Shown: piece after piece, positions 1 to 64,000 of the stretch
How the letters are laid out: the number at the start of each line of letters is the position of its first letter
Position numbering within the stretch: position 1 is the first letter of the stretch
From: Terriglobales bacterium
Lineage (GTDB): Bacteria; Acidobacteriota; Terriglobia; Terriglobales; Acidobacteriaceae
Direction: 5' to 3'
Length of the DNA: 64,000 nucleotides
NCBI GenBank assembly: GCA_025936825.1
Contig: JAICSO010000002.1
Span: forward strand, 248,001-312,000
Made by a program: the position numbers and the translations under genes
Notes under the pieces: model-generated
The model's input: only the letters and a program-made list of their open reading frames with translations
Database searches by the model: none
Told to the model about the DNA's origin: nothing

Positions 1-280
1 CCTCTCTACCGTAAATCGCGGCAGAGTCTTTACCGTGAAGTGCGGCGACGTCGATCCCGATGTTGACTGTGTTCAAAACGGGCGCATAAGTCTTCTTTAG
101 CGTCGACATCCAGCCATCGATTCGGCGGTCATCCATCCGCGGAACAGAAATATACGAATCGGCTATCCACTGTTCGAGTCTGAGCAGGGCGAGCTGGCAC
201 GCCTCCGCGAAGATTTTCGCGTCCTTCCGGCTTAACTTTCGAGGACGGCTTGATGAGAATTTGAGGAATGGAAATTTCAT
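1..280 (-). CDS. Hypothetical protein, N-terminal 93 codons, cut by window edge
   Basis: An open frame starts at ATG 280-278 on the minus strand and runs without a stop to base 2, where the window ends. It begins MKFPFLKFSS and is rich in Arg/Lys near the start. It then has a helical-looking stretch (IFAEACQLALLRLEQWIAD) and ends near GIDVAALHGKDSAAIYG. I see no signal peptide or membrane segment and do not recognise the family. There is no strong ribosome binding site before the ATG. The sustained open frame and ordinary composition favour a real gene whose C-terminus lies left of the window. The start could be further in. Confidence 0.5.
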   Translation of the reverse strand, partial: MKFPFLKFSSSRPRKLSRKDAKIFAEACQLALLRLEQWIADSYISVPRMDDRRIDGWMSTLKKTYAPVLNTVNIGIDVAALHGKDSAAIYGRE

Positions 281-908
281 TGTTGTAACCCGTGTGCCCG
301 ACATCGTGTCACAACACTCCAGAAACCTTCAGCCGGAAACCTCCTCCATGCAAACCAAGGTAATCAGGGCACAGTATTGCCTCGGAGTTCATGCCACCTG
401 CGTTTTCCTCACCGAGATGCGAAGTTTTCCATCACACCCTGCCACATAGCAAAGGTGCTCTAGCGCGCCTGGCATTACGGGAGGCAACTGAGGCAAAGGC
501 TAAACTCAACCGCCTCCTCGTGATTGGCCCGCAAGTGACTTGCAATCTGCTTCCGAATAAATCTTCTCTCGCAAACCCTTATTCCTTTAGGCCAGGCACT
601 CTAGTAATCGGAAATCAACCCGATTGAGAGACGATAGCAAGCCTTGCAAACTGGATTCGAAAGCAAATTCCTCCCCCGAGGTCGAAGTTCATGGTTCGCG
701 AAGTTGAGCACTCGTTTTCCCCGCGTCATCCCATTCTCCATTCCCAACTGGTTCTACCGAGACGTAATATGGCCCCTCCCCCACTGCCGGACAATTGCGA
801 GAGCCTCTGGGTGCGCGTAAACCGCATCTGCGATCGATACATGCCCCAGCTCCTTGACATGCGGCTCGGTCCCAAGATGTGGTGGACGCCAGGGGAGAAC
901 TCTCAGAG
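281..908. other. Intergenic stretch, no convincing gene
   Basis: About 630 bases lie between the leftward partial gene and the rightward PilZ gene. Short open frames exist on both strands, but none has a plausible start signal, a recognisable domain or protein-like composition. The stretch should hold the divergent promoters of both neighbours. I see no clear -10/-35 pair and no strong hairpin. Confidence 0.5.
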
Positions 909-1304
909 ATGAGCTCCTGGATGCGTCGTCGCGGGCCTGATGATCTTCCGCCTTCTACCGTAAAACGGCGCAATGAACGATATTTGCTGAGCACACGTTT
1001 GACTGCGACCGTTCGCGGCGAGAGTGGCGAAACCAAGATCAAGACTCACGCCCTCGACATCAGCGAAAGCGGGATTGGAACACTTGCTGGCGAAGGCTGG
1101 GGCGTGGGCGCTCGAGTTGATTTAGAGGTCCCGCTTCCCGTGGAAAACACATTCCTGGAGATACAAGGAGTTGTGCGGCACCGAACCGGGGCGAGATGCG
1201 GCCTGGAATTCTTGGAAGTATCGCCCGAGCAGCAACGAGTCCTTCGCAATGTTTGCAAGTTTCTCGCAAGCAACCCAGGAAACCCAGGAAACCTGTCTTC
1301 CTAA
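909..1304 (+). CDS. PilZ-domain protein
   Basis: A 131-residue protein made almost entirely of a PilZ domain, which binds cyclic di-GMP and usually controls motility, exopolysaccharide or surface behaviour. The two signature elements are visible. One is an Arg-rich N-terminal segment (KRRNERYLLSTRL) that supplies the RxxxR ligand-binding arginines. The other is the D-x-S-x-S-G motif (DISESGIG), followed by beta-strands of the barrel. I chose the ATG at 909 because GGGGAGA lies about 10 bases upstream. An earlier in-frame ATG at 879 has no ribosome binding site. There is no membrane segment, so it should be cytoplasmic. It stands alone just before the insertion element. The partner or output is unknown. 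Confidence 0.85.
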   Translation: MSSWMRRRGPDDLPPSTVKRRNERYLLSTRLTATVRGESGETKIKTHALDISESGIGTLAGEGWGVGARVDLEVPLPVENTFLEIQGVVRHRTGARCGLEFLEVSPEQQRVLRNVCKFLASNPGNPGNLSS

Positions 1305-1535
1305 AAAGCGCTGGCAATGTGATCAACTCCACGAGTTGTCTGATGTGACTTCAGCGAATTGGAGCTCGAATATTGCTTGCTAGCGAGCCGAGTCTCAACC
1401 AAATGAGTCGCTGAATAGCTCAGGCGGAGGTCAGGGTCAACGAGTGTAATGATTCCATAAACAATGTCGGCTCCCAGGCCCGAGTAGACTTTGGAGGCGC
1501 AAACCACCCAAAGGCTCGGAGGAAAGGAGCCGATC
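1305..1535 (+). other. Non-coding left flank of the IS110 element (possible bridge RNA region)
   Basis: About 230 bases lie between the PilZ stop and the transposase start. In the IS110 family the non-coding ends are functional: in IS110-group members the left end encodes a guide-like bridge RNA, in IS1111-group members the right end does. Nothing here proves such an RNA. No gene-like frame is present. The 9-mer GTAATGATT at 1446-1454 recurs downstream at 2598-2606 and may mark the element ends. Confidence 0.35.
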
Positions 1536-2606
1536 ATGTTGATTATAGGTTGTGACTATCATCCGAGTGCGCAACAAATAGCGTTCGTGGACACGGACAC
1601 CGGTGAACTGAGGGAACGACGGCTCGGGCATCCGGAAGAAGCGGAGCAGTTTTACCGGGAACTGAAACAGCAGAATGTGGCGGTGCGAGCGGGAATGGAA
1701 TCCAGTGGGCACTCGCGCTGGTTTGAGCGCCTGCTGCAAGAACTGGGTTTTGAATTGTGGATTGGAGATCCCGCCGAGATTCAGAGCAAGCGAGTACGCA
1801 AGCAAAAGACCGATCGTCAGGATGCGCAGCTGTTGTTGCGGCTGATGATGGAAGACCGGTTTCCGCGGATCTGGATTCCAGACGCGGCCAATCGGGACCT
1901 ACGACAGTTGCTGTGGCATCGGCACCGCCTGGTGCAAATGCGCACGCGAGTGATGAATCAGTTGCATGTGGTCGCTGTCAACGAGGGACTGAGACGCAAG
2001 AAAGCCCTATGGCGGTCGGCCGGTCGTGCTGAGTTGGAGGCAATTGCATTGGCTCCGTGGGCCACGCGCCGACGCCAGGACTTGCTCGACTTACTCGACC
2101 AACTGACGCCCAATATCCAGCAGTTGACGCAAGCCCTGGAAGAGGAAGTGGAGAAGCGTCCAGTCACGCGCCTGCTGAGGACACATCCCGGAGTTGGTCC
2201 GCTGACGGCACTGGCTTATGAATTGGTGATCGGAACTCCGGAACGCTTTCACTGCGGGAAACAGATTGCCAGCTATGTTGGTCTGGTTCCGGAGGAGAAG
2301 TCCAGCGGAGATCGGCGCCGACTGGGACACATCAGCAAACAAGGCAACGCACTGCTTCGCTTTCTGCTAGTGGAAGCAGCGCAGGTCACAGTACGCAGTG
2401 AACCGCAGTGGCGCAGCAAGTTCTTGCATCTAGCGATGCGGCGTGGACGGAAGATCGCCAAGGTAACGATGGCCCGCAAGCTGGCAGTGCATCTGTACTG
2501 GATGTGGCGGGAAGGCCGCGATTACGGTCAGTCGCAGAAGTTCGGTTCGCACGCGGGACAGCCCGGAAATCTCGATGGTGTGCAGTAAATCACCGACGTA
2601 ATGATT
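1446..2606 (+). mobile_element. IS110-family insertion sequence (approximate limits)
   Basis: One complete transposase gene is flanked by non-coding sequence. IS110 elements lack conventional terminal inverted repeats and often make no target duplication, so the borders cannot be read directly. The limits given are the two copies of GTAATGATT, the only clear short direct repeat I see flanking the gene. The true ends may lie further out, particularly on the left. Confidence 0.45.
1536..2588 (+). CDS. IS110-family transposase (DEDD type)
   Basis: A 350-residue transposase/recombinase. The N-terminal RuvC-like DEDD domain shows its acidic residues in order: D in GCDYH (residue 7), E in GMESSG, and two D in KTDRQDA. 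The C-terminal Transposase_20 domain shows THPGVGPLTAL, then SYVGLVPEEKSSGDRR with the conserved serine, then GHISKQGNALLR. IS110 enzymes cut and exchange DNA using the DEDD domain together with that serine, guided in studied members by a bridge RNA from the element end. The ATG at 1536 has AAAGGAG eight bases upstream. A TTG at 1491 would add 15 residues with no family similarity. All key residues and full length are kept, so the element may be active. Confidence 0.93.
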   Translation: MLIIGCDYHPSAQQIAFVDTDTGELRERRLGHPEEAEQFYRELKQQNVAVRAGMESSGHSRWFERLLQELGFELWIGDPAEIQSKRVRKQKTDRQDAQLLLRLMMEDRFPRIWIPDAANRDLRQLLWHRHRLVQMRTRVMNQLHVVAVNEGLRRKKALWRSAGRAELEAIALAPWATRRRQDLLDLLDQLTPNIQQLTQALEEEVEKRPVTRLLRTHPGVGPLTALAYELVIGTPERFHCGKQIASYVGLVPEEKSSGDRRRLGHISKQGNALLRFLLVEAAQVTVRSEPQWRSKFLHLAMRRGRKIAKVTMARKLAVHLYWMWREGRDYGQSQKFGSHAGQPGNLDGVQ

Positions 2607-2860
2607 GGGTATCCCGCTCCCTCTGCTGAGGGAGTTCGAACAAGTAATCATGATCGCAGTTAGTGATCGAAGAGATGGCTGGGTCGGACTGAGTTCCAGA
2701 CCCTGACGATTAGAAGCGAGCCAGGTTGGAAAGCGCAAAACCATCCATAAGAGCGAAATGGCGCTCTTCTCGGAGTGCATGCCGTAGTCCGCTCAAAAGT
2801 GTGCTTGACACCGCCGACATTGTTAGAGATGGGGATTTAACACTCGTTAGCCCGCGAAAT
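2589..2860. other. Non-coding right flank of IS with two perfect stem-loops
   Basis: No gene is seen. A 7-bp stem with a TGCT loop (CTCCCTC/GAGGGAG) lies at 2617-2634. A second 7-bp stem (AAGAGCG/CGCTCTT, loop AAATGG) lies at 2749-2768. Neither is followed by a T-run, so they are not classical terminators. They could be part of the element end or simple transcription barriers. The leftward neighbour ends at 2861. Confidence 0.4.
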
Positions 2861-3325
2861 TTACTGCGGGACCCGCGTCGAGTAGTGGTTTGCAACCAAC
2901 CGCCAGTGCCTTTTCTGTTTTATCCAAACCCTGGTAAACCTAGTGTCGCGGGGAACGGCTTTTCCTCTGTCTTGCCCAACCATTGTTGAGAGGCCAGTCT
3001 CCACTGCCGTGTTCTCGTAGACGCGTACCTGAACCTCCTCGGTGGTGATGGACTGAAACTTCAGGTCACCCGACGTGAAATCCAAGAGCACCTGTGGCTT
3101 GGTTCGCACCGTGCCGCTTGGTCCCACGCCGATAAAATCATCCGCGTAGATGCGATCGAGGGTCGCCGCATCGGCACCGATCTGCGCCTGAATGCGTTCT
3201 TTATCCAGCTGTCTTATCGCTTGCCCGACGCCGCTACTACGATCTCTGCTTGCGGTCTGCTTTTGCCCTAATGCCACAGAGGTTGCTAAGAACGCGAGGG
3301 CGGCTATTGCCAGTGTTCGCGTCAT
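2861..3325 (-). CDS. Secreted SnoaL/DUF4440-like (NTF2-fold) protein
   Basis: A 154-residue protein with a clear Sec signal peptide (MTRTLAIAALAFLATSVALG, cleavage near residue 20). The rest matches the DUF4440/SnoaL-like NTF2 fold: an N-terminal helix with DKERIQAQIGADAATLDRIYADDFIGVGPSG, then alternating strands, ending with FTRVWIKQKRHWRLVANHYS. Family members often bind small ligands or act as isomerases or cyclases, but many have no known activity. The specific role here is unknown. The start is well supported by AGGAGGG seven bases before the ATG. The gene is single. A weak hairpin (CCCGC/GCGGG, 2851-2870) spans its stop. Confidence 0.8.
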   Translation of the reverse strand: MTRTLAIAALAFLATSVALGQKQTASRDRSSGVGQAIRQLDKERIQAQIGADAATLDRIYADDFIGVGPSGTVRTKPQVLLDFTSGDLKFQSITTEEVQVRVYENTAVETGLSTMVGQDRGKAVPRDTRFTRVWIKQKRHWRLVANHYSTRVPQ

Positions 3326-3574
3326 GAGAGCCCTCCTTCAATCATCTGTTAAGAACCGGCTGAAGGTTAGCATAGCGGCTAAGTCTCCGCTGTCCAGTCT
3401 GCGGTAGCGCGATTCTTATCCGCTCCTTCGACCATTTGAGCGTAATGGCGATTTATCGACAGCTACCTTGCTGTGGCGATGAGAATCATGCGTATGGGCG
3501 AATGACGCTCGGCGTTTTTCCACAGGATCCCAAGTTCAGGGGCTACCACGCACATCAGGTCGAGACGCGAGCGT

Positions 3575-4351
3575 CTAGGTGGTCATATTCGCCCAAGCCT
3601 GCACCCAGCTGCGTGCGAGGGCTTGCCAGGGTGGCCAGAAATAAAGGACGGACGCAATGTAAAGCGCGACAAGGAAGGCAGAGGCGCCGATCACAAATTG
3701 CCGCATGAGGCGGCGCTGATGCCAATCCCATCCTGCCATGAACACGAGGAGGATGATGTTGCCGTAGAAATAGAAGCCGAACCACGCCAGCGCTGACTTG
3801 GGCTCGCGCCAGAGGTTGCTTGTAATGCGCGCGAAACCCGGGTCGGCGATGGCGACCATGGCGAGCATCATCAGACGGCGGTGGGCGGCGGGGTTGGCGC
3901 GCGATGCCAGGCCCCATGCGATGAAGATGAGAAACCCTGCGATATCGACGATGTTGATGCTGAGGAACGCAGGCGTGAAACCGGGAGTTCGCAGGTTGGT
4001 GGCCAGCGACGAGAGGGCGGCCCATGGACCGAGCACAGCCATGAGGCACGTCCAGATGGCCGCGAACCAGCCGAAGCGGCGGTGCCATGCTACGCGGTCG
4101 CGGACGACCATCAACACCTGAGCCGTCATGATGAGCAGCCAAATGGTGAAGACCACCGCGTGTATGTGAGCGACCAGCGGCGGCTCGGGCTTTTCGTGCA
4201 AGTAGCGAGGAATGTCGAGGCCGAAGCCGCCAAGAATGCCGAGCCAGAAGATGGCGAGCCAGACGACGGTGGGAATGCGATCGTCACGTGCGCTCCACGT
4301 GCCGCGGTCGTGCAGGAATGCCGGTTGCTTCGCTACGACAGTAGTAGCCAC
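3575..4351 (-). CDS. Multi-pass membrane protein of unknown function
   Basis: A 258-residue integral membrane protein with about six to seven hydrophobic helices. Examples are VVWLAIFWLGILGGFGLDIP, VVFTIWLLIMTAQVLMVV and FVIGASAFLVALYIASVLYF. Conserved-looking histidines sit at helix ends (HIHAVVF, WHRRFGW, HRRLMML), as in heme- or metal-handling membrane families such as DUF2306 relatives, but I cannot assign it. I chose a GTG at 4351 because GGGGGAAGAA sits just upstream. A GTG at 4483 would add 44 Arg-rich residues with no ribosome binding site. It stands alone between the NTF2-like gene and the methyltransferase group. Confidence 0.65.
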   Translation of the reverse strand: MATTVVAKQPAFLHDRGTWSARDDRIPTVVWLAIFWLGILGGFGLDIPRYLHEKPEPPLVAHIHAVVFTIWLLIMTAQVLMVVRDRVAWHRRFGWFAAIWTCLMAVLGPWAALSSLATNLRTPGFTPAFLSINIVDIAGFLIFIAWGLASRANPAAHRRLMMLAMVAIADPGFARITSNLWREPKSALAWFGFYFYGNIILLVFMAGWDWHQRRLMRQFVIGASAFLVALYIASVLYFWPPWQALARSWVQAWANMTT

Positions 4352-4493
4352 TTCTTCCCCCAAGACGCCAGTGGGAGGACTGTAGCGAAAACGCAACGCG
4401 AAAGCAATCAGTTTTCGAAATAGCGCTCTTGTTCGAGTGCAACGAGGGTGTTCGTCTAGATTCCTGATAACAGGCGATCGCACTCATTGACAA

Positions 4494-4784
4494 TCAGGAC
4501 GGCGCATCGGTAGGACGTAGGTATTCCAGCTGTACCCAAATCGTGTGTTCCCAAGGTTCCTTGCCGATGACGTGTCCAACGTCGATTCCCGCCAGAGGAA
4601 ATAGAACTCCTTCAAATGACTCTATTGCCGAGATCACAAACGACCTTCCCAAACACTTTTGAAAGAGGGCCTGCGTTTGGAATTCTGCGTCATCAGGGAG
4701 GTCGGGAGGAATCCCAACCAGTTTTATGGAGTCACCAGCCTTCATCGCGGGTCGCAAGACCATTCGAATTAACGGCGATATCAC
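4494..4784 (-). CDS. Small conserved hypothetical protein
   Basis: A 96-residue protein. It contains IKLVGIPPDLPDD, then TQALFQKCLGRSF and a C-terminal W-x-H-T-I-W-V-Q-L-E-Y-L stretch. This resembles a widespread uncharacterised short beta-rich family with the pattern 'G-I-P-P ... L-F ... G-R-x-F ... I-W-V-E-x-E-Y-L'; no activity is known to me. The GTG start at 4784 overlaps the TGA of the upstream methyltransferase by four bases (GTGA), with CGGAGA just before it. Translation is therefore probably coupled to that gene. An internal ATG at 4745 gives the core domain alone. Confidence 0.55.
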   Translation of the reverse strand: MISPLIRMVLRPAMKAGDSIKLVGIPPDLPDDAEFQTQALFQKCLGRSFVISAIESFEGVLFPLAGIDVGHVIGKEPWEHTIWVQLEYLRPTDAPS

Positions 4785-5638
4785 TCTCCGACCGTACTGA
4801 ACCGGTGCACTCCGGTTGGGTCTCCTGGCGGAAACGACGGCGGAGGTTGGGGTTTACCACCCATCATGAGGCGCACGCGTTCTTGCGCGAATTCAACGTC
4901 GGTGATGTAACTTCGTCTTGCCGCTGTCGTCCATCCATGGCGTTGAAGTACGTGCAGAATCTCTTCACCCTGCAGAGCGTCCGCTGCCTGCACATGTCGA
5001 ATCGGGCTCATCGTGTCCGTTCCTCCGCCAAGAGCTTTTCGGAACCCGGTGGTCGTAATATCGCTGATCCAGTGCGCGATTCTGGTCTCATGCGCGATTT
5101 CGCTTGCGAGTGCGTGAATGGTTGCCGCAGGAAGATACATAAGCAGGCCTTCTGTGATGATCAGCGCAGGCTCAGGACCCGCCGCTTCATATATTTCGCG
5201 TCGTTGTTGGGGGTTGATGACGTCAGCGACAAGCCCTTGACGACGGCAATTCATCTTTTCGCCTGACATCAATCGTTCCTTGTAGTCCAGCATGTCGGCG
5301 AAATCAACTTCGATCCAACGCAAGTTTGCAGGAAGTTCAAGCCGCCACGGCCGTGTGTCGAGTCCACAACCTACGCTTAGTACGGTTGCAACGGAGTTTG
5401 TCGCCAAGGCTTCCAACAGCAATTCATCCACGAAACGAGCGCGAATGGAAAGCCCCATACGCGCCACATTGGCGTACGGCATCGCATTGAGGATCGCTTT
5501 GCCCCGCTCTCCCGCCAACCGGGCCGCGAATGGATCACGCACAAATCCATCTTCCAATTCAGTTTCGGCTGCGCGGCAGGCAGCCACCATTAGCGCGGTG
5601 TCGCTAACGTGGGTGATTTCACTTTCGCCAGGAGACAT
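4781..5638 (-). CDS. SAM-dependent methyltransferase, leucine carboxyl methyltransferase-like (TIGR00027 type)
   Basis: A 285-residue class I methyltransferase. Motif I appears as VLSVGCGLDTRPWR and the next strand end as IEVDFADML. The family-specific motif follows as LIITEGLLMYLP, then a C-terminal Trp-rich GWTT and a Pro-rich tail. This LCM-like family uses S-adenosylmethionine to methylate carboxyl or hydroxyl groups; many members are of unknown substrate. I took the ATG at 5638 because upstream in-frame sequence would overlap the M13 peptidase gene and has no similarity. The gap to that gene is 37 bases, so both may share a transcript with the downstream small gene (4-nt overlap). Confidence 0.82.
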   Translation of the reverse strand: MSPGESEITHVSDTALMVAACRAAETELEDGFVRDPFAARLAGERGKAILNAMPYANVARMGLSIRARFVDELLLEALATNSVATVLSVGCGLDTRPWRLELPANLRWIEVDFADMLDYKERLMSGEKMNCRRQGLVADVINPQQRREIYEAAGPEPALIITEGLLMYLPAATIHALASEIAHETRIAHWISDITTTGFRKALGGGTDTMSPIRHVQAADALQGEEILHVLQRHGWTTAARRSYITDVEFAQERVRLMMGGKPQPPPSFPPGDPTGVHRFSTVGE

Positions 5639-5675
5639 CGGAATATTATGCCGGACAGGAGCTCTCTGAAAATCC

Positions 5676-7760
5676 TCACCAGATTCGCACGCGCTCATCC
5701 GGCGACAGATACAGCTTCTGTCCTTCATGTACGGGGAACGAGCTGTACCATGCATCAGCATTGCGCACGATGTCGGTACGGTACTCCGCGGGAGAGTGTT
5801 CGTCGGTCATAACTCTTCGCCGCAGTTCTGCCGGCCGCATCTTCGAGTGCCGGCTCTGCGCATAGGCAATGAAATACTGCTGATCGCCGGAAAAGCCCTC
5901 CTGCTCGGGCGCCTGTTTGCCGTTCAGTGACGCGCGATACGCGTCGTATGCAGCAAGCACTCCACCTAAGTCGGCAATGTTCTCTGGCAGCGTCTGCTTT
6001 CCGTTAATCGAGAGATCTGGGAAGGGATGGTATTGGTCGTATTGCTCCGCCAGTTTTGCCGTGGCCGCATTGAAATGCTGGAAGTCGGCGGCCGTCCACC
6101 AGTTTCGCAATCGGCCTTTGTCATCGAACGCGGCGCCTTCCGAATCGAACGTGTGGCTGACTTCGTGGCCAATGATCGAGCCGATCGCGCCGTAGTTAAC
6201 TACTTCTGGAGCTTTCGCGTCAAAGAACGGCGGTTCCAGAATCGCAGCAGGGAAGTTCAGCGCATTTTGCAGCGGCAAGTTGACGGCATTCACCGTCTGC
6301 GGAGTCATACACCACTCGCGCCGGTCCACAGCTTTCCCCAGCCGATCGATCGAGCGATGGTACTCGAACAATTCACTGCGCAGCTCGTTTCCGAAAAGAT
6401 CGTCGCCCTTGATCTCCAGTTTCGAGTAGTCCTTCCACGTTTCCGGATACCCAATTCCCACATAAAGCCCGCTCAGCTTGGCGTGCGCCTGCGCTTTTGT
6501 CGCTGCCGTCATCCATGGCAGCGCGTCGATTCTCTTGTGAAATGCGGCCACGATGTTGGCGACCATCGCCTGCACCCTCGCCTTCGACTCTGGCGGGAAA
6601 TAGCGCGAAGCGTAGAGCTTTCCAACCTCGTCCCCGAGCAAGCCATTGACTTCATCGATGGCTCGGTGCTGGCGTGAGCTCTGCTCTTGGACTCCAGTGA
6701 CTTCCTTGCCAAAGAATGCGAAGTGCTCGTCGGCAAAGGACTTGGGGAGAGCATCCGCATGGTCTTCCACCGCGTGGTACGTCAGCCAGTCTTTCCACGT
6801 TTCAACCGGCGTCGATGCCACCAGAGCTGCTTCGCCGCTCATCGCGCTTGGCTGCCACACCATGATGACTTTTGCTGACTGAAGCCCGGCAGCTTTGAAG
6901 AACTCCGCCCACTCGATTCCCGGAGCTTTCGTCGTGAAATCCGCCTGCTTCCAGGCATTATTTGCCTTACGCACCTCCTGATTTTCGGCCAGCGTCCAAT
7001 GCTTTTCCGCGATTGCGTGCTCAAGCGCAATGATGCGGTCCGCGCGAGTTTCCGCATCTGGCACCTGCGCCAATTTCAGCATCGTGACCACGTGAGCACG
7101 GTATTTTTCGCGAAGAGATCGCATAGCCTGGCTGTCGCTCAGGTAGTACTCGCGGTCGGGTAACTCGATGCCACCCTGCAGCAAGTAGGCCATGTAATGA
7201 TCTGGATCCTCAAAACCCGGCGCCGACCATAACCCAAGAAAATTCGCGGTGTGGTAATTCGTGTAATTCAACGGATCTTCGTCAGCGCGAAGTTGAGAGC
7301 CCAATGCCCGCGCGAGGTCTCGCTTGCCCTTGATCGCGTTGATTTCCGCAAACTCCGCCTGCAGCGGCTTCAATCCCTTGGCCTCAATGCCGGTCTCATC
7401 CATGTAAGATCGATACAGATCCGCAATCTTTTTCTCGCCTTCATTACTCGGTGACGATTTCACGAGGTCCTCAATCAGCGCCACAGTCCGGCGTTTGGCA
7501 ACGTCGTCCAGTTGTGAAAACACGCTGACCCCAGCCCGGTCAGCGGGGATTTCAGTTTTTCGCAGCCATTCGCCATTGGCGTAGCGATAGAAATCATCCC
7601 CCGGTTGGATCGAGCGGTCCATCTCAGCGACCGAAATGCCGGCACTGGAAGAGTTGGTCGACTGTCCAACCACGACGGCAGTCGCAGCCAACACTAATAG
7701 CAGGACCGAAAGGCAGAGTTGCGACCAATATTTGTGTGAGATTTTGCTCAAGGCGTTCAT
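5676..7760 (-). CDS. M13 family zinc metallopeptidase (neprilysin/PepO type), secreted
   Basis: A 694-residue peptidase. It has a signal/anchor segment at residues 15-35 (LCLSVLLLVLAATAVVVG), the Peptidase_M13_N domain (about 50-430) and the catalytic domain to the end. The zinc motif is HEVSH at about 532-536 in IIGHEVSHTFDSEG. The third ligand is Glu at about 593 in ENIADLGG. The substrate-binding NAVNLPLQNALNFPAAIL precedes the catalytic motif. The family cleaves peptides of up to about 40 residues in the periplasm or outside the cell. Length is normal and all active-site residues are intact. Expansion of secreted peptidases of this type is common in Acidobacteriota. Confidence 0.95.
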   Translation of the reverse strand: MNALSKISHKYWSQLCLSVLLLVLAATAVVVGQSTNSSSAGISVAEMDRSIQPGDDFYRYANGEWLRKTEIPADRAGVSVFSQLDDVAKRRTVALIEDLVKSSPSNEGEKKIADLYRSYMDETGIEAKGLKPLQAEFAEINAIKGKRDLARALGSQLRADEDPLNYTNYHTANFLGLWSAPGFEDPDHYMAYLLQGGIELPDREYYLSDSQAMRSLREKYRAHVVTMLKLAQVPDAETRADRIIALEHAIAEKHWTLAENQEVRKANNAWKQADFTTKAPGIEWAEFFKAAGLQSAKVIMVWQPSAMSGEAALVASTPVETWKDWLTYHAVEDHADALPKSFADEHFAFFGKEVTGVQEQSSRQHRAIDEVNGLLGDEVGKLYASRYFPPESKARVQAMVANIVAAFHKRIDALPWMTAATKAQAHAKLSGLYVGIGYPETWKDYSKLEIKGDDLFGNELRSELFEYHRSIDRLGKAVDRREWCMTPQTVNAVNLPLQNALNFPAAILEPPFFDAKAPEVVNYGAIGSIIGHEVSHTFDSEGAAFDDKGRLRNWWTAADFQHFNAATAKLAEQYDQYHPFPDLSINGKQTLPENIADLGGVLAAYDAYRASLNGKQAPEQEGFSGDQQYFIAYAQSRHSKMRPAELRRRVMTDEHSPAEYRTDIVRNADAWYSSFPVHEGQKLYLSPDERVRIW

Positions 7761-7816
7761 AGGTGAGTATCTCGACTTTGCATTCTTAGATGCCGAGTTA
7801 GCGAATCATCAAACGA

Positions 7817-8908
7817 CTATTGCTCAACTTCGCGGCCCCGGGCGGAAACCGGGGCGGCGATCGCCAAATCCAGTAGATCTTCCGCGACTCGGTGCGTGTT
7901 GTGGCGGGCGACGTTGTCCTCGTAGAGATAGTCCCCCAGCACAGGGCACACGCCCATCGCCTCGATTGCATCCAGATCGGCGACAATCTGTGACGCGCCT
8001 TCCAATGCATACTTCGCCTTCAAATCTGCGGAGAGGGAAGTGCGATTCACCAGCGCGTAATCAAACAACTGGCAACGCGCGTGGTCATTCAACGCGCGAA
8101 TATGATCGGCCGCCGTTCTCCCGAGGCTTTCGTTCGCCTGCGTCATCAGGTTGCAAACGTAAACCTTTACCGCCGATGACTCACGGATCGCCTGCGGAAT
8201 TCCGCGGACCAGCAGATTGGGAATCAGGCTGGTGAAAAGGGAACCGGGACCGATCGTGATCAGATCAGCGCGGGCAATCGCATCCAGTGTCTGCGGTAGA
8301 GGATCGGGGTCAGGCGGGACGAGGAACAGTTCCTTGATGTGACCTTTGCTCGCGGTGATCTTGGTTTCGCCGCGAACGCGGGTGCCATCCTGCATGAGCG
8401 CTTCGAGTTCGATATCTGCCGTCGTGGCCGCATAGATGTGTCCACGAGTGGCCAGAATTTCCGACGACAACCGGACCGCCTCCGAAAAATCATCGGTGAT
8501 GGACGTAAGCGCGGCGAGGAACAGATTGCCGAAGCTGTGGCCCTCCAACCCTGTGCCTTTCTCGAAGCGATGCTGAAATAATTTTGAAAGCAGAGCAGAG
8601 TCTTCCGACAACGCGACGATGCAATTGCGCACGTCCCCCGGCGGTAGCATGTTGAACTCTTTGCGAAGGCGCCCACTGGAGCCGCCATCATCGCTCACAG
8701 TAACGACGCCGGAGAGTTCACTAATCATCGCCGTACCCGCGGCGCTGGAAAACACTTTGTGCGGGGATCCCGGCGGCACAGATGTTCCCGGCGCCGCAGC
8801 GACGTACTTCTTCAGTCCTTTGAGAAGGGTAGAAAGGCCGGTCCCTCCGCCAATGGCTACAACGCATAATTCGCGCGCGCCTGCGGAGTGCTGGCGTCCT
8901 GGGGACAT
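7817..8908 (-). CDS. yvcK: YvcK/CofD-like protein (gluconeogenesis factor family)
   Basis: A 363-residue YvcK-type protein of the CofD-like fold. The nucleotide-binding start VVAIGGGTGLSTLLKGLK is at about residue 15-32, followed by SDDGGSSGRLR, PPGDVRNCIVAL, GHSFGNLFLAAL and TIGPGSLFTSLIPNLL, all hallmark segments. YvcK binds UDP-sugars and is needed for growth on gluconeogenic carbon and for cell wall homeostasis in Gram-positives; its role here is inferred by family. The start at 8908 follows the TPR gene stop by five bases, suggesting a two-gene unit. Confidence 0.93.
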   Translation of the reverse strand: MSPGRQHSAGARELCVVAIGGGTGLSTLLKGLKKYVAAAPGTSVPPGSPHKVFSSAAGTAMISELSGVVTVSDDGGSSGRLRKEFNMLPPGDVRNCIVALSEDSALLSKLFQHRFEKGTGLEGHSFGNLFLAALTSITDDFSEAVRLSSEILATRGHIYAATTADIELEALMQDGTRVRGETKITASKGHIKELFLVPPDPDPLPQTLDAIARADLITIGPGSLFTSLIPNLLVRGIPQAIRESSAVKVYVCNLMTQANESLGRTAADHIRALNDHARCQLFDYALVNRTSLSADLKAKYALEGASQIVADLDAIEAMGVCPVLGDYLYEDNVARHNTHRVAEDLLDLAIAAPVSARGREVEQ

Positions 8909-8913
8909 TGCAA

Positions 8914-9483
8914 TCAGCCGAGGTTCCCGAATTCCGGCTCCGGCGGGATGGGTGTTTCAGCGCCCGGATCCGGATACAGCAGTTCGGTGAACCGTGGGTC
9001 TTCCGAGAGATTCTGGAAATCGGAATCGTTGCGCGCCTGGAACCGTAGCGCCGGATTCAATTCAATGGCACGCGCCAAATTGCGCAGGGAATCTTCCGAG
9101 TGGCCGGTCAGGCAATCGAGCGCCGCAAAACCATACGCAACGTAGTCCGCTTTCGGAACTTGCTTGGAAAGCGAGTCGAGGTGCTCGCGCGCGCCCACAT
9201 AATCGCCCAAATTAATCAGAGATACCGCAAAGTCGTAGTGCTCTTCCGGCGTCTTGAATTGCGTAGACGTCTTTTCCAGTTGCTGATTGCAGGCGTTCAA
9301 ATGCACGGTAGCGCGATCGGCCAGTTCGCGGTTGTTGCCCGCGACTACCTTCTGAAGGGCGGTCTTGGCCTTATCGTACTTGTGTTCCTGCATGGCGCGA
9401 AGGCCGGTTTCATACGACTGAAGAAGTTGCGTGAGTTGTGGATCGCTGACAAGAGTGTGTTTTGCTGTAGGTTTTTGGGCCAT
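8914..9483 (-). CDS. TPR-like repeat protein
   Basis: About 189 residues. After an N-terminal linker there are helical pairs typical of TPRs: LQSYETGLRAMQEHKYDKAK, HYDFAVSLINLGDYVGAREHLD and YGFAALDCLTGHSEDSLRNLARAIEL. The tail is acidic and Pro-rich, ending near EPEFGNLG. TPRs are protein interaction scaffolds; no enzyme domain is present. The start is uncertain. The ATG at 9483 has AGGAAA about 12 bases upstream, whereas one at 9510 adds nine residues with no ribosome binding site. It is tightly spaced to yvcK. The promoter region carries the GATTCAAT inverted repeat. Confidence 0.75.
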   Translation of the reverse strand: MAQKPTAKHTLVSDPQLTQLLQSYETGLRAMQEHKYDKAKTALQKVVAGNNRELADRATVHLNACNQQLEKTSTQFKTPEEHYDFAVSLINLGDYVGAREHLDSLSKQVPKADYVAYGFAALDCLTGHSEDSLRNLARAIELNPALRFQARNDSDFQNLSEDPRFTELLYPDPGAETPIPPEPEFGNLG

Positions 9484-9514
9484 CTGCAGAAGTTTTCCTA
9501 AAGGAGACATTCGC

Positions 9515-9612
9515 TGAATTGAACCATTGAATCATTGAGGGATTGAATCACTGCAACTGCATCCTGAACCGGTTTTCAATGATTCAATGATTCAATGGTC
9601 CGATGATTCAAT
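9515..9612. repeat. Imperfect inverted repeat of GATTCAAT-type words (copy 1)
   Basis: The left arm is made of ATTGAA-CATTGAATCATTGA words. The right arm is made of CAATGATTCAATGATTCAAT words. They are separated by about 25 bases of unrelated sequence (CTGCAACTGCATCCTGAACC). The arms are near reverse complements, so a long imperfect hairpin can form. The same words recur at 27440-27569. The right end touches the stop codon of the PCYCGC gene. Confidence 0.8.
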
Positions 9613-10066
9613 TTGTCTGTGCTGCCGATTGCAGGTCAATCTGCTTCCACTCGCCCGCGATAATGCCTTTGCGGATCTGGGCTGCAGTCTTGTGTTGCTT
9701 GCTCATCTGGTACGTGTAAAAAACCTCTTTCATGCAGGTCGAACACTCGGCGCCGTGTGTGCCCTCGAAGCAGCTGTGCAGGCTCTTGTGTCCCATGCGG
9801 TCGCAATAGCAGTAGCACGGCATTTGGTACAGGAGCGGCTGGATCTTTGCCGCCACCTGGTACGAGCGCGACTGGAACGGATACTGGTCGTTAGTTCCCC
9901 AGAGCTGCTCTTTGCCGAGGATTGGCGGCAGCTTCTCGCCTTTTGCTGGAGCCTTCTGATGGTAAGCGGGTACCCGCGCTTCATCTTCAGCGGAAATGGC
10001 CCACGGCGCAGATACTGCCAGCGTAACCGTGATCAGAAAACCCAGCATGACTCTGCGTTTCAGCAT
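9608..10066 (-). CDS. Secreted PCYCGC-motif Cys-rich protein
   Basis: A 152-residue protein with a signal peptide (MLKRRVMLGFLITVTLAVSA). A C-terminal Cys/His cluster follows: P-C-Y-C-Y-C, then G-H-x-S-L-x-x-C-F, then H-x-x-x-C-x-x-C. This matches the PCYCGC (PF13798) family, of exported proteins whose cysteines probably bind metal or heme; the activity is not established. Six cysteines and two histidines are spaced regularly, followed by a helical end (QIRKGIIAGEWKQIDL). I chose the ATG at 10066, which has TTGAGGAAAGC directly upstream. Longer frames to 10174 lack this and would cross an intergenic hairpin. Confidence 0.8.
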   Translation of the reverse strand: MLKRRVMLGFLITVTLAVSAPWAISAEDEARVPAYHQKAPAKGEKLPPILGKEQLWGTNDQYPFQSRSYQVAAKIQPLLYQMPCYCYCDRMGHKSLHSCFEGTHGAECSTCMKEVFYTYQMSKQHKTAAQIRKGIIAGEWKQIDLQSAAQTN

Positions 10067-10135
10067 GCTTTCCTCAAGGGCGTATTGTAACGCGAATCGC
10101 GGCAGCACGCATATCGCGAGCCGAGCCTTTGACAG

Positions 10136-10160
10136 TGTGGGTCGGACATTCGTGTCCGAC
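10136..10160. repeat. GTGTGGG...GTCCGAC stem-loop with TTCG loop
   Basis: A perfect 8-bp stem GTCGGACA/TGTCCGAC closed by a TTCG tetraloop, preceded by GTGTGG. It sits between the divergent PCYCGC and esterase genes. A close relative with the same GTGTGGG lead and a GGCGGACAG/CTGTCCGCC stem is at 55661-55686. This points to a dispersed small palindrome family. Confidence 0.75.
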
Positions 10161-10233
10161 AGAAGTGTTCTCATCAGCTATCGATGCCCACGGAGTTGTG
10201 CGATGATTCTGCCGACGATTGGAAACGCTTTCG

Positions 10234-11136
10234 ATGCGCAAAAGATTTTTGGTCTCTACCCTGATTGTTTTCTCGTGTCAGGTTTTCGCCCAACAAGCCG
10301 TCTGGCAACCCGCCCCAGGCACTGTCACGCTGAACTTGTGGCCTCATGGCGCGCCAGGTGCGCCCTCGAACCCAGGACCGGGGACGAACTCGACCACTAA
10401 CAATCACAATGTTGCAGACCGGCCTGTCCTTCGCCTGGGCAATGTGACCAATCCATCCATCACCCTCTACGCTGCCAAAGACAACTCCAGCGGACAGGCA
10501 GTCGTGGTGTTTCCCGGCGGAGGTTACCAGATCCTCGCAATCGATCTGGAAGGCACAGAGGTTTGCGACTGGCTCAACCGTATCCACGTCACCTGCGTCC
10601 TTGTGAAGTATCGCGTGCCCGACACTGGCCCGTATCCGAAGTCCGCAGCTGCCTTGCAGGATGCGCAACGCGCGCTCGGCATGGTGCGTGCGCATGCTGC
10701 CGAGTGGCACATCAATCCCGATCGCATTGGCGTGCTCGGATTTTCGGCTGGCGGACATCTTGGCGCCGCCTTGAGCACGCATTTCGACAAGCGGCTTTAC
10801 GGCCCCGTTGACGATGCCGAGAAGCTCTCCTGTCGGCCCGATTTCGCGCTGATCATCTATCCCGGATATCTGGCACTCGCGGAGCAGAATATGGCCTTCA
10901 ATCCGGACATTCACGTGACCGCACACGCTCCGCCGACGTTTCTGATCCAGGCAGAGGATGATTCCGTTCACGTCGAGAATTCGTTGCTCTACTATCGGGC
11001 TCTGAAGGACGCAGGCGTTCCCGCGGAGATGCACCTGTATGCCAAAGGCGGCCACGGCTATGGCATGCGTCCGACGGCTCTGCCTATCACCCATTGGGAA
11101 GAACTGGCAGCCACATGGCTGCAGGGTTTAAAGTGA
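10234..11136 (+). CDS. Secreted alpha/beta-hydrolase, esterase of acetylxylan/feruloyl type
   Basis: About 300 residues with a signal peptide (RKRFLVSTLIVFSCQVFAQ). An alpha/beta-hydrolase domain resembling BD-FAE and acetyl-xylan esterases follows. The oxyanion segment is VVVFPGGGYQILA, the nucleophile elbow is GFSAGGH, the acid lies in QAEDDSVH and the catalytic His in GGHGYG. The sequence begins with the W-P-x-G-A-P-G segment typical of this esterase group. It probably removes acyl groups from plant polysaccharides outside the cytoplasm; the substrate is inference. I prefer the ATG at 10234, with GGAAA nine bases upstream, over a TTG at 10219. The gene is single and is followed by a repeat block. 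Confidence 0.87.
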   Translation: MRKRFLVSTLIVFSCQVFAQQAVWQPAPGTVTLNLWPHGAPGAPSNPGPGTNSTTNNHNVADRPVLRLGNVTNPSITLYAAKDNSSGQAVVVFPGGGYQILAIDLEGTEVCDWLNRIHVTCVLVKYRVPDTGPYPKSAAALQDAQRALGMVRAHAAEWHINPDRIGVLGFSAGGHLGAALSTHFDKRLYGPVDDAEKLSCRPDFALIIYPGYLALAEQNMAFNPDIHVTAHAPPTFLIQAEDDSVHVENSLLYYRALKDAGVPAEMHLYAKGGHGYGMRPTALPITHWEELAATWLQGLK

Positions 11137-11206
11137 GGGCGCGGCGAGCGCGGCATGCTTTTCACTTCGATATAGAACGCGCGGTTAGCAGCCAATGGCC
11201 AACCGC

Positions 11207-11467
11207 GCAGCGGCCACTTATGTTCGGTAGCTGTTTGGGGCTTACCGAAGCTCATGTAGCGAAATCTTCGGACGAACTCTGCACCAGCCTCGCAGCGGCC
11301 ACTTAAGTTTAGGTAAGTGTTTGGGGTTCACCGAAGCTCATGCTTAGCGAAATCTTCGGACGAACTCTACACCAGCCGCGCAGCGGCCACTTAAGTTTAG
11401 GTAAGTGTTTGGGGTTCACCGAAGCTCATGCTTAGCGAAATCTTCGGACGAACTCTGCACCAGCCGC
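11207..11467. repeat. Three tandem copies of an 85-88 bp unit
   Basis: Units start at 11207, 11292 and 11380 (spacings 85, 88 and 88). Units 2 and 3 differ at about one base; unit 1 is more diverged. Each begins GCAGCGGCCACTTA, contains TGTTTGGGG, and holds a stem-loop whose arms are CCGAAG and CTTCGG. Each ends near ACCAGCC(G/T)CG. The junction sequence CCGCGCAGCGG is itself a small palindrome and is also the first hairpin of the following element. No gene-like frame explains the repeats. Confidence 0.9.
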
Positions 11468-11552
11468 GCAGCGGCGGTATATAAATAGCCCAGCACGTCA
11501 GTGCTGGGATAAGGCAACACATGACCGAGTCCGCTCTTAAGCGGACGGCACA
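11462..11552. repeat. Three-hairpin dispersed element, copy 1
   Basis: In order: CCGCGCAGCGG palindrome; ATAGCCC; an 8-bp stem CCCAGCAC/GTGCTGGG (11489-11508); a 21-base linker; and a 7-bp stem GTCCGCT/AGCGGAC (11529-11546) followed by GGCAC. The same order and conserved words occur at 24891-24973. There the second stem is CCCGCAC/GTGCGGG, so the stem changes on both sides while staying paired. It lies between two rightward genes. Confidence 0.85.
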
Positions 11553-11605
11553 AAGTTTGAAAAAAAACCCAGAGAGACCGAATTCATATAGCTGAAGGAG
11601 AATCC

Positions 11606-12139
11606 GTGAAAGCACTATTTATCGCTCTGCTTCTTGTCCTTCCATCGCTCGCGCAAGATCAGAAAGAAAACAAGGAACCAGTCACCCTCAAAAGCATCCT
11701 GCTCGAACAACTGCGCTCCACCCACAATGAGGCCGAATGGTTTGTCCCGGCCAACACCGCCGTCGACGGCCTCACCGCCGAACAGGCCGCCTGGACCGAC
11801 GGCAAGAACCATTCCGTTGGACAACTCACCTACCACCTGGTCTTCTGGGACAAGGAACAACTGGCCAAGTTCAAGGGCGAGCCGCCGGTGAAATATAGCG
11901 GCAAGAACGACGACACCTTTAGCAACTACGACCCCAAGACCTGGACCGAGACCGTCAAGCAACTCGACCAGGTGCTCACCGACTGGGAGAAGGCCATTGA
12001 GTCTGCCGATGACGCCAAGATCAACCAGTGGGCCTCCGGCATCGCGCACCTCGGCACCCACAATGCGTACCACATTGGCGAGATGGTTATGGTCCGCAAA
12101 GAGCAGGGAAGCTGGAACCCGGAGAAAGGGGTGAAGTGA
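11606..12139 (+). CDS. Secreted DinB-superfamily protein
   Basis: A 177-residue protein with a short signal peptide (MKALFIALLLVLPSLAQ). A DinB-like four-helix bundle follows. The expected histidine ligands are present: one near SVGQLTYHLVFW and a second group at HLGTHNAYHIGEM. The helix-1 segment EQLRSTHNEAEWF and the ending RKEQGSWNP fit the family. DinB-like proteins bind divalent metal and include thiol-dependent S-transferases; this exported member has no known substrate. The ATG at 11606 is preceded by GAAGGAGAA. It follows the hairpin element and precedes a putative metallopeptidase by 47 bases. Confidence 0.82.
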   Translation: MKALFIALLLVLPSLAQDQKENKEPVTLKSILLEQLRSTHNEAEWFVPANTAVDGLTAEQAAWTDGKNHSVGQLTYHLVFWDKEQLAKFKGEPPVKYSGKNDDTFSNYDPKTWTETVKQLDQVLTDWEKAIESADDAKINQWASGIAHLGTHNAYHIGEMVMVRKEQGSWNPEKGVK

Positions 12140-12174
12140 TTCGCCCTGTCCTTGTTCATTCCCCTAATCCCCAG

Positions 12175-12180
12175 TATCGT
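12175..12180 (+). promoter_or_regulatory. Candidate leaderless promoter (-10 TATCGT)
   Basis: TATCGT is followed by exactly six bases and then the ATG at 12187, so a transcript would begin about at the start codon. TTGTTC at 12152-12157 is 17 bases upstream and could serve as the -35. No Shine-Dalgarno sequence precedes the ATG. Confidence 0.4.
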
Positions 12181-12186
12181 TAAGCC

Positions 12187-13713
12187 ATGTCCCGCCAGCT
12201 TGATTTAGGCGTTCTGCGGCGGCTGTTATGGCTGCCGCTCGCTCTTCTCCTGATTGTGTCCGCAGACCTGCAGCCAGCAATAGGGCAGTCCGGTCCGTCG
12301 CCATCCGCGCAGTCACCGTCGAGCCCTGCTGCGCAATCCGGCACGCCACAATCTGATCAACCCAGCGGAACTGTCAAAGATAGTAAGCCGCCCACAGAGA
12401 CCAAAATCACCCCTCAGCAGGCGGAGCAGCTTTTCCGCGACGTCGATACCATCCTCGACTTTGCCAGCAAAGACACCACGCTCGAAATCAAGCACAGCGT
12501 GAAGCGCCGCCTGACCAGCCGCGAAGAGGTGGTGGCGTATCTGAAGAAGAGCATGGCCGAAGACAAGGATGTTCAGCGCCTTCGCCGCACCGAGTTCGTC
12601 TTGAAAAAGTTCGGCCTGCTCCCGACAAATTTCGATCTGCAGACCTTTCTCGTCGGCCTTCTCGAGGAGCAGGTTGCCGGATATTACGACGCGAAAACCA
12701 AGACCGTGAACCTCCTTGATTGGGTGATTCCGGACCTGCAGCGCCCGGTGTTGGCTCACGAATTAACCCATGCGCTGCAGGACCAGTCGTTCGGCCTCGA
12801 TAAGTGGCTTCGCCGCGGCGACGAGGACCTCGACAAGAAGAAGAACCTCACTCCTGACGACTTCACCAGGGATGAGGACAGCGAGGCGCGCCAGGCGGTC
12901 GTGGAAGGCCAGGCCATGGTCGTCCTTCTCGACTACATGCTGGCGGGAATGCACCGCACCGTGGCGGATTCGCCGGAAATTGTCGACTCGCTCAGCGCCG
13001 ATATGGCGAACGGCAGCCCCGATTCGGTGCAGTATCGCAATGCGCCGATTTTTCTAAAGGAATCGCTCACCTTTCCGTACCGATATGGGCTCGAATTTGA
13101 GGCCGAAGTACTCCGCGCCCGCGGAAAGCAGGCAGCGTTTGCCGCAACGTTTCAAAATCCTCCGCGCACCAGCCGCGAAATCATGGAGCCGCAGACGTAT
13201 CTTGCCGGTGAGCACCTTGCGCCCCTACCTCTTCCCGACTTCAAGAAGATCTTCAAGGATTACGAGCGCTTCGATGTCGGCGCCATCGGCGAATTCGACG
13301 TCTACATGCTGGCCGAGCAGTATGCCAGCGAAAAGGATGCTCACCGCATTTATTCCAACTGGCGCGGCGGGTGGTACTACTCGGTGAAGCCGAAGGGAAA
13401 CCCTGCTGGAATGCTGGGATTGGTTTTTGTTTCGCGCTGGGCGAATCCCAAAGCTGCTGCCCAGTTCGCGGCGATCTATGCTCGCGGAATTCAGCAGCGC
13501 TATAAGAACGCCGGCGCACCTGCAGGAAGCGATCTGCCCTCAGATATGAAGACCCTGCAAAGCCTCAGCGGCAGCCACACCTGGAAGACAGGCGACGGCT
13601 CAATCGTGCTCGACGTGAAGGGCAACACAGTGCTGATAACTGAGAGTCTCGACTCGAGCATCACAGAAGCTTTTCGCAATGCGGTATTGTCGGATAGCGC
13701 CAAATCCGAATAA
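12187..13713 (+). CDS. Exported putative zinc metallopeptidase (HELTH motif)
   Basis: A 508-residue protein with an N-terminal membrane/signal segment (LLWLPLALLLIVSADLQPA). A Ser/Pro/Gln-rich linker (about 35-75) and a large globular part follow. A zinc-protease-like motif VLAHELTHALQDQSFGLD is at about residues 190-210, and Glu-rich EARQAVVEGQAMVVLLDYM downstream could supply the third ligand. This arrangement recurs in uncharacterised Acidobacteria secreted proteins; no substrate is known. The C-terminal third is beta-rich (GSHTWKTGDGSIVLDVKG). The start ATG lacks a ribosome binding site but has a -10-like TATCGT six bases upstream. It converges with the FGE-like gene with only three bases between stops. 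Confidence 0.75.
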   Translation: MSRQLDLGVLRRLLWLPLALLLIVSADLQPAIGQSGPSPSAQSPSSPAAQSGTPQSDQPSGTVKDSKPPTETKITPQQAEQLFRDVDTILDFASKDTTLEIKHSVKRRLTSREEVVAYLKKSMAEDKDVQRLRRTEFVLKKFGLLPTNFDLQTFLVGLLEEQVAGYYDAKTKTVNLLDWVIPDLQRPVLAHELTHALQDQSFGLDKWLRRGDEDLDKKKNLTPDDFTRDEDSEARQAVVEGQAMVVLLDYMLAGMHRTVADSPEIVDSLSADMANGSPDSVQYRNAPIFLKESLTFPYRYGLEFEAEVLRARGKQAAFAATFQNPPRTSREIMEPQTYLAGEHLAPLPLPDFKKIFKDYERFDVGAIGEFDVYMLAEQYASEKDAHRIYSNWRGGWYYSVKPKGNPAGMLGLVFVSRWANPKAAAQFAAIYARGIQQRYKNAGAPAGSDLPSDMKTLQSLSGSHTWKTGDGSIVLDVKGNTVLITESLDSSITEAFRNAVLSDSAKSE

Positions 13714-13716
13714 ATG

Positions 13717-14610
13717 TTACTTCGCGCAACGGAAGCCAACAAAAGGTTGGGATCCATTCGGCGGGTGACTGTCCCGGTATTCCACCCAGAGATTAATAGG
13801 GTCCCCGTCAAAGCTCCCTCCGCGGATTACTCGCCGAGTGCGGACCTCCGAGGATGACCGTGTTGCTCTACGAGGAGTAGGTTCGCTGCGGGGCATTTCG
13901 GGATACTTTGCCCATTCGTCTGCGGTGAACTCCCAAACATTGCCAGCCATGTCGTAAATGCCATAACCGTTTGGCGGATGGCTGCCGACAGAAGATGTCG
14001 TATGAAGCTTTGCAGCCGAGTAGTTTGCCCGCTCGGGGTTGGCAGGTTCGTCTCCCCACGGAAACAAGGGTGCAGTTAAGCCACCCCTGCTGGCATATTC
14101 CCATTCTGCTTCCGCAGGCAGCCGCTTGCCTTGCGCTCGGCAATACGCGGACGCAGCATACCAATTCACATTTACCACCGGATGATTCGCTCTGCCTTCA
14201 GGAAACGAGCCATTTTTCCAGTCTTTACCATTGTCGAACTCGGGCGGAATCTTCCCCGGTTGCCACTCCGGGTGTTTCTTGGTGAACTCCCAAAATTGAG
14301 AGTTTGTCACGAGATATTTGTCGATGAAGAAACTCTGGAGTCTTACTTTGTGTTTGGGGACAGACTCCTCGAATAACTGACGAACCGTTATCGAAAATAT
14401 CTTCTGAAATCGTGCGATCTCATCCTGATCAACGCCGATTGTGACGATTCCGCCGGGAAGACGGACCATCGGCGAACGCGCGCGATTCGAGGCAGTGTCG
14501 CGAGAATGGTTATCTCTCTGGGCGCTCACAACCGCCAGCCCACCAACCAGCACGAGCACGATTACCCCAGCCTGTCGCAACATCTCATCGCTGAGTCGCG
14601 CGTTCCGCAT
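13717..14610 (-). CDS. Formylglycine-generating enzyme (SUMF1)-family protein, exported
   Basis: A 297-residue protein with a hydrophobic N-terminal segment (AGVIVLVLVGGLAVVSA) and an FGE-sulfatase fold. Diagnostic parts are MVRLPGGIVTIG, FFIDKYLVTNSQFWEF, HPVVNVNWYAASAYCRAQGKRLP, AEWEYASRGG, YDMAGNVWEFTADEW and the end RGGSFDGDP...GFRCAK. The family includes the enzyme that oxidises Cys to formylglycine in sulfatases, but many exported bacterial members are only structural homologues. The paired active-site cysteines of true FGE are not obvious here, so sulfatase activation is doubtful. It is a single gene, convergent with the HELTH protein. Confidence 0.85.
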   Translation of the reverse strand: MRNARLSDEMLRQAGVIVLVLVGGLAVVSAQRDNHSRDTASNRARSPMVRLPGGIVTIGVDQDEIARFQKIFSITVRQLFEESVPKHKVRLQSFFIDKYLVTNSQFWEFTKKHPEWQPGKIPPEFDNGKDWKNGSFPEGRANHPVVNVNWYAASAYCRAQGKRLPAEAEWEYASRGGLTAPLFPWGDEPANPERANYSAAKLHTTSSVGSHPPNGYGIYDMAGNVWEFTADEWAKYPEMPRSEPTPRRATRSSSEVRTRRVIRGGSFDGDPINLWVEYRDSHPPNGSQPFVGFRCAK

Positions 14611-14686
14611 GGTCTCTTAGACGGTCACCAGGGAACTTTGGTAGCCAAGCGCGTAGTTCTCGCGTGACTTGTGCGCGTACCGCTCT

Positions 14687-14719
14687 GGCCAACGACGAGC
14701 GACCAACGACGAACGACGG
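14687..14719. repeat. Short word repeat CCAACGACGA
   Basis: Degenerate tandem words GGCCAACGACGAGCGACCAA then CGACGAACGACGG. It lies directly upstream of the mtnP promoter. It is one of the intergenic word-repeat tracts seen across the window; only one arm is evident here. Confidence 0.55.
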
Positions 14720-14724
14720 TTTTG

Positions 14725-14730
14725 TATAAT
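14725..14730 (+). promoter_or_regulatory. Candidate -10 box (TATAAT) for mtnP
   Basis: A perfect TATAAT preceded by TTTTG, placed 38 bases before the mtnP start codon. No convincing -35 is visible at 16-18 bases upstream. The position fits the transcription start of the mtnP-PfkB run. Confidence 0.45.
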
Positions 14731-14768
14731 CACGCTTCACCCACAACTTTCATCCGCAAGGGGAAATT

Positions 14769-15632
14769 TTGGCGCAAGCAGAAATCGGCATTATTGGCGG
14801 CAGCGGGCTCTACAACATGCCCGGCCTTACTGATATCCACGAAGTCCCGCAAGACACTCCATTTGGCGCTCCATCCGATGCATACGTTCTCGGCACCCTG
14901 GAAGGCAAGAAGGTTGCCTTCCTCGCGCGCCACGGGCGCGGACATCGCATCCTGCCCAGCGAATTGAATTTCCGCGCCAATATTTACGGATTCAAGCAGC
15001 TCGGTGTCGGGCGCATTTTGTCCGTTTCAGCAGTGGGTTCGCTGAAGGAGGAGCACAAGCCGCTCGAGTTCGTGATTCCTGATCAATTTGTCGACCGCAC
15101 CCGCCACCGCGTCGACACATTTTTTGGCAACGGCGTGGCGGCTCACATCGCGTTTGCTGATCCCGTTTGCCCGCAACTCTCCGAAATGGTGACTGCTGCG
15201 TGCAAAAAGGCCGGCGTGGTCGGAAAACGCGGTGGGACGTACATCTGCATGGAAGGTCCGCAATTCTCGACGAAGGCCGAGTCGAACCTCTACCGCAGTT
15301 GGGGCATGGATGTGATTGGCATGACCAACCTGCAGGAAGCCAAGCTCGCGCGCGAAGCCGAGATTTGCTATGTCACCATTGCCATGGTCACCGACTATGA
15401 CTGCTGGCATCCGCATCATGACTCGGTAACCGTCGATCAGATTGTCGCTGTGCTGGTGAAGAACGCTGAGAACGCCTGTAACGTGGTGCGCGAAGCCGTT
15501 GCCGCCATGCCGAAGGAGCGCGCCTGCAAGTGCGGTTCGGCCCTGGCGCACGCCATCATCACCGATCGCTCACAGATTCCCCAAGCCGCAAAAGATAGGT
15601 TGAAGTTGATCTTGAGTAAGTATCTGACTTAG
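14769..15632 (+). CDS. mtnP: S-methyl-5'-thioadenosine phosphorylase
   Basis: A 287-residue purine nucleoside phosphorylase of the MTAP/PNP class. It splits 5'-methylthioadenosine, a by-product of polyamine and other SAM-dependent synthesis, into adenine and 5-methylthioribose-1-phosphate. Visible signatures are IGIIGGSGLYNM at the start, the phosphate-binding FLARHGRGHRILPSELNFRANI, the central VSAVGSL, and CMEGPQFSTKAES with GMDVIGMTNLQEAKLAREAE and TDYDCWH. Translation starts at TTG 14769 with AAGGGGA seven bases upstream. It is followed at 39 bases by a PfkB-family kinase, which may act on a related nucleoside or sugar. Length and all motifs are normal. Confidence 0.94.
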   Translation: MAQAEIGIIGGSGLYNMPGLTDIHEVPQDTPFGAPSDAYVLGTLEGKKVAFLARHGRGHRILPSELNFRANIYGFKQLGVGRILSVSAVGSLKEEHKPLEFVIPDQFVDRTRHRVDTFFGNGVAAHIAFADPVCPQLSEMVTAACKKAGVVGKRGGTYICMEGPQFSTKAESNLYRSWGMDVIGMTNLQEAKLAREAEICYVTIAMVTDYDCWHPHHDSVTVDQIVAVLVKNAENACNVVREAVAAMPKERACKCGSALAHAIITDRSQIPQAAKDRLKLILSKYLT

Positions 15633-15633
15633 C

Positions 15634-15671
15634 GTTTTCTAGAGCTAGAGCCTGAAACCTGAAATCTGAAA
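15634..15671. repeat. Short tract of CCTGAAACCTGAAATCTGAAA words
   Basis: Between mtnP and the kinase gene, TTTTCTAGAGCTAGAGCC runs into CCTGAAACCTGAAATCTGAA. These are the same GAAACCT/GAAATCT words found at 44771-44810, 46816-46846 and 60770-60828. It leaves the kinase gene without a standard ribosome binding site. Confidence 0.5.
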
Positions 15672-16595
15672 ATGAGCATACTCGTCGTTGGTTCCATCGC
15701 ATTCGATAACATTGCTACCCCATCCGGTCGCCACGAAAATGTCCTCGGCGGATCGGCAACTTACTTTTCTCTCTCCGCCAGCTACTTCACCGATGTTCGC
15801 GTCGTGGCCGTGGTCGGCGAAGACTTCACCGCTCAGCATGAGAACGTGCTCAAAAAGCGCGGCGTCGACACTCGCGGTATCGAGCACGCGAAAGGCAAGA
15901 CCTTTCGCTGGGGCGGCCAGTATCTCGATAATCTCAACGAAGCCAAGACCGATTTCACTGAGCTGAATGTTTTCGAGAAATTCCAGCCGCGTATTCCGGC
16001 GCAATACAAAGACACCGACGTTCTCTTTCTTGGCAACATCCATCCCAGTCTGCAATCCGCCGTCCGCCTCGAGCTTTCGGATGTAAAACTCACCGGCGGC
16101 GACACCATGAACTTCTGGATTCAGGGTGCCAACTCCGAGCTGCGCGAAACTCTGAAACTGGTCAACATCATGCTGATCAACGATGGTGAGGCCAAGATGC
16201 TCGCCAACGAGCGTAGCCTCCCCCGCGCCGCTCGCAAGGTCCTGGCGATGGGACCACAGGCGTTGGTGATCAAGCACGGCGAATACGGTGCGACGATATT
16301 TTTCCGCGAAGGCGCATTCGGCGTAGGGCACCATCCGTTCCGCGCGCCAGCGCTGCCGATCGAAGAAGTTCAAGATCCCACCGGCGCGGGTGATTCCTTT
16401 GCCGGTGGCTTCATGGGTTACATCGCGTCACAGAGCGAGATCAATCGCGAAGTCATCAAGCGCGCCCTGTTCTACGGTGGCGTGATGGGATCGTTCGCTG
16501 TTGAGCGCTTTGGCACTGAGCGCCTGCAGTCGCTCACCCGCGAAGAGATCGATGCTCGTTTCGAAGTCTTCCGAGAGTTGACTCACCTGGAATGA
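15672..16595 (+). CDS. PfkB-family sugar/nucleoside kinase
   Basis: A 307-residue ribokinase-like kinase. It starts SILVVGSIAFDNIATPSG. The N-terminal substrate-binding GGSATYFSL is at about residues 26-34. The C-terminal signature DPTGAGDSFAGGF contains the catalytic Asp and anion hole. The beta-clasp lid segment carries FRWGGQYL. The substrate is not certain: placement right after mtnP suggests adenosine, methylthioribose or a related sugar, but PfkB members are diverse. It overlaps the next gene by four bases (ATGA), so translation is coupled to the membrane protein downstream. Confidence 0.85.
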   Translation: MSILVVGSIAFDNIATPSGRHENVLGGSATYFSLSASYFTDVRVVAVVGEDFTAQHENVLKKRGVDTRGIEHAKGKTFRWGGQYLDNLNEAKTDFTELNVFEKFQPRIPAQYKDTDVLFLGNIHPSLQSAVRLELSDVKLTGGDTMNFWIQGANSELRETLKLVNIMLINDGEAKMLANERSLPRAARKVLAMGPQALVIKHGEYGATIFFREGAFGVGHHPFRAPALPIEEVQDPTGAGDSFAGGFMGYIASQSEINREVIKRALFYGGVMGSFAVERFGTERLQSLTREEIDARFEVFRELTHLE

Positions 16596-18277
16596 AACGC
16601 ACGGCGCCGACAAGCGACTCCGACATTCTTTGGCTGGCGCAACTCGCTTCTGCCATTTCCATTGCCGCGTTCCTGTACCTTCTTAGGCAAGACCAGTTGG
16701 CCCTGTTTGGAGATGCTGTCGCGCACATGAACATCGCGCGCCGTGTTATCGACTCGCGAACGCCCGGCCTGCTGCAACTTGGCACAGTGTGGCTTCCGCT
16801 GCCGCATCTGCTTATGCTTCCATTCCTGGCGTCGCGTTATCTCTGGCAGACGGGAATGGCGGGATCGTTTCCCTCGATGCTGGCATACGTGTTCAGCACG
16901 GTGGGAATCTTCCGTTTGGTGAGAACTGTTTTGCCCGACGGCACGCAGGCGAGCACGCGAACGGCCGTGCGTTTTACCGCTTGGCTAGCAGCAGCGGGAT
17001 TTGCCCTCAACCCAAACATCGTTTATATGCAGGCGACGGCGATGACCGAACCTGTGTACCTGGCGTTCTTCATCTGGACAGTCGTTTTCTTAGCGCAGGC
17101 GATCAAGCTCTGCCGGTCCGCTGACCATGCGCGCGCCAACAAGGCCCTGCTGTGGACGGCCCTCTGTTTGGCGGCCGCCAGCCTCACACGTTATGACGGT
17201 TGGTTTCTGAGTGCAGTAGTCGTTGCAATCGCTGTTGTCCTATCTCTGGTTGGCAACTTTGCCCCGCTGCGATCCGGCGTGGTGAAGCTTGTCATCATCG
17301 CCGCCATTGGCCCCGGACTCTGGCTTGGATACAACGCAGCCGTTTACGGAAATCCATTGGAGTTCGCCAACGGTCCTTACTCAGCGAAAGCGATTGAGCA
17401 GAAGACCTCTGTTCCGGGATTCCTGCCGCATCCCGGCAGTGACGATCTCAAAATCTCGTTTCACTACTTTTTCAAAGCCGCAGAACTGAACCTTGCCGCG
17501 GGCGGCGTTTTCGATCATAACCAATCTTTCGCAACCAGAATTCTGCAGATGCTCTGGGTTGCTGCGCTGCTGCTAGGTTCGACGATCATCGCACTCTTCC
17601 AGCCGAAGCGATGGCCTGTACTGTTGCTGTGGACTCCAGTCCCGTTCTATATGCTTTCCGTCGCGCACAGCGGCGTGCCTATTTTCGTCCCTGTCTGGTG
17701 GCCGTTTTCGTACTACAACGTCCGCTATGGCGTGGAGTTCGTTCCTGCTTTCGCGGTCATAGCAGCGATAGCTGCGTATGGCCTGATCCGTTTCGCTGCA
17801 CGCCTGCGAACCGCGGCGATCATTGGCGCCTGCTTTCTGGCTCTTGTACTTACGACCTACGGTCATGCACTCAAGACCGGCGTGGTCAGCTATCAGGAAG
17901 CGGTGATCAACGCGCGCACTCGCATCGCTCTGGAAAAGCAGCTGGCTTCGCTCTTCGAAACCTTACCGGCCAACTCAACCTACCTCATGTATCTCGGTGA
18001 TCATCCCGGGGCTCTGCAGCGGGCGGGCATCCCGCTGTCGCATGTGATCAATGAAGGCAACCACCGCCCCTGGAAGCGACCGACTGATCCGGACGGCCTC
18101 TGGGAGAAAGCGCTGGCCCACCCAGCATCCTATGTCGATTACGTGATCACGCTCGATTCGGACGATGTGGCAAAAAACGTCAACAAAGACGAGATCGATG
18201 CCATGCTCGTGCTCCACGTCACTGGCCAGCCCCCGGCCACCATTTATAAGACGCGCAAGAGTAATCAGCCGCGTTAA
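16592..18277 (+). CDS. Polytopic membrane protein, glycosyltransferase family 39/ArnT-like
   Basis: A 561-residue protein with about 10-12 hydrophobic helices and a soluble C-terminal third. The first periplasmic loop carries FGDAVAHMNIARRVID and WLPLPHLLMLPF, in the place where GT-C glycosyltransferases such as ArnT and PMT hold their acidic catalytic residues. Later parts (NPNIVYMQATAMTEPVYLAFF, SLTRYDGWFL) match the same fold. Such enzymes transfer sugars from polyprenyl phosphate donors to lipids or proteins on the outer face of the inner membrane; donor and acceptor here are unknown. The start overlaps the kinase stop by four bases. Confidence 0.75.
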   Translation: MKRTAPTSDSDILWLAQLASAISIAAFLYLLRQDQLALFGDAVAHMNIARRVIDSRTPGLLQLGTVWLPLPHLLMLPFLASRYLWQTGMAGSFPSMLAYVFSTVGIFRLVRTVLPDGTQASTRTAVRFTAWLAAAGFALNPNIVYMQATAMTEPVYLAFFIWTVVFLAQAIKLCRSADHARANKALLWTALCLAAASLTRYDGWFLSAVVVAIAVVLSLVGNFAPLRSGVVKLVIIAAIGPGLWLGYNAAVYGNPLEFANGPYSAKAIEQKTSVPGFLPHPGSDDLKISFHYFFKAAELNLAAGGVFDHNQSFATRILQMLWVAALLLGSTIIALFQPKRWPVLLLWTPVPFYMLSVAHSGVPIFVPVWWPFSYYNVRYGVEFVPAFAVIAAIAAYGLIRFAARLRTAAIIGACFLALVLTTYGHALKTGVVSYQEAVINARTRIALEKQLASLFETLPANSTYLMYLGDHPGALQRAGIPLSHVINEGNHRPWKRPTDPDGLWEKALAHPASYVDYVITLDSDDVAKNVNKDEIDAMLVLHVTGQPPATIYKTRKSNQPR

Positions 18278-18358
18278 CTCGATCCTTCGCAGCCATTTAT
18301 CGCCGTATGCGCACGATGTTAGAATCCGAGCAAATCCGGCGCGCCGGATCGATCCCCT

Positions 18359-19021
18359 ATGCATCTGGTTTGGTCAGACGTTGCCAAGTTGCTTCTCGCA
18401 GCGGCCCTCGGCGGAGTCATCGGCCTGGAGCGCGAAGCCAAGCACCGTCCCGCCGGCTTGCGGACGAATCTCTTCATCTGCGTCGGCGCTGCGTTATACA
18501 CCTTGCTGTCGATCAAAATCTCTGGCAACAGCACTGACCCAACACGTATCGCCTCGCAGATCATCCCTGGCATCGGTTTCATTGGCGCGGGCTCAATTAT
18601 CCATGCGCGCGCTGACCTGGTCACAGGAATCACATCCGCCGCCACGTTGTTTGTGATTGCCTCCATCGGGATGGCGGTCGGCAGTGGCTTCTACGCGACT
18701 GCAATCTTCGCGGCTGCCATGGTGCTGGGCGTCCTGTGGCTACTCGGTCTATTTGAGCGCTTCCTCAATCTCAAGGTGATGATCCACTGCTACGAAGTTG
18801 CAGGCCGATCCGCCGAAGACGTGCAGTCTCAAATCAACGGATTGCTTGAGCCACTTCACTCCATGATGTTCAATATTCAGATCGCGCCCACGCCGGTGCA
18901 CGTGCGCGTGCGCTTCGAATGCGATGGCACGCGCAAGAAACAGGCTCGGATTTTTGCGACGCTTCGCGACTCCAAGCTCTTCGACAGTGTGGCCGCACTC
19001 GGCTCGGTTCAGGCGGAATGA
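18359..19021 (+). CDS. MgtC/SapB-family membrane protein
   Basis: A 220-residue protein. The N-terminal MgtC/SapB domain has four to five helices. The conserved core starts LLLAAALGGVIGLEREAKHRPAGLRTNLFIC and continues QIIPGIGFIGAGSII and VTGITSAATLFVIASIGMAVGSGFY. The C-terminal domain (about 140-220) is ACT-like. MgtC proteins affect magnesium limitation, membrane potential and virulence in pathogens; in free-living bacteria the role is unclear. It overlaps dapF by four bases (ATGA), an operon link. A TAGAAT -10-like hexamer at 18320-18325 may start this unit. Confidence 0.9.
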   Translation: MHLVWSDVAKLLLAAALGGVIGLEREAKHRPAGLRTNLFICVGAALYTLLSIKISGNSTDPTRIASQIIPGIGFIGAGSIIHARADLVTGITSAATLFVIASIGMAVGSGFYATAIFAAAMVLGVLWLLGLFERFLNLKVMIHCYEVAGRSAEDVQSQINGLLEPLHSMMFNIQIAPTPVHVRVRFECDGTRKKQARIFATLRDSKLFDSVAALGSVQAE

Positions 19022-19800
19022 CGGCAGTTCCATTTACCAAGGCCAGCGCCTGCGGCAATGACTTTCTCATCATTGACGGCATGCATGCCCCTGCCGATCT
19101 GGTTGCGTTCACGCGTGCGATTTGCGACCGCCACAATGGCGTCGGCGCCGATGGTGTGGAATGGCTCTTTCCCGCGCAGGATGCCGACATCCGCGCTCGC
19201 CTGCTGAATGCCGATGGTGGGGAAGCGGAAATCTCCGGCAATGGCACCCGCTGCGTCGCAGCCTATCTCTGCGCCGAAACTCCCCGGGAGAAAGTCACGG
19301 TTCGCACCGGAGCCGGGATCAAGACCTGCACGCTGACCTCGCACACTGACATGCTTTTTGAGTTTGAGACTGCTATGGGTGAACCGCAGGTTGGCGACGA
19401 GTTCCTTATCAAGGTGGCTTTCGGCGAAGTTCGCGGAATTCCGGTTTCCATGGGCAATCCTCACTTTTCCGTTTTCGTCGACGAATTCCCGATCGGTTGG
19501 CAAGCCGAGGGTGCGGAGATCGGCAAGCATCACGACTTCAAGCATGGGATCAATGTTGAATTTGTAAAAGTGCTTGACAGCGAAAATGTTGAAGTCCGTT
19601 TCTTCGAGCGCGGTGTCGGCGAAACTCAGTCTTCGGGTACGGGATCTTGCGCCGCGGCCGTCGCCTCGATCTTCAGCAAGCGCGCGAAATCGCCGGTGCG
19701 CGTGCATGCTGCCGGGGGCGCGCAAACCGTACACTGGGGCGGCGAGGTTTTATTGCGCGGCCCAGCGCAAATTATTTGTCGCGGCGAGTACCTCATCTAG
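19018..19800 (+). CDS. dapF: Diaminopimelate epimerase
   Basis: A 260-residue enzyme that converts LL- to meso-diaminopimelate for peptidoglycan and lysine synthesis, without cofactor, using two cysteines. Both are present: Cys79 in SGNGTRC and Cys211 in SSGTGSC. The substrate-binding GNDF is at 13-16, the Asn/Gly-rich NADGGEAEISGNG precedes Cys79, and MGNPHF and FFERGVGETQ are in place. The start is at the ATG overlapping the mgtC stop by four bases. It is followed after one base by LD-carboxypeptidase and then mpl, so the block concerns meso-DAP peptide synthesis and recycling. The cytoplasmic location is standard. Confidence 0.96.
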   Translation: MTAVPFTKASACGNDFLIIDGMHAPADLVAFTRAICDRHNGVGADGVEWLFPAQDADIRARLLNADGGEAEISGNGTRCVAAYLCAETPREKVTVRTGAGIKTCTLTSHTDMLFEFETAMGEPQVGDEFLIKVAFGEVRGIPVSMGNPHFSVFVDEFPIGWQAEGAEIGKHHDFKHGINVEFVKVLDSENVEVRFFERGVGETQSSGTGSCAAAVASIFSKRAKSPVRVHAAGGAQTVHWGGEVLLRGPAQIICRGEYLI

Positions 19801-19801
19801 C

Positions 19802-20752
19802 ATGGCTCCCAATCGCAAGCCCGGAATTCTCAAGCCGCGCACGCTTCGCCCGGGAGACACCGTAGGCGTAGTCGCGCCCGCAAGCTCTTTTGTCCAAGGG
19901 GATTTCGAAGCTGGCTGCGATGTCTTGCGCGGCATGGGGTACGAAGTGGTTTTTGATGAGTCGATCTTCGATCGCGATCTCTACTTCGCCGGATCGGCCC
20001 CCCGCCGCGCCCGCGAGTTGGAGTCAATGTTCACCCGCGACGATGTTGACGCGATCATCTGTGCGCGTGGCGGCTATGGCGCCAATTACCTTCTCCCATT
20101 GCTGGACTTGAAGAAGATCGCGGCATCGCCAAAGCCTTTTGTCGGCTACAGCGACGTTACCAGCCTCATGACATATCTCTACGACTCCATCGGCCTGGTG
20201 ACCTTTCACGGCCCCATGGTCGCCAAGGATTTCGCCAAGCCGGATGGCATCGAACCCGGTTCCTGGGCCGCCGCGCTTACGGGTAGCAATACCAATTTCA
20301 ATGTCGCCGCGGACTCGCGGATGCAATCGCTTGTTTCCGGATCTGCCGAGGGCGTTCTCTACGGAGGATGTCTCTCGATGCTGTCCGCTTCTCTCGGCAC
20401 CCCGTATGAAATCCACGCCGAGGGCACGATACTCTTTATCGAGGACATCGCCACCAAGCCGTATCAAATCGACCGCATGCTGATGCAACTGAAACTGGCC
20501 GGTAAATTGGCTGGCGTCCGAGGAATTGTTTTTGGCGAGATGCTCGATTGCGTGCAGCCCGGGGATCAGCGGTACACGCTGCAGGACGTGATCATGAGGA
20601 TTGTGGAAGACTTACGAATTCCAGTCGCTTACGGCCTGCGTTCGGGGCACGTGTCTCGGTCGAACATCACGCTGCCGATTGGTGTTCGATCGCGATTTGA
20701 GGTGAATAGTTCTAGCTTGAGCTTAACCGTTACTGAATCACCTACAATTTAG
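19802..20752 (+). CDS. ldcA: LD-carboxypeptidase (S66 family)
   Basis: A 316-residue serine peptidase of family S66. It removes the terminal D-Ala from murein tetrapeptides during peptidoglycan recycling. The N-terminal domain starts LRPGDTVGVVAPAS. The ICARGGYGANYLLP segment and the nucleophile motif PFVGYSDVTSL (Ser) are clear. Downstream the catalytic Glu lies near TILFIEDIATKPYQIDRMLMQL and the His in RSGHVSRSN. The ATG at 19802 follows the dapF stop by one base; a longer upstream frame only shadows dapF. The neighbour mpl re-attaches the tripeptide product to UDP-MurNAc, which fits a recycling route. Confidence 0.92.
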   Translation: MAPNRKPGILKPRTLRPGDTVGVVAPASSFVQGDFEAGCDVLRGMGYEVVFDESIFDRDLYFAGSAPRRARELESMFTRDDVDAIICARGGYGANYLLPLLDLKKIAASPKPFVGYSDVTSLMTYLYDSIGLVTFHGPMVAKDFAKPDGIEPGSWAAALTGSNTNFNVAADSRMQSLVSGSAEGVLYGGCLSMLSASLGTPYEIHAEGTILFIEDIATKPYQIDRMLMQLKLAGKLAGVRGIVFGEMLDCVQPGDQRYTLQDVIMRIVEDLRIPVAYGLRSGHVSRSNITLPIGVRSRFEVNSSSLSLTVTESPTI

Positions 20753-20756
20753 ATTC

Positions 20757-20821
20757 CTTCGTGCTCCTTAGTGTCCTTCGTGGTGAAACATATAACCACA
20801 AAGGCACGAAGGGGCACGAAG
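20757..20821. repeat. Inverted repeat of CTTCGTG words (copy 1)
   Basis: The left arm CTTCGTGCTCCTTAGTGTCC then TTCGTGGT is largely complementary to the right arm ACCACAAAGGCACGAAGGGG then CACGAAG. The loop is about 10 bases (GAAACATATA). It fills the gap between ldcA and mpl. A homologous copy with a different loop is at 51246-51311. Confidence 0.85.
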
Positions 20822-20831
20822 TTCAAAAAGA

Positions 20832-22253
20832 ATGAAAAGACACATTCATCTCATCGGTATTTGCGGCACGGCGATGGCCTCTCTCGCCGGAATGCTTGCG
20901 GAGCGCAGGTTTCGAGTCACCGGTTCGGACGCGGCAGCATATCCGCCAATGTCGGATTTCCTGAAGTCACTCGCCATTCCTGTCTCCCAACCATTTTCGG
21001 CGCAGAACCTTGAGCCTAAGCCGGACTTGGTCGTGGTCGGCAATGCCATCTCTCGCGGCAACGCCGAACTGGAATACGTTCTCAACGAGCGGATCCCATT
21101 CTGTTCTCTTCCGCAACTACTGCACGACGAATTCCTGCGCGGCAAAGAAGTGCTCGTGGTTGCGGGAACGCATGGCAAAACCACAACGACCTCCATGCTC
21201 TCGTGGATATTTGAAGTCGCAGGCACCAAGCCGTCGTTCCTCATCGGCGGGATCGCCGAGAATTTCGGCCGCAGCTTTCAACTGGGGGACGGGAAGTACT
21301 TCATTCTCGAAGGCGACGAGTACGATACCGCATTCTTCGACAAAGGCCCGAAGTTCCTGCACTACTTTCCCGATGGCGTGATTCTCACCTCAGTCGAATT
21401 CGACCACGCGGACATCTACAAAGACCTCGACGCGGTAGAAACTGCCTTCAGGCGCCTGGTGAACCTTGTACCCCAGCGCGGCCGCATGGTCGCCTTCGAT
21501 ACTGGCGACAGCATTCAACGCTGTGTGGCCAAAGCCTTCTGCCCGGTCGAGCGCTATGGAAAGTCTGACGCTGCTACTTGGCGGATTGAAGACTTGCGAT
21601 TGACTGCCAGTGCAACATCATGGACCGTTCTACGAAACGGATCGCGTTGGGCGGATCTCGAATTCCCGCTCGCCGGCGAATACAACGTCTGGAACGCCAC
21701 TGCGGCTGCCGCACTCGCGGCGAACTATGGCATCCGGAAAGAGGTGATCGCCGGAGCGCTGCAGACCTTCAAGAGCGTGAAGCGTCGCCTCGAAGTGAAA
21801 GCCGAAGTCAACGGAATCACGATCATCGACGACTTTGCTCATCACCCCACCGCGATCGCTGTCACTCTGAATGCTCTTCGGGCGCGGTATAAAGGGCGCC
21901 GCTTGTGGGCTATTCTCGAGCCGCGATCTAATACGCTCCGTCGCAATGTGTTTCAGCACGAACTCGCGAAAAGCCTATCCATCGCCGACGAGATTGTCAT
22001 TGCGAACGTGTTCAAGTCCGAATCCATTCCCGAGCACGAGCGCCTAGATGTAAACGTCGTCGCAGCCGAGCTCGTTCAAATCGGGCATCAAGCGCGGGTT
22101 CTGCAGGATGTGGACGCTATCGTTGCCACCTGTGCGCCGGAGATGCGTTCTGGCGACGTGATCGCCATCCTCTCCAACGGCGGCTTCGGAGGAATTTACG
22201 AAAAGCTTCCGCAGCGCCTTCGTATGCAAGCATCCGCCGAGACGGGGCGCTGA
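20832..22253 (+). CDS. mpl: UDP-MurNAc:L-Ala-gamma-D-Glu-meso-DAP ligase
   Basis: A 473-residue Mur-ligase-family enzyme that reattaches recycled murein tripeptide to UDP-N-acetylmuramate. It starts with the Rossmann-like IHLIGICGTAMASLAGML. The ATP loop GTHGKTTTTSML is at about 112-123. The Mpl-typical FILEGDEYDTAFFDKGPKF and LTSVEFDHADIYKDL distinguish it from MurC. The C-terminal domain holds DDFAHHPTAI and LWAILEPRSNT. It is in the same strand and order as dapF and ldcA. The ribosome binding site is weak because the word repeat ends just upstream. Length and motifs are complete. Confidence 0.95.
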   Translation: MKRHIHLIGICGTAMASLAGMLAERRFRVTGSDAAAYPPMSDFLKSLAIPVSQPFSAQNLEPKPDLVVVGNAISRGNAELEYVLNERIPFCSLPQLLHDEFLRGKEVLVVAGTHGKTTTTSMLSWIFEVAGTKPSFLIGGIAENFGRSFQLGDGKYFILEGDEYDTAFFDKGPKFLHYFPDGVILTSVEFDHADIYKDLDAVETAFRRLVNLVPQRGRMVAFDTGDSIQRCVAKAFCPVERYGKSDAATWRIEDLRLTASATSWTVLRNGSRWADLEFPLAGEYNVWNATAAAALAANYGIRKEVIAGALQTFKSVKRRLEVKAEVNGITIIDDFAHHPTAIAVTLNALRARYKGRRLWAILEPRSNTLRRNVFQHELAKSLSIADEIVIANVFKSESIPEHERLDVNVVAAELVQIGHQARVLQDVDAIVATCAPEMRSGDVIAILSNGGFGGIYEKLPQRLRMQASAETGR

Positions 22254-24032
22254 ATGTTTGCACGTTTCAGGCTGCTGTTCGCACTCGCATTCATTGCTGC
22301 GTGCGGCCAATTGCAGGCAACCGTTCGCTACACCGTCACGCTCGCTGATCCGGTCCGCCACCTGATCCAAGTGACGATGGAACTGCCCGCGGGTCGTGAC
22401 TCGCACGAACTGCAGCTCCCTGTCTGGAACGCGCTCTACCAGGTCCGCGATTTCTCCCAATACATGGACACCATTCGCGCTTCAGATCTTTCTGGGAGCC
22501 CACTCCAACTCACGCAATTGAATAAGAGCCGCTGGCGGCTCACGGGAGCAGAAAAAGGCGCCCGCATCGAGTACCAGATGTTCAGCAACGATCCCGGCCC
22601 GTACGGCGCTGAATTCAACTCGCAGCATGCGTTCTTCAATCTAGCCGAAATTCTTGTTTACGCGGACGACACGCGTGGCGATGAGAGTGCCATCGAGTTC
22701 CGCAATATCCCCGCAGGATGGAAGACGGCAACGTCTTTGTCGCAACAGGGCCCGTATTATCAAGCCAAGAATTACGATGCCCTCGTCGACGCGCCCGTCG
22801 AGATGGGCACATTCGAAGAGAACGACTTCACCAGCGACTGTGGGCGGTACCGCGTGGTGGTCGATGGCACCAACGCCTCGTCAATCCTCCCGAAAATCGT
22901 TCCACCCATTCAGCGCATCGTGAATTCCGCCACCGCGTGGATGAATGACTGCCCCTTCCAGACCTATACCTTCATCTATCATTTCGGAAACTCACAGAGT
23001 TCAGGCGGCATGGAGCATGCCTACAGCACCGCAATCACGCTACCCGCGTCTGACATCGACGATCTGGACCGCTTCACCTCCGTCACCGCTCACGAATTTT
23101 TCCATCTCTGGAACGTGAAGCGCATCCGTCCGCAATCGCTCGAACCGGTCGACTATACACGCGAGGATTACACTGACGCGCTGTGGTTCAGCGAGGGCGT
23201 GGACACAACCGCCGCGGACTCGATTCGCCTCCGCGCCGGGCTTCTCGACGAAACCCACTATCTTGATCGCCTCGGGCAGGCCATTACAGAGCTAGAAAGC
23301 CGTCCTGCGCATCTCACGCAGTCTGTCGAGCAGTCTAGCCTTGATGCATGGCTCGAGAAGTATTCCTACTATGGTCTGCCGGAACGCAGCATCTCTTACT
23401 ACAACAAGGGTGAACTGCTCGGCGTCCTGCTCGACTTGCGAATTCGCGAACTGACTCACGGCACGCAGTCTCTGCGATCGCTCTTTCGCTGGTTGAATGA
23501 GCACTATGCCAAGCAGGGGAAGTTTTTTGCGGATTCGGAAGGCATCCGTGAAGCAGTGCAGCAAATCACAGGCGCCGACTTCCGCGACTTCTTTGACGAG
23601 TACGTTGCCGGCCTTCGCGAGATCCCCTGGAATTCTTTCTTCTTCTACGTGGGACTTCGCGTCTCGTCTATAGATGTCGAGATTGCGCATAGCGGCTTTG
23701 ATGCTGTGCAGGAATTTAATCATCTGCCGATCGTGGTGACCGTTCAGCCGGCAAGCGAAGCCGAACAAGCCGGTTTGAAGCCTGACGATGAACTGGTTTC
23801 CATCAACGGTATTGCCGCTGGCCGGGATTTCGAACGCCAAATCGAGGCTATCGGGCCAGGAGGCATTCTCCGCCTGCGGGTTCGCCGCAATGGTGCACCG
23901 CTCGACTTTCAGTGGAAACTCGGAGCGCAGCGGGTAAAGGTTTATCGCATGGAAGATTTGCCGTCGATTACTCCAGAACAAAAGACGGCACGAAGGCAGT
24001 GGCTGTATGGTAGTTCACAACCAAACCAATGA
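22254..24032 (+). CDS. M61 family metallopeptidase with PDZ domain
   Basis: A 592-residue exported aminopeptidase-like protein. It has a signal peptide (RLLFALAFIAACGQLQA), an N-terminal beta domain, and the gluzincin catalytic region with VTAHEFFHLWNVKRIRP. That region holds the HExxH-type motif H-E-F-F-H, with the downstream Glu in WFSEGVDTT. A PDZ domain follows at about 480-565 (VQPASEAEQAGLKPDDELVSINGI). M61 enzymes (glycyl aminopeptidases) prefer N-terminal Gly or Ala. The start ATG directly abuts the mpl stop (TGAATG), suggesting coupled translation, and its own stop overlaps the acyltransferase gene by four bases. Confidence 0.93.
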   Translation: MFARFRLLFALAFIAACGQLQATVRYTVTLADPVRHLIQVTMELPAGRDSHELQLPVWNALYQVRDFSQYMDTIRASDLSGSPLQLTQLNKSRWRLTGAEKGARIEYQMFSNDPGPYGAEFNSQHAFFNLAEILVYADDTRGDESAIEFRNIPAGWKTATSLSQQGPYYQAKNYDALVDAPVEMGTFEENDFTSDCGRYRVVVDGTNASSILPKIVPPIQRIVNSATAWMNDCPFQTYTFIYHFGNSQSSGGMEHAYSTAITLPASDIDDLDRFTSVTAHEFFHLWNVKRIRPQSLEPVDYTREDYTDALWFSEGVDTTAADSIRLRAGLLDETHYLDRLGQAITELESRPAHLTQSVEQSSLDAWLEKYSYYGLPERSISYYNKGELLGVLLDLRIRELTHGTQSLRSLFRWLNEHYAKQGKFFADSEGIREAVQQITGADFRDFFDEYVAGLREIPWNSFFFYVGLRVSSIDVEIAHSGFDAVQEFNHLPIVVTVQPASEAEQAGLKPDDELVSINGIAAGRDFERQIEAIGPGGILRLRVRRNGAPLDFQWKLGAQRVKVYRMEDLPSITPEQKTARRQWLYGSSQPNQ

Positions 24033-24736
24033 TTCGAGCCATCCTGATGCTGGGCTTTTGGGCCATTGCATTGCCGATTGCGGCGCTGATCACCGTTCCC
24101 TGGGCGCTCATCACTGGAAATGTCAAACCGCTCTACCGCATCGGGATGTGGGGGGCTTTGACCGGAGTGCGGTTAGCCGGGGTGAAAGTGAAAATGATCG
24201 GGCGGGAGAACCTGGATCCGCGTGCCACCTACATTTTCATGGCGAACCACGCCTCCAACATTGATCCGCCACTCTTGTTGCCAATTATTCCCGGCCGATC
24301 TTCAGTGATGGCCAGACACGAACTCTTTAACTATCCCATCCTGGGCCGCGCCATGCGAATTGCGTCGCTGGTTCCGGTCAATCGCGGGAACCGCGAGGCT
24401 GGAATCGCCGCGGTGCGTGCCGCCGAGCAGGTTGTTCACCAGGGAATTCACATGACCATCTTCGTGGAAGGTGGACGCTCTTTCGACGGCAAGCTCCTGC
24501 CCTTCAAAAAGGGTCCCTTCTATTTGGCCGAAACCTGCCAGGTTCCGGTGGTACCCGTGACGATTGCAGGCACACACTATGTCATGCCCAAAGGAAGATT
24601 CGCTGTGAAGGGTGGGGAGGTTGTGGTCACCTTCCACAATCCCATTCCGACATCCGACTTCGGCACCCGCGACGAATTGATGGAAAAAGTTCGCAGCGTG
24701 ATCAACAGCGCGTTACCTCTGCAATACCAAAGCTGA
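24029..24736 (+). CDS. plsC: 1-acyl-sn-glycerol-3-phosphate acyltransferase (PlsC family)
   Basis: A 235-residue membrane-associated acyltransferase that makes phosphatidic acid from lysophosphatidic acid. Block I is NHASNID (His74, Asp79). Block II is VPVNRGN. Block III is FVEGGRSFDGKLLPFKKG. Block IV is VPVVPVTIAG. An N-terminal hydrophobic segment (ILMLGFWAIALPIAALITVPW) anchors it. Its start overlaps the M61 stop by four bases, so it is the last gene of the run. A three-hairpin element lies 3' of it, before the convergent lpxD. Confidence 0.93.
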   Translation: MIRAILMLGFWAIALPIAALITVPWALITGNVKPLYRIGMWGALTGVRLAGVKVKMIGRENLDPRATYIFMANHASNIDPPLLLPIIPGRSSVMARHELFNYPILGRAMRIASLVPVNRGNREAGIAAVRAAEQVVHQGIHMTIFVEGGRSFDGKLLPFKKGPFYLAETCQVPVVPVTIAGTHYVMPKGRFAVKGGEVVVTFHNPIPTSDFGTRDELMEKVRSVINSALPLQYQS

Positions 24737-24890
24737 ATGAATTGGCGTACGCAAAACGCCTATCAACTTGTCGTGAATACCCCCTGTCGTACCGGAACAG
24801 TAACGCTCGCTGTGCCGCAGAATGAATGTTCGAATGAAAGCGTGCGTGAAACTAGCGGATTGTAGGAACTCGCGGGCATGAAACCATTCC

Positions 24891-24973
24891 AGCCGCGGAG
24901 CGGCGGAATAGCCCGCACGTGAGTGCGGGGACGAGTAGGTGAGATCGAGTGAGTCCGCTTCAGCGGACGGCAC
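24891..24973. repeat. Three-hairpin dispersed element, copy 2
   Basis: The CCAGCCGCGGAGCGGCGG palindrome is followed by ATAGCCC overlapping a 7-bp stem CCCGCAC/GTGCGGG with loop GTGA (24912-24929). A linker and a 7-bp stem GTCCGCT/AGCGGAC (24953-24968) followed by GGCAC complete it. Order and words match 11462-11552. It lies between convergent plsC and lpxD and could end both transcripts. Confidence 0.85.
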
Positions 24974-25027
24974 TCCTTTCGTCACAGCCTGTTCGGCCGG
25001 AGTTCAAGTCTCGAGACTTTGATATTC

Positions 25028-26092
25028 CTACTTCTTCCTTAGCAACTTCACCAATTCCGGCAAACGGTTGTACGCGACAATGCACCGCCGCCACAGTTTG
25101 TTATCAATGGCAGGAGACCCGCTGACAATCGCTCCGGGCGGCACATCGCGAATTCCCGCCTGAGCGGTCGCAATCGCCCCGTCGCCGATCTTGCAATGAC
25201 CGGCGGCCCCGACCTGCCCGGCAAGAATCACCTTATTGCCGACATCCGTTGATCCCGCCAACCCTACCTGAGCGCACAAAAGTGTGTCTTGCCCAACTGT
25301 GGATCCGTGTCCCACCTGGACCAGATTGTCGATCTTCGCGCCGCGCCCGATGCGTGTCTCGCCCACGCTGGCCCGGTCGATACAGCTGTTCGCCTGAATC
25401 TCGACGTCGTCGTCGATAACCGTCGGCCCGGATTGCACGATTTTGTGCCAATGCCCGTCATGATCTTTGGCGAAGCCAAACCCGTCTCCGCCTACCACGA
25501 CGCCGTTTTGCAGCACCACATTGTTTCCGATCCTGCAGAACTCGCGCACGATTGCATGCGAATGGGCGAAAAAGTTGTTTCCGATCTTCACCCCGCGATA
25601 GATGACCGCGTGTGCGAGCAACACCGCGCCCTCGCCAATTTCCACGTCTTCGCCGATCACCACGTAAGGCCCAATGTGCGCGTCCGCGCCGATGTTTGCT
25701 GACCGATCCACCACGGCTGTCGAATGAACTCCCGGCGCATACCGCGGCGGCTGATAGAACATTTCCAGCGCGCGCGCGAAATCCAGGTACGGATTCTGGC
25801 TGCGGAGAAGTGCGGCCTTGCTGGGCGAATCGCCAGGTCGAGCAGGGAAGTCGTTACTGACGATGATTGCCGAGGCCTTTGTAGTCCGTGCCAATGGCGC
25901 ATACTTCGGGTTGGAGATGAACGTCAGTTCACCCGGCCCGGCCGACTCAATTCCCGCTACGCCTTTAATTTCGGGATCAGCGCCACCGTTCTCCAGTCCC
26001 ACCCCAAGTTCTTTCGCGATTTCAGAGAGTTTCATGCGGTAAACCGAATTGTAACCGGGTCTGCTCTTGGGCCATAGCGAAGCGGTTTTCAT
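25028..26092 (-). CDS. lpxD: UDP-3-O-acylglucosamine N-acyltransferase
   Basis: A 354-residue enzyme of lipid A synthesis. It adds the N-linked acyl chain to UDP-3-O-acyl-glucosamine. The N-terminal uridine-binding domain begins [11 protein letters not shown]. The rest is a left-handed beta-helix of hexapeptide repeats (for example [31 protein letters not shown]). The C-terminal helix is [20 protein letters not shown]. The catalytic His region [13 protein letters not shown] is intact. The ATG at 26092 has GGAGGTGCA immediately upstream, the best ribosome binding site here. It adds 19 residues before the usual family start at 26035. The presence of lpxD indicates an outer membrane with lipid A. 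Confidence 0.93.
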
Positions 26093-26263
26093 TGCACCTC
26101 CATTCTGTGGGCCATCAGATTCTGCAAGAGCCGCATGTACTACGGATGACCTGATGTGGAACCCTCCTTTTTTCATGAAATTACGAGTTGATGTGCAATT
26201 GATCTTCAGTGCATTGCCTTCCCGCCCTCTTCTTGTAACAAAAGGCGATCAAAGGAGGACATC

Positions 26264-26908
26264 ATGTGGAGATCGCTTTGCACAGTTGTTCTTTTGCCGT
26301 CGTTAGTAATCGCTCAATCGCGGGACGTCGCGGTTCCGGCGGCCGCTCCGCCTTCGGACCAAAATCACGCCAGCTGGCTTCAGGCTACTTATTATTCGGA
26401 TCTCCGGCGAGGAACCGGCGAGAAGGCAGCGGTTGAATTAGTCCTACCCCAATACCTCGGCTGCTTCGTCACATCTCCGCTCTCTCCCATACCTGGCGTT
26501 GTGCCGCTTAAGCTTGAGTTGGAAGAACAGAGAGGAATTGCTATTACGAGAATCGAGTATCCACAAACCTTCAAACTGTGGACAAAACGAGGGAATGTCC
26601 GCGTAGCGAACTCGGGCGTCATTCGGTTCCGAATACACACGAGTCGCAATGTTCCTTTGGGTGCACACCTTGTGAAAGGACGGCTCACTTTCCAGATTGC
26701 AACAACGGAAGGCGTGTTAGGGCCGCCGGAGCAGATGGAGGTGCAGGTGCACCTGACCGTGGTTGAACACAATGCCAAGGTCAAGAAATCTTGGCCTTAC
26801 GAGTGGGATCCGTCAAAGAAAGACCTCATCCTGCTTCTGCCCGTGATAATAATCTACGCGATATTTCAGAGCCTCGGCTGTGCACTGGGAGCTGGTTGTT
26901 CGTCCTGA
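26264..26908 (+). CDS. Exported protein with DsbD-alpha-like domain
   Basis: A 214-residue protein with a signal peptide (MWRSLCTVVLLPSLVIAQS). A beta-sandwich resembling the N-terminal domain of DsbD/ScsB follows: LPQYLGCFVTSPLSPIPGVVPLKLELEEQ, ITRIEYPQTFKLW, and VPLGAHLVKGRLTFQIATTE. It ends with a hydrophobic helix (DLILLLPVIIIYAIFQSLG) and a Cys-containing tail. DsbD-alpha passes electrons to periplasmic thiol proteins through two cysteines; those are not conserved here, so redox activity is doubtful. A perfect AAAGGAGGACATC ribosome binding site precedes the ATG. It is divergent from lpxD. Confidence 0.65.
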   Translation: MWRSLCTVVLLPSLVIAQSRDVAVPAAAPPSDQNHASWLQATYYSDLRRGTGEKAAVELVLPQYLGCFVTSPLSPIPGVVPLKLELEEQRGIAITRIEYPQTFKLWTKRGNVRVANSGVIRFRIHTSRNVPLGAHLVKGRLTFQIATTEGVLGPPEQMEVQVHLTVVEHNAKVKKSWPYEWDPSKKDLILLLPVIIIYAIFQSLGCALGAGCSS

Positions 26909-26957
26909 GGCCGGGTTCGCATGACGGGACACAGGTCCGCTTGCGGTTTGATGAGAC

Positions 26958-27431
26958 TCATTCCCCGAACATCGGTACCTGCCGCACGTCTTCCGACCCG
27001 CGGCGTTGGCGGCGGGTGGCGCCGATCACTGCAAGCACGGTCAGCGATTCCAGCGCGCTTCGGGGCACGAACATGCGCTGCACATTCGAACGCAGGTCGG
27101 GAGGGTTGATCAGGAATCCGTCCGCCGAATTCAGCGCCAGATCGTTCGGCATCAGGCCTTCCAGCACATCGCCGTCTTTGAATTTGATCTTGACCCAAAG
27201 CCCCTCGGCACGCGGACGGGTCGTGAAAGTTTTGCGCACCAGCGAGTCGGTATCGCCAAACTCGCGCACGAAGAATACGCACTTAATGTCCGAAAGCTCG
27301 ATTGCCACCACGTTGCCCGTGGTGTTCAGCAACTCGAGCTTGCCTTCATGGACGAAGTGCGCAGCGACGTATCCGTTGACGGTGTCGCGGTCCGCCTTGC
27401 GCACGATGACTTTTTTGTGGGTAGAAGGCAC
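26958..27431 (-). CDS. Conserved hypothetical protein (beta-rich)
   Basis: A 157-residue cytoplasmic protein with no signal or membrane segment. It has two similar-looking strand-rich halves: KVIVRKADRDTVNGYVAAHFVHEGKLELLNTTGNVVAIELSDIKCVFFVREF, then GLWVKIKFKDGDVLEGLMPNDLALNSADGFLINPPDL. It ends with a helix-like segment FVPRSALESLTVLAVIGATR. This looks like a small-barrel fold (Sm or PilZ-like size), but I recognise no named family. The upstream gap carries a GATTCAAT inverted repeat, so its promoter lies inside or beyond that repeat. Confidence 0.7.
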   Translation of the reverse strand: MPSTHKKVIVRKADRDTVNGYVAAHFVHEGKLELLNTTGNVVAIELSDIKCVFFVREFGDTDSLVRKTFTTRPRAEGLWVKIKFKDGDVLEGLMPNDLALNSADGFLINPPDLRSNVQRMFVPRSALESLTVLAVIGATRRQRRGSEDVRQVPMFGE

Positions 27432-27821
27432 GGGAAAAGTGAATCACTGAATCATCGGATCATTGCATCATTGAAAAACACTGCGCCAAGAACAGCCTAT
27501 CGTGCGGGATGCCCGTCATCTCCTGCGTTTCTAATGATTCAATGTTCCGATGATTCGATGATTCAATCCTGCCCATTTTCGCACTTCCTGCGCCTTTTCC
27601 TTCAGGTATCCACCTCAACAGTAGCCAAAATAATAACGTTATGTTATTTTTTGTAGTTCGCTCTATCTGGCGAGATGAAACCATCCTACTCATTTATAAG
27701 CACTTACATCCAGTACCGCCGAGGATTTCCACAGACTGTGGAAATGTGGATGGGCGAATTACCAGCTTTTGGATTGGTCCCAGGGATAGCAGGTGCGGTG
27801 TAGCGCAGTCCACGACCCAGC
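27432..27821. repeat. Intergenic gap with GATTCAAT-type inverted repeat (copy 2)
   Basis: Arms at 27440-27476 (words GAATCACTGAATCATCGGAT, CATTGCATCATTGAA) and 27532-27567 (words AATGATTCAATGTTCCGATG, ATTCGATGATTCAA) are reverse-complementary in pattern, with a 55-base centre. The remaining 250 bases up to the nucleotidyltransferase hold AT-rich tracts (ATAATAACGTTATGTTATTTT near 27627) and no gene. That AT-rich part probably contains the divergent promoters. Confidence 0.75.
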
Positions 27822-29402
27822 ATGGCTGACTACATATACACAATGGAATTGAGGCTGTCGCCCCAGCAGCAGAGGGGCGTCACCCTGGTTCAAGACGTCG
27901 CCCGCAACGCGGGCATGAACTTGTATCTCACCGGTGGCGCGGTCCGCGACATTATCACCGGGTTTCCCATCCGCGACCTCGATTTCACCGTTCAAGGCAA
28001 TCCCCTCAAGTTGCAGAAGGAATTCGAACGCGCTGGTGCCATCATCGGCGGCGCAGACGACTACTTTGGAACGCTGTACCTGACTCTCCCCGGTGCGGTT
28101 CGCGCGGAGATCGGCAGCGCCCGCATTGAGAGACACGAGAAAACCGGCAAGCCGCCAGTCGTCACACCGGCAACCATCATTGAGGATCTCCGCCGCCGCG
28201 ATTTCTCGGTCAATGCGATGGCGCTGTCGTTGAACGAAGGCTCCCGTGGCCTGCTGATGGACCCATTCAACGGCGCCGCTGACATCGAACTGAAGGTCTT
28301 ACGCGTTCTGCACAACTACGCGTTTGTTGAGGATCCGTCTCGCCTGATTCGTGCCTCGCGGTTTGCCGCACGCTTCCATTGGCCTCTCGAAGAGCGCACG
28401 CAGGCCCGCTACGATTCGGCCAAAGAGAACAATTACATTGAGTACATCACCGATCACGCTATCGGTTACGAGATCGAGCAGTTGGCGTACGAGGATGATC
28501 CGCTGAATGTTGCGCGAGTCTTCGAAAAAGAAGGCTGGCTGAAGGTACTGAGCCCTCACTGGACCACGGCCAAGATCGACACCAATGGTCTTTCGCAGCT
28601 GATGAAGACTCGTCAGCAGATGGTGGATCTCGGTTACATTCCGCAGCCTGCGCCTGCAATGCTTCACTTTCTGACCGCGCGCCTGACGGAGAAGGAATCT
28701 ACCGACATCCGCAAGATGATTCCGCGCCGAGATCTCGCCGAAGCATGGCGCGATCTGGAAGATCATGCGAAGGAATTATCCAAGCGCCTGACCGGAAAAG
28801 AAGCGGCGACCCCTTCCCGCACCTGGAAGCTGCTTTCCAGCGTACGGCCCGAAATGGTGCTGTTCCTGGCGATCACCACACGTCAGCAGGCGGTCGCACA
28901 GAAGATCAAGAACTTCTTCACCAAGTGGCGTGAGGTGCAACAGAAGATTCCGCTGCCTGAAATGACAGAGCTGCTGATCACGCCCCAATTGCCCGAGTAC
29001 CCGAAGATTGCGGAAGACGTGTTCATGCTTTTGCTGGACGGCAAAATGCGTTCGCGCACCGAGCGCCTGAATTTCCTGAAGCCGCTGGCTCCGCCTCCGC
29101 CCCCGCCTCCACCTCCACCAAAACGTGGGCGTGGGAAAGCAGCGGCGGCAGCAGCTGCAGCCCAGGTGCCGGCGCCAGCCGCTGGAAAAGGGAAGAAGAA
29201 AGGCAAAGGTGAGCCTCCTGCGGCGGCCGCCGCGCCAGCAGTTGCGGCGAAGGCCACCGCAAAAACTGCCGAGCCCGCGAAGGCAGCAGCCAAACCTGCA
29301 GCAAAACCGGCGGCCCAAAAAACGGAGCCGAAGAAGCCGGCAAAGCCAGCGGCCAAGAAACCTGCGCCAAAGCCAGCGAAGGCCGCAAAGAAGAAACACT
29401 GA
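27822..29402 (+). CDS. CCA-adding/poly(A) polymerase-type nucleotidyltransferase with long Ala/Lys/Pro tail
   Basis: A 526-residue protein. Class II nucleotidyltransferase head: LTGGAVRDIITGFPIRDLDF with the two catalytic aspartates (DLDF), then IEDLRRRDFSVNAMA, then DPFNGAADIELKVLRVLH and DPSRLIRASRFAARF of the RNA-binding helices. This supports tRNA CCA addition or poly(A) addition. From about residue 415 the sequence changes to P-rich (ten prolines), then a low-complexity Ala/Lys/Pro tail to the end, resembling histone H1/AlgP-like DNA- or RNA-binding tails. The tail is unusual for the family and may come from repeat expansion. The ATG at 27822 has no ribosome binding site; the next in-frame ATG is at 27843. 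Confidence 0.88.
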   Translation: MADYIYTMELRLSPQQQRGVTLVQDVARNAGMNLYLTGGAVRDIITGFPIRDLDFTVQGNPLKLQKEFERAGAIIGGADDYFGTLYLTLPGAVRAEIGSARIERHEKTGKPPVVTPATIIEDLRRRDFSVNAMALSLNEGSRGLLMDPFNGAADIELKVLRVLHNYAFVEDPSRLIRASRFAARFHWPLEERTQARYDSAKENNYIEYITDHAIGYEIEQLAYEDDPLNVARVFEKEGWLKVLSPHWTTAKIDTNGLSQLMKTRQQMVDLGYIPQPAPAMLHFLTARLTEKESTDIRKMIPRRDLAEAWRDLEDHAKELSKRLTGKEAATPSRTWKLLSSVRPEMVLFLAITTRQQAVAQKIKNFFTKWREVQQKIPLPEMTELLITPQLPEYPKIAEDVFMLLLDGKMRSRTERLNFLKPLAPPPPPPPPPPKRGRGKAAAAAAAAQVPAPAAGKGKKKGKGEPPAAAAAPAVAAKATAKTAEPAKAAAKPAAKPAAQKTEPKKPAKPAAKKPAPKPAKAAKKKH

Positions 29403-29403
29403 G

Positions 29404-30897
29404 CTACATCTTTTTGCTCAGGTCCAGCCCAAACTGCGGATGACCGTACGTCCCTCCGATTTTGACCGGTACCACCGTTTCGTGCGGGCGCTTCTTGAAA
29501 AAGGGTTCCAGCACTTTCGCAAAGACCGCTTTGATGCCGTGTGTAGCCTTGGTAAGGCTGGCAGCCGTCTTCAAATCGCCGTGCATGTTCACCCGTTCAT
29601 CGACCAGTCCGAACGTTCCGTGAAACTCAGCGCTGGCATCCTGGTCCTCAATACGCAGCTGAGAGAAGTGCGCGGTGCCCTCTTTCACAACTACCTGTCC
29701 TCTTAAGCTGGCCGGAGCCAAAGGATTGGGCCGCTTCTGATCCGGAGCCTCTGCGACTTTGCTGAGGTCCATCTGCGTCTTCTCATGCGTGAAGCGTGCA
29801 TTCGCAATGTCAAACGTGCTGGCGAGCCCGATCTTTTCATCGAACTTCTCTTTGCCCGGCGGGATCGTCACGTGCATCCGGAATTTCACGTCACCCGTCA
29901 ATGCTGCCCTGGGGCTATGGATGAATGGGTAAAACGTGTCTTCAATTCGCCCGCGATCGCACTCGATTTCGAAATTGGCAACCCGCTTTCCGCTTTTGTC
30001 GCGCGCAATGCTTCCATGCAGATCCAGTTCATCTTTACCAAACTGTGCCTTCACTCTGGGAAGGATCACATCGCCGGCAGCGCCGTTCACCTTCGCCACA
30101 AAGTCTGTATGTAGAGGCAATCCATGGTGCGTACTTGTGACCGTCAACTGCGGTGTTGAAGTCTGCCCTTGGACGTCGAGATTTTCGAACATTCCACTGA
30201 ACCGTCCCTTCGATGAAACCAGTCCGCCAACCGAGTGAAAGACACTCAGATCTGCCTGTTCGAGATCGTAGTTCCCATCGAGCGCGGTCTTTTTGGGAGC
30301 CGAATTATTCCAGGGTCCGAAGTGACCGGAAACCTTCAAGTCTCCATGCGGCAGGGGATTTTCCAGGTCGGCTGCAAAGCTGGATTGCCCCGGCCCTTGC
30401 AGGTTCTTGACTTCGAATTCATGGAACACGAACCGCAGCGGTCCGTCAGCAGATTTGCGCGGGATTTCCAGAACAGCGTCATCAGCAACCAATCGATCCA
30501 CCACAGTGGGTTGCGACGGCGGATCGGCAGTGTTCTCCGCTTTTTGCCAATTGACCTGCGCACCCTCGGCTCGAATTAGCGAAATGTGGTGATGCAGCAA
30601 ATCGAAGAAGTTGCTGCGGATGGTGAGCCGACGAATGTTAATGAACGGCTCCCCGCTTGCGTTTCGGTGGAAAACCGCTCCTTCAGCCACGCACCCTGGA
30701 GGAAAGTACCGGTCGTGAAACTTGGTGAAGCTCACCTTTGCCGAAGCAGCATCGCCCAGTTCCCGTTTGACCGCTTCCTCCGTAAAAGGCCAGAAATGAT
30801 ACAGCAGGATCACTCCCGCAACGATGAGCACCAGCAGCAGCGCTCCGGCGATGACAATGCCCTTGCCAATCCTGGATTGTTGTGGCCAGAGCCCCAT
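29404..30897 (-). CDS. AsmA-family/DUF748-like inner membrane protein
   Basis: A 497-residue protein with one N-terminal helix (IVIAGALLLVLIVAGVILLYHFW). A long beta-rich periplasmic part follows, typical of AsmA-like and bridge-like lipid-transfer proteins: VSFTKFHDRYFPPGCVAEGAVFHR, FINIRRLTIRSNFFDLLHHHISLIRAEG, and AsmA_2-like repeats to VDERVNMHGDLKTAASLTKA. The C-terminus ends near KIGGTYGHPQFGLDLSKKM, a motif shared by many AsmA C-termini. Such proteins are thought to move or organise lipids between membranes; the direct role here is unknown. It converges with the nucleotidyltransferase with one base between stops. Confidence 0.82.
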   Translation of the reverse strand: MGLWPQQSRIGKGIVIAGALLLVLIVAGVILLYHFWPFTEEAVKRELGDAASAKVSFTKFHDRYFPPGCVAEGAVFHRNASGEPFINIRRLTIRSNFFDLLHHHISLIRAEGAQVNWQKAENTADPPSQPTVVDRLVADDAVLEIPRKSADGPLRFVFHEFEVKNLQGPGQSSFAADLENPLPHGDLKVSGHFGPWNNSAPKKTALDGNYDLEQADLSVFHSVGGLVSSKGRFSGMFENLDVQGQTSTPQLTVTSTHHGLPLHTDFVAKVNGAAGDVILPRVKAQFGKDELDLHGSIARDKSGKRVANFEIECDRGRIEDTFYPFIHSPRAALTGDVKFRMHVTIPPGKEKFDEKIGLASTFDIANARFTHEKTQMDLSKVAEAPDQKRPNPLAPASLRGQVVVKEGTAHFSQLRIEDQDASAEFHGTFGLVDERVNMHGDLKTAASLTKATHGIKAVFAKVLEPFFKKRPHETVVPVKIGGTYGHPQFGLDLSKKM

Positions 30898-31033
30898 GAC
30901 GTTTGCAGGTCCACGCGTGCTTCAAACTTCTATTGGATTCAATGCCTCTCCCAATGTTGCCCAACCTCTCGGAATTCATTGTGGTTCCACGACGAGTAAA
31001 CCAATGCTCCCTGCTGCCATCCAATCAAACCCT

Positions 31034-31375
31034 ATGTCCGACATCATCAATCTGAATACCGCAAGTGCGAAGGAACTTACCCAACTACCCGGTGTTGCCA
31101 AAAACGTCGCCTACAACATCGTGAGCCACCGCAAGCGGCACGGGTATTTCACCCACTGGGAAGAGTTGCTGGAAGTGAAGGAATTTCCGGCAGAAGCCCT
31201 CGACAGGTTAAAAGAACGCGCAACTCTACTGCCTATCGAAGGCGTTCGTCCCGAAGAGTTCGGCCCTCGTCGCATCAAGGCTGAGCACCTCGTGCGTGAG
31301 GCTAAGAAGCCCCGTGGCTATACAAAAGCAATTCGCGCCACGCGGAGCCCTGACCGTCTGAAATGCAGCGCCTGA
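31034..31375 (+). CDS. Helix-hairpin-helix (ComEA-like) protein
   Basis: A 113-residue protein whose first 60 residues form a HhH domain: INLNTASAKELTQLPGVAKNVAYNIVSHRKRHG, then FTHWEELLEVKEFPAEALDRLKER. The rest is basic. ComEA binds DNA during uptake, but it carries an N-terminal anchor. This protein has no signal or membrane segment, so a cytoplasmic DNA-binding role is more likely. I chose the ATG at 31034 next to the domain; a longer frame from 30824 overlaps the divergent AsmA gene and looks non-coding. There is no strong ribosome binding site. Confidence 0.75.
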   Translation: MSDIINLNTASAKELTQLPGVAKNVAYNIVSHRKRHGYFTHWEELLEVKEFPAEALDRLKERATLLPIEGVRPEEFGPRRIKAEHLVREAKKPRGYTKAIRATRSPDRLKCSA

Positions 31376-31466
31376 AGAAGCGCAGATCGGATTGTGGGGG
31401 ATTTCACCAGTTGCCTCGGGAGGCCGCGGCCTTTGCCGTGCCGCTGTGAGCTCGTTTTTGAGTTTC

Positions 31467-31488
31467 GGTGCGGCTCCTAAGCCGCACC
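31467..31488. repeat. Stem-loop GGTGCGGCT/AGCCGCACC
   Basis: A perfect 9-bp stem with a CCTA loop in the gap between the HhH gene and the hem cluster. No T-run follows on the plus strand; on the minus strand AAACTC follows. It could act as a weak terminator or belong to the dispersed palindromes of this genome. Confidence 0.6.
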
Positions 31489-31561
31489 TGGTCCTTTGTG
31501 GCACATGCGTGTGACACGGCCGGTCTTAAGAGCCGCATCCTGACCTGCTGGCCGGAGCCGA

Positions 31562-31567
31562 TATAAT
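31562..31567 (+). promoter_or_regulatory. Candidate promoter of the ccsA-hemACD cluster
   Basis: TATAAT at 31562-31567 with CTGACC at 31540-31545 (spacer 16), 38 bases before the first gene. It is the only good -10 in the gap upstream of the four-gene unit. Confidence 0.45.
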
Positions 31568-31605
31568 GAGCTCACACGCGGACTTCGTGCCGCCTCGGTC
31601 TCCAC

Positions 31606-32421
31606 ATGCCACATATTTGGTTGCGAGTTGCGCTCGCCTGCTATGGCCTTGGCCTGATCTACGTCCTGGTCGCGCTCACCCGCACCCGTGAGATCCTCGA
31701 CCGTATTGCTCTCCATGCCGCCTATCTGGGCATGGTTTTTCATTTCGTCGCGATCGCTGAGATCGTGAACCAACAGGGCGAACTCGGTCTAGCAACGCTT
31801 CCCTTGGCCGGATCGGTCCTCGCGTTCCTGATCATGGTGGTTTTCATGTTGGTCTACATGGTGTATGGGACCACCTCGCCCGGAATTGTCGTTTTCCCGG
31901 TCGTCTTTCTTTTGACCTTCATGGGCATGTTGCGCCAGGAGCCGTTCGTGCTTGCCTCTGAGACCGCTAAACGAGGCTGGCTCATAGCGCACCTCTCGCT
32001 CATCTTCTCCGGATACGCAGCATTGGTACTTAGCTTCAGTGCGAGCCTGGTGTATCTGCTGCAGGAGCGCGCGCTAAAGGCCAAGCGTTCAACGCGGCTG
32101 CTGTCGCGCTTTCCTGCGCTACAAGTCACCGACGAAATCGGGCTGCGTTCGCTCCTGATCGGATTCCCGTTCATGACCGGAGGTCTTGCCGCCGGCCTGC
32201 TGATGGCCCAAATGAATTTCGGCCACATCAACTTTCAGGATCCTAAAATTCTGTTTTCGCTCTTGACTTGGGTGGTTTATCTGATCCTGCTTTATATGCG
32301 CTGGAACGCTGGCTGGCGTGGCCGCCGTGCCGCTTACCTTGCTGCGGGCACGTTCGTGATGGCCATTGTCGCCTGGAGTGCCAATTACTTCAGCACCATT
32401 CATCAGTTGGGGAAACCATGA
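31606..32421 (+). CDS. CcsA/HemX-type cytochrome c assembly membrane protein
   Basis: A 271-residue protein with about eight membrane helices and the CcsA/HemX pattern: LHAAYLGMVFHFVAIAEI early, the W-rich segment GWLIAHLSLIFSGYAALVLSFSASLVYLLQE, and SLLTWVVYLILLYMRWNAGWRGRRAAYLA late. HemX-type proteins sit beside hemA in many bacteria and influence glutamyl-tRNA reductase level; CcsA proteins help attach heme to cytochrome c. Position directly before hemA with a 4-nt overlap favours the HemX role. The canonical WWD heme loop is not clear. It is the first gene of the operon. Confidence 0.87.
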   Translation: MPHIWLRVALACYGLGLIYVLVALTRTREILDRIALHAAYLGMVFHFVAIAEIVNQQGELGLATLPLAGSVLAFLIMVVFMLVYMVYGTTSPGIVVFPVVFLLTFMGMLRQEPFVLASETAKRGWLIAHLSLIFSGYAALVLSFSASLVYLLQERALKAKRSTRLLSRFPALQVTDEIGLRSLLIGFPFMTGGLAAGLLMAQMNFGHINFQDPKILFSLLTWVVYLILLYMRWNAGWRGRRAAYLAAGTFVMAIVAWSANYFSTIHQLGKP

Positions 32422-33737
32422 ACCTGCAACTGCTCGGGGTGAATCATCGGACGGCGCCCGTCGACGTACGCGAGCGCCTCGCCATCCCCGAGAGTAAATT
32501 GCCGCAAGCCCTGCAGCAGCTCATGACACTTCCCGGCGTGAATGAAGCTCTGATTCTCAGCACCTGCAATCGCGTTGAAATCGTCGCCCATACGGCAAAC
32601 GGAAGCACCGACCTGCGGCATTTTCTGAAGCAGTATTTCGAAGTCGACCCTACGCCCTACGAGCCGCACCTGTACGAATTCCGCCAGGACGACGCCGTGC
32701 GACACGTCTTCCGCGTCGCCTCCAGCCTGGACTCGATGGTTGTGGGTGAACCGCAAATTCTTGGCCAGGTGAAAGAAGCCTACGCTACCGCCCGCGCCGC
32801 CGGAACCGTGCAGTCCTATCTCGACCTGCTGTTGACGCGCGCCTTCGCTGTCGCCAAGCGAGTGCGCACCGAAACCGCCGTGGGATCTTCCTCGGTTTCC
32901 GTTGCGTCTGTTGCGGTCGAGCTTGCGGGAAAGATTTTTGGTTCCCTCGAAGGCAAGCACGTCTGCATTGTCGGCGCAGGCAAAATGTCGGAGCTTGCGG
33001 CGCGGCATCTGGTCGCCCAAGGTGCAGGCCCAGTGTTTGTTGCTAATCGCACCTATGAGCGTGCGTGTGCGTTGGCGGAGCGCTTCGGCGGCCAGGCTAT
33101 CAAGTTCGACAAGCTTTACGACCACTGCGAGCGTGCCGACGTCGTGATCACTTCGACCGGCGCCCCGGTAACCATCTTCAAGCGCGAGCACGGCGCAAGG
33201 TTCCTGGCTAAGCGCCGCAACCGCCCTATGTTCTTCATCGATCTCGCCGTGCCGCGCGATGTCGACCCCGAGATGAGCAAGCTCGATGGCATCTTCGTCT
33301 ACGACATCGACGACCTGCAGGAAGCCGTATCGTCTCACGTCGAGAGCCGCAAGAAGGAGGCCGAGCACGCCGAAAGCATCATCCAGACCGAAGTCGAGCG
33401 CTTCCATGCGCGCCTGCAGACGTTGCATGTGGTCCCAACCATCGTCTCGCTGCAAGATCAGTTCGAGACCATCCGCCAAGCCGAACTCGATCGCGTGCGC
33501 GGCCGCCTGGGCAAGCTCACGCCTGAACAGGAGATGGCGGTCGAAGCCCTGACACATGGGATCGTGAACAAGATCATGCACACACCGATCCGCAGTTTGA
33601 AGAGCGCAGCCGCTGGACCGGAGATGACTACGATCATAGAAACATTCCGCAAAATCTTCGATTTGCGAGAAAAACCCCCAGCTTCACTCGAAGCGCAAGA
33701 TGCTCCTCAAGATCTCAAGAAAGGGCAAGGAAACTAG
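32418..33737 (+). CDS. hemA: Glutamyl-tRNA reductase
   Basis: A 439-residue enzyme that reduces glutamyl-tRNA to glutamate-1-semialdehyde, the first step of C5-pathway tetrapyrrole synthesis. The catalytic Cys50 is in LILSTCNRVEI. GVNHRTAP is at 8-15. SLDSMVVGEPQILGQVK, the NADPH-binding VCIVGAGKMSELAARHL and FIDLAVPRDVDP are all present. A C-terminal dimerisation domain (HGIVNKIMHTPIRSLK) follows. The start overlaps the HemX stop by four bases. hemC follows after three bases. Length and motifs are complete. I see no heme-regulatory motif at the N-terminus. Confidence 0.97.
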   Translation: MNLQLLGVNHRTAPVDVRERLAIPESKLPQALQQLMTLPGVNEALILSTCNRVEIVAHTANGSTDLRHFLKQYFEVDPTPYEPHLYEFRQDDAVRHVFRVASSLDSMVVGEPQILGQVKEAYATARAAGTVQSYLDLLLTRAFAVAKRVRTETAVGSSSVSVASVAVELAGKIFGSLEGKHVCIVGAGKMSELAARHLVAQGAGPVFVANRTYERACALAERFGGQAIKFDKLYDHCERADVVITSTGAPVTIFKREHGARFLAKRRNRPMFFIDLAVPRDVDPEMSKLDGIFVYDIDDLQEAVSSHVESRKKEAEHAESIIQTEVERFHARLQTLHVVPTIVSLQDQFETIRQAELDRVRGRLGKLTPEQEMAVEALTHGIVNKIMHTPIRSLKSAAAGPEMTTIIETFRKIFDLREKPPASLEAQDAPQDLKKGQGN

Positions 33738-33740
33738 CGC

Positions 33741-34673
33741 TTGCGTCTGAGGATCGGCTCCCGTGGTTCCCAACTCGCGCTCTGGCAGGCCAACCACATC
33801 GCGTCGCTTCTTCGCGGTCAGGGTCACGACGTCGAGATCGAAATTATCCACACCACCGGCGACAAGATCACAGACGTCGCGCTTGCCAAAGTCGGCGCTA
33901 AGGGAATGTTCACCAAGGAGATTGAGGAAGCTTTGGCGGATGGCCGAGTCGATTTCGCTGTCCACAGCCTGAAAGATCTCCCGACAGAACTGGCTGCACA
34001 GTTCGAAATCGCTGCGATTCCCAAACGTGAGGATGCCCGCGACGCATTTTGTTGCGTGAAGTACTCCGGCATCGAAGATCTACCTCAAGGCGCGCGAGTG
34101 GGCACCAGCAGCCTGCGCCGCGAGGCGCAGTTGCGCGCCGTTCGACCTGATCTCGTGGTGCATGCTCTTCGCGGCAACGTCGACACGCGTCTGCGTAAAC
34201 TCGAGTCCGGAGAATATGACGCGATTATTCTCGCTTCAGCCGGACTTCGCCGCCTGGGTAAAACGGAACGCATTCGCCAGGTTCTGCCGGTTGAAATGAT
34301 GTGTCCCGCAGCAGGGCAAGGGGCGCTTGGAATCGAGTCTCGCTCTGGAGACGCTGCCGTTCGCGAAGCCCTCGCCTTCTTGGACGATCCTGCCGCCCGC
34401 GCCGAGACCATGTGCGAGCGCGCCTTGCTTGGAAGCCTAGGCGGCGGGTGCCAGGTGCCGATCGGGGCGAATGCCAAGCATCACGATGGCAAACTGCACC
34501 TCGAAGCTGTCGTCGCCAGCGCCGATGGGAAATCTTTGCTGCGCGAATCGCTGGATGGCGCGGACCCGGCGCAACTGGGAAACCAAGCCGCGCAAAAACT
34601 TCTCGCCCGCGGCGGTGCTGCCATCCTCGACCAGGTTTACGGAACCCAAACCGCACAGCCGCAGCAACCATGA
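33741..34673 (+). CDS. hemC: Porphobilinogen deaminase (hydroxymethylbilane synthase)
   Basis: A 310-residue enzyme joining four porphobilinogens into hydroxymethylbilane. N-terminal [14 protein letters not shown], the catalytic Asp region [10 protein letters not shown], arginine-rich [11 protein letters not shown] and [11 protein letters not shown], and the cofactor cysteine Cys237 in [13 protein letters not shown] are all present. Translation begins at TTG 33741, with AAGGAAA about 10 bases upstream and only three bases after the hemA stop. The stop overlaps hemD by four bases. The C-terminal domain ends in a Gln/Pro-rich tail. Confidence 0.96.
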
Positions 34674-35494
34674 GCGCCAGCTCCAGCCCGCTTGCCGGCA
34701 TCCGTATCCTCGTTGGGCGGGCACGGCATCAGGCGAGCGCGTTATCGGCAGGTCTGAAACAACTCGGCGCTGATGTCGTCGAGATTCCGTTCATCGAGAT
34801 TCGTCCACCTCGCTCCTACACGCCGCTCGATTCCGCATTGAAGCGAATCGCCGATTATGACTGGCTGATTCTAACCAGCGTGAACGGTGTGACCGCGGTG
34901 GCGTCGCGACTCAAGCGTCTGAAGATCAAATCGGAACCGCTGAGGTCGGTGCAGGTTGCGGCGATTGGTCCCTCGACTCGCGATGCCGCAGAGAAGCTCG
35001 GGTTGAGTGTTGCGATCGTCCCAAGGCAATATATTGCCGAATCCGTAGTTGAAAGTCTGCGTGGAAACGTAGAAGGGAAGCGCGTGCTGCTGGCCCGCGC
35101 CAAAGTCGCCCGCGACGTGATTCCGCGTGAGTTGCGCAAGTTAGGTGCGAAAGTCGATGTCGTCGAAGCTTATGAAACCGTCACGCCCAAATCCTCACAA
35201 CAGAAGATTCGTGCGTTGATGAAGAATCCTAAACTCCGTCCGCATATCGTCACCTTCACCAGTTCCTCGACCGTGCGAAATTTTGTGCAATTGCTTGGCG
35301 GGCGAGGGCGCCCGCCCCACACGCTCTTCGATGGCGTCCAATTCGCCTCTATCGGTCCCATCACTTCTGCGACGCTCCGGGAACTAGGCATGCCAGTTCA
35401 CATCGAGGCGCGAGAATACACGATTCCAGGATTGATTCAGGCCATCGTTGACGGAAGAAATGCCCTCGGCCAAGTTAATGAGACCCGGAACTAG
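34670..35494 (+). CDS. hemD: Uroporphyrinogen-III synthase
   Basis: A 274-residue HemD-fold protein that cyclises hydroxymethylbilane with inversion of ring D. This weakly conserved family is recognised by position after hemC and by two Rossmann-like halves: [32 protein letters not shown] with [11 protein letters not shown], and [17 protein letters not shown]...[33 protein letters not shown] with [14 protein letters not shown]. The start overlaps the hemC stop by four bases. The last 20 bases overlap the end of the convergent ester cyclase remnant. It is the last gene of the operon; downstream tetrapyrrole genes are not in this window. Confidence 0.93.
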
Positions 35495-35951
35495 AGTGTT
35501 GAGCAAAGTCGTCGATCAATTCTGGTGTGCTCGGAAGCACGCCCAGCTGTTGAAAAAAGCCGAGTGATTCCACTAAGACCCAGTCCTCTGCAATTTTGCT
35601 GTTTTCGATGCGGTGTATAGTGATCATGCGAATGCGGAATCTCTTGCCCGTTGGAGGAATTCCCATCTATGGCCCCTCATGCGTGCCTTCCATCACCAGC
35701 TGGCTGACAATGCGGTCTTGTTCAGCGATGGTCTGTTCGACAGTGAAGCGCAAATCGGGAAAGCTCATTATCCAGCCTGAGACGTGTTCCTTCATGGCTT
35801 GAGGCCCGCGCCGAGCAGGTTCGTCCAAAGCACCAGAGCGAAGCTGATGCGTAACGCACTCCTCCGAAAAGATTTCGTCGGCAACTTCGAGTTTGCGAGC
35901 ATTCCACAATTCCTCAACGAACCTGTTGATGATGTGTTTTGCCGGATCCAT
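35475..35951 (-). pseudogene. SnoaL-like ester cyclase interrupted by an in-frame TAG
   Basis: One reading frame covers a full ester cyclase/SnoaL polyketide-cyclase-like protein of about 158 residues. It starts MDPAKHIINRFVEELWNARK (ATG 35951, AAGGAGCG nine bases upstream) and continues FSEECVTHQ, HVSGWIMSFPDLRFTVEQTIAE, and MEGTHEGP. A TAG at 35669-35667 then interrupts the frame, which resumes as MGIPPTGKRFRIRMITIHRIENSKIAEDW. In intact relatives the segment reads G-T-H-x-G-x-(one aromatic or aliphatic residue)-x-G-I-P-P-T-G-K. The stop thus replaces a single codon and nothing is lost on either side. This is a nonsense mutation, a sequencing error or, less likely, readthrough. Confidence 0.75.
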
Positions 35952-35994
35952 TGCGGACGCTCCTTCGAATCCCAGTCCATTTCGCACGCGCAAC

Positions 35995-36040
35995 GAGTCT
36001 CAGTATTGCTCTGAGACTCTGTGCCTCTGTGGTGAAAAAA
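35995..36040. repeat. GAGTCTCAG hairpin plus CTCTGTGCCTCTGTGGTGA words
   Basis: GAGTCTCAG and CTGAGACTC pair in a 9-bp stem (loop TATTGCT), followed by CTCTGTGCCTCTGTGGTGA. The CTCTGTGGTGAA words recur at 44844-44855 opposite complementary GCAGAGGCACAGA at 44759-44770. It lies between the S9 peptidase and the ester cyclase, both leftward. Confidence 0.65.
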
Positions 36041-36045
36041 GGTTT

Positions 36046-38046
36046 TTACTCCGTCAGTTTGCACCCACAGTCCGCAGGTGGAACGTGCGCCTTGAGGAAG
36101 TTCGTCACGCGCTGGTAGGCATCGATCTGGTTTTCAACCTTCGAAAACCCATGGCCTTCGTTCTCGTAGATTCTTGCCTCTGCAACTCCGCCTTGCTTCT
36201 TCACCGCATCAACCACCTGCGTCGTCTCTTCGGGCGGGCACCGAGGATCATGCGCTCCGGCCAGCAGCAACAACGGGGCCTTGATCTTGTCGACGAAGAA
36301 GAACGGCGAGCGTTCACGGAAGAAATCCGGTTTCTTTTCCGGGTCACCCATGGTTGCACGGTCCGATTGCTGCAGGATGGGGTCCTCGTTCTGTATTTCC
36401 GTAAACCAATTCACGAACGGGACAATCGGCACGCCCGCCGCCCATAACTCCGGTGCCCTGGTCACGGCCATCATGCTCAAATACCCGCCATAGCTGCCAC
36501 CCATGACGACCAGCTTCTTTTTGTCGGGATATCCCGTCGCCATCAAGAAGTCGGTAGACGTCAGCACATCCTGCAGATCGCCGCCGCCCATGTCGAATAA
36601 GTTCGCCTGCTGGAATTCTTTGCCGTATCCGGTCGACCCGCGGTAGTTCGGCGCGATCACCATGTATCCCTGATTCACGATGTGCTGGATGAACCGGTTG
36701 AACGAGTTCACCGATTGCGACGCGGGCCCGCCATGAATGTAGACAATGGCTGCGTTTTGCCCGTTGCGTTGCATATTGCGGGGAATATACAGCAGCGCCG
36801 AAATCGTCCATTTGCCGTCACGGCTGGGGTAGTGCACCAGAAAAGGCTCGACAAAATGTGTGGCTGGAATCCCCGCCATCAGCGAGTGCGTGACCTGCGT
36901 CGACTTGCCGGTGGCCATGTGGTACACCCACGCATCATTCGGCGCATTTGGTCCGTTGTGATAGTAGAGAAGTTTTGTGCCGTCGTGGCTGAATGCTGAT
37001 TCTGCTCCGCCGGAGTAGTTCACGCCTTTGGAAAGCGGCATGGACGTATGCCGCCCGGACACCAGATCGTATCGGTATATGTCGGTGTCGCCATCGACAT
37101 CGACAACTAAAACTGCGCTCTTTCCATCCGGCGAAAAGTTTCTCCCGGAAACCTGCCACTTCTCCTGCGTGAGCCAATGAATCTTCTTGGTCGCAATCTT
37201 CAGCAAGCCGGCGTTTTGGTATCCGTTGGCCGCGTCTGACGTGATCAGCAGGGCAGTTCCGTCGGGCGAGAAGTCATTCGCGGAATACAGGCTTTCGCCC
37301 TCATGTGGTGTCAACAGGGTATTCGTGCCCGACGCCACTTCAACCACGTAAATGTGCGAGTTCGTTCCTTTCGCTTCTTCCTGCGTGTAGGCGATGTACT
37401 TTCCGTCTTTCGACCAGACTGGCGTCGTATTCAGCTTGTCCGGCGGCGTGTTGGTCGTCAGGTGCTTGGTTTCGCGCATCAGCGTGTCGAACACATCGAT
37501 CTCATACGAGGACGACGTTTTCGGCTTCACCATGTATGCGAGATACCGTCCATCCGGTGACCATGTCGGACTCTCCTCCGATATTTCCCGCGTCTTGGTA
37601 ACGTTCACCACCTGGCCGGTTTTCGGAGAAACAAAGAAGATGTCCCATTGCTCATCACCGTCGTAGTCAGACTGATACGCGATCCACTTGCCGTCGGGCG
37701 ACCAGGTCGGATGCGTTTGCCGCTGATCGCTGACCGTGAGTTGCGTAGGCCACCCACCATCGGCGGACACGAGCCACAGATTGTTTCGTCCGGAGATATT
37801 CGAAACGAAGACGATGGTCTTTCCATCGGGCGACCATGCGGTGTCCCCGACCTGCCGCGTCATGTACAGGCGCTGAAGAGAGAGGCTCTCTTCTCCTTGC
37901 TCAACATCCGCATCCGGCTTCGCAGTGATCTGCTTGGGATCAGTTATTGATTTCGGTGGGACGATCTGCGAGGCGGCCACGGTGCTCATACAGGCAACCA
38001 TAACAAATCGCAGCAGGATGGCTGGTTTGCCCCAGACTCGACCCAC
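36046..38046 (-). CDS. S9 family prolyl oligopeptidase, exported
   Basis: A 666-residue serine peptidase with a signal peptide (AILLRFVMVACMSTVAASQ). The beta-propeller of PD40/WD40-like repeats (about 55-390) repeats T-W-S-P-D-G-K with variations (DTAWSPDGKTIVFVSN, PTWSPDGKWIAYQSD, PTWSPDGRYLAYMVK). The C-terminal alpha/beta-hydrolase holds the nucleophile in GGSYGGYLSM, the Asp in AGAHDPRCPP and the His in NEGHGFSK. It resembles dipeptidyl- or acylaminoacyl-peptidases that trim short peptides outside the cytoplasm. Length is usual. It may be co-transcribed with the propeller lipoprotein upstream, which ends three bases before its start. Confidence 0.94.
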   Translation of the reverse strand: MGRVWGKPAILLRFVMVACMSTVAASQIVPPKSITDPKQITAKPDADVEQGEESLSLQRLYMTRQVGDTAWSPDGKTIVFVSNISGRNNLWLVSADGGWPTQLTVSDQRQTHPTWSPDGKWIAYQSDYDGDEQWDIFFVSPKTGQVVNVTKTREISEESPTWSPDGRYLAYMVKPKTSSSYEIDVFDTLMRETKHLTTNTPPDKLNTTPVWSKDGKYIAYTQEEAKGTNSHIYVVEVASGTNTLLTPHEGESLYSANDFSPDGTALLITSDAANGYQNAGLLKIATKKIHWLTQEKWQVSGRNFSPDGKSAVLVVDVDGDTDIYRYDLVSGRHTSMPLSKGVNYSGGAESAFSHDGTKLLYYHNGPNAPNDAWVYHMATGKSTQVTHSLMAGIPATHFVEPFLVHYPSRDGKWTISALLYIPRNMQRNGQNAAIVYIHGGPASQSVNSFNRFIQHIVNQGYMVIAPNYRGSTGYGKEFQQANLFDMGGGDLQDVLTSTDFLMATGYPDKKKLVVMGGSYGGYLSMMAVTRAPELWAAGVPIVPFVNWFTEIQNEDPILQQSDRATMGDPEKKPDFFRERSPFFFVDKIKAPLLLLAGAHDPRCPPEETTQVVDAVKKQGGVAEARIYENEGHGFSKVENQIDAYQRVTNFLKAHVPPADCGCKLTE

Positions 38047-38049
38047 GCG

Positions 38050-39333
38050 TCACCGCACAATAGCAGCCGTCGGCTGGGCGCCGAGCGTAATTGAAGATGT
38101 GCTGGGCCGCGAGAGCCTGCCTGTAACGCCTGATCCCGTCGACGACGTGGTATTGTTGACGCGATATATATCGATCTGGGACCCGCCGCTGTCGGGCACC
38201 ATCACAAAACCGCCGTCCGAGGTGATTCCACCCGGACCTGGCGCAGTTCCAGTCGAAACCGTCGCCGGACTTAACGCGGTCAGCAGCCCTGTGGCCGGCG
38301 AGTACTTGAACTGCGAAATCTCATTGGACTGTGTGTCCACGACGTAAACGAAATTCAGCAATGGATGGACGATGAACGATGTAGGCCCGATACCATTGGC
38401 AGAAACCGGAGAACCGCTCACCTGTTGCAGGCTGCCGTCGGCGGTAGGGCAGGTTGGCGTGACTTCGATGCATGCCGAAAAAATTGAAATATTGTTCGAT
38501 AAACCCGAATTAGCAACGAACAGGTTGTCTCCGTCCGATGCCGTGCAATTCGTATTCACCGCGTTCCCGCCGGCGCATTTCGAGAATGCCAAGGCTGAAG
38601 GGCTGGTGCCTGTGCTGTAACTCGCAAATGGCGGAGCTGTGATTGTACCCGCGCTCGTGTCGTAGGAAAACACTGCGACTGTGTTCGTAAACCGGTTCGC
38701 CACATAAAGGAAGTTGCCGACCGGAGCGACCGCAACGTCACTCGGCCCATTGCCGGCAAAATCGCCAGGAACCGTACTCGCAACAGACGAACTCAGTGTC
38801 AGCCCGCTGGTGGAAATCGACAGCACTGAGATTGTGCCTGCGACAGTGCCCACTTGGCCGAGCACTCCCGAGTTGCCTTCATTTGTCACAAAAAGAAAAC
38901 TGCCCTTCGGGTCGACAGCGAGCCCAAGTTGGGATCCCTGCGGGCTGGTCGCCGCCGGAGAAACGACCACAGGATTTCCCAGAGCTTTCAATGTGCCATC
39001 GCTATTGACCGTGAATGCCCGAACCTCATTGCAAAAAGAATTGGAGGCGCCGCAAGTCGAATCGGAAGCATCTATGTTGGCCACGAAAAGATATTTCCGG
39101 TCAGCCGTCATCAACATCTTTGACGGTTGGGCGCCAGATGCTGTTCCATTTCCTACTTGCGAATTCGACCCTGATGATTCGTTGATAGTGAAAGTGGTGA
39201 TCATCTGGTCGCCCGTAGTCGCGACCCAGACGATCCCTGTCCCTGTGACTGCATTCTTGCTGCTCGAGCAGCTGTTGAAAACCAAGAGAGAGGTTACGGC
39301 GAGGGCCAGCGCCCAGCCTGACTTCATGCGCAT
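38050..39333 (-). CDS. Beta-propeller lipoprotein, lactonase/YVTN type
   Basis: About 427 residues. The signal peptide ALALAVTSLLVFNSC ends in a lipobox, so Cys is probably lipidated. The body repeats blades of the 7-bladed lactonase (PF10282)/YVTN group: KYLFVANIDASDSTC, GSFLFVTNEGNSGVLG, NFLYVANRFTNTVAVFSYD, NLFVANSGLSNNISIF and NFVYVVDTQSNEISQFKY. The blades show the V-A-N-x-x-S-N-x-I/V pattern. Some relatives hydrolyse 6-phosphogluconolactone, but exported ones are mainly of unknown use. The start is uncertain: ATG 39333 or 39327 gives the normal signal; a longer frame to 39426 does not. The gene lies three bases upstream of the S9 peptidase. Confidence 0.82.
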   Translation of the reverse strand: MRMKSGWALALAVTSLLVFNSCSSSKNAVTGTGIVWVATTGDQMITTFTINESSGSNSQVGNGTASGAQPSKMLMTADRKYLFVANIDASDSTCGASNSFCNEVRAFTVNSDGTLKALGNPVVVSPAATSPQGSQLGLAVDPKGSFLFVTNEGNSGVLGQVGTVAGTISVLSISTSGLTLSSSVASTVPGDFAGNGPSDVAVAPVGNFLYVANRFTNTVAVFSYDTSAGTITAPPFASYSTGTSPSALAFSKCAGGNAVNTNCTASDGDNLFVANSGLSNNISIFSACIEVTPTCPTADGSLQQVSGSPVSANGIGPTSFIVHPLLNFVYVVDTQSNEISQFKYSPATGLLTALSPATVSTGTAPGPGGITSDGGFVMVPDSGGSQIDIYRVNNTTSSTGSGVTGRLSRPSTSSITLGAQPTAAIVR

Positions 39334-39568
39334 TCTTGTTTCAATCTCCGATTCAGAAGTTGCAGGACGCCAGCTTTTTGCCTTTTGTACCGCGAACATC
39401 GGCTGACTCTTCGCCCCGGACCGCATCGCGCCCTCGGCCGCGAACCACCCCGCGTTCGCGACCTGTTTCCAACGTCAAAGCGCAAACTTGAAAACCTGGA
39501 TTCTGAAAGGCTTACCCCAATTGTGTATCAGGAATGGGCAGAAAAGAGCAAACGCGCTCGCCGCGGCT

Positions 39569-40978
39569 TTAGTTGAGACCTGTGGCCGCAGGCGCTGTCC
39601 GTGTCCGGACTTCCCCTGCAGCGCTGGGCTGCAAGGGAAGCCGGATCTCAACTGACAGCCCACCCTCTGGTAAGTTGGATGCGGTCACCGACCCGCCGTG
39701 CAGCCTCACAGCTTGATCGGTGATCGCTAGACCCAGTCCTACCCCTCCGGTGGATCGACCCCTGGCGTCGTCAATGCGATAAAACGGCTGGAAAATTTTC
39801 TCGAGCGCCTCTTCGGGAACTCCCGGGCCATAGTCGGTCACGTTGATCAGCGCAAGCGTCGAATTCTGACGCTGGATCTTCTCGGCCCGCACCTTTACCG
39901 TCGTACCTTCGCGGGTATAGCGAGTGGCGTTCCGCACTACATTCTCAATGGCCGAACGCAGGAGGGCGGGATCGCCCTCGACAGACAGTTCGTCCAGGAT
40001 CTCCGCCTCGACTCGGCAATCCCGTGCCTGGGCTTCAAAGTCGGCGTCGCGCGCGACCTCCTCAACGATGTCTTCCAAGTGAACCGTTACCTTCTTCACG
40101 GTACCCGCACCACTCTCCAGCCGTGCAATCGTGGTCAGGCTGCCGATGAGTTCGTTCATACGGCTCGCTTCGAGGCTGATACGGTCCAGAACTCCTACCG
40201 CCTCGGTACCCGTCCTCTGCCGTGCCAGTTCCAGCGCTACCGTCATTCTTGCCAGCGGAGAGCGCAATTCGTGGGAAATGTCTTTTAACAATCGCGATTG
40301 CGCGTTAACCAGTTTTTCGATCTGTTCAGCCATGGTGTCGAAGTCGTGCACGAGTTGCGAGACTTCGTCCTTGGATCGCCCGATCTTGCCAACACGTGCT
40401 GAGAGATCGCCGGTGGCCAGTTTTTGCGCTGCTTTTCGCAGCCGGAGGATGGGTGAGGTCAAATAACCCGCGAGAAAGTAGCAGACCAGCCCCGAGGAGA
40501 GAACTGCGATCAGAATTCCAAGACCGGGTACCCCTCCCGGCCCGAACATTGCATTCTGCCCGGGCGGCAACTCTGTCACCAGCGTGTAATGGCGCCCATC
40601 AGGTCCGGTTCCTTCCGTCTTTAACATCTGGAAATGCGGATTGATGCGGCCCAGAAACGTATCCGCCGTTCGTCGTTTTCCGTGGAAGGTCTCTGTGAAC
40701 CAGGGCCGCACGGGGTGGGCAACCACGGGTCCGTGCTCGTCGAACAGCATCGAGTGAACATGCTGGTTATCTCGCAGATATCGTAGGTACTCCTCTAGTC
40801 GCCCAGTCCCGCCATTGCAGTACGCGTCGGCTGCTTCGTCCAGAAATCGTGGTTGCAGCGCTTCAATGGCGGAGAGCTTCCGCTCGGGGCGCATGGCGAC
40901 GGTCACAAGGATTGCCAACGCCACAAAGAGAGCTTGCGCCAACCAGAATGAAAGGAAGATTTTGACGAACAGTCTCAT
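39569..40978 (-). CDS. Sensor histidine kinase, CpxA-like
   Basis: A 469-residue membrane kinase. Transmembrane helix 1 is at about 8-29, a periplasmic sensor at 30-150, and helix 2 at about 151-173 (GLGILIAVLSSGLVCYFLAGYL). A HAMP domain (SPILRLRKAAQKLATGDLSARV) follows. The HisKA phospho-acceptor is His236 in LLKDISHELRSPLARM. The HATPase has N-box NVVRNATRYT, G1 DYGPGVP and G2 STGGVGLGLAI. HAMP and dimerisation motifs are closest to CpxA. Its ATG overlaps the regulator stop by four bases. Divergence from a CpxP/Spy gene supports an envelope-stress role. Confidence 0.92.
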   Translation of the reverse strand: MRLFVKIFLSFWLAQALFVALAILVTVAMRPERKLSAIEALQPRFLDEAADAYCNGGTGRLEEYLRYLRDNQHVHSMLFDEHGPVVAHPVRPWFTETFHGKRRTADTFLGRINPHFQMLKTEGTGPDGRHYTLVTELPPGQNAMFGPGGVPGLGILIAVLSSGLVCYFLAGYLTSPILRLRKAAQKLATGDLSARVGKIGRSKDEVSQLVHDFDTMAEQIEKLVNAQSRLLKDISHELRSPLARMTVALELARQRTGTEAVGVLDRISLEASRMNELIGSLTTIARLESGAGTVKKVTVHLEDIVEEVARDADFEAQARDCRVEAEILDELSVEGDPALLRSAIENVVRNATRYTREGTTVKVRAEKIQRQNSTLALINVTDYGPGVPEEALEKIFQPFYRIDDARGRSTGGVGLGLAITDQAVRLHGGSVTASNLPEGGLSVEIRLPLQPSAAGEVRTRTAPAATGLN

Positions 40979-41712
40979 CGAACCGCGCTCTTTTTAGTCG
41001 AGTTCGTCGAATTCGTCGGGCGTGACAGCGCAAAAATGTAGCCTGACCCGCGGATCGTCTTAATGTGCTCTTCGCCGTCGGAATCTTCGAGCTTGCGCCG
41101 AATCTTGCTCACATGCATGTCGATGCTGCGATCAAACGGAGAGAATTTCCGGCCGAGCACTTCGTCCACCAAGTCCTCCCGCGTTACCACTCGTCCGGCT
41201 TCGCGAAGCAGGACTTGCAGCAGGCTGAATTCGACGGAGGTCAACTCCACCGGCTTTCCTCTATGCAACACTGTGCGGGTTGCGGGATCGAGTTCTACGT
41301 CGCCAACACGAATCACGTCCGGAACGGAAGCTTCGCCGTGCCCGCGTGTGCGCCGCAAGACAGCGCGGATTCTAGCCACCAGCTCTCGGGGATTAAAAGG
41401 CTTTGGAAGATAGTCGTCCGCGCCGATTTCTAAGCCCACAATGCGATCCACATCTTCTCCTCGAGCCGTGAGCAATACGACGGGCAGCCGCGAAGTGTCG
41501 CGAATTTTTCGCAGGACGTCGAAGCCATTCATGCCGGGCAGCATGACATCAAGTACAGCCATCATGTGCTCGCCGCTCATCGCGCGCGAAAGCCCACTTC
41601 TGCCGTCGTGAACGCATTCGACCTGAAAACCTTCCGGCCGCAGGTATTCACTCACCAGCGAGCAAAGCTCCACATCGTCATCGATTACGAGAATCCGGTC
41701 CACGTTTTTCAT
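40975..41712 (-). CDS. OmpR-family response regulator, CpxR-like
   Basis: A 245-residue regulator. The receiver domain has acidic pocket DDD at 11-13, phospho-acceptor Asp55 in VLDVMLPG, the Thr in LLTARG and the Lys in YLPKPFNP. The winged-helix DNA-binding domain (about 135-230) has LTSVEFSLLQVLLREAGRVVTREDL and the recognition region RSIDMHVSKIRRKLE. The start at ATG 41712 is preferred because the longer frame would run through the CpxR box at 41770-41784. A Ser/Thr/Asn-rich tail follows the domain. It is translationally coupled to the kinase gene by ATGA. Confidence 0.92.
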   Translation of the reverse strand: MKNVDRILVIDDDVELCSLVSEYLRPEGFQVECVHDGRSGLSRAMSGEHMMAVLDVMLPGMNGFDVLRKIRDTSRLPVVLLTARGEDVDRIVGLEIGADDYLPKPFNPRELVARIRAVLRRTRGHGEASVPDVIRVGDVELDPATRTVLHRGKPVELTSVEFSLLQVLLREAGRVVTREDLVDEVLGRKFSPFDRSIDMHVSKIRRKLEDSDGEEHIKTIRGSGYIFALSRPTNSTNSTKKSAVR

Positions 41713-41769
41713 TCTATTCGCCCGGCATGGCGCGCCCAGTAAAGAATCGTCAAATCCCAAGGCCTTGAT

Positions 41770-41784
41770 TTTACAAATATTTAC
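41770..41784 (-). promoter_or_regulatory. CpxR box (GTAAA-N5-GTAAA) plus extra half-site
   Basis: On the minus strand GTAAATATTTGTAAA matches the enterobacterial CpxR consensus GTAAA-N5-GTAAA exactly. A third GTAAA on the same strand lies at 41801-41805, two helical turns away. The site is 58 bases upstream of the regulator start and 100 bases upstream of the CpxP-like start. One operator could serve both directions and give autoregulation. Confidence 0.7.
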
Positions 41785-41883
41785 TCGAATTCGCGCACTC
41801 TTTACCATCAAAATCCCTCGTTCCGTGTTTCTATTCTAGGAAGACACAATCTCGGCAGGCAGTCGAGACTTTAGGAGGACGCA

Positions 41884-42399
41884 GTGAAATCCAAATTTGC
41901 AAAAACCGCTCTCTATACCGTGCTGGGGTTGGCACTCGTGGCCGGAATCGCATTCGCTGAACAAGAAGGCGGCGCAGGCATGCACCATGGCATGCGCGGC
42001 ATGCACCGGTTCGGTGGCGATCCAGGAATGGCCATGATGCTCCACCGGCTGAACCTCACCGAAGATCAGAAGGCGCAAGTCAAAAAGATTTTCGAAGCAG
42101 AAAAGCCCACCATGCAGCCGCTTCACCAGCAGGAGTTCCTGGCGCATCAGCAGATGATGCAACTGATTACCAGCGGCAACTTCGATCAGGCGAAAGCCAC
42201 TGCAATTGCCACTCAGGAAGCCCAAACCCACATTCAGATGGAAGTGGAACACGCGAAAATCCACGCCCAGATTTATCAGCTGCTCGATTCCACCCAGAAA
42301 GCCAAAGTTGCTGACATGATGGCCAAGCACCAGGAACGCATGCAGCAGCACATGCAGAAGCAAGGTGGCGAGGATCAGCCTGCTCCACCAGCGCAGTAA
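41884..42399 (+). CDS. Spy/CpxP-family periplasmic protein
   Basis: A 171-residue protein with a signal peptide (KFAKTALYTVLGLALVAGIAFA). A His/Met-rich segment (GMHHGMRGMHRF, GMAMMLHR) that could bind metal follows. The Spy/CpxP helical fold has its LTxxQ motif as LNLTEDQKAQVKKIF near residue 58 and a second, degenerate one as LDSTQKAKVADMM. The C-terminus is Gln/His-rich. CpxP damps the Cpx sensor and Spy acts as a periplasmic chaperone. Divergence from the CpxR/CpxA pair with a shared CpxR box makes this the accessory protein of the system. TAGGAGGACGCA precedes the ATG. Confidence 0.9.
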   Translation: MKSKFAKTALYTVLGLALVAGIAFAEQEGGAGMHHGMRGMHRFGGDPGMAMMLHRLNLTEDQKAQVKKIFEAEKPTMQPLHQQEFLAHQQMMQLITSGNFDQAKATAIATQEAQTHIQMEVEHAKIHAQIYQLLDSTQKAKVADMMAKHQERMQQHMQKQGGEDQPAPPAQ

Positions 42400-42446
42400 A
42401 GGCTCAGTTGATAGGACGTTAATCAGCAGGCCGCAACATTCGGGAG

Positions 42447-42467
42447 GGCACGGCTTACAGCCGTGCC
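42447..42467. repeat. Stem-loop GGCACGGCT/AGCCGTGCC
   Basis: A perfect 9-bp stem with a 3-base loop (TAC), 48 bases after the CpxP-like stop. GCCTTTCC follows, so weak termination is possible. The type resembles the 31467-31488 stem-loop. Confidence 0.6.
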
Positions 42468-42532
42468 GCCTTTCCGAAGGATCGATTCAACGCTTGGTTG
42501 TGCGTCGCGCCAAACCCGTGGAGAAGTTCGAA

Positions 42533-42754
42533 ATGATTAACACCGCTGCTAAGAAGGATTTCGTCAGCATCGTAGCCAATGAAATTTCGTCCGGCATCGA
42601 TCGTGCGCTGGCTTACTGGCTCGGACGCATTGAAGTCGAGTTGGTGGACCGCAGCATTACTACGGCCCAACGAGAAGCTGCCATCCAAGCCATTCTTCAG
42701 GAATACAAACGATGCCGCAGCAGCCGTGACGAGTTCGGGATGGCTTCCGCCTAA
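42533..42754 (+). CDS. Small conserved hypothetical protein
   Basis: A 73-residue helical protein starting MINTAAKKDFVSIVANEISSGIDRALAYWLGRIEVELVDRSITTAQREAAIQAILQEYKR (described here only in outline; the key features are the amphipathic pattern and the Trp-Leu-Gly-Arg segment). I do not recognise the family. GGAGAAG lies nine bases before the ATG. The longer frame upstream runs through the stem-loop and looks non-coding. A 55-residue membrane protein follows after five bases, so the two may be one unit. Confidence 0.6.
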   Translation: MINTAAKKDFVSIVANEISSGIDRALAYWLGRIEVELVDRSITTAQREAAIQAILQEYKRCRSSRDEFGMASA

Positions 42755-42759
42755 ATCCA

Positions 42760-42927
42760 ATGACCTCCGACGCCTTCATTTCCTGGCTGCTTCACTCTGA
42801 CTGGTACCTCGTCGGCGGATGGATCTTGGTGCTAGCTGTTGCCGTCGTTGTCACGTTTATTGATCTCCCGATGACCCTGTTTGGCTCCCGCCGTTCGCGG
42901 GCTAGCAGTGTTCCACCCGAATCCTGA
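42760..42927 (+). CDS. Small single-span membrane protein (55 residues)
   Basis: An open frame from ATG 42760 to TGA 42925-42927. It starts MTSDAFISWLLHSDWY, has one membrane helix (VGGWILVLAVAVVVTFIDLP) and ends in a short basic and polar tail (SRRSRASS). It is five bases after the preceding small gene and ends 63 bases before the ABC exporter. There is no strong ribosome binding site. The clean amphipathic layout supports coding, but the function is unknown. Confidence 0.5.
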   Translation: MTSDAFISWLLHSDWYLVGGWILVLAVAVVVTFIDLPMTLFGSRRSRASSVPPES

Positions 42928-42990
42928 TTTGACCGCCGGCTGTAACCCGCATTCTGCACCCGGCGCTGCTAAAATCTCATCTACTACCTC

Positions 42991-44748
42991 ATGCTGGAAC
43001 AGCTTCGTCCCTTATTCCCATATCTTAAGAAGTATCGCGCCAGCTATCTCCTTGGGACGATTTGCGTCTTCTTCAACAACGGCATCTGGATCCTGTTCCC
43101 GCTGGTGATACGCCGGGCAATCAACGATCTTCACGATGCTGAAACCGGTGGGGTGACAGCCCACAAGCTGCTGGTCTATTCGCTTTTGTTGCTGGCGGTA
43201 GCCGGAGCGAAGGGAATTTTCCAGTTTCTTACCCGCTGGATTGTGATCGGGGTATCTCGCGAAATTGAATTCGACTTGCGCAACGACCTGTTTCTGCACC
43301 TCGAAGGCCTCTCCTACAGCTTTTACCAGCGCACCCGTACAGGCGATATTATGGCGCGCGCGACGAATGACCTGAATGCCGTCCGCATGCTGCTTGGACC
43401 GGCCATCATGTATTCGGCCAATACGATCGTGTTTACGGCCGGCGCATTGGCGTTCATGGTCTCAATCAGTCCCAGGCTCACCCTGTATGCGTTTCTTCCA
43501 CTTCCGGTGGTGAGTATTGTCATCCAGTACTTCGGGCGCAGGATTCATGAGCGTTTCGAGCGCATTCAAGCGATGTTCTCCGATATCTCGGCGCGTGCCC
43601 AGGAGAACTTCTCTGGTGTGCGCGTGATTCGTGCCTACGTTCAGGAGGAATCCGAGGTCGCCGGATTTGAAAAATCCAACCGCGAATACATCGCTCGCAG
43701 CCTGCAGCTAGTCCGCCTGATGGGAATGCTGTGGCCGACCCTCGAAACCATGCTTGGTCTCGCCATTGTGCTGGTGTTATGGCTTGGCGGTAGGGAAGTC
43801 CTGCTTCACAGAATTGATGTTGGTGACTTTGTTGCCTTCAACACCTACATGGTGCAGCTCACCTGGCCCGTGATCGCCCTTGGCTGGGTGATCAACATCT
43901 TCCAGCGCGGCACCGCCTCACTCGGTCGCATCCATCAACTCATGCAGGAGCGTGCCGAAATCACCGACGAATCCGGCGTTGCTACCACAAGCAGTAAGGA
44001 ACTGACCGGCGACATCGAGTTCCGCGACCTGAATTTCTCATACAACGGCGTTCCGGTTCTGCACGACATCAATCTGCACATTCCCGCCGGCACCAGCCTC
44101 GCGATTGTTGGTCCGACCGGCTCCGGCAAAACCACGCTCGTGAACTTGATCCCGCGCGTTTATGACACCGCACCAGGTGCGGTCCTTATCGACGCCAAGC
44201 CAGTCCGCGACTTTGCGCTCTCCGATCTTCGCCGCAACATCGGATTTGTTCCGCAGGAGACATTCCTGTTCAGCGAAACCATCCGCGAAAACATTGCGTT
44301 TGGCATGCAGAACGCCACCGATCAAGATGTCCGCTGGGCTGCCAACGCCGCCAACATTGCCGCGGATATTGAGAGCTTCCCCGACCAATACAAGACCATC
44401 GTCGGCGAGCGCGGCATTACCCTGTCCGGAGGCCAGAAGCAGCGTACCGCCATTGCGCGCGCTCTGATTCGCAACCCGCGCATTCTGGTCCTCGATGACG
44501 CGCTCTCCAGCGTCGACACGCAAACCGAAGACAAGATTCTCAACCATCTTCGCGATGTGATGAAAGGCCGCACCACCATCTTCATCTCGCATCGCGTCTC
44601 TACGGTCCGCAACGCCGATCGCATTGCGGTCCTCCACCGCGGCCGCATCGTGGAACTCGGCACGCACGAAGAACTCCTCGCCCTGAACGGGTACTACACC
44701 GACCTTTATAACAAGCAGCTTCTAGAAGAAGAACTCGCCGAAGTTTAA
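42991..44748 (+). CDS. ABC exporter, fused permease/ATPase (MsbA-like)
   Basis: A 585-residue half-transporter. The six-helix type I exporter domain spans about 1-310 (for example FIYHF-like segments YLLGTICVFFNNGIWILFPLV, HKLLVYSLLLLAVAG, NTIVFTAGALAFMV), with the coupling-helix motif QENFSGVRVIRAY. The nucleotide-binding domain has Walker A GPTGSGKTT, Q-loop FVPQETFLF, signature LSGGQKQR, Walker B ILVLDDALSSVD and switch SHRVS. It is likely to export lipids, peptides or drugs as a homodimer; the substrate is unknown. The start lacks a ribosome binding site but has TAAAAT at 42970-42975. Confidence 0.92.
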   Translation: MLEQLRPLFPYLKKYRASYLLGTICVFFNNGIWILFPLVIRRAINDLHDAETGGVTAHKLLVYSLLLLAVAGAKGIFQFLTRWIVIGVSREIEFDLRNDLFLHLEGLSYSFYQRTRTGDIMARATNDLNAVRMLLGPAIMYSANTIVFTAGALAFMVSISPRLTLYAFLPLPVVSIVIQYFGRRIHERFERIQAMFSDISARAQENFSGVRVIRAYVQEESEVAGFEKSNREYIARSLQLVRLMGMLWPTLETMLGLAIVLVLWLGGREVLLHRIDVGDFVAFNTYMVQLTWPVIALGWVINIFQRGTASLGRIHQLMQERAEITDESGVATTSSKELTGDIEFRDLNFSYNGVPVLHDINLHIPAGTSLAIVGPTGSGKTTLVNLIPRVYDTAPGAVLIDAKPVRDFALSDLRRNIGFVPQETFLFSETIRENIAFGMQNATDQDVRWAANAANIAADIESFPDQYKTIVGERGITLSGGQKQRTAIARALIRNPRILVLDDALSSVDTQTEDKILNHLRDVMKGRTTIFISHRVSTVRNADRIAVLHRGRIVELGTHEELLALNGYYTDLYNKQLLEEELAEV

Positions 44749-44758
44749 GGATCTACCG

Positions 44759-44855
44759 CAGAGGCACAGAACCCTAAAACCTGAAACCTAAAACCTGAAA
44801 CCTGAAACCTTGACCATCTTCAGCAGTCATTCCCTATGTCTCTGTGGTGAATGTG
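44759..44855. repeat. GAAACCT tandem words flanked by inverted CACAGAGG words
   Basis: ACCGCAGAGGCACAGA (44756-44770) and TCTCTGTGGTGAATGTG (about 44840-44860) are inverted to each other. Between them, 44771-44810 is a run of ACCCTAAAACCTGAAACCTA and AAACCTGAAACCTGAAACCT words. No gene is present. It separates the ABC exporter from the methyltransferase. Confidence 0.8.
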
Positions 44856-44904
44856 TTGCTCTTTTTATGACCATCCCATGACACGCCCGAAACATGCCAT
44901 CCGC

Positions 44905-44910
44905 TAAAAT
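44905..44910 (+). promoter_or_regulatory. Candidate leaderless promoter (-10 TAAAAT)
   Basis: TAAAAT followed by six bases (CATGCG) and then the ATG at 44917. No ribosome binding site precedes the start, so transcription may begin at or next to the start codon. No convincing -35 is visible. Confidence 0.35.
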
Positions 44911-44916
44911 CATGCG

Positions 44917-45591
44917 ATGAAACGGCGACCAACGCGTGAGCTGCTCGACGACGATCTTGGCACACCTGCCGAAATCGCCGAGTCGCTTGCCGACTTGCGC
45001 TGGTTCAATCGCTGGTTTGGCGGACTCTCGACGACGCGGACGCTGTTCGAAACTGCAGCTCATGTCACCGGACAAAACAAGTTCACAGTGTTGGAGGTCG
45101 CTTCCGGTGATGGTTATCTCATGCAGACCATCGCCAATGATCTCGCTGATAACGGAATTCAGCTGGATGTGATGCTACTGGATCGCGCCGCCTCGCACCT
45201 TCCCCGAAACGGTGGGATGCCAAAAGTCACGGCAGATGCACTAAGCCTGCCATTTCGCGACGGCAGCTTCGATCTGGTGGTGTCTTCTTTGTTCCTGCAT
45301 CATCTTGCGCCCGGCCAGGCTGTTCAATTCGCACGCGAGGCTCTTCGTGTTTGCGGCACGGCGGTTCTGGTGCATGATCTCATTCGTCACCCTCTGCATC
45401 TTGCATTGGCCTACGCAGGCGTTCCGCTTTACCACAGCCGCATCACTCGTAATGATGCGCCTGCTTCCGTCTGGCAGGCATACACGGTGGACGAGGTAGC
45501 CGGCTTCTTCCGTCTGGCAGGAGCGGCTGACGTCCGGGTGCAGGAGCAATATCTTTATCGCATGGGAGTGATGGCGCGAAAACCGCAATGA
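44917..45591 (+). CDS. Class I SAM-dependent methyltransferase
   Basis: A 224-residue methyltransferase. Motif I is LEVASGDGYLMQTIA, the acidic strand end is MLLDRAA, the substrate-region motif is ALSLPFRDGSFDLVVSSLFLHHL and the later segment is ALRVCGTAVLVHDLIRHPLHL. The N-terminus (RELLDDDLGTPAEIAESLADLRWFNRWFGG) is typical of methyltransferases placed next to type III polyketide synthases and FAD oxidoreductases. Its stop overlaps the oxidoreductase start by four bases. The substrate is unknown; a polyketide or quinone-like phenol is a reasonable guess. Confidence 0.88.
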   Translation: MKRRPTRELLDDDLGTPAEIAESLADLRWFNRWFGGLSTTRTLFETAAHVTGQNKFTVLEVASGDGYLMQTIANDLADNGIQLDVMLLDRAASHLPRNGGMPKVTADALSLPFRDGSFDLVVSSLFLHHLAPGQAVQFAREALRVCGTAVLVHDLIRHPLHLALAYAGVPLYHSRITRNDAPASVWQAYTVDEVAGFFRLAGAADVRVQEQYLYRMGVMARKPQ

Positions 45592-46688
45592 GCTACGATC
45601 TCATCGTGATCGGCGGCGGCCCTGGCGGATGTTCCACCGCAATTACGGCCGCGCGCGCCGGTGCACATGTTCTATTGCTGGAAAGCGGCCGTTATCCTCG
45701 CCACCGTGTTTGTGGCGAGTTCGTATCGGCTGAATCGCTCGCCTTGTTATCAGAGCTTCTGTCCAGCGACAATCACGAAATGGTGAATAGTGCACCGCGG
45801 ATTTCGCGATCTCGCGTTTTCACCGATGGTGGACCGTTGCACCTTCCCATCGAACCTGCGGCTGCCAGCATTCCTCGCTTCGATCTCGACCGCACGCTCT
45901 GGCACTCCTGCCTGGAAGCCGGTGTGGACGCTCGTCAGGGCCATCAAGTGCGCTACTTCCATGGCAATGGCCCATTCACGGTGAACGCGAATGGCGAGCG
46001 CTTCGCGGCGAAGTCCTTGGTCAACGCCGCTGGACGATGGTCGTTTCTGACCAGCAGTGCGATTCGCGACCGAGCTTCTGAGGAGCGCTGGATTGGCGTG
46101 AAGGCTCACTTTGTCGAAAAGAACCCCTCACCAACAGTCGATCTCTATTTTTGTGAAGGAGGTTATTGCGGAGTGCAACCGGTCTCCGCGCCGACCACGA
46201 ACGGCGGCACGCGAACCGTCAATGCATGTGCGATGTTCCGGGCTGACGTTGCCACTGATCTGCCCAATATTTTTGCAGCCCATCCGGCACTGTGCGAAAG
46301 GGCTGCCAACTGGCAGATTGCCACGGAACCGGTTCGCACCTCGCCGCTCATCTTTCACAAGCCCGAACCGGTGCAGGGAACCATGCTCCAGGTCGGAGAT
46401 GCCGCCACATTTGTCGATCCTTTTATCGGTGACGGGATATCACTGGCGTTGCGTAGCGGTGCATTGGCATCGAAGTGTCTTGCCGGCTTTCTCCAAGGCT
46501 CAAGGACGTTAGTCGAATCAGCAGCGCTTTACGAGCAGTTCTACACACGCAATCTCGCCCCGGTGTTCCGCGCGTCTTCCATGCTCCGCATCCTCTTGCG
46601 CGTCCCTTCGATCATCCGCCGCCCGGCAATGTCCCTACTGCAACGCACGCCAGCTCTCACCCGCCAAATTGTGCGGATGACCAGATAG
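45588..46688 (+). CDS. FAD-dependent oxidoreductase, geranylgeranyl-reductase/halogenase-like
   Basis: A 366-residue flavoprotein. The dinucleotide-binding GGGPGGCSTAITAARAG is at about 9-25, followed by LLLESGRYPRHRVCGEF (the R-H-R-V-C-G-E motif of GGR-type reductases). The FAD motif is LQVGDAATFVDPFIGDGIS, the equivalent of GD...DP.GE/DGI. Members oxidise or reduce isoprenoid, phenolic or polyketide substrates. It is translationally coupled to the methyltransferase. The pair matches the tailoring part of alkylresorcinol/pyrone clusters, though no polyketide synthase is in the window. Confidence 0.88.
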   Translation: MSYDLIVIGGGPGGCSTAITAARAGAHVLLLESGRYPRHRVCGEFVSAESLALLSELLSSDNHEMVNSAPRISRSRVFTDGGPLHLPIEPAAASIPRFDLDRTLWHSCLEAGVDARQGHQVRYFHGNGPFTVNANGERFAAKSLVNAAGRWSFLTSSAIRDRASEERWIGVKAHFVEKNPSPTVDLYFCEGGYCGVQPVSAPTTNGGTRTVNACAMFRADVATDLPNIFAAHPALCERAANWQIATEPVRTSPLIFHKPEPVQGTMLQVGDAATFVDPFIGDGISLALRSGALASKCLAGFLQGSRTLVESAALYEQFYTRNLAPVFRASSMLRILLRVPSIIRRPAMSLLQRTPALTRQIVRMTR

Positions 46689-46701
46689 CACGGGCTGACA
46701 G

Positions 46702-46846
46702 GGTTCTAGGTTCTAGGTTCTAGGTTTTTCGCTCGGGACGGCGGTGTGCTCAGGCGCTAACGCAAGGAAGTGTTTGCTGAAACGTGCGACGTGGGACGCA
46801 AGACGTGCGACAGAGCTTGAAACCTGAAACCTGAAACCTGAAACCT
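46702..46846. repeat. Inverted word repeats GGTTCTAGGTTCTAGG and GAAACCTGAAACCTG
   Basis: The left tract at 46702-46728 carries TTCTAGG three times. The right tract at 46816-46846 carries GAAACCT four times. Reverse-complemented, the right tract reads GGTTTCAGGTTTCAGG, so the two tracts are near-inverted repeats. A third word tract, GTGCGACGTGGGACGCAAGA (about 46782-46811), lies between. It fills the gap between two convergent genes. Confidence 0.8.
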
Positions 46847-47507
46847 ACCTCACCACCAGCACTTCCCTTATATTGTCCCTGGATAGAAAGAACTTGATGG
46901 AGGCAAAATCACGAAACAGGTTTTCGATGTGGCGGTTATTGAACACTCGCTGCAGGACCAATGGCTTGGAAGGTAAATCCCGACCCTTCTTGGCATTGAT
47001 GGCATGCATTTCGAGGACGTCGGTTCCGGTCAGGTGATAGCGATAATACGGCGCATCCGGCCCGGCTTCGCGGGTATGGAAAAACGCCAGCAGCATTCCA
47101 CCCGGCTTCATAACCGACCACAATCGTCCGATGACCGGCTTCACCAGGCTTTCGTCCATGTAGTCGGCGAGGTTCCAGCAGAACACGATGTCGAAGTGCC
47201 CGTTGGGATATGCCAGGTTCTCTTCCAAAAATTTTTTGCTGTCCAGAGTGGGGTTGCCCTGCTCGTCTTTTGTGGCCAAATCAGGATCTTTGGACGCATC
47301 CAGAAGGTCCTGACTATAGATCCGGTGGCCTTTTTCGGTGAAGAAGCGGATATTGCTGGCCGAGGTGGCGCCAATGTCCAGAACGCAAAGCGGGTCTTCG
47401 GACTTAAATACGCGCGCTAGTTCGGTCATCGCGCTCGATTTCCGATTGAGCCGGTCTGGTGTTTTGGGAGCCGGCGCTTCGGCCGGCGTGTTGCGAAAGA
47501 ATCTCAT
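46845..47507 (-). CDS. Class I methyltransferase-like protein
   Basis: About 220 residues from ATG 47507 (MRFFRNTPAEAPAPKTPD). Motif I is degenerate: VLDIGATSASNIRFFTEKG instead of the usual G-x-G-x-G. It then has YSQDLL, the strand-4 segment HFDIVFCWNLADYM and MKPGGMLLAFFHTRE. The C-terminal half is FNNRHIENLFRDFASIKFFLSRDNIREVLVV. It is probably a methyltransferase or inactive relative, with unknown substrate. A longer frame to 47603 has no better start. It follows the bactofilin gene on the same strand by about 105 bases. Confidence 0.75.
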   Translation of the reverse strand: MRFFRNTPAEAPAPKTPDRLNRKSSAMTELARVFKSEDPLCVLDIGATSASNIRFFTEKGHRIYSQDLLDASKDPDLATKDEQGNPTLDSKKFLEENLAYPNGHFDIVFCWNLADYMDESLVKPVIGRLWSVMKPGGMLLAFFHTREAGPDAPYYRYHLTGTDVLEMHAINAKKGRDLPSKPLVLQRVFNNRHIENLFRDFASIKFFLSRDNIREVLVVR

Positions 47508-47611
47508 GGATTCGCGAAGTGATGGCGCGACTTGTTGCCGCCCGGATGACGCGCTCCGGGCCGAAATACCGCTAACGGTCAATATACCCGCATCGCGCGG
47601 CAAAGACCAGC

Positions 47612-48034
47612 TTACTTCTTATCCTCGTGCGCAATCGAAGGCGTTGCTGCCGGTGTAGAAACCGCGGCGGCTGCGGCAATGTTCGGCGTCGCGGGCTTGG
47701 CGTCGGTCAGGATCTCCAGCTTGCCCTTGAAGTACGCGCCTTCCTCGATGGCAATTCTCTTCGTCTGTACGTCCCCGTTCACCACCGCCGTTTTGCGAAG
47801 CTCAGTTCGCTCGCTGGCATGAACGTTCCCGTCAAGGGTGCCGCCGACGGTAAGATTCTTGGCGGTGATGTTGGCCTTCACGCGCCCATTCGGACCCACC
47901 GTCACACTGTTCCCGGCAAGCTGAATACTGCCTTCCACTTGGCCGTCTAGGTAGATGTCTTCACTGCCGGAAAGCTCACCCTTGATGGTGACCGACTTCC
48001 CAATGTTTGCGAGTCCGCTCGGAGTAGTGCTCAT
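47612..48034 (-). CDS. Bactofilin
   Basis: A 140-residue bactofilin (DUF583) that forms cytoskeletal filaments and often places cell-wall enzymes. The beta-helix core starts ANIGKSVTIKGELSGSEDIYLDGQVEGSI. It continues NSVTVGPNGRVKANITAKNLTVGGTLDGNV and ends VNGDVQTKRIAIEEGAYFKGKLE. Short disordered tails flank it, the last one Ala/Pro-rich. The ATG at 48034 has GGGAGGCAACC directly upstream. A longer frame to 48121 has none. The gene is single-domain, as usual. Confidence 0.93.
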   Translation of the reverse strand: MSTTPSGLANIGKSVTIKGELSGSEDIYLDGQVEGSIQLAGNSVTVGPNGRVKANITAKNLTVGGTLDGNVHASERTELRKTAVVNGDVQTKRIAIEEGAYFKGKLEILTDAKPATPNIAAAAAVSTPAATPSIAHEDKK

Positions 48035-48228
48035 CGGTTGCCTCCCTGAAGGCCAGATCAACGGGATTGTAAACCATCCTCGCTTAGCGCCGCCGTGACT
48101 CCCCGCCAAACTCCGCGTCAAAAGCTGGACTGGCTCGGAGTTCTGGCTTCCAGCGATCCTGGAAACTCTCTTGCATACAACAGGGTGTCTGTATTATCCC
48201 TCTAACGTACGCAGCTGCTTCGGGGGAT

Positions 48229-49203
48229 ATGGTTCTACGCGCGCAATCCGTTGCTTTTCTCTTCGCAATGGGCGTCTCCATGCTGCCGGGCCGCCTTGTC
48301 GCAGCCGCCCAAAACAACGCGCCGCAATTGGCTCCGGTCGAACTGGTTCGTCAGGCCATCAACAACGAGGTTGCTTCCAACAGCAGTTCCGGCCGCCACT
48401 TCATGTTTAAGGACACAAAGAAGACCGCTCACCTGAACCAGGTGAAGTTGGTGGTGGAAACCCGTGACGCAACCGCCGGGATGCTGATCGCCAACGATGG
48501 ACGCCCGTTATCACCCCAGGAACGCAAACAGGAAGAAGCGCGGCTGTCAAACTACGTCCAGAACCCCCAGGAACTGAACAAAAAGCGCAAGCAGGAAAAA
48601 GAGGATGCGGACCACACCATGCGTATCCTCAAGGCATTACCCGACGCCTTTCTTTACGAACCTGACGGAACCGAAGCGGGAACTGCCGTCGTGGGGCACC
48701 CTGGTGACGGACTGGTGCGCCTGAAATTCCGCCCGAATCCCAACTACGATCCGCCCACTCGTACTGAGCAGGTACTGACAGGCATGCAGGGCTACTTGCT
48801 GATCGATGCCACCGAGAAAAGGCTGGCGGAGATCAACGCCACGTTATTCAGAGAAGTTGGGTTCGGCTGGGGAATCTTGGGGCATCTTGACCGCGGTGGG
48901 CGTTTTTTAGTCGAGCAGGCTGATGTCGGTGGGCGCAATTGGGAAATCACCCACATGGAGCTGTCATTCACCGGTAAGATCCTTCTACTGAAAAAGCTGA
49001 GTATCCAATCGACGGATACCTTTTCCGACTTTCACCCGGTGCCTTCCGACCTGACTTTTGCGCAGGGAGTTGAACTTCTCAAAAAGCAGGCCAGCCAGGC
49101 AGATGCCTCTACATCCGACAAAGCCAAGCCCGTTCACAAAAAGAATGGCTCAGCGGAGGAGAAGGCAGAAGCTGAATCGAAGCAGATCTGCTGTGATCGT
49201 TAG
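48229..49203 (+). CDS. Exported conserved hypothetical protein
   Basis: A 324-residue protein with a signal peptide (SVAFLFAMGVSMLPGRLVAAAQ). No family name comes to mind, though such proteins recur in Acidobacteria. Visible parts are an early helix LVRQAINNEVASNSSSGRHFMFKDTKK, a charged linker (RPLSPQERKQEEARLSNYV ... KKRKQEKEDADHTMRIL), a beta-rich centre (LVRLKFRPNPNYDPPTRTEQVL; MQGYLLIDATEKRLAEI; FLVEQADVGGRNWEITHMEL) and a Lys/Ala/Glu-rich tail. The centre resembles LolA/LolB-like lipoprotein-carrier folds only loosely. The GTG/ATG start is preceded by GGGGGA. It converges on menC with a 4-base overlap. Confidence 0.72.
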   Translation: MVLRAQSVAFLFAMGVSMLPGRLVAAAQNNAPQLAPVELVRQAINNEVASNSSSGRHFMFKDTKKTAHLNQVKLVVETRDATAGMLIANDGRPLSPQERKQEEARLSNYVQNPQELNKKRKQEKEDADHTMRILKALPDAFLYEPDGTEAGTAVVGHPGDGLVRLKFRPNPNYDPPTRTEQVLTGMQGYLLIDATEKRLAEINATLFREVGFGWGILGHLDRGGRFLVEQADVGGRNWEITHMELSFTGKILLLKKLSIQSTDTFSDFHPVPSDLTFAQGVELLKKQASQADASTSDKAKPVHKKNGSAEEKAEAESKQICCDR

Positions 49204-50324
49204 GCTGTGGCTGCCCGTGATCGCAACGTTTCTTTCCTAACAGTTAATTTGTCAATCAGATCAGTTTTGATCTCGTAGCCTAACCCTGCTTCGTTGCTCA
49301 CCGCTATGGTTCCTTTGGAACCGACCTCAATTTCGGGTTCAATGATGTCTTCCGCCCAATAGCGTTTCGACGCCGACACATCACCCGGCAGCTTGAAATT
49401 GGGCAGAGTTGAAAGCGCAACGTTATGCGCGCGCCCGATGCCACTCTCCAGCATTCCGCCGCACCATACTGGAATCCCACGCTTCTGGCAGACGTTGTGG
49501 ACTGCGATGGCTTCCGTAAATCCGCCTACCCGTCCGACCTTGATGTTGATGATCCGGCAGGCGCCGAGTTCGAGGGCGGCCTCAGCGTCGCGAGAGTTAT
49601 GAATAGATTCGTCAAGGCAGATCGGGGTCTTCAGCTCACGCTGCAATTTTGAATGATAGAAAATGTCATCGTCCCAGAGCGGCTGCTCAATCATTAGCAG
49701 GTTGAATTGCTCAAACCTGCGCAGATGTTCAAGATCGCTCGGCCGGTAGGCGGAATTCGCATCGCAACTGAGAGTGATTTGCGGCCAGCGCTCGCGAATT
49801 TTTTTCAGTACGTCGAGGTCCCACCCGGGCTTCACTTTTACTTTGATCCGCTGATAGCCCGCCCTCACTTCTGTTTCGATCTTCTCCAGCAGTTGCTCCT
49901 GCGAGTCCTGAATGCCGATCGAAACGCCGCTGGCAATTTCCGATCTCGTTCCGGAAAGCAGCATCCATAAGGGCTGCTGGTTCTGTCTGGCCTCAGCATC
50001 CCACAGCGAATTCTCCAGAGCCGCTTTGGCCATGTTGTGCCCGCGCACACGTGCCATAAGCTTTCCCGCATCGCGCGCACTCTCGAGCTTTGTGCCGAGC
50101 AAAGCCGGAGCCAGGAACTCGCGAATGGTCACCCATGCCGTTTCGATCCATTCAGAACTGAAGAACGGCCCTTCACCGGCGACGCATTCGGCCCAACCTT
50201 CCACGCCATCACAATCCGCATTGATCAGCAGAACCCGGCGATGTGTCACCCGCCCGAAGCTCGTCTCAAAAAAATGCTTCAGCGGCATCTGCAGTTCGCG
50301 CATCGTGAGGGCGTCAACTCTCAT
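49200..50324 (-). CDS. menC: o-Succinylbenzoate synthase/N-succinylamino acid racemase (enolase superfamily)
   Basis: A 374-residue enolase-superfamily enzyme. The catalytic lysine pair lies in IKVKVKPGWD. Metal ligands are in LSCDANSAY, MIEQPL and LDESIHNS. The second base lies in IINIKVGRVGG, and CGGMLESGIGRAHN follows. The pattern matches the OSBS/NSAR group. OSBS acts in menaquinone synthesis and NSAR racemises N-acylamino acids; no other men gene is near, so the activity is open. The ATG at 50324 overlaps the mazG stop by four bases and gives the standard N-terminus (MRVDALTMRELQMPL). Confidence 0.88.
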   Translation of the reverse strand: MRVDALTMRELQMPLKHFFETSFGRVTHRRVLLINADCDGVEGWAECVAGEGPFFSSEWIETAWVTIREFLAPALLGTKLESARDAGKLMARVRGHNMAKAALENSLWDAEARQNQQPLWMLLSGTRSEIASGVSIGIQDSQEQLLEKIETEVRAGYQRIKVKVKPGWDLDVLKKIRERWPQITLSCDANSAYRPSDLEHLRRFEQFNLLMIEQPLWDDDIFYHSKLQRELKTPICLDESIHNSRDAEAALELGACRIINIKVGRVGGFTEAIAVHNVCQKRGIPVWCGGMLESGIGRAHNVALSTLPNFKLPGDVSASKRYWAEDIIEPEIEVGSKGTIAVSNEAGLGYEIKTDLIDKLTVRKETLRSRAATA

Positions 50325-51209
50325 ACGTTCTGCTTCGCCTTCTGCCACAAGCTCTCAAGCTCATCCATGGTCGCATCGTTAGGCGTGCGCCCCGACACGC
50401 GCAACTGCTCCTCCATCCATTGGAAACGCCGCTTAAACTTGCGATTCGTCTTCTTCAACGCTGATTCCGGATCGAGCGAGAGATAGCGGGCAATGTTCAC
50501 CAGCACGAAGAACATGTCGCCAACTTCTTCCTCGATCCTGTGCCGCAGTTCCTCAGGAATTCGCGGCCTCCCTGATCCCGCAACACCTCTACCTGCGGGC
50601 GCCGGAGGAGAGGGAAGCTCCCGCAACTCTTCTTTCAACTCCCCCGCTTCTTCCTCCAGCTTTTCAAACAATCCGCCGACTTCCGGCCAATCAAAGCCAA
50701 CATGAGCCGCACGCGAGCTCAGTTTATGGGCTTCCAACAATGCTGGCATGGCCGAAGAAACTCCTGCCAGAACTGACTCGCGATTTTCCGTTTGAGCCGA
50801 CGTACCCCCGCCAGCTTCTAACCGCTTCTTTTTCTCCTCGGCTTTTAGCGCTTCCCAATTGCGAAGCACTTCGGCGGAAGTCTCAGCCGTGACATCTCCG
50901 AATACGTGTGGGTGCCGGTTCACCAACTTCGTCGACAACCCGATCGAGCACCTCATTGATCGAGAACCTCTGCTCCTCACTCGCCATTTGCGAGTAGAAG
51001 AGCACCTGGAGCAGCAGATCACCTAACTCGCCCTGCAGCTCATCCCAATCGCGATTGTCGATGGCTTCGAGAACCTCGTACGTCTCTTCGAGGGTGTACG
51101 GCTTGATTGAATCGAAGGTCTGCTCCCGGTCCCAGGGGCATCCGCCCGGACCGCGCAGTCGCGCCATAATCGACACGGCGCGCTCAAACAGTTCGCCTGT
51201 TGTGGACAT
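50321..51209 (-). pseudogene. mazG: mazG, nucleoside triphosphate pyrophosphohydrolase, broken by a 1-nt insertion
   Basis: The N-terminal part starts at ATG 51209 and reads LRGPGGCPWDREQTFDSIKPYTLEETYEVLEAI, EELGDLLLQVLFYSQMA and INEVLDRVVD. It then loses frame at about 50930. The remaining part continues one frame over with KLVNRHPHVFGDVTAETSAEVLRNWEALK, then the second MazG domain (EKLEEEAGELKEEL; EEEVGDMFFVLVNIARYL; FKRRFQWME). Removing one G in GTCGACGAAGTTGG restores the family consensus '...D-K-L-V-x-R-H-P-H-V-F-G-D'. Intact MazG hydrolyses NTPs. This is either a real frameshift or an assembly error. The last codons overlap menC. Confidence 0.8.
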
Positions 51210-51245
51210 CCAGAATAGGTTAGCAAGGTTGGAGCAAGAGCTCTA

Positions 51246-51311
51246 CTTCGTGCACCTTCGTGTCCTTCGTGATGAGCAAAATAACCACAAAGGACACGAA
51301 GTCACACGAAG
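51246..51311. repeat. Inverted repeat of CTTCGTG words (copy 2)
   Basis: Left arm CTTCGTGCACCTTCGTGTCC then TTCGTGAT. Right arm ATAACCACAAAGGACACGAA then GTCACACGAAG. The loop is about 8-12 bases. It is closely related to 20757-20821 in words, arm length and layout. It lies between the mazG start and the glgB stop, whose last bases are only eight away. Confidence 0.85.
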
Positions 51312-51318
51312 CGGAAAC

Positions 51319-53253
51319 CTACGCACGTTTCAAAAACAGCGCCCCCAGCGGGGGCAGCGTCAGCGACACGGAATATGGTCTGCCATGCGCCGCAATTTCC
51401 TCCGCCGTCACGCCACCTGCGTTTCCCATTCCACTGCCGGCATAGTCTTTCGCGTCGCTATTCAGCAACTCGCGCCAGAAGCCGCCAAATGGCACTCCGA
51501 TGCGGTACGGCTCGCGCGGCACCGGCGTGAAATTGCAGACGATCAGGATCGTGTCTTCCGGCCGCTTTCCTTTACGCAAGAGCGAGACCACGCTTGCCGC
51601 TGTGTCATTGCAATCCACCCACTCGAATCCTGCCGGATCATTGTCCAACTCATGAAGCGCCGGCTCGTCGCGATAGACGCGATTCAGTTGCTCCACCCAC
51701 TTCTGCACGCCTGAGTGCACCGGATATTGCGTCACGTGCCATTCCAGGCTCATGTCGTGTCCCCATTCGCGCACTTGCCCAAACTCATCACCCATGAACA
51801 ACAGCTTCTTTCCCGGCTGTGAAAACATATATCCATAGAGCAGTCGGAGATTGGCGAACTTCTGCCACTCGTCGCCGGGCATCTTTCCGACAATCGATCC
51901 TTTTCCGTGCACAACCTCGTCGTGCGAAAGCGGCAGGACAAAGTTCTCGCTGAACCCGTAAATCATGCGGAATGTGAGCAGGTTGTGGTGATACCCCCGG
52001 TGGATCGGATCATGTGAGAAATACGAAAGCGTGTCGTGCATCCATCCCATGTCCCACTTCATGCCGAATCCGAGCCCACCGAGATACACCGGCTTGGAAA
52101 CCATAGGCCACGCCGTCGATTCTTCCGCGTAGGTCTGGATGTCGGGATGCTCTTTGTACGCCTCCAGGTTCAGTTGCCGCAGAAACTCGATCGCTTCGAG
52201 GTTCTCACGTCCACCAAACTTGTTCGGAATCCACTCGTGCTCTCGCCGCGAGTAGTCGAGATACAACATCGACGCGACCGCATCCACCCGCAGGCCATCT
52301 GCGTGGTATTTGTCGAGCCAGAACATCGCGCTCGACAGCAGAAAGCTCCGCACTTCGTTGCGTCCGTAGTTGTAGATATATGTGTTCCAATCAGGGTGAA
52401 ATCCCAGCCGCCAATCCGCATGCTCGAACAAATGCGTGCCGTCAAAATAGGCCAGTCCATGCGCGTCAGAAGGGAAGTGCGACGGTACCCAATCGAGAAT
52501 CACGCCAATCCCGCGCTGATGCAGGTAATTCACGAAGTACATGAAATCCTGAGGACTGCCGTAACGTGATGTCGGCGCAAAGTATCCGGTCGTCTGATAT
52601 CCCCAGGAAGCGAAAAACGGATGCTCCATGATCGGCAGCAATTCGACATGCGTAAAGCCCATGCGGTGCACATACTCCGCCAGCTTGGGCGCGATCTCGC
52701 GATAAGTCAGGCAGCGATTGTGTTCTTCCGGAACGCGCATCCATGAGCCGAGGTGGACTTCATAGATTGAAATGGGCGAGTGCAAGGACTGCCGCCCGCC
52801 GCGTACCTTCATCCACTCTGCATCGCCCCAGTTGTAGTCAAGGTCCCATACCACCGAGGCGGTGCGGGGCGGCTTCTCGTGATAGACGCCGAACGGGTCC
52901 GCCTTGTCGGCAACGTGCCCGTGGTGATGTGAAGCGATGTGATACTTGTAGATCGCTCCTTTCCCGACGCGGGGAATGAAGCCTTCCCAGATTCCCGAAC
53001 TCCCGCGCGGGTGCAGATCGTGTGACCTCGGATTCCAGTCATTGAAATTGCCAATCACATGGACCGAGCGCGCATTCGGTGCCCAAACGCTGAATACCGT
53101 TCCGGTCTCGCCCTCATGAGTGGCCGGATGTGCACCAAGCTGGTTGTAGGCGCGGTAATTCCGGCCTTCATTAAACAAATAGAGGTCGTCTTTCGAGAGC
53201 AGGCTCACATCGTGGCGCGCAGCATCAGAGATTAGGGTTGTGCTCTTGGTCAT
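51319..53253 (-). CDS. glgB: 1,4-alpha-glucan branching enzyme
   Basis: A 644-residue GH13_9 enzyme that makes alpha-1,6 branches in glycogen. A CBM48 N-domain ([22 protein letters not shown]) is followed by the (beta/alpha)8 domain. Its conserved regions are [22 protein letters not shown], the nucleophile Asp in [12 protein letters not shown], the acid Glu in [10 protein letters not shown] and the Asp in [12 protein letters not shown]. The C-terminal all-beta domain ends [12 protein letters not shown] chose the ATG at 53253; a TTG at 53286 adds 11 residues. It is divergent from a GH57 gene, which suggests joint control of alpha-glucan metabolism. Confidence 0.95.
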
Positions 53254-53288
53254 CGCAGTCGTGGAGTCCGTTCTTTTATTACCCAATT

Positions 53289-53383
53289 TGAAATGTCAGA
53301 TTTTAGATTGCAGATTTCAGATTTGCGTCCATTCGGCGCGCCGCAATTCAATCTGCAATCTGAAATCTTCAATCTGGAATTGC
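53289..53383. repeat. Inverted repeat of CAGATTT/ATCTGAAATCTTCA words (copy 1)
   Basis: The left arm 53297-53325 carries CAGATTTTAGATTGCAGATT words. The right arm 53349-53376 carries CAATCTGCAATCTGAAATCT words, complementary in pattern. The centre contains GGCGCGCC. It occupies the shared upstream region of divergent glgB and GH57, so it may overlap their promoters. The related copy is at 60691-60828. Confidence 0.82.
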
Positions 53384-53431
53384 ACATGCTAGACTGCTAA
53401 AAGTCTCATTGTAATCAGGATTCCGCCGCCC

Positions 53432-55657
53432 ATGCCTGTTTTGCGTGTCGTCATCCTCTGGCATCAACATCAGCCTTTCTATAAAGACCTGGTCACGGGT
53501 GAGTACCGTCTGCCATGGGTGCGGTTGCATGCCTTGAAAGACTACTACGGAATGGTCAAACTGCTGGACGAGTTCCCCGACGTCCACCAGACGTTCAACC
53601 TTGTCCCATCGCTGATCACGCAAATTCAGGATTACGAGAGCGGTTCGACACACGACCCTTTTTTCCGCGTTGCCTCCAAACCTGCACGCGATTTGAGCCT
53701 GGAAGAGCGTCGGTTCGCGCTGCAGTATTTGTTCCAGGCCAATCCCGTTCACCTGATCGGCCGCTACCCGCGTTATGCCGAGCTCTGGGACCGCTTTCAG
53801 AGTGTCGGCTCGAATCCTGATCGCGCCGACAAATTCTTTCAGCGCCAGGATTACACCGACCTTCAGGTTCTCTCGCAGCTCGCATGGTTCGATGAATTCT
53901 TCCTGCAGGAACCCGAAATCGCGGAATTGGTTCGCAAGGGCCGCAACTACTCGCTTGAAGATCAGAATTTTGTCGTTCGGCAGCAAATTGATCTGATCAA
54001 ACGAGTGCTTCCGGCGCACGCCAAAGCAGCGAAAGAGGGAAGAATTGAGCTCTCCACGTCGCCGTTTTATCATCCGATTTTGCCGCTGGTGTGCGACACG
54101 AATCAGGGCGCGGTTTCTACGCCCGGCTTGCCGCTGCCGCAGAACCGCTTTCGCCATCCTGAAGACGCGCGCGAGCAGTTGCAACGCGGCCTCGATCTTC
54201 ACGAAAATGTTTTTGGGGTTCGCCCGCAAGGTGTCTGGCCGTCCGAAGGCAGTGTCTCCGAGGAGGTGCTCGGCATTGCCGCTGGCCTCGGCGTGAACTG
54301 GATGGCAACCGACGAAGGCGTGCTCGCGCGCACTCTCGGCATGTCGTTTATGCGCGACGGGCGCGGCCGCGTCCCCGATGTTTCTGCCGGAAAGCTCTAC
54401 AACATTCATCGCTTCGAGAGCAATCAAACGCACATGCACCTCCTCTTCCGCGATCACGCGCTCTCCGATCTGATCGGTTTCGTCTATTCCGGAATGACTG
54501 CACGGGATGCTGCCGCTCACCTCATGCAAAACATCAAGGATGCCGCGCAACCAATAATGAGCACGGGGATTGATGCTGTTGTCCCTGTCATCCTCGACGG
54601 CGAAAATGCCTGGGAATACTATCCCGAATCCGGGCGCGAATTCCTCCGTTACTTTTACGATATGCTGCAGAACGACCATTCGGTCGAGGCAGTCACAGTC
54701 TCCGAAGCGATTGCCCGGCACAAGAATTTCAACGTGCTGCATTCGCTTACTCCCGGCTCCTGGATTCATGCCAACTTCAATGTTTGGATCGGCGCGCCCG
54801 AAGATAACCGTTCTTGGGATTACCTTTACCATGCGCGCAACTTCTATGCGCAGGCCTCGTCCGGATGTTCCGAGGAGCAGCGCAAACTCGCGAAAGAAGA
54901 ACTATTCATTGCTGAGGGTAGCGACTGGAACTGGTGGTACGGTCCTGAGCATCACTCCGCGAACGACCGCGACTTCGACGAGCTTTATCGCAAGCACCTG
55001 TCGAATGTGTATCAGGCCTTGGGCGCCACCCCGCCCGACTATCTTGCTCAGCCCATCATCAGCGGGACAGTTCAGCCTCTATTCACGCCGCAAACCAACT
55101 ACATCCATCCTCGGATTTCCGGCGACATGATTCGTTACTTCGAGTGGATGGGTGCGGCCCACTACACCGCCGATCGCCGCCAAGGGGCCATGCACGGCAA
55201 AGTTTTTCTGATGGACTCGATCTATGCGGGCATCGATGACAAGAATATTTATGGCCGGCTCGATTTCACCGCAGGCATTCCCGAAGGTGATTTCGAAGTT
55301 GTCGTGACCCTCGAGTCCTGGCCGGAACGCGCCGTGCGTCCTCGGCGATCAATTCGACTCTCGGCAGAAGTTGTAGATAGGGAACTCTCGGCCCCCCGCA
55401 TTTCCGATAACGGTGACACGCTGCCAAGCGACGGCGTTCGCGCGGTGCTGTCTAAGAACTTCGAGTTCAAAGTGCCGCTGTCTCTGCTCTATGCGACACC
55501 GGTGGAATCTGCCTGGCCATCCGATGAGGCGGCCACCAAAATTCGCCTCCGCTTCAGCATCTGGCAAAACCGGCTCCCCGCTGACGCCCTTCCCGTCGAA
55601 GGCTGGCTGGACTTGCGACTCCTGCCCGAGATGGAGTTGATGGCCTTGGCCCACTAA
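53432..55657 (+). CDS. Glycoside hydrolase family 57 protein
   Basis: A 741-residue GH57 enzyme (alpha-amylase, 4-alpha-glucanotransferase or amylopullulanase type). Conserved regions visible in order are VILWHQHQPFY (region 1, HQP), NLVPSLITQI, the nucleophile region GVWPSEGSVSEEVL (region 3, Glu), and the acid in VPVILDGENAWEYYP (region 4, Asp). The C-terminal beta-rich domain (FEVVVTLESWPERAVRPRRSIRL) follows. There is no signal peptide, so it acts on cytoplasmic glucans such as glycogen. It is divergent from glgB. The ATG at 53432 has no strong ribosome binding site. A perfect stem-loop follows the stop. Confidence 0.93.
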   Translation: MPVLRVVILWHQHQPFYKDLVTGEYRLPWVRLHALKDYYGMVKLLDEFPDVHQTFNLVPSLITQIQDYESGSTHDPFFRVASKPARDLSLEERRFALQYLFQANPVHLIGRYPRYAELWDRFQSVGSNPDRADKFFQRQDYTDLQVLSQLAWFDEFFLQEPEIAELVRKGRNYSLEDQNFVVRQQIDLIKRVLPAHAKAAKEGRIELSTSPFYHPILPLVCDTNQGAVSTPGLPLPQNRFRHPEDAREQLQRGLDLHENVFGVRPQGVWPSEGSVSEEVLGIAAGLGVNWMATDEGVLARTLGMSFMRDGRGRVPDVSAGKLYNIHRFESNQTHMHLLFRDHALSDLIGFVYSGMTARDAAAHLMQNIKDAAQPIMSTGIDAVVPVILDGENAWEYYPESGREFLRYFYDMLQNDHSVEAVTVSEAIARHKNFNVLHSLTPGSWIHANFNVWIGAPEDNRSWDYLYHARNFYAQASSGCSEEQRKLAKEELFIAEGSDWNWWYGPEHHSANDRDFDELYRKHLSNVYQALGATPPDYLAQPIISGTVQPLFTPQTNYIHPRISGDMIRYFEWMGAAHYTADRRQGAMHGKVFLMDSIYAGIDDKNIYGRLDFTAGIPEGDFEVVVTLESWPERAVRPRRSIRLSAEVVDRELSAPRISDNGDTLPSDGVRAVLSKNFEFKVPLSLLYATPVESAWPSDEAATKIRLRFSIWQNRLPADALPVEGWLDLRLLPEMELMALAH

Positions 55658-55660
55658 ATT

Positions 55661-55686
55661 GTGTGGGGCGGACAGTCCTGTCCGCC
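55661..55686. terminator. Stem-loop GGCGGACAG/CTGTCCGCC after GH57 gene
   Basis: A perfect 9-bp stem (loop TC) begins nine bases after the GH57 stop, preceded by GTGTGGG and followed by AAGAG. It sits between two convergent genes and could end either transcript, though no T-run follows. Lead and stem type match 10136-10160. Confidence 0.55.
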
Positions 55687-55719
55687 AAGAGAGTTCCGGT
55701 GCCAGATGTAGGAGATGAC

Positions 55720-56232
55720 CTACGCAGGTGGCTTCGTCACGAGTTGCTTGACTGCCGTCAGCACTTCTTCCACGGGGGCCCGGTCCAGTTGGTTCTCTCC
55801 ACGATAGATGTATCGCACCACTCCCGACCAATCGATCACTAGCGTCGCAGGGTGCGCGATGCGAATGGCATCATGCCCAAACGAATGGTACAGCCCATAC
55901 GCCTTCGTGACCGCACGATCCTCATCCAACAAGAAGGGAAATGTGCTCGGATGAGCCCGCAGATACTTCTCCGGCTTCCAGATCCCATGCCGTTTCTCGG
56001 CGGCGATGTACGCCAAGCCCACGCCTAATCTTTCGAGTTCTTGCGCATACGGCTCCAACTGAGCCAGCCGTTCCCGGCAGTTCGGTCACCACGTGCCGCG
56101 CAGGAACTCAAGAATCAATGGTCCGCGCGCGAGCAGGTCCGCAAGCAGGAAATTGCCTTCGCGGTTCGCAGCCAACAGCGTGAACGACGGTGCTTTGGAT
56201 TCGACATCGAGAGTCTCTGTTTTCCCCTGCAT
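55720..56232 (-). CDS. Peroxiredoxin-like protein with in-frame TGA at the active-site Cys (probable selenoprotein)
   Basis: Reading TGA 56088-56086 as selenocysteine gives one 170-residue AhpC/TSA-like (peroxiredoxin/thioredoxin fold) protein. It starts MQGKTETLDVESKAPSFTLL at ATG 56232 and has PLILEFLRGTW-U-PNCRERLAQLEPYAQELE, with U at residue 49. The usual family motif is R-G-x-W-C-P-x-C, so TGA replaces exactly the first catalytic Cys; the second Cys (residue 52) is kept. Downstream similarity is complete: VGLAYIAAEKRHG, HPSTFPFLLDEDRAVTKAYGLYH, TLVIDWSGVVRYIYRGENQLDRAP. A stem-loop starts 20 bases after the TGA. The start overlaps the upstream stop by one base (TAATG). It probably reduces peroxides. 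A nonsense mutation of TGC/TGT is the alternative. Confidence 0.8.
56050..56070 (-). promoter_or_regulatory. Candidate bacterial SECIS stem-loop
   Basis: In the mRNA sense a 5-bp stem GGCUC/GAGCC with loop AGUUG lies at 56065-56051. Its loop begins 25 bases after the UGA and has G in its second position. An alternative 5-bp stem CGGCU/AGCCG spans 56070-56050. Bacterial SECIS elements sit inside the coding region within about 16-37 bases of UGA with a G near the loop start, which this fits. The outer stem is short, so folding should be tested. Confidence 0.45.
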
Positions 56233-57494
56233 TATGACGCGGCGCTCTCCTCAGACGACCGACCTTCCTCGTGGCTGGCCTTCGACAGTTTTCTCAATGA
56301 CAGATGCTCCCGATGCGCAAACGTCAGCCCCACAGGAATGCACGACATGAACGTCACTAGCCAAAGCAGAATTCCGCAGCTCAAGGCCAGTTCCGGAGGG
56401 ATGCCATATACCACTTGCAGCGCGCTGATCACCGCCAGTTGGCTTCCGCCTCCTACCGCGGGCAACTGTACGACAGATCCCACCATGCTGAAACCCATCA
56501 ATAAGAGGACATGAGGCAGATCGAGGCTGGAAAGGTGCGGGCGATCTCCCACTTTTTTTACCCGCTTGTTCTGCCGATACAGCCAGAGATCGCCTTTGTA
56601 CTGCTTCAAAGAGTAGTTCTTTGCCTCTAGCGCGGCCTGGAGGTTGGCGATATTTTCGTTGGTGAGAGGTTGCCCCGCAATTTCGGGCAAGCCTGAAACA
56701 CTGGCGGTCTCGACATCCACGGAGAGTTGCTGCTCTGCCTGCGCCTGCTCCGGCGGATACGAGTGCGCAACCTCGCGATACGCCAAAGCGATCATGAACC
56801 ACATCAGCAGCGAGATCCCGATCAACTTCAGCAGGGCTTTCCCGCTGGCTACTGTGTTCAAGCCATCGCCGAACGCACGAATTTTTTGATCGACTGCATG
56901 CGCCAGGCGTTTCGAAAATCGTGCAGTCAGATTGTGAAAGAACACCGCGACATCGTGCTGCCGCTTTCGCACCAGCACCGCCATGAACGCTGCGAATGCG
57001 ACCACTCCGCAGAGCACCAGTGCGGCAATCTTAAACTTGTGCAAGTAGGGATTGGCACGGATCACCGTCGAGAAAAACACGTCCACAGTCATCAACACTG
57101 TGAAGGCGCCGATGTCGAAAATGCGCTCCACCGTCCACACGCCGATCTGCGATGCGACGGAAAGATTCTCGCGCCTGGCTATTAGATACGGTCGAATGAA
57201 CTCACCCGGACGTCCCAGCAGGGCCAGTCCGGTAAAGCCCACGAAGGTAGGGGACACGAGGTACGAAGTTCGGCTCTTGCACACCGGCTCGAGAAAGACC
57301 TTCCACCGCCAGGCCCGCAACACATATGTCACGTAGATGAGAGCAATCGCGGCCGCAATACGCAGGGGAGAAACGTGACTCGCGGTACGAAACCGTGCCC
57401 AATCAAAGCTACGCCAGTGCTGCACCTGGAAATAGACCAGCACCCCCAGAATCACCACCACGACTGCAGTCGTCACAATCTGCTTTTTGTTCAT
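56232..57494 (-). CDS. Lysylphosphatidylglycerol synthase TM-region family protein (UPF0104)
   Basis: A 420-residue membrane protein with about eight helices of the LPG_synthase_TM/AglD2 family. Conserved parts are IYVTYVLRAWRWKVFL, GFTGLALLGRPGEFIRPYLIARREN (the R-P-G-E-x-x-R-P signature), WTVERIFDIGAFTVL, and the late helix GSVVQLPAVGGGSQLAVISALQVVYGIP. A soluble loop of about 90 residues (roughly 230-320) is inserted between helices. Family members move lipids or are parts of MprF; a stand-alone member like this is probably a lipid flippase or transporter. It is coupled (TAATG) to the peroxiredoxin-like gene. Confidence 0.87.
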   Translation of the reverse strand: MNKKQIVTTAVVVVILGVLVYFQVQHWRSFDWARFRTASHVSPLRIAAAIALIYVTYVLRAWRWKVFLEPVCKSRTSYLVSPTFVGFTGLALLGRPGEFIRPYLIARRENLSVASQIGVWTVERIFDIGAFTVLMTVDVFFSTVIRANPYLHKFKIAALVLCGVVAFAAFMAVLVRKRQHDVAVFFHNLTARFSKRLAHAVDQKIRAFGDGLNTVASGKALLKLIGISLLMWFMIALAYREVAHSYPPEQAQAEQQLSVDVETASVSGLPEIAGQPLTNENIANLQAALEAKNYSLKQYKGDLWLYRQNKRVKKVGDRPHLSSLDLPHVLLLMGFSMVGSVVQLPAVGGGSQLAVISALQVVYGIPPELALSCGILLWLVTFMSCIPVGLTFAHREHLSLRKLSKASHEEGRSSEESAAS

Positions 57495-57550
57495 GAACGA
57501 TGGTTGACGCGCTGTACGAGTTTACCGGAGCAGCATGGTTTTGGTGAGTC

Positions 57551-58402
57551 TTAGCGTGACGCGGTCTCCGGCCCTTTCGGAATTGACGCTGCCGCCGGAG
57601 TTCCGTGAGCCGCCGTGGTCCGTGAATTCGAAGCCCGTCGCGCTGTCGTCGTCGCACCTGAGGCTGTGGACTTCTGCGCAGCCTTCGGCTTGGTGGATCC
57701 CGCCTTCTTCGCCAACGCGGGGTTCTCCGCAATCTTCTGCCGATTGAAATCCTTAATGATTCTGGAAATGTATGCCTGCGTTTCGTAGTACGGCGGTATA
57801 CCGTGATACTGGTCCACGCGCTTCGGGCCTGCGTTGTACGCAGCCAGCGCCTTGTTAACGTCGAAGTTATATTTCACCAGCAGGTCGCGAAGATATTTGG
57901 TTCCGCCCTCAACATTCGACTTGGGATCGAAGGGATTCGTAATGCCCATCTCGGAAGCTGTTCCCGGCATCAGTTGCATTAGCCCCAGTGCACCCTTTCG
58001 CGAAACCGCATTTTGATGGAATCCGCTCTCCGCCTTGATTACGCTGCGTATGAAGTCGGGGTCGATCTGGTTGCGCACTCCAGCGCCACTTACGAGCTGA
58101 TTCAGTCCCTCTTGAGTAAGAGCCTCCTGACGCTGTGGATTTACCACGGCGGCGCGCTGAACATTCGGAGGCACGACCTTTGGAGGCGGCGCAGTGTCCT
58201 TCTCGTAGTGGTCAATTTGATCGGTAGGGATTTCGATATATCCGTCTTTGGTCGGCCCTAGATATAGCCGGGTCACGGTACCAAGGATTTCCTTGCGCTC
58301 GTGCGGAATCGAATTGCCGTTGCGGAGCACGGCTAAGTCGGCTGCAGCACTCATGCTGCAACCCGACAGGATCAACGCGAAAATGATCGAAAATGATTTC
58401 AC
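57551..58402 (-). CDS. Lytic transglycosylase (SLT domain), lipoprotein or exported
   Basis: About 283 residues from GTG 58402. The signal SFSIIFALILSGCSM ends in a lipobox (L-S-G-C). A short N-terminal beta part (LGTVTRLYLGPTKDGYIEIP) is followed by the SLT domain (about 105-220): IDPDFIRSVIKAESGFHQNAVSRKGALGLMQLMPGTA with the catalytic Glu in AESGF, then YLRDLLVKYNFDVNKALAAYNAGPKRVDQYHGIPPYYETQAYI. A Ser/Thr/Ala-rich low-complexity tail ends the protein. It cleaves peptidoglycan glycan strands. A longer frame to 58486 overlaps the HAD gene and lacks signal-like sequence. Confidence 0.9.
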   Translation of the reverse strand: MKSFSIIFALILSGCSMSAAADLAVLRNGNSIPHERKEILGTVTRLYLGPTKDGYIEIPTDQIDHYEKDTAPPPKVVPPNVQRAAVVNPQRQEALTQEGLNQLVSGAGVRNQIDPDFIRSVIKAESGFHQNAVSRKGALGLMQLMPGTASEMGITNPFDPKSNVEGGTKYLRDLLVKYNFDVNKALAAYNAGPKRVDQYHGIPPYYETQAYISRIIKDFNRQKIAENPALAKKAGSTKPKAAQKSTASGATTTARRASNSRTTAAHGTPAAASIPKGPETASR

Positions 58403-58433
58403 CGAAACAGAACTACTGAATCCAAATGCGCAC

Positions 58434-59330
58434 TCAAGGGTTCCCCACTTCCGAGGGTGCCCCATTTCTCGCGTTCTTTGCGACAAGTGGGGCTTCTTTC
58501 AAAACCTGTTCCACCGCCGCTGCCACACCACACTCATCGCTGGTAAGCGTTACCGGCCACCCACGTGCCTTGAGCTCCTCGCACGCATTTCCCATGATAA
58601 ACGGGTACCCAGCATAGGCAAGCATTTCGGCGTCATTATAGTTATCACCGATGGCCATGACCTGCTCGCGCGGGATGCCTCTCTTGGTTGCCCACCGCTC
58701 CACGGCATGTCCTTTCGAGCAATCTCTGTTCAGCACATCCACAATGGTCAAATCACGCAACGGATATTCCGTGCGAAGCACGGTTACCCTCTTGCTGATC
58801 GCACTAGCATCGAGCGTCGCCAGCGCCTCTTGCATGCGCGCGATCGATCCGCAGAACATGGCCTGCACCGGATCGGTCACCAGCGCCTTCTCCAGCGGCA
58901 CCACGAAATCGATGTACTCGATGTTTTTCTCCAGCCATTTCTGGATGCTCTGAGTGAGTTCATCTATGCGCTCCAGCACCAGCGCGCCTTTGGTTTCTTT
59001 ATCGAAGGTGACCACCATGTTTCCGCGAAAGTCTCGCATAGTAGAGCACAGCTCAAGGCACGTTGCGGCCGGCAGGAGATCGCGATGAAAGTTCTCGCCC
59101 CGCGACGAGCGCGTGACCGCCCCGTTCGAACTGATCAGCCACAAGTCGAATCCCAGCTGAGCCGCCATGGGCATCGCGAACGTATGCCGCCGCCCAGTCA
59201 CCAGGATGACCTCCACCCCGCATTCATGCGCATGCCGCAGGGCGTTAACGTCTTTCTGAGAAACGCGGAATTGGGAGTTCAGCAGGGTGCCGTCAATATC
59301 GACGGCCAGCAGGCGAATAGGAGGCGTCAC
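58434..59330 (-). CDS. HAD-superfamily hydrolase, Cof type
   Basis: A 298-residue phosphatase. Motif I is LLAVDIDGTLLNS (Asp11, Asp13). Motif II is VILVTGRRH. The C2 cap lies between residues 80 and 190. Motif III Lys lies in KGHAVERWATKRGI and motif IV is AIGDNYNDAEMLAYAG. Cof-type enzymes dephosphorylate sugar phosphates, flavin precursors or nucleotides. The gene is 31 bases upstream of the lytic transglycosylase on the same strand, so they may share a transcript. A word repeat fills the upstream divergent region. Confidence 0.92.
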   Translation of the reverse strand: MTPPIRLLAVDIDGTLLNSQFRVSQKDVNALRHAHECGVEVILVTGRRHTFAMPMAAQLGFDLWLISSNGAVTRSSRGENFHRDLLPAATCLELCSTMRDFRGNMVVTFDKETKGALVLERIDELTQSIQKWLEKNIEYIDFVVPLEKALVTDPVQAMFCGSIARMQEALATLDASAISKRVTVLRTEYPLRDLTIVDVLNRDCSKGHAVERWATKRGIPREQVMAIGDNYNDAEMLAYAGYPFIMGNACEELKARGWPVTLTSDECGVAAAVEQVLKEAPLVAKNARNGAPSEVGNP

Positions 59331-59358
59331 TGTGCCGATTCTAGCAGGGGAGGACAGC

Positions 59359-59464
59359 GGCTAGTGGTCAGTGGTCAGTGGTCGAGCTAAGCCCATCCTG
59401 ACTGTAAGAGATCCTCTACTAAGAGCTATCTTCCTAGCCACTAGTCACTAGCCACTAGTCACTG
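59359..59464. repeat. Inverted repeat of AGTGGTC / CACTAGTCACTAGC words
   Basis: The left arm 59359-59384 carries GGCTAGTGGTCAGTGGTCAG and GTC. The right arm 59434-59464 carries CTAGCCACTAGTCACTAGCC, ACTAGTCACTG, near-complementary. A 48-base centre separates them. It lies between divergent HAD and TPR genes. Similar words form a single arm at 60867-60897. Confidence 0.82.
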
Positions 59465-59518
59465 CTTCCGCCCCCCGTCCGATGCTTTCCGTAACTGCCG
59501 TACGGGCCTTTCTTCTGA

Positions 59519-59524
59519 TATAGT
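59519..59524 (+). promoter_or_regulatory. Candidate -10 box (TATAGT), short leader
   Basis: CTGATATAGTTC places TATAGT 12 bases before the ATG at 59537, giving a leader of about six bases. No ribosome binding site is present. The same layout (GATACAGTTC, 12 bases before ATG) occurs at 60905. Confidence 0.4.
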
Positions 59525-59536
59525 TCGCTCAATCGC

Positions 59537-60274
59537 ATGGGCTATCTGTCTCTATTTCTCTACCCCTGGAATTTTGTTCTCCAGGGCATCGCCATCGTCC
59601 ACTTCATCCGGCGACGGCCGGATTGGTATTGGCTCTGGGTCATTCTGATCGGTGGCGGCCTGGGCGCGATTGTGTACATTGCGGTTGAAGTTCTCCCCGA
59701 TTTCGGATTACTCCGCGAGTCAGTCAAAGTCTTCCCCCGTCGCCGCCGCATCCGCGAACTGGAAGCCATCATTCTCGACAACCCCGCACCCGGCAATTAC
59801 GAGGAGCTTGCCGACCTCCTGTTAGAAGAGAAAAAGTATGCCCGTGCCCGCGAATGTTTCAACAAGTCGATTTCAGCGCGCACCGATTTGCCCGATCCGT
59901 TCTATCGGCGAGGCATCTGCGAAATCGAGCTGCAGGATTTTCCGGCTGCCGTCGCTGATCTTGAAAGGGTTGTTAACAAGGACCCCAAGTACGATTTCTA
60001 CCGCGGGTCTGGCCTGCTTGCACATGCGTATGCGAAGACTGGAGATGCCCAGAGAGCCGACGCGCTGTTCCGCCAGACCGTACAGATCTCCACGCTCTCG
60101 GAAACCTATTTGAATTACGCAGAATTCCTGCGCTCCCAAGGCCGCAATGCCGAAGCCCGCGAGTGGACGCAACGCGTCTTGGCCAAAAAACCCACTTTGC
60201 CAAGTTATTTGAGGCGCCGCGAGCGCCCGTGGTTCCGACGTGCGAAGGGCCTTTTGAAACAACTGCCGGTTTAG
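59537..60274 (+). CDS. Membrane-anchored TPR protein
   Basis: A 245-residue protein. Two N-terminal membrane helices (LFLYPWNFVLQGIAIVHFI; WYWLWVILIGGGLGAIVYIAVEV) resemble the phospholipase-D-N/PLDc_N hairpin. They are followed by TPR units to the end: NYEELADLLLEEKKYARARECFNKSI, PFYRRGICEIELQDFPAAVADLERVV, GLLAHAYAKTGDAQRADALFRQTV and YLNYAEFLRSQGRNAEAREWTQRVL. It is probably an inner-membrane scaffold with its repeats in the cytoplasm. It lacks a ribosome binding site and may be nearly leaderless. A second small TPR gene follows. Confidence 0.82.
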   Translation: MGYLSLFLYPWNFVLQGIAIVHFIRRRPDWYWLWVILIGGGLGAIVYIAVEVLPDFGLLRESVKVFPRRRRIRELEAIILDNPAPGNYEELADLLLEEKKYARARECFNKSISARTDLPDPFYRRGICEIELQDFPAAVADLERVVNKDPKYDFYRGSGLLAHAYAKTGDAQRADALFRQTVQISTLSETYLNYAEFLRSQGRNAEAREWTQRVLAKKPTLPSYLRRRERPWFRRAKGLLKQLPV

Positions 60275-60278
60275 ACCA

Positions 60279-60365
60279 AACTTTAGCTTTTAGCCGCTAG
60301 CCCTTAGCTTTTAATCAACCGAGAGACTTTCCCAAGAGCCAACAACCAAGAATCAAGAGCCAAAG
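60279..60365. repeat. Word tracts TTTAGC and CAAGAGCCAA
   Basis: 60279-60314 holds AAACTTTAGCTTTTAGCCGC then TAGCCCTTAGCTTTTAA. 60335-60365 holds AGAGCCAACAACCAAGAATC then AAGAGCCAAAG. They are degenerate tandem words without a clear inverted partner, placed between the two TPR genes. Confidence 0.55.
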
Positions 60366-60369
60366 CGCC

Positions 60370-60690
60370 ATGCCAACTATCAACATCGCCACCTACGAAT
60401 TTCTTAACCGCATGCACCAAGCCTCGGAACGCGGGGATTCCGCCGAAGCCGAAAAGTACTTGAGGCAAGCCCTCGAACTCGATCCCGACAACATGGACGC
60501 TCTTCGCCATGCCGCTGGCTTTTATCACTTCGTGCTCCATGACGCAGCCAAGGCGCGCCGCTATGCCACGCTCTGCCGCGTCCAGGCGGCGAAAGTCACC
60601 GCCCAAATGGACGACATTTTAGGACAGGAAAACGAAAAGCCCAAAGCGACGGCCTCTCGCCACTTAGGTGGCATTATCGGGCCGTATTGA
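60370..60690 (+). CDS. Small TPR-like protein
   Basis: A 106-residue soluble helical protein. It starts INIATYEFLNRMHQASERGDSAEAEKYLRQALELDPDNMDALRHAAGF as one to two TPR units (summarised: the D-P-D-N-x-x-A-L end of a TPR helix pair is clear). A third helix and a polar tail ending GGIIGPY follow. It may work with the membrane TPR protein 96 bases upstream. The word repeat before it leaves no ribosome binding site (AAAGCGCC precedes the ATG). Confidence 0.7.
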   Translation: MPTINIATYEFLNRMHQASERGDSAEAEKYLRQALELDPDNMDALRHAAGFYHFVLHDAAKARRYATLCRVQAAKVTAQMDDILGQENEKPKATASRHLGGIIGPY

Positions 60691-60897
60691 CCGCAGATTT
60701 TAGATCTCAGATTGAAGATTCAAGATTTCGGACCGACACAGCGTGTGTCAATTCGAAACCTGCAGTTCCGCAATCTGAAATCTTCAATCAATCTGAAATC
60801 TTCAATCTGAAATCTTCAATCTACAATCCCCCCTTCTCCGTCTCCAATTTCCCAACCTGCGTTCCAGTAGTCACTAGCCACTAACCACCAGCCACTG
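60691..60897. repeat. ATCTGAAATCTTCA words (copy 2) plus CACTAGCCAC word arm
   Basis: 60692-60730 carries CAGATTTTAGATCTCAGATT and GAAGATTCAAGATTT. 60770-60828 carries CAATCTGAAATCTTCAATCA, ATCTGAAATCTTCAATCTGA and so on, inverted to the first arm around a GACACAGCGTGTGTC palindrome. At 60867-60897 the words TAGTCACTAGCCACTAACCA and CCAGCCACTG repeat the 59434 arm. No gene is present in the 232-base gap. Confidence 0.82.
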
Positions 60898-60904
60898 TCT
60901 TTGA

Positions 60905-60910
60905 TACAGT
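60905..60910 (+). promoter_or_regulatory. Candidate -10 box (TACAGT), short leader
   Basis: TTTGATACAGTTCTCG places TACAGT 12 bases before the ATG at 60923, in the same layout as 59519. There is no ribosome binding site before this start codon. Confidence 0.35.
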
Positions 60911-60922
60911 TCTCGTAGCTCC

Positions 60923-62293
60923 ATGGATCCACGTCTCAGCCTGACTCTAATCAACCTGCTGGTGAAGCTCGGCCTTGCCGCCGCTGTCGCCGCCGCGCTG
61001 GTTCGTTTCTTGGAATTCAAGTCTCTGCTGTTTCGCGAAGAGCGTTCCTGGCGTGACAAGATCTACCTGATTCTCTGGCTGGTGGTTTCCTCCTGGATTG
61101 GCAAGGCGCTCGCCCTCGGCGTCTGGATCAAGTTCGCACCCGCCGACAAATTGACCGGTGATCTTTTCTTCGAAACCACAGTTCTGCTGGGAGCGCTGGC
61201 AGGCAGATCGGCCGGCGCCATTGGTGGTGCGCTACTAGCAGTCCCCGGCATTTTCAACGGTGCCTGGCTCATGCTTCCCGTCTACGCGATCATCGGTGCC
61301 TTGGCCGGGCAGCTTCGTCACTTTATTCCCCACGACGAGGAAATCTGGAGTTTTTCGCCATTCAACTATCTCAGTGTGCTGCGGTGGTTGCGCCGCAGCG
61401 CCGAGCGCCCGAGTTTCTCTGACTGGCAGATGGTTTTCTTTCTCACGATCCTGCTGCTTCGATTCCTGTTCACCGAAGCAGGACGGTTCATCCCAGGCTA
61501 TCCCGCAACCCGCGCTCCGCAATGGGTAGAGATCCTCGCCTATGCAACTTCCGTGACGGTGATGGTCATTGAACTCAAGATCTGGAACGGCGTTCGCTTG
61601 CAGATTAAGCTCGAAGAACAGGAGCGTCTTCTGCTCAGGGCGCGGATGACCGCACTGCAGAACCAGATCAATCCCCACTTCCTGTTCAACACCTTGAATT
61701 CTGTTTCCTCGCTCGTACGTATTGCGCCCGACACCGCACGCGAACTGATTATCAAGCTCGCAACGATCCTCCGCCGCCTACTGCACAGCAGTGATGCATT
61801 CGTGCCATTGCAGGACGAAATCGATTTCATCGACAACTATCTCGATATTGAGGTCGTCCGCTTTGGGCGCGACAAACTGAAAGTGGTGAAAGAGCTCGAT
61901 CCCGCCTCGCTCGACGTTATGGTTCCCAGCATGTTGCTGCAACCACTGGTGGAGAACTCTATCAAGCACGGGCTCTCGTCGAAGATTGACGGCGGCAGCA
62001 TCTACCTGCGTAGCCAATTGTCGGAATCGCACGTCACCATCGAAGTGGAAGATGATGGCATTGGCATGGCATCCGCGCAGTTGCTGGAGCGCCCCGCGCC
62101 GCTTGGCCAGGGCGGAATTGGCATGGCCAATGTCGCCGAACGTCTGAAAGTTCTGTACGGGGAGAACGCCCGCATGACGGTTGACAGCCGCGATGGCAAG
62201 GGAACCCTCGTGCGGCTTCGCCTCCCTGTGCTCCCCGAGGACAGCGAGCACCCGGCGGTTCTTTACGAAGAGCGCTCCAGCACCCGCCGGTAA
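60923..62293 (+). CDS. LytS/YehU-type sensor histidine kinase
   Basis: A 456-residue membrane kinase. A 5TMR-LYT-like sensor of about six helices occupies residues 8-215, including GRSAGAIGGALLAVPGIFNGAWLMLPVYAIIGALAGQL, typical of LytS sensors. The His_kinase domain follows, with phospho-His in LQNQINPHFLFNTLNSVSSL. The HATPase has LLQPLVENSIKHGL and DDGIGM. Partners are usually LytTR response regulators; none is in the window. Its 3' end overlaps the convergent bshA by 31 bases. It probably senses the cell envelope or a small metabolite; the signal is unknown. Confidence 0.9.
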   Translation: MDPRLSLTLINLLVKLGLAAAVAAALVRFLEFKSLLFREERSWRDKIYLILWLVVSSWIGKALALGVWIKFAPADKLTGDLFFETTVLLGALAGRSAGAIGGALLAVPGIFNGAWLMLPVYAIIGALAGQLRHFIPHDEEIWSFSPFNYLSVLRWLRRSAERPSFSDWQMVFFLTILLLRFLFTEAGRFIPGYPATRAPQWVEILAYATSVTVMVIELKIWNGVRLQIKLEEQERLLLRARMTALQNQINPHFLFNTLNSVSSLVRIAPDTARELIIKLATILRRLLHSSDAFVPLQDEIDFIDNYLDIEVVRFGRDKLKVVKELDPASLDVMVPSMLLQPLVENSIKHGLSSKIDGGSIYLRSQLSESHVTIEVEDDGIGMASAQLLERPAPLGQGGIGMANVAERLKVLYGENARMTVDSRDGKGTLVRLRLPVLPEDSEHPAVLYEERSSTRR

Positions 62294-63429
62294 AAAGCTT
62301 CATATTGCGGAATGATGCTGTTGGCCGAAAAGTGATCCGCCGCCCATTTGCGGCACGCCCGTCCCATCGCCCGCAGTCGCGCTTCATCGCCTAAAATCTC
62401 GATCGCGTACTTTGCCATGCTGTCGACGTCACCGACTTCGGCGAGGAAGCCGGTTGATCCATGCTCAATCACTTCCGGTATTCCGCCGACCCGCGTGGCC
62501 ACGGGGACTACCTCGGATGCCATTGCTTCCAGCGCGGCCAAGCCGAAAGATTCCAATTGGCTTGGCAACAACAGAACATCGGCAATTGCCAGCTTTTCTC
62601 CAATCTGCTCCTGTTTTCCCAGGAAGATCACATCATGGTGAATGCCTTTTTGCACTGCCAAACGCTCAGCCGGTGATCGCTCCGGTCCATCGCCCATCAA
62701 TAGCAGCTTCGAAGGAATCTTCTTCCGCACGCGATCGAAAATTTCGATCACGTCGGTCACGCGCTTCACCGGACGAAAATTCGACACGTGCACGAGGATT
62801 CGCTCTCCCTTGGGCGCATACTCCGCCCGATGGTGGGTGAGATCCTTTTCCTTCTCACGGCAATACAACTCGCAATTCACGAAGTTGTAAATGACCTGAA
62901 TGTTGTTGGCGATTCCAAACTCGCGACAGGTCCGCTCGCGCAAATAGTTCGAGATGGCGGTCACCCCATCGCTTTGCTCAATGGAAAATCGCGTAACCGG
63001 CAGATAAGAAGGATCCTGTCCGACCAGCGTGATGTCGGTTCCATGCAGTGTGGTGACAAACGGCAAGCGCCGGTGCTTTGGCCCCCATGCCAGCATCTGC
63101 CGAGCAAGGAGTGCGCTCACCGAGTGCGGGATCGCATAATGCACATGAAGCAGGTCGAGATCGTATATCTCCGACACTTCCGCCATCCGCGTGGCCAGCG
63201 CCAGGTCATACGGCGGATACTCGAATAACGGATATCTCGAGACTTCAACTTCGTGATAGTGAATATTGGGTGCCGGGCGGTTCAGCCGGATGGGCTGCGC
63301 ATAAGAAATGAAGTGGACCTCATGCCCGCGTTGCGCGAGTTCCAATCCCAGTTCCGTGGCGACCACACCGCTGCCGCCATACGTGGGATAACAAGTAATT
63401 CCGAGCTTCAGCCTGCGCTCCTCCCCCAT
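62263..63429 (-). CDS. bshA: N-acetyl-alpha-D-glucosaminyl L-malate synthase
   Basis: A 388-residue GT4 glycosyltransferase that makes GlcNAc-malate, the first step of bacillithiol synthesis. The N-terminus LGITCYPTYGGSGVVATELGLELAQRGHEVHFISY is diagnostic. It is followed by LLHVHYAIPHSVSALLARQML, TLHGTDITLVGQDPSY, the donor-binding HVSNFRPVKRV, and LLPSQLESFGLAALEAMASEVPV-like ESFGLAALEAMA. The substrate-binding GGIPEVIEHGSTGFL and all catalytic residues are in place. BshB and BshC are not in the window. The ATG at 63429 has GGGGGAGGAG-like purines upstream. Confidence 0.95.
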   Translation of the reverse strand: MGEERRLKLGITCYPTYGGSGVVATELGLELAQRGHEVHFISYAQPIRLNRPAPNIHYHEVEVSRYPLFEYPPYDLALATRMAEVSEIYDLDLLHVHYAIPHSVSALLARQMLAWGPKHRRLPFVTTLHGTDITLVGQDPSYLPVTRFSIEQSDGVTAISNYLRERTCREFGIANNIQVIYNFVNCELYCREKEKDLTHHRAEYAPKGERILVHVSNFRPVKRVTDVIEIFDRVRKKIPSKLLLMGDGPERSPAERLAVQKGIHHDVIFLGKQEQIGEKLAIADVLLLPSQLESFGLAALEAMASEVVPVATRVGGIPEVIEHGSTGFLAEVGDVDSMAKYAIEILGDEARLRAMGRACRKWAADHFSANSIIPQYEAFYRRVLERSS

Positions 63430-63480
63430 GCAGCATTCGATTGCCGTGACTGCTCAGGGATTCAAATTCTAGCGCAAGAA

Positions 63481-64000
63481 CTAGGACTGGTTGCCGTGGG
63501 TGGCAGCCTTGGCGAAGCCTTTGTCCATCTTGTCGAGGTATTCTTGCAGGCGCTTCTGGATCTGTTCTTCGAGGGCGATAAATTCAATTCCCATGCCCAC
63601 CGCCGGATCGCTCGTCTTGACGCGCCCTTTGGTCACGATCTTGTCGGAATCAATCCAGAACGTGATGATGACTTCGGTGCTGACTGATAGTGGTACGAGG
63701 GTCTCCACGTAGCAGCCACGCCCGCCAATATCCGTTGCGTAACACTGCATATGCGCACGCCGGGGATCGTCGAAACTGATTACGATAGGGAACTGCACTC
63801 GATGGCGCAAAAAGCGTCGTTTGTCAGAGCGGCGGGTTAGTTCAGGATTCTCTTGTCCCTTACGCGTGACTTCGTCCCAAGGGACCGACTGGTTCGGCAT
63901 AATGCGCACGCCGGCATCGAATCCTTTTGGCAGAGCCACAGCCTTTACCCACTTGATCTCGAAGCGGGCCTTCTTTTCGCCATACTGTACGCCAAGGATC
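63481..64000 (-). CDS. PilZ-domain protein, 5' end beyond the window
   Basis: The frame stays open from the window edge (ILGVQYGEKKARFEIKWVKAVALP) to the stop at 63481, 172 codons in view. The N-terminal visible part resembles the beta-rich YcgR-N/PilZ-like half that precedes PilZ domains. The PilZ domain has RRFLRHRVQFPIVISF (R-x-x-x-R), then ATDIGGRGCYVET (D-x-G-x-x-G-x-x variant of D-x-S-x-x-G), then GIEFIAL. It should bind cyclic di-GMP. A GTG at 63939 could give a shorter protein, but continuity to the edge argues that the gene starts outside. Confidence 0.85.
   Translation of the reverse strand, partial: ILGVQYGEKKARFEIKWVKAVALPKGFDAGVRIMPNQSVPWDEVTRKGQENPELTRRSDKRRFLRHRVQFPIVISFDDPRRAHMQCYATDIGGRGCYVETLVPLSVSTEVIITFWIDSDKIVTKGRVKTSDPAVGMGIEFIALEEQIQKRLQEYLDKMDKGFAKAATHGNQS

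Follow-up and report, generated by a model that had tools for sequence, protein, structure and literature searches.

A reading frame on the minus strand of the window (the 64,000-nucleotide stretch of DNA analysed here) is interrupted by a single in-frame TGA codon within an active-site motif, which raises the questions of whether that codon is decoded as selenocysteine (Sec, U) and of what such a residue would do in the product. From the frame, its conservation, the Sec machinery other than SelB, a hairpin after the TGA and a modelled fold, all obtained by computation, we infer with high confidence that the gene encodes a selenoprotein, in which Sec would be inserted at codon 49 through SelB and the hairpin and a peroxiredoxin fold would carry a UxxC motif. 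The features of the locus are as follows.

53432..55657, plus strand: GH57 glycosidase gene, convergent neighbour (domain match)
55720..56232, minus strand: predicted selenoprotein reading frame, Prx-like (Redoxin / AhpC-TSA), with U49 (frame and Pfam)
55720..56058, minus strand: TTG-started ORF of 112 aa, the product of a conventional caller, covering the C-terminal part of what is likely the true gene (ORF list)
56050..56066, minus strand: predicted apical hairpin of a bacterial SECIS, UGGCUC-AGUUG-GAGCCG, with G at loop position 2 and the loop 25 nt past the UGA (RNAalifold, bSECIS geometry)
56077..56079, minus strand: TGC codon 52, second residue of UxxC, aligned with the peroxiredoxin peroxidatic Cys (alignments)
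56086..56088, minus strand: TGA codon 49, predicted Sec of W-U-P-N-C (UxxC) (frame and orthologue comparison)
56232..57494, minus strand: LPG_synthase_TM membrane protein gene, upstream, whose TAA overlaps the selenoprotein ATG by 1 nt (Pfam and coordinates)

Reading frame and local gene context

The stretch 56232-55720 is a single 513-nt frame from ATG to TAG, encoding 170 residues when TGA is read as U, and its sole internal stop is TGA 56088-56086 at codon 49, which gives W-U-P-N-C; the other two frames of the same strand contain 6 and 3 stops over the same stretch. The top Pfam match of the read-through product is Redoxin (72.1 bits, cut-off 26.6), AhpC-TSA also scores above its cut-off (68.2 bits against 26), and conserved protein sequence flanks the UGA on both sides. 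A first-pass annotation of this DNA had described the frame as intact on either side of the TGA, which these matches bear out, and had expected conventional calling to leave a 112-residue C-terminal piece, which is the TTG-started ORF at 56058-55720. Automatic annotation would reduce this gene of a soil bacterium to a fragment without an active site.

The 1-nt overlap with the upstream gene, also reported in that annotation, is present in the window but is not general, being absent from the same-genus genomes G092 and G027. In G092 the upstream gene is an enolase on the opposite strand and thus divergent, an arrangement that G027 shares (the enolase was checked by name in G092 and assigned in G027 by its likeness to the G092 copy). 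A near-identical GH57 protein is likewise convergent in G027. An Rfam search of 55600-56400 in the window gave no match up to E 1.

Conservation of the TGA codon and of the hairpin that follows it

When 120 genomes of the family were queried with the read-through protein, 36 orthologues were obtained at E < 1e-30, the window's own included, together with one piece at a contig edge in G061. All 37 loci were fetched; the codon was read in 36 (35 TGA and one TGC), and the last, G009, has TGA beside a frameshift, such that codon 49 is TGA in 36 of 37 orthologue genomes and TGC in one, G067. The copies of G001 and G009 are frameshifted and that of G061 is truncated by the contig end. Because TGA stands at the same codon in 35 further genomes, chance is excluded, and an error common to all these sequences cannot reasonably account for it when the 21 aligned relatives share 49-70% identity with the window protein. 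The first-pass annotation had proposed looking for homologues with Cys at this position, and G067 is such a case: its genome has TGC at the codon, no SelB and no hairpin, and in an unrooted tree it nests among the Sec forms, with weak support at its nearest fork (91/54). Tree position and absence of SelB suggest a change from Sec to Cys when the Sec machinery was lost. This natural pair of Sec and Cys orthologues is well suited to enzymology.

The strongest synonymous bias in the gene, scored at codons of conserved residues, lies directly past the TGA. Ala+8 is GCT, overall the least used Ala codon in these genes, in 25 of 32 sequences (55.7 bits); Glu+11 is GAG in 31 of 32 (20.6 bits), Arg+6 is CGC in 30 of 34 (18.0 bits) and Gln+9 is CAG in all 32 (14.4 bits). 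The largest biases elsewhere are at Leu+14 (14.8 bits, from 8 sequences), Thr+62 (12.7) and Ala+79 (12.3). RNAalifold places a hairpin at columns 32-37 with 43-48, most commonly of the form GGCUC(A)-GUU-(U)GAGCC. The geometry of bacterial SECIS elements, as given in the passages available from one paper, comprises a loop of 3-9 nt with G in the first two loop positions, an upper stem of 4-16 bp, a loop 16-37 nt after the UGA and a minimum free energy of at most -7.5 kcal/mol (PMC13188914). This geometry is passed by 34 of 34 TGA sequences, whose loops lie 25-26 nt past the UGA with 4-8 pairs counted across mismatches, and the Cys orthologue fails it; the pass rate is 35.8% for synonymous recodings of the same peptides and 23% (1024/4432) at other positions in the genes. 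Hairpin energy has a mean z of -2.49 and is negative in 34 of 34. The isolated hairpin of the window, with its AGUUG loop, 6 bp and 25-nt distance, folds at -8.6 kcal/mol, within the published bSECIS limits; synonymous recodings average -2.2 (sd 2.3), and 1.7% of them are as stable. A family-wide alignment of this kind is unusually direct evidence for a SECIS, with synonymous constraint peaking in the hairpin and the hairpin lost in the Cys orthologue.

Other measures of the RNA are less favourable. The 19-nt stretch was picked from the consensus of the very sequences then tested, and only 21 of 34 such isolated hairpins reach -7.5 kcal/mol. Folding the RNA after the TGA, another check proposed in the first-pass annotation, gives a divided answer: the hairpin fits the bSECIS geometry, but a 61-nt stretch of the window prefers another minimum-free-energy fold and is no more stable than shuffled sequence (z -0.25, with 79 of 200 shuffles at least as stable). 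Covariation is weak: a single pair has changed on both sides, and has done so in two sisters (GCC with GGG); five sequences carry a C-A mismatch at that position, and shuffles reach the covariation score in 20 of 500 cases. A long-stem alternative SECIS (CCGAACUG...CAGUUCGG) was rejected, since 78.7% of its cells are paired and 94.1% of those of the short hairpin; as double changes occur in 7 of its cells, compared with 2 in the short hairpin, it could possibly form the lower stem of the SECIS.

Selenocysteine machinery and alternative readings of the codon

Of the four components for which a genome search had been proposed (selA, selB, selD and tRNA-Sec), all except selB are present in the window's genome (G000). 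A tRNA-Sec with anticodon UCA scores 69 bits (gathering threshold 47), and two weaker hits of the same model at or over 47 are a tRNA-Ser and a tRNA-Leu. SelA scores 551.9 bits and SelD 346.7 bits, each summed over its pieces; the active site of SelD itself carries a TGA (AGU-ASK), at a minus-strand locus (L105, G000:C14). Neither TIGR00475 nor a same-genus SelB query found SelB in the assembly, where the best match is EF-Tu, and PF09107 (SelB) also gave nothing, a model that detects only E. coli among 14 control genomes.

The neighbours of selB in related genomes bear on this gap. In G092 selB adjoins dnaG, and no selB was found beside dnaG in G000; in G027 it adjoins purL and purF, and a purL-like start lies beside selB or at most two frames from it in 4 of 12 selB loci (L065, L066, L071 and L075). 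The names purL, purF and selB in G027, dnaG and enolase in G092, and EF-Tu were checked, and the purL fragments of the 12-locus set were named by likeness. Neither purL nor purF has a full match in G000, purL matching at no more than 31% (E 1.2e-5) and purF at 35% across residues 11-183 within a 628-aa frame. Because these neighbours of selB in G027 are lacking as well, a missing block of the assembly is likelier than true loss of selB, and the genome would illustrate how such a block can make a Sec-using organism appear to be without SelB.

Two other TGA genomes are without SelB, G029, which also lacks purL, and G071 (84% complete), which has purL but no selB. Across the family, SelB occurs in 33 of 36 TGA genomes (in pieces in two) and in 39 of the 83 genomes that lack the orthologue (p 2e-6). 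This comparison is not quite even, since within the TGA group a finer search was given to just those genomes that had no initial match; omitting that search the figures are 31 of 36 against 39 of 83 (p 5e-5). One of the 39, G102, scores below the model cut-off. In the decoding route that we propose, SelA and SelD would make Sec-tRNA(UCA), and SelB, which the organism probably has although the assembly does not, would bind the hairpin 25 nt past UGA 56088-56086 and deliver Sec to codon 49.

Three other accounts of the codon were weighed against this one. Were SelB truly lost and UGA now read as a stop, the gene would be a dying selenoprotein in this organism that its relatives still decode, and the failure of both SelB searches in an assembly rated 99.67% complete speaks for this, as do the SelB-less TGA genomes G029 and G071, the latter with its purL. 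That reading is nevertheless improbable, given that purL and purF have no full match either and G029 is similarly without purL, that tRNA-Sec, SelA and the TGA-bearing SelD all remain, and that frame and hairpin are intact, the latter well below the energy of its synonymous null. A sequencing or assembly error, or the stop of a pseudogene, would have its opening in the single assembly available for the species, but with TGA at the same codon in 35 other family genomes and a SECIS-like constraint following it, the chance of either is negligible. Insertion of another residue, such as Trp by suppression, draws on the fact that a frame open under an altered code does not by itself prove Sec; we regard it as extremely unlikely, since the sole orthologue lacking TGA encodes Cys (TGC) at this position, the genome encodes a tRNA-Sec with anticodon UCA, and the available passages of PMC13188914 list the UxxC context for known selenoprotein families. 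The insertion of selenocysteine proposed in the first-pass annotation thus finds support in the Sec machinery, in the TGA of 36 of 37 orthologue genomes and in a hairpin under synonymous constraint.

Active site and relationship to known selenoproteins

An AlphaFold2 model of the product, beginning at residue 5 of the full protein (model residue 45 is U49), is confident, with a pLDDT of 91.0 and a pTM of 0.88, and its closest solved structures are the peroxiredoxins Bcp4 (Z 23.5, 1.9 A, 157 residues), human Prx4 and AhpE; the product is accordingly modelled as having a peroxiredoxin fold. Alignments set W-U-P-N-C opposite F-S-P-V-C of Aeropyrum Bcp/PrxQ and opposite WCPxC of ResA, in keeping with the earlier assignment of the TGA to the first Cys of a W-C-P-x-C motif. 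In an alignment with nine further AhpC/TSA proteins encoded by this genome, U49 falls opposite the Thr of FTGGU, FTLLC, FTPVC and DTPGC, and C52 opposite the residue that we take to be peroxidatic in those proteins. The PxxxTxxC of typical peroxiredoxins is absent, with Arg at the Pro position and Sec at the Thr position. As judged from these alignments, Sec takes the place of the Thr/Ser in the TxxC motif of peroxiredoxins, and Cys 52 is retained at the peroxidatic position. The first-pass annotation had put Sec at the peroxidatic Cys itself, a placement three residues off, because the alignments set U49 at the Thr/Ser and C52 at the peroxidatic residue. The FTGGU protein of the set is a TxxU peroxiredoxin candidate (L003, G000:C65, 1396-1956; FTGGU-TQQ) with its predicted Sec at the true peroxidatic position.

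The same protein could still act as a peroxidase in which Sec itself performs the peroxidatic step, as the earlier annotation held, and this has a real though minority claim: the model shows the complete fold of a peroxiredoxin, with Bcp4, AhpE and other members of that family as its nearest structures, and a Sec three residues ahead of the peroxidatic position could still attack peroxide. It is weakened by the placing of U49 at the Ser/Thr of SPVC/TxxC and of C52 at the peroxidatic Cys, by the existence in the same genome of the separate FTGGU peroxiredoxin, and by the ResA-type WCxxC proteins that match the same profile. In the scheme that we favour, the active-site helix would begin with U49 and C52 as a UxxC pair; the U49 selenolate would attack a peroxide or a disulfide, as motif and fold suggest, C52 would resolve it to a U49-C52 selenenylsulfide, and a thioredoxin-like partner would reduce the latter. 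More speculatively, and doubtful as yet, this may be an enzyme found throughout an acidobacterial lineage, in which a full peroxiredoxin fold keeps its peroxidatic Cys, Sec replaces the activating Thr/Ser, and peroxide or disulfide chemistry proceeds via the U-C pair. If true, its catalytic plan would be distinct from those of TxxU peroxiredoxins and of thioredoxin-type UxxC proteins.

Beyond the family searched, a named genome collection yielded 31 pattern matches, of which 20 loci were confirmed, and these 20 have acidobacterial names; distant members may occur elsewhere, because the search patterns came from the FLRGTWUPNC subfamily itself. A protein of ~210 aa, predicted to be secreted, belongs to a protein cluster found in 14 of these 20 loci, with 12 positions listed on the plus strand after the selenoprotein gene, and in examples such as L116, L117, L119, L120 and L126 it lies directly past that gene on the same strand. 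In the one example of that size that was scanned (L120) there is a weak Gly-zipper match below the cut-off, and two examples of the cluster have no Pfam match over the cut-off. As an operon partner it was rejected for the window, where the GH57 gene occupies that place.

Other candidates were noted in passing. Besides the FTGGU protein, the AhpC/TSA matches of the window's genome include another with TGA, a deiodinase-like selenoprotein candidate on a minus strand (L033, G000:C30:132500-135500; GSYTUPPF), which scores 85.7 bits against PF00837 (cut-off 27) and 147.7 bits against NF038285, under its cut-off of 250. A further group of TGA-containing genes for peroxiredoxin-like UxxC proteins (L135-L140; FYRGYWUPFC and similar) occurs in the relatives G013, G080, G011, G005, G004 and G115, and the four that were tested (L135, L136, L138 and L140) pass the cut-off of none of the NCBIfam families listed.

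The protein is very probably a UxxC "Prx-like" selenoprotein, a kind already known, belonging to an acidobacterial subfamily that lies below the NCBIfam cut-offs. No model of NCBIfam release 20.0 is passed by the window protein and two orthologues (best 36-52 bits against 120), and a literature search of titles and abstract starts, with most subscription journals outside its scope, found no description of the acidobacterial subfamily. What the gene adds is a conserved selenoprotein subfamily of the Acidobacteriota below the NCBIfam cut-offs tested. In the passages available from each source, predicted prokaryotic selenoproteins include a 'Prx-like thiol:disulfide oxidoreductase' of PF00578 with UxxC/UxxU (PMC13188914, Table 1; PMC9312934) and a 'Redoxin family protein' of PF08534 with UxxC, HEU0032618.1 (PMC13188914, Table 1), and a marine survey includes Prx-like 1 and 3 with UxxC, 'Prx-like 3' being PF08534 (PMC2398784). 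The passages seen from two further sources give four selenoproteins in three families, unnamed there, for Acidobacteria (PMC1794560) and three selenoproteins for Occallatibacter riparius (PMC12013277).

Among these known systems, the PF00578 Prx-like selenoproteins, so far as the passages available describe them, have the same AhpC/TSA domain, a Sec-first UxxC and the same predicted redox class, and the window protein pairs an AhpC-TSA score well over the cut-off with W-U-P-N-C; comparison with their representative, WP_010940744.1, is by description only, and the FLRGTWUPNC subfamily was seen only in the family searched and in the 20 acidobacterial records. The Redoxin selenoproteins of PF08534 (HEU0032618.1, 'Prx-like 3') share the Redoxin domain and UxxC with the window protein and, compared by description only from partial sources, may be the same subfamily. 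SelL-related redox proteins, NF040769, are the best NCBIfam match of the window protein, at 49 bits far under the cut-off of 120. The TxxU Sec peroxiredoxins, of which the FTGGU candidate of the same genome is an example, share the AhpC/TSA domain and a Sec in the active-site motif, but theirs is at the peroxidatic position, whereas that predicted for the window protein stands three residues earlier, at the position of the Thr.
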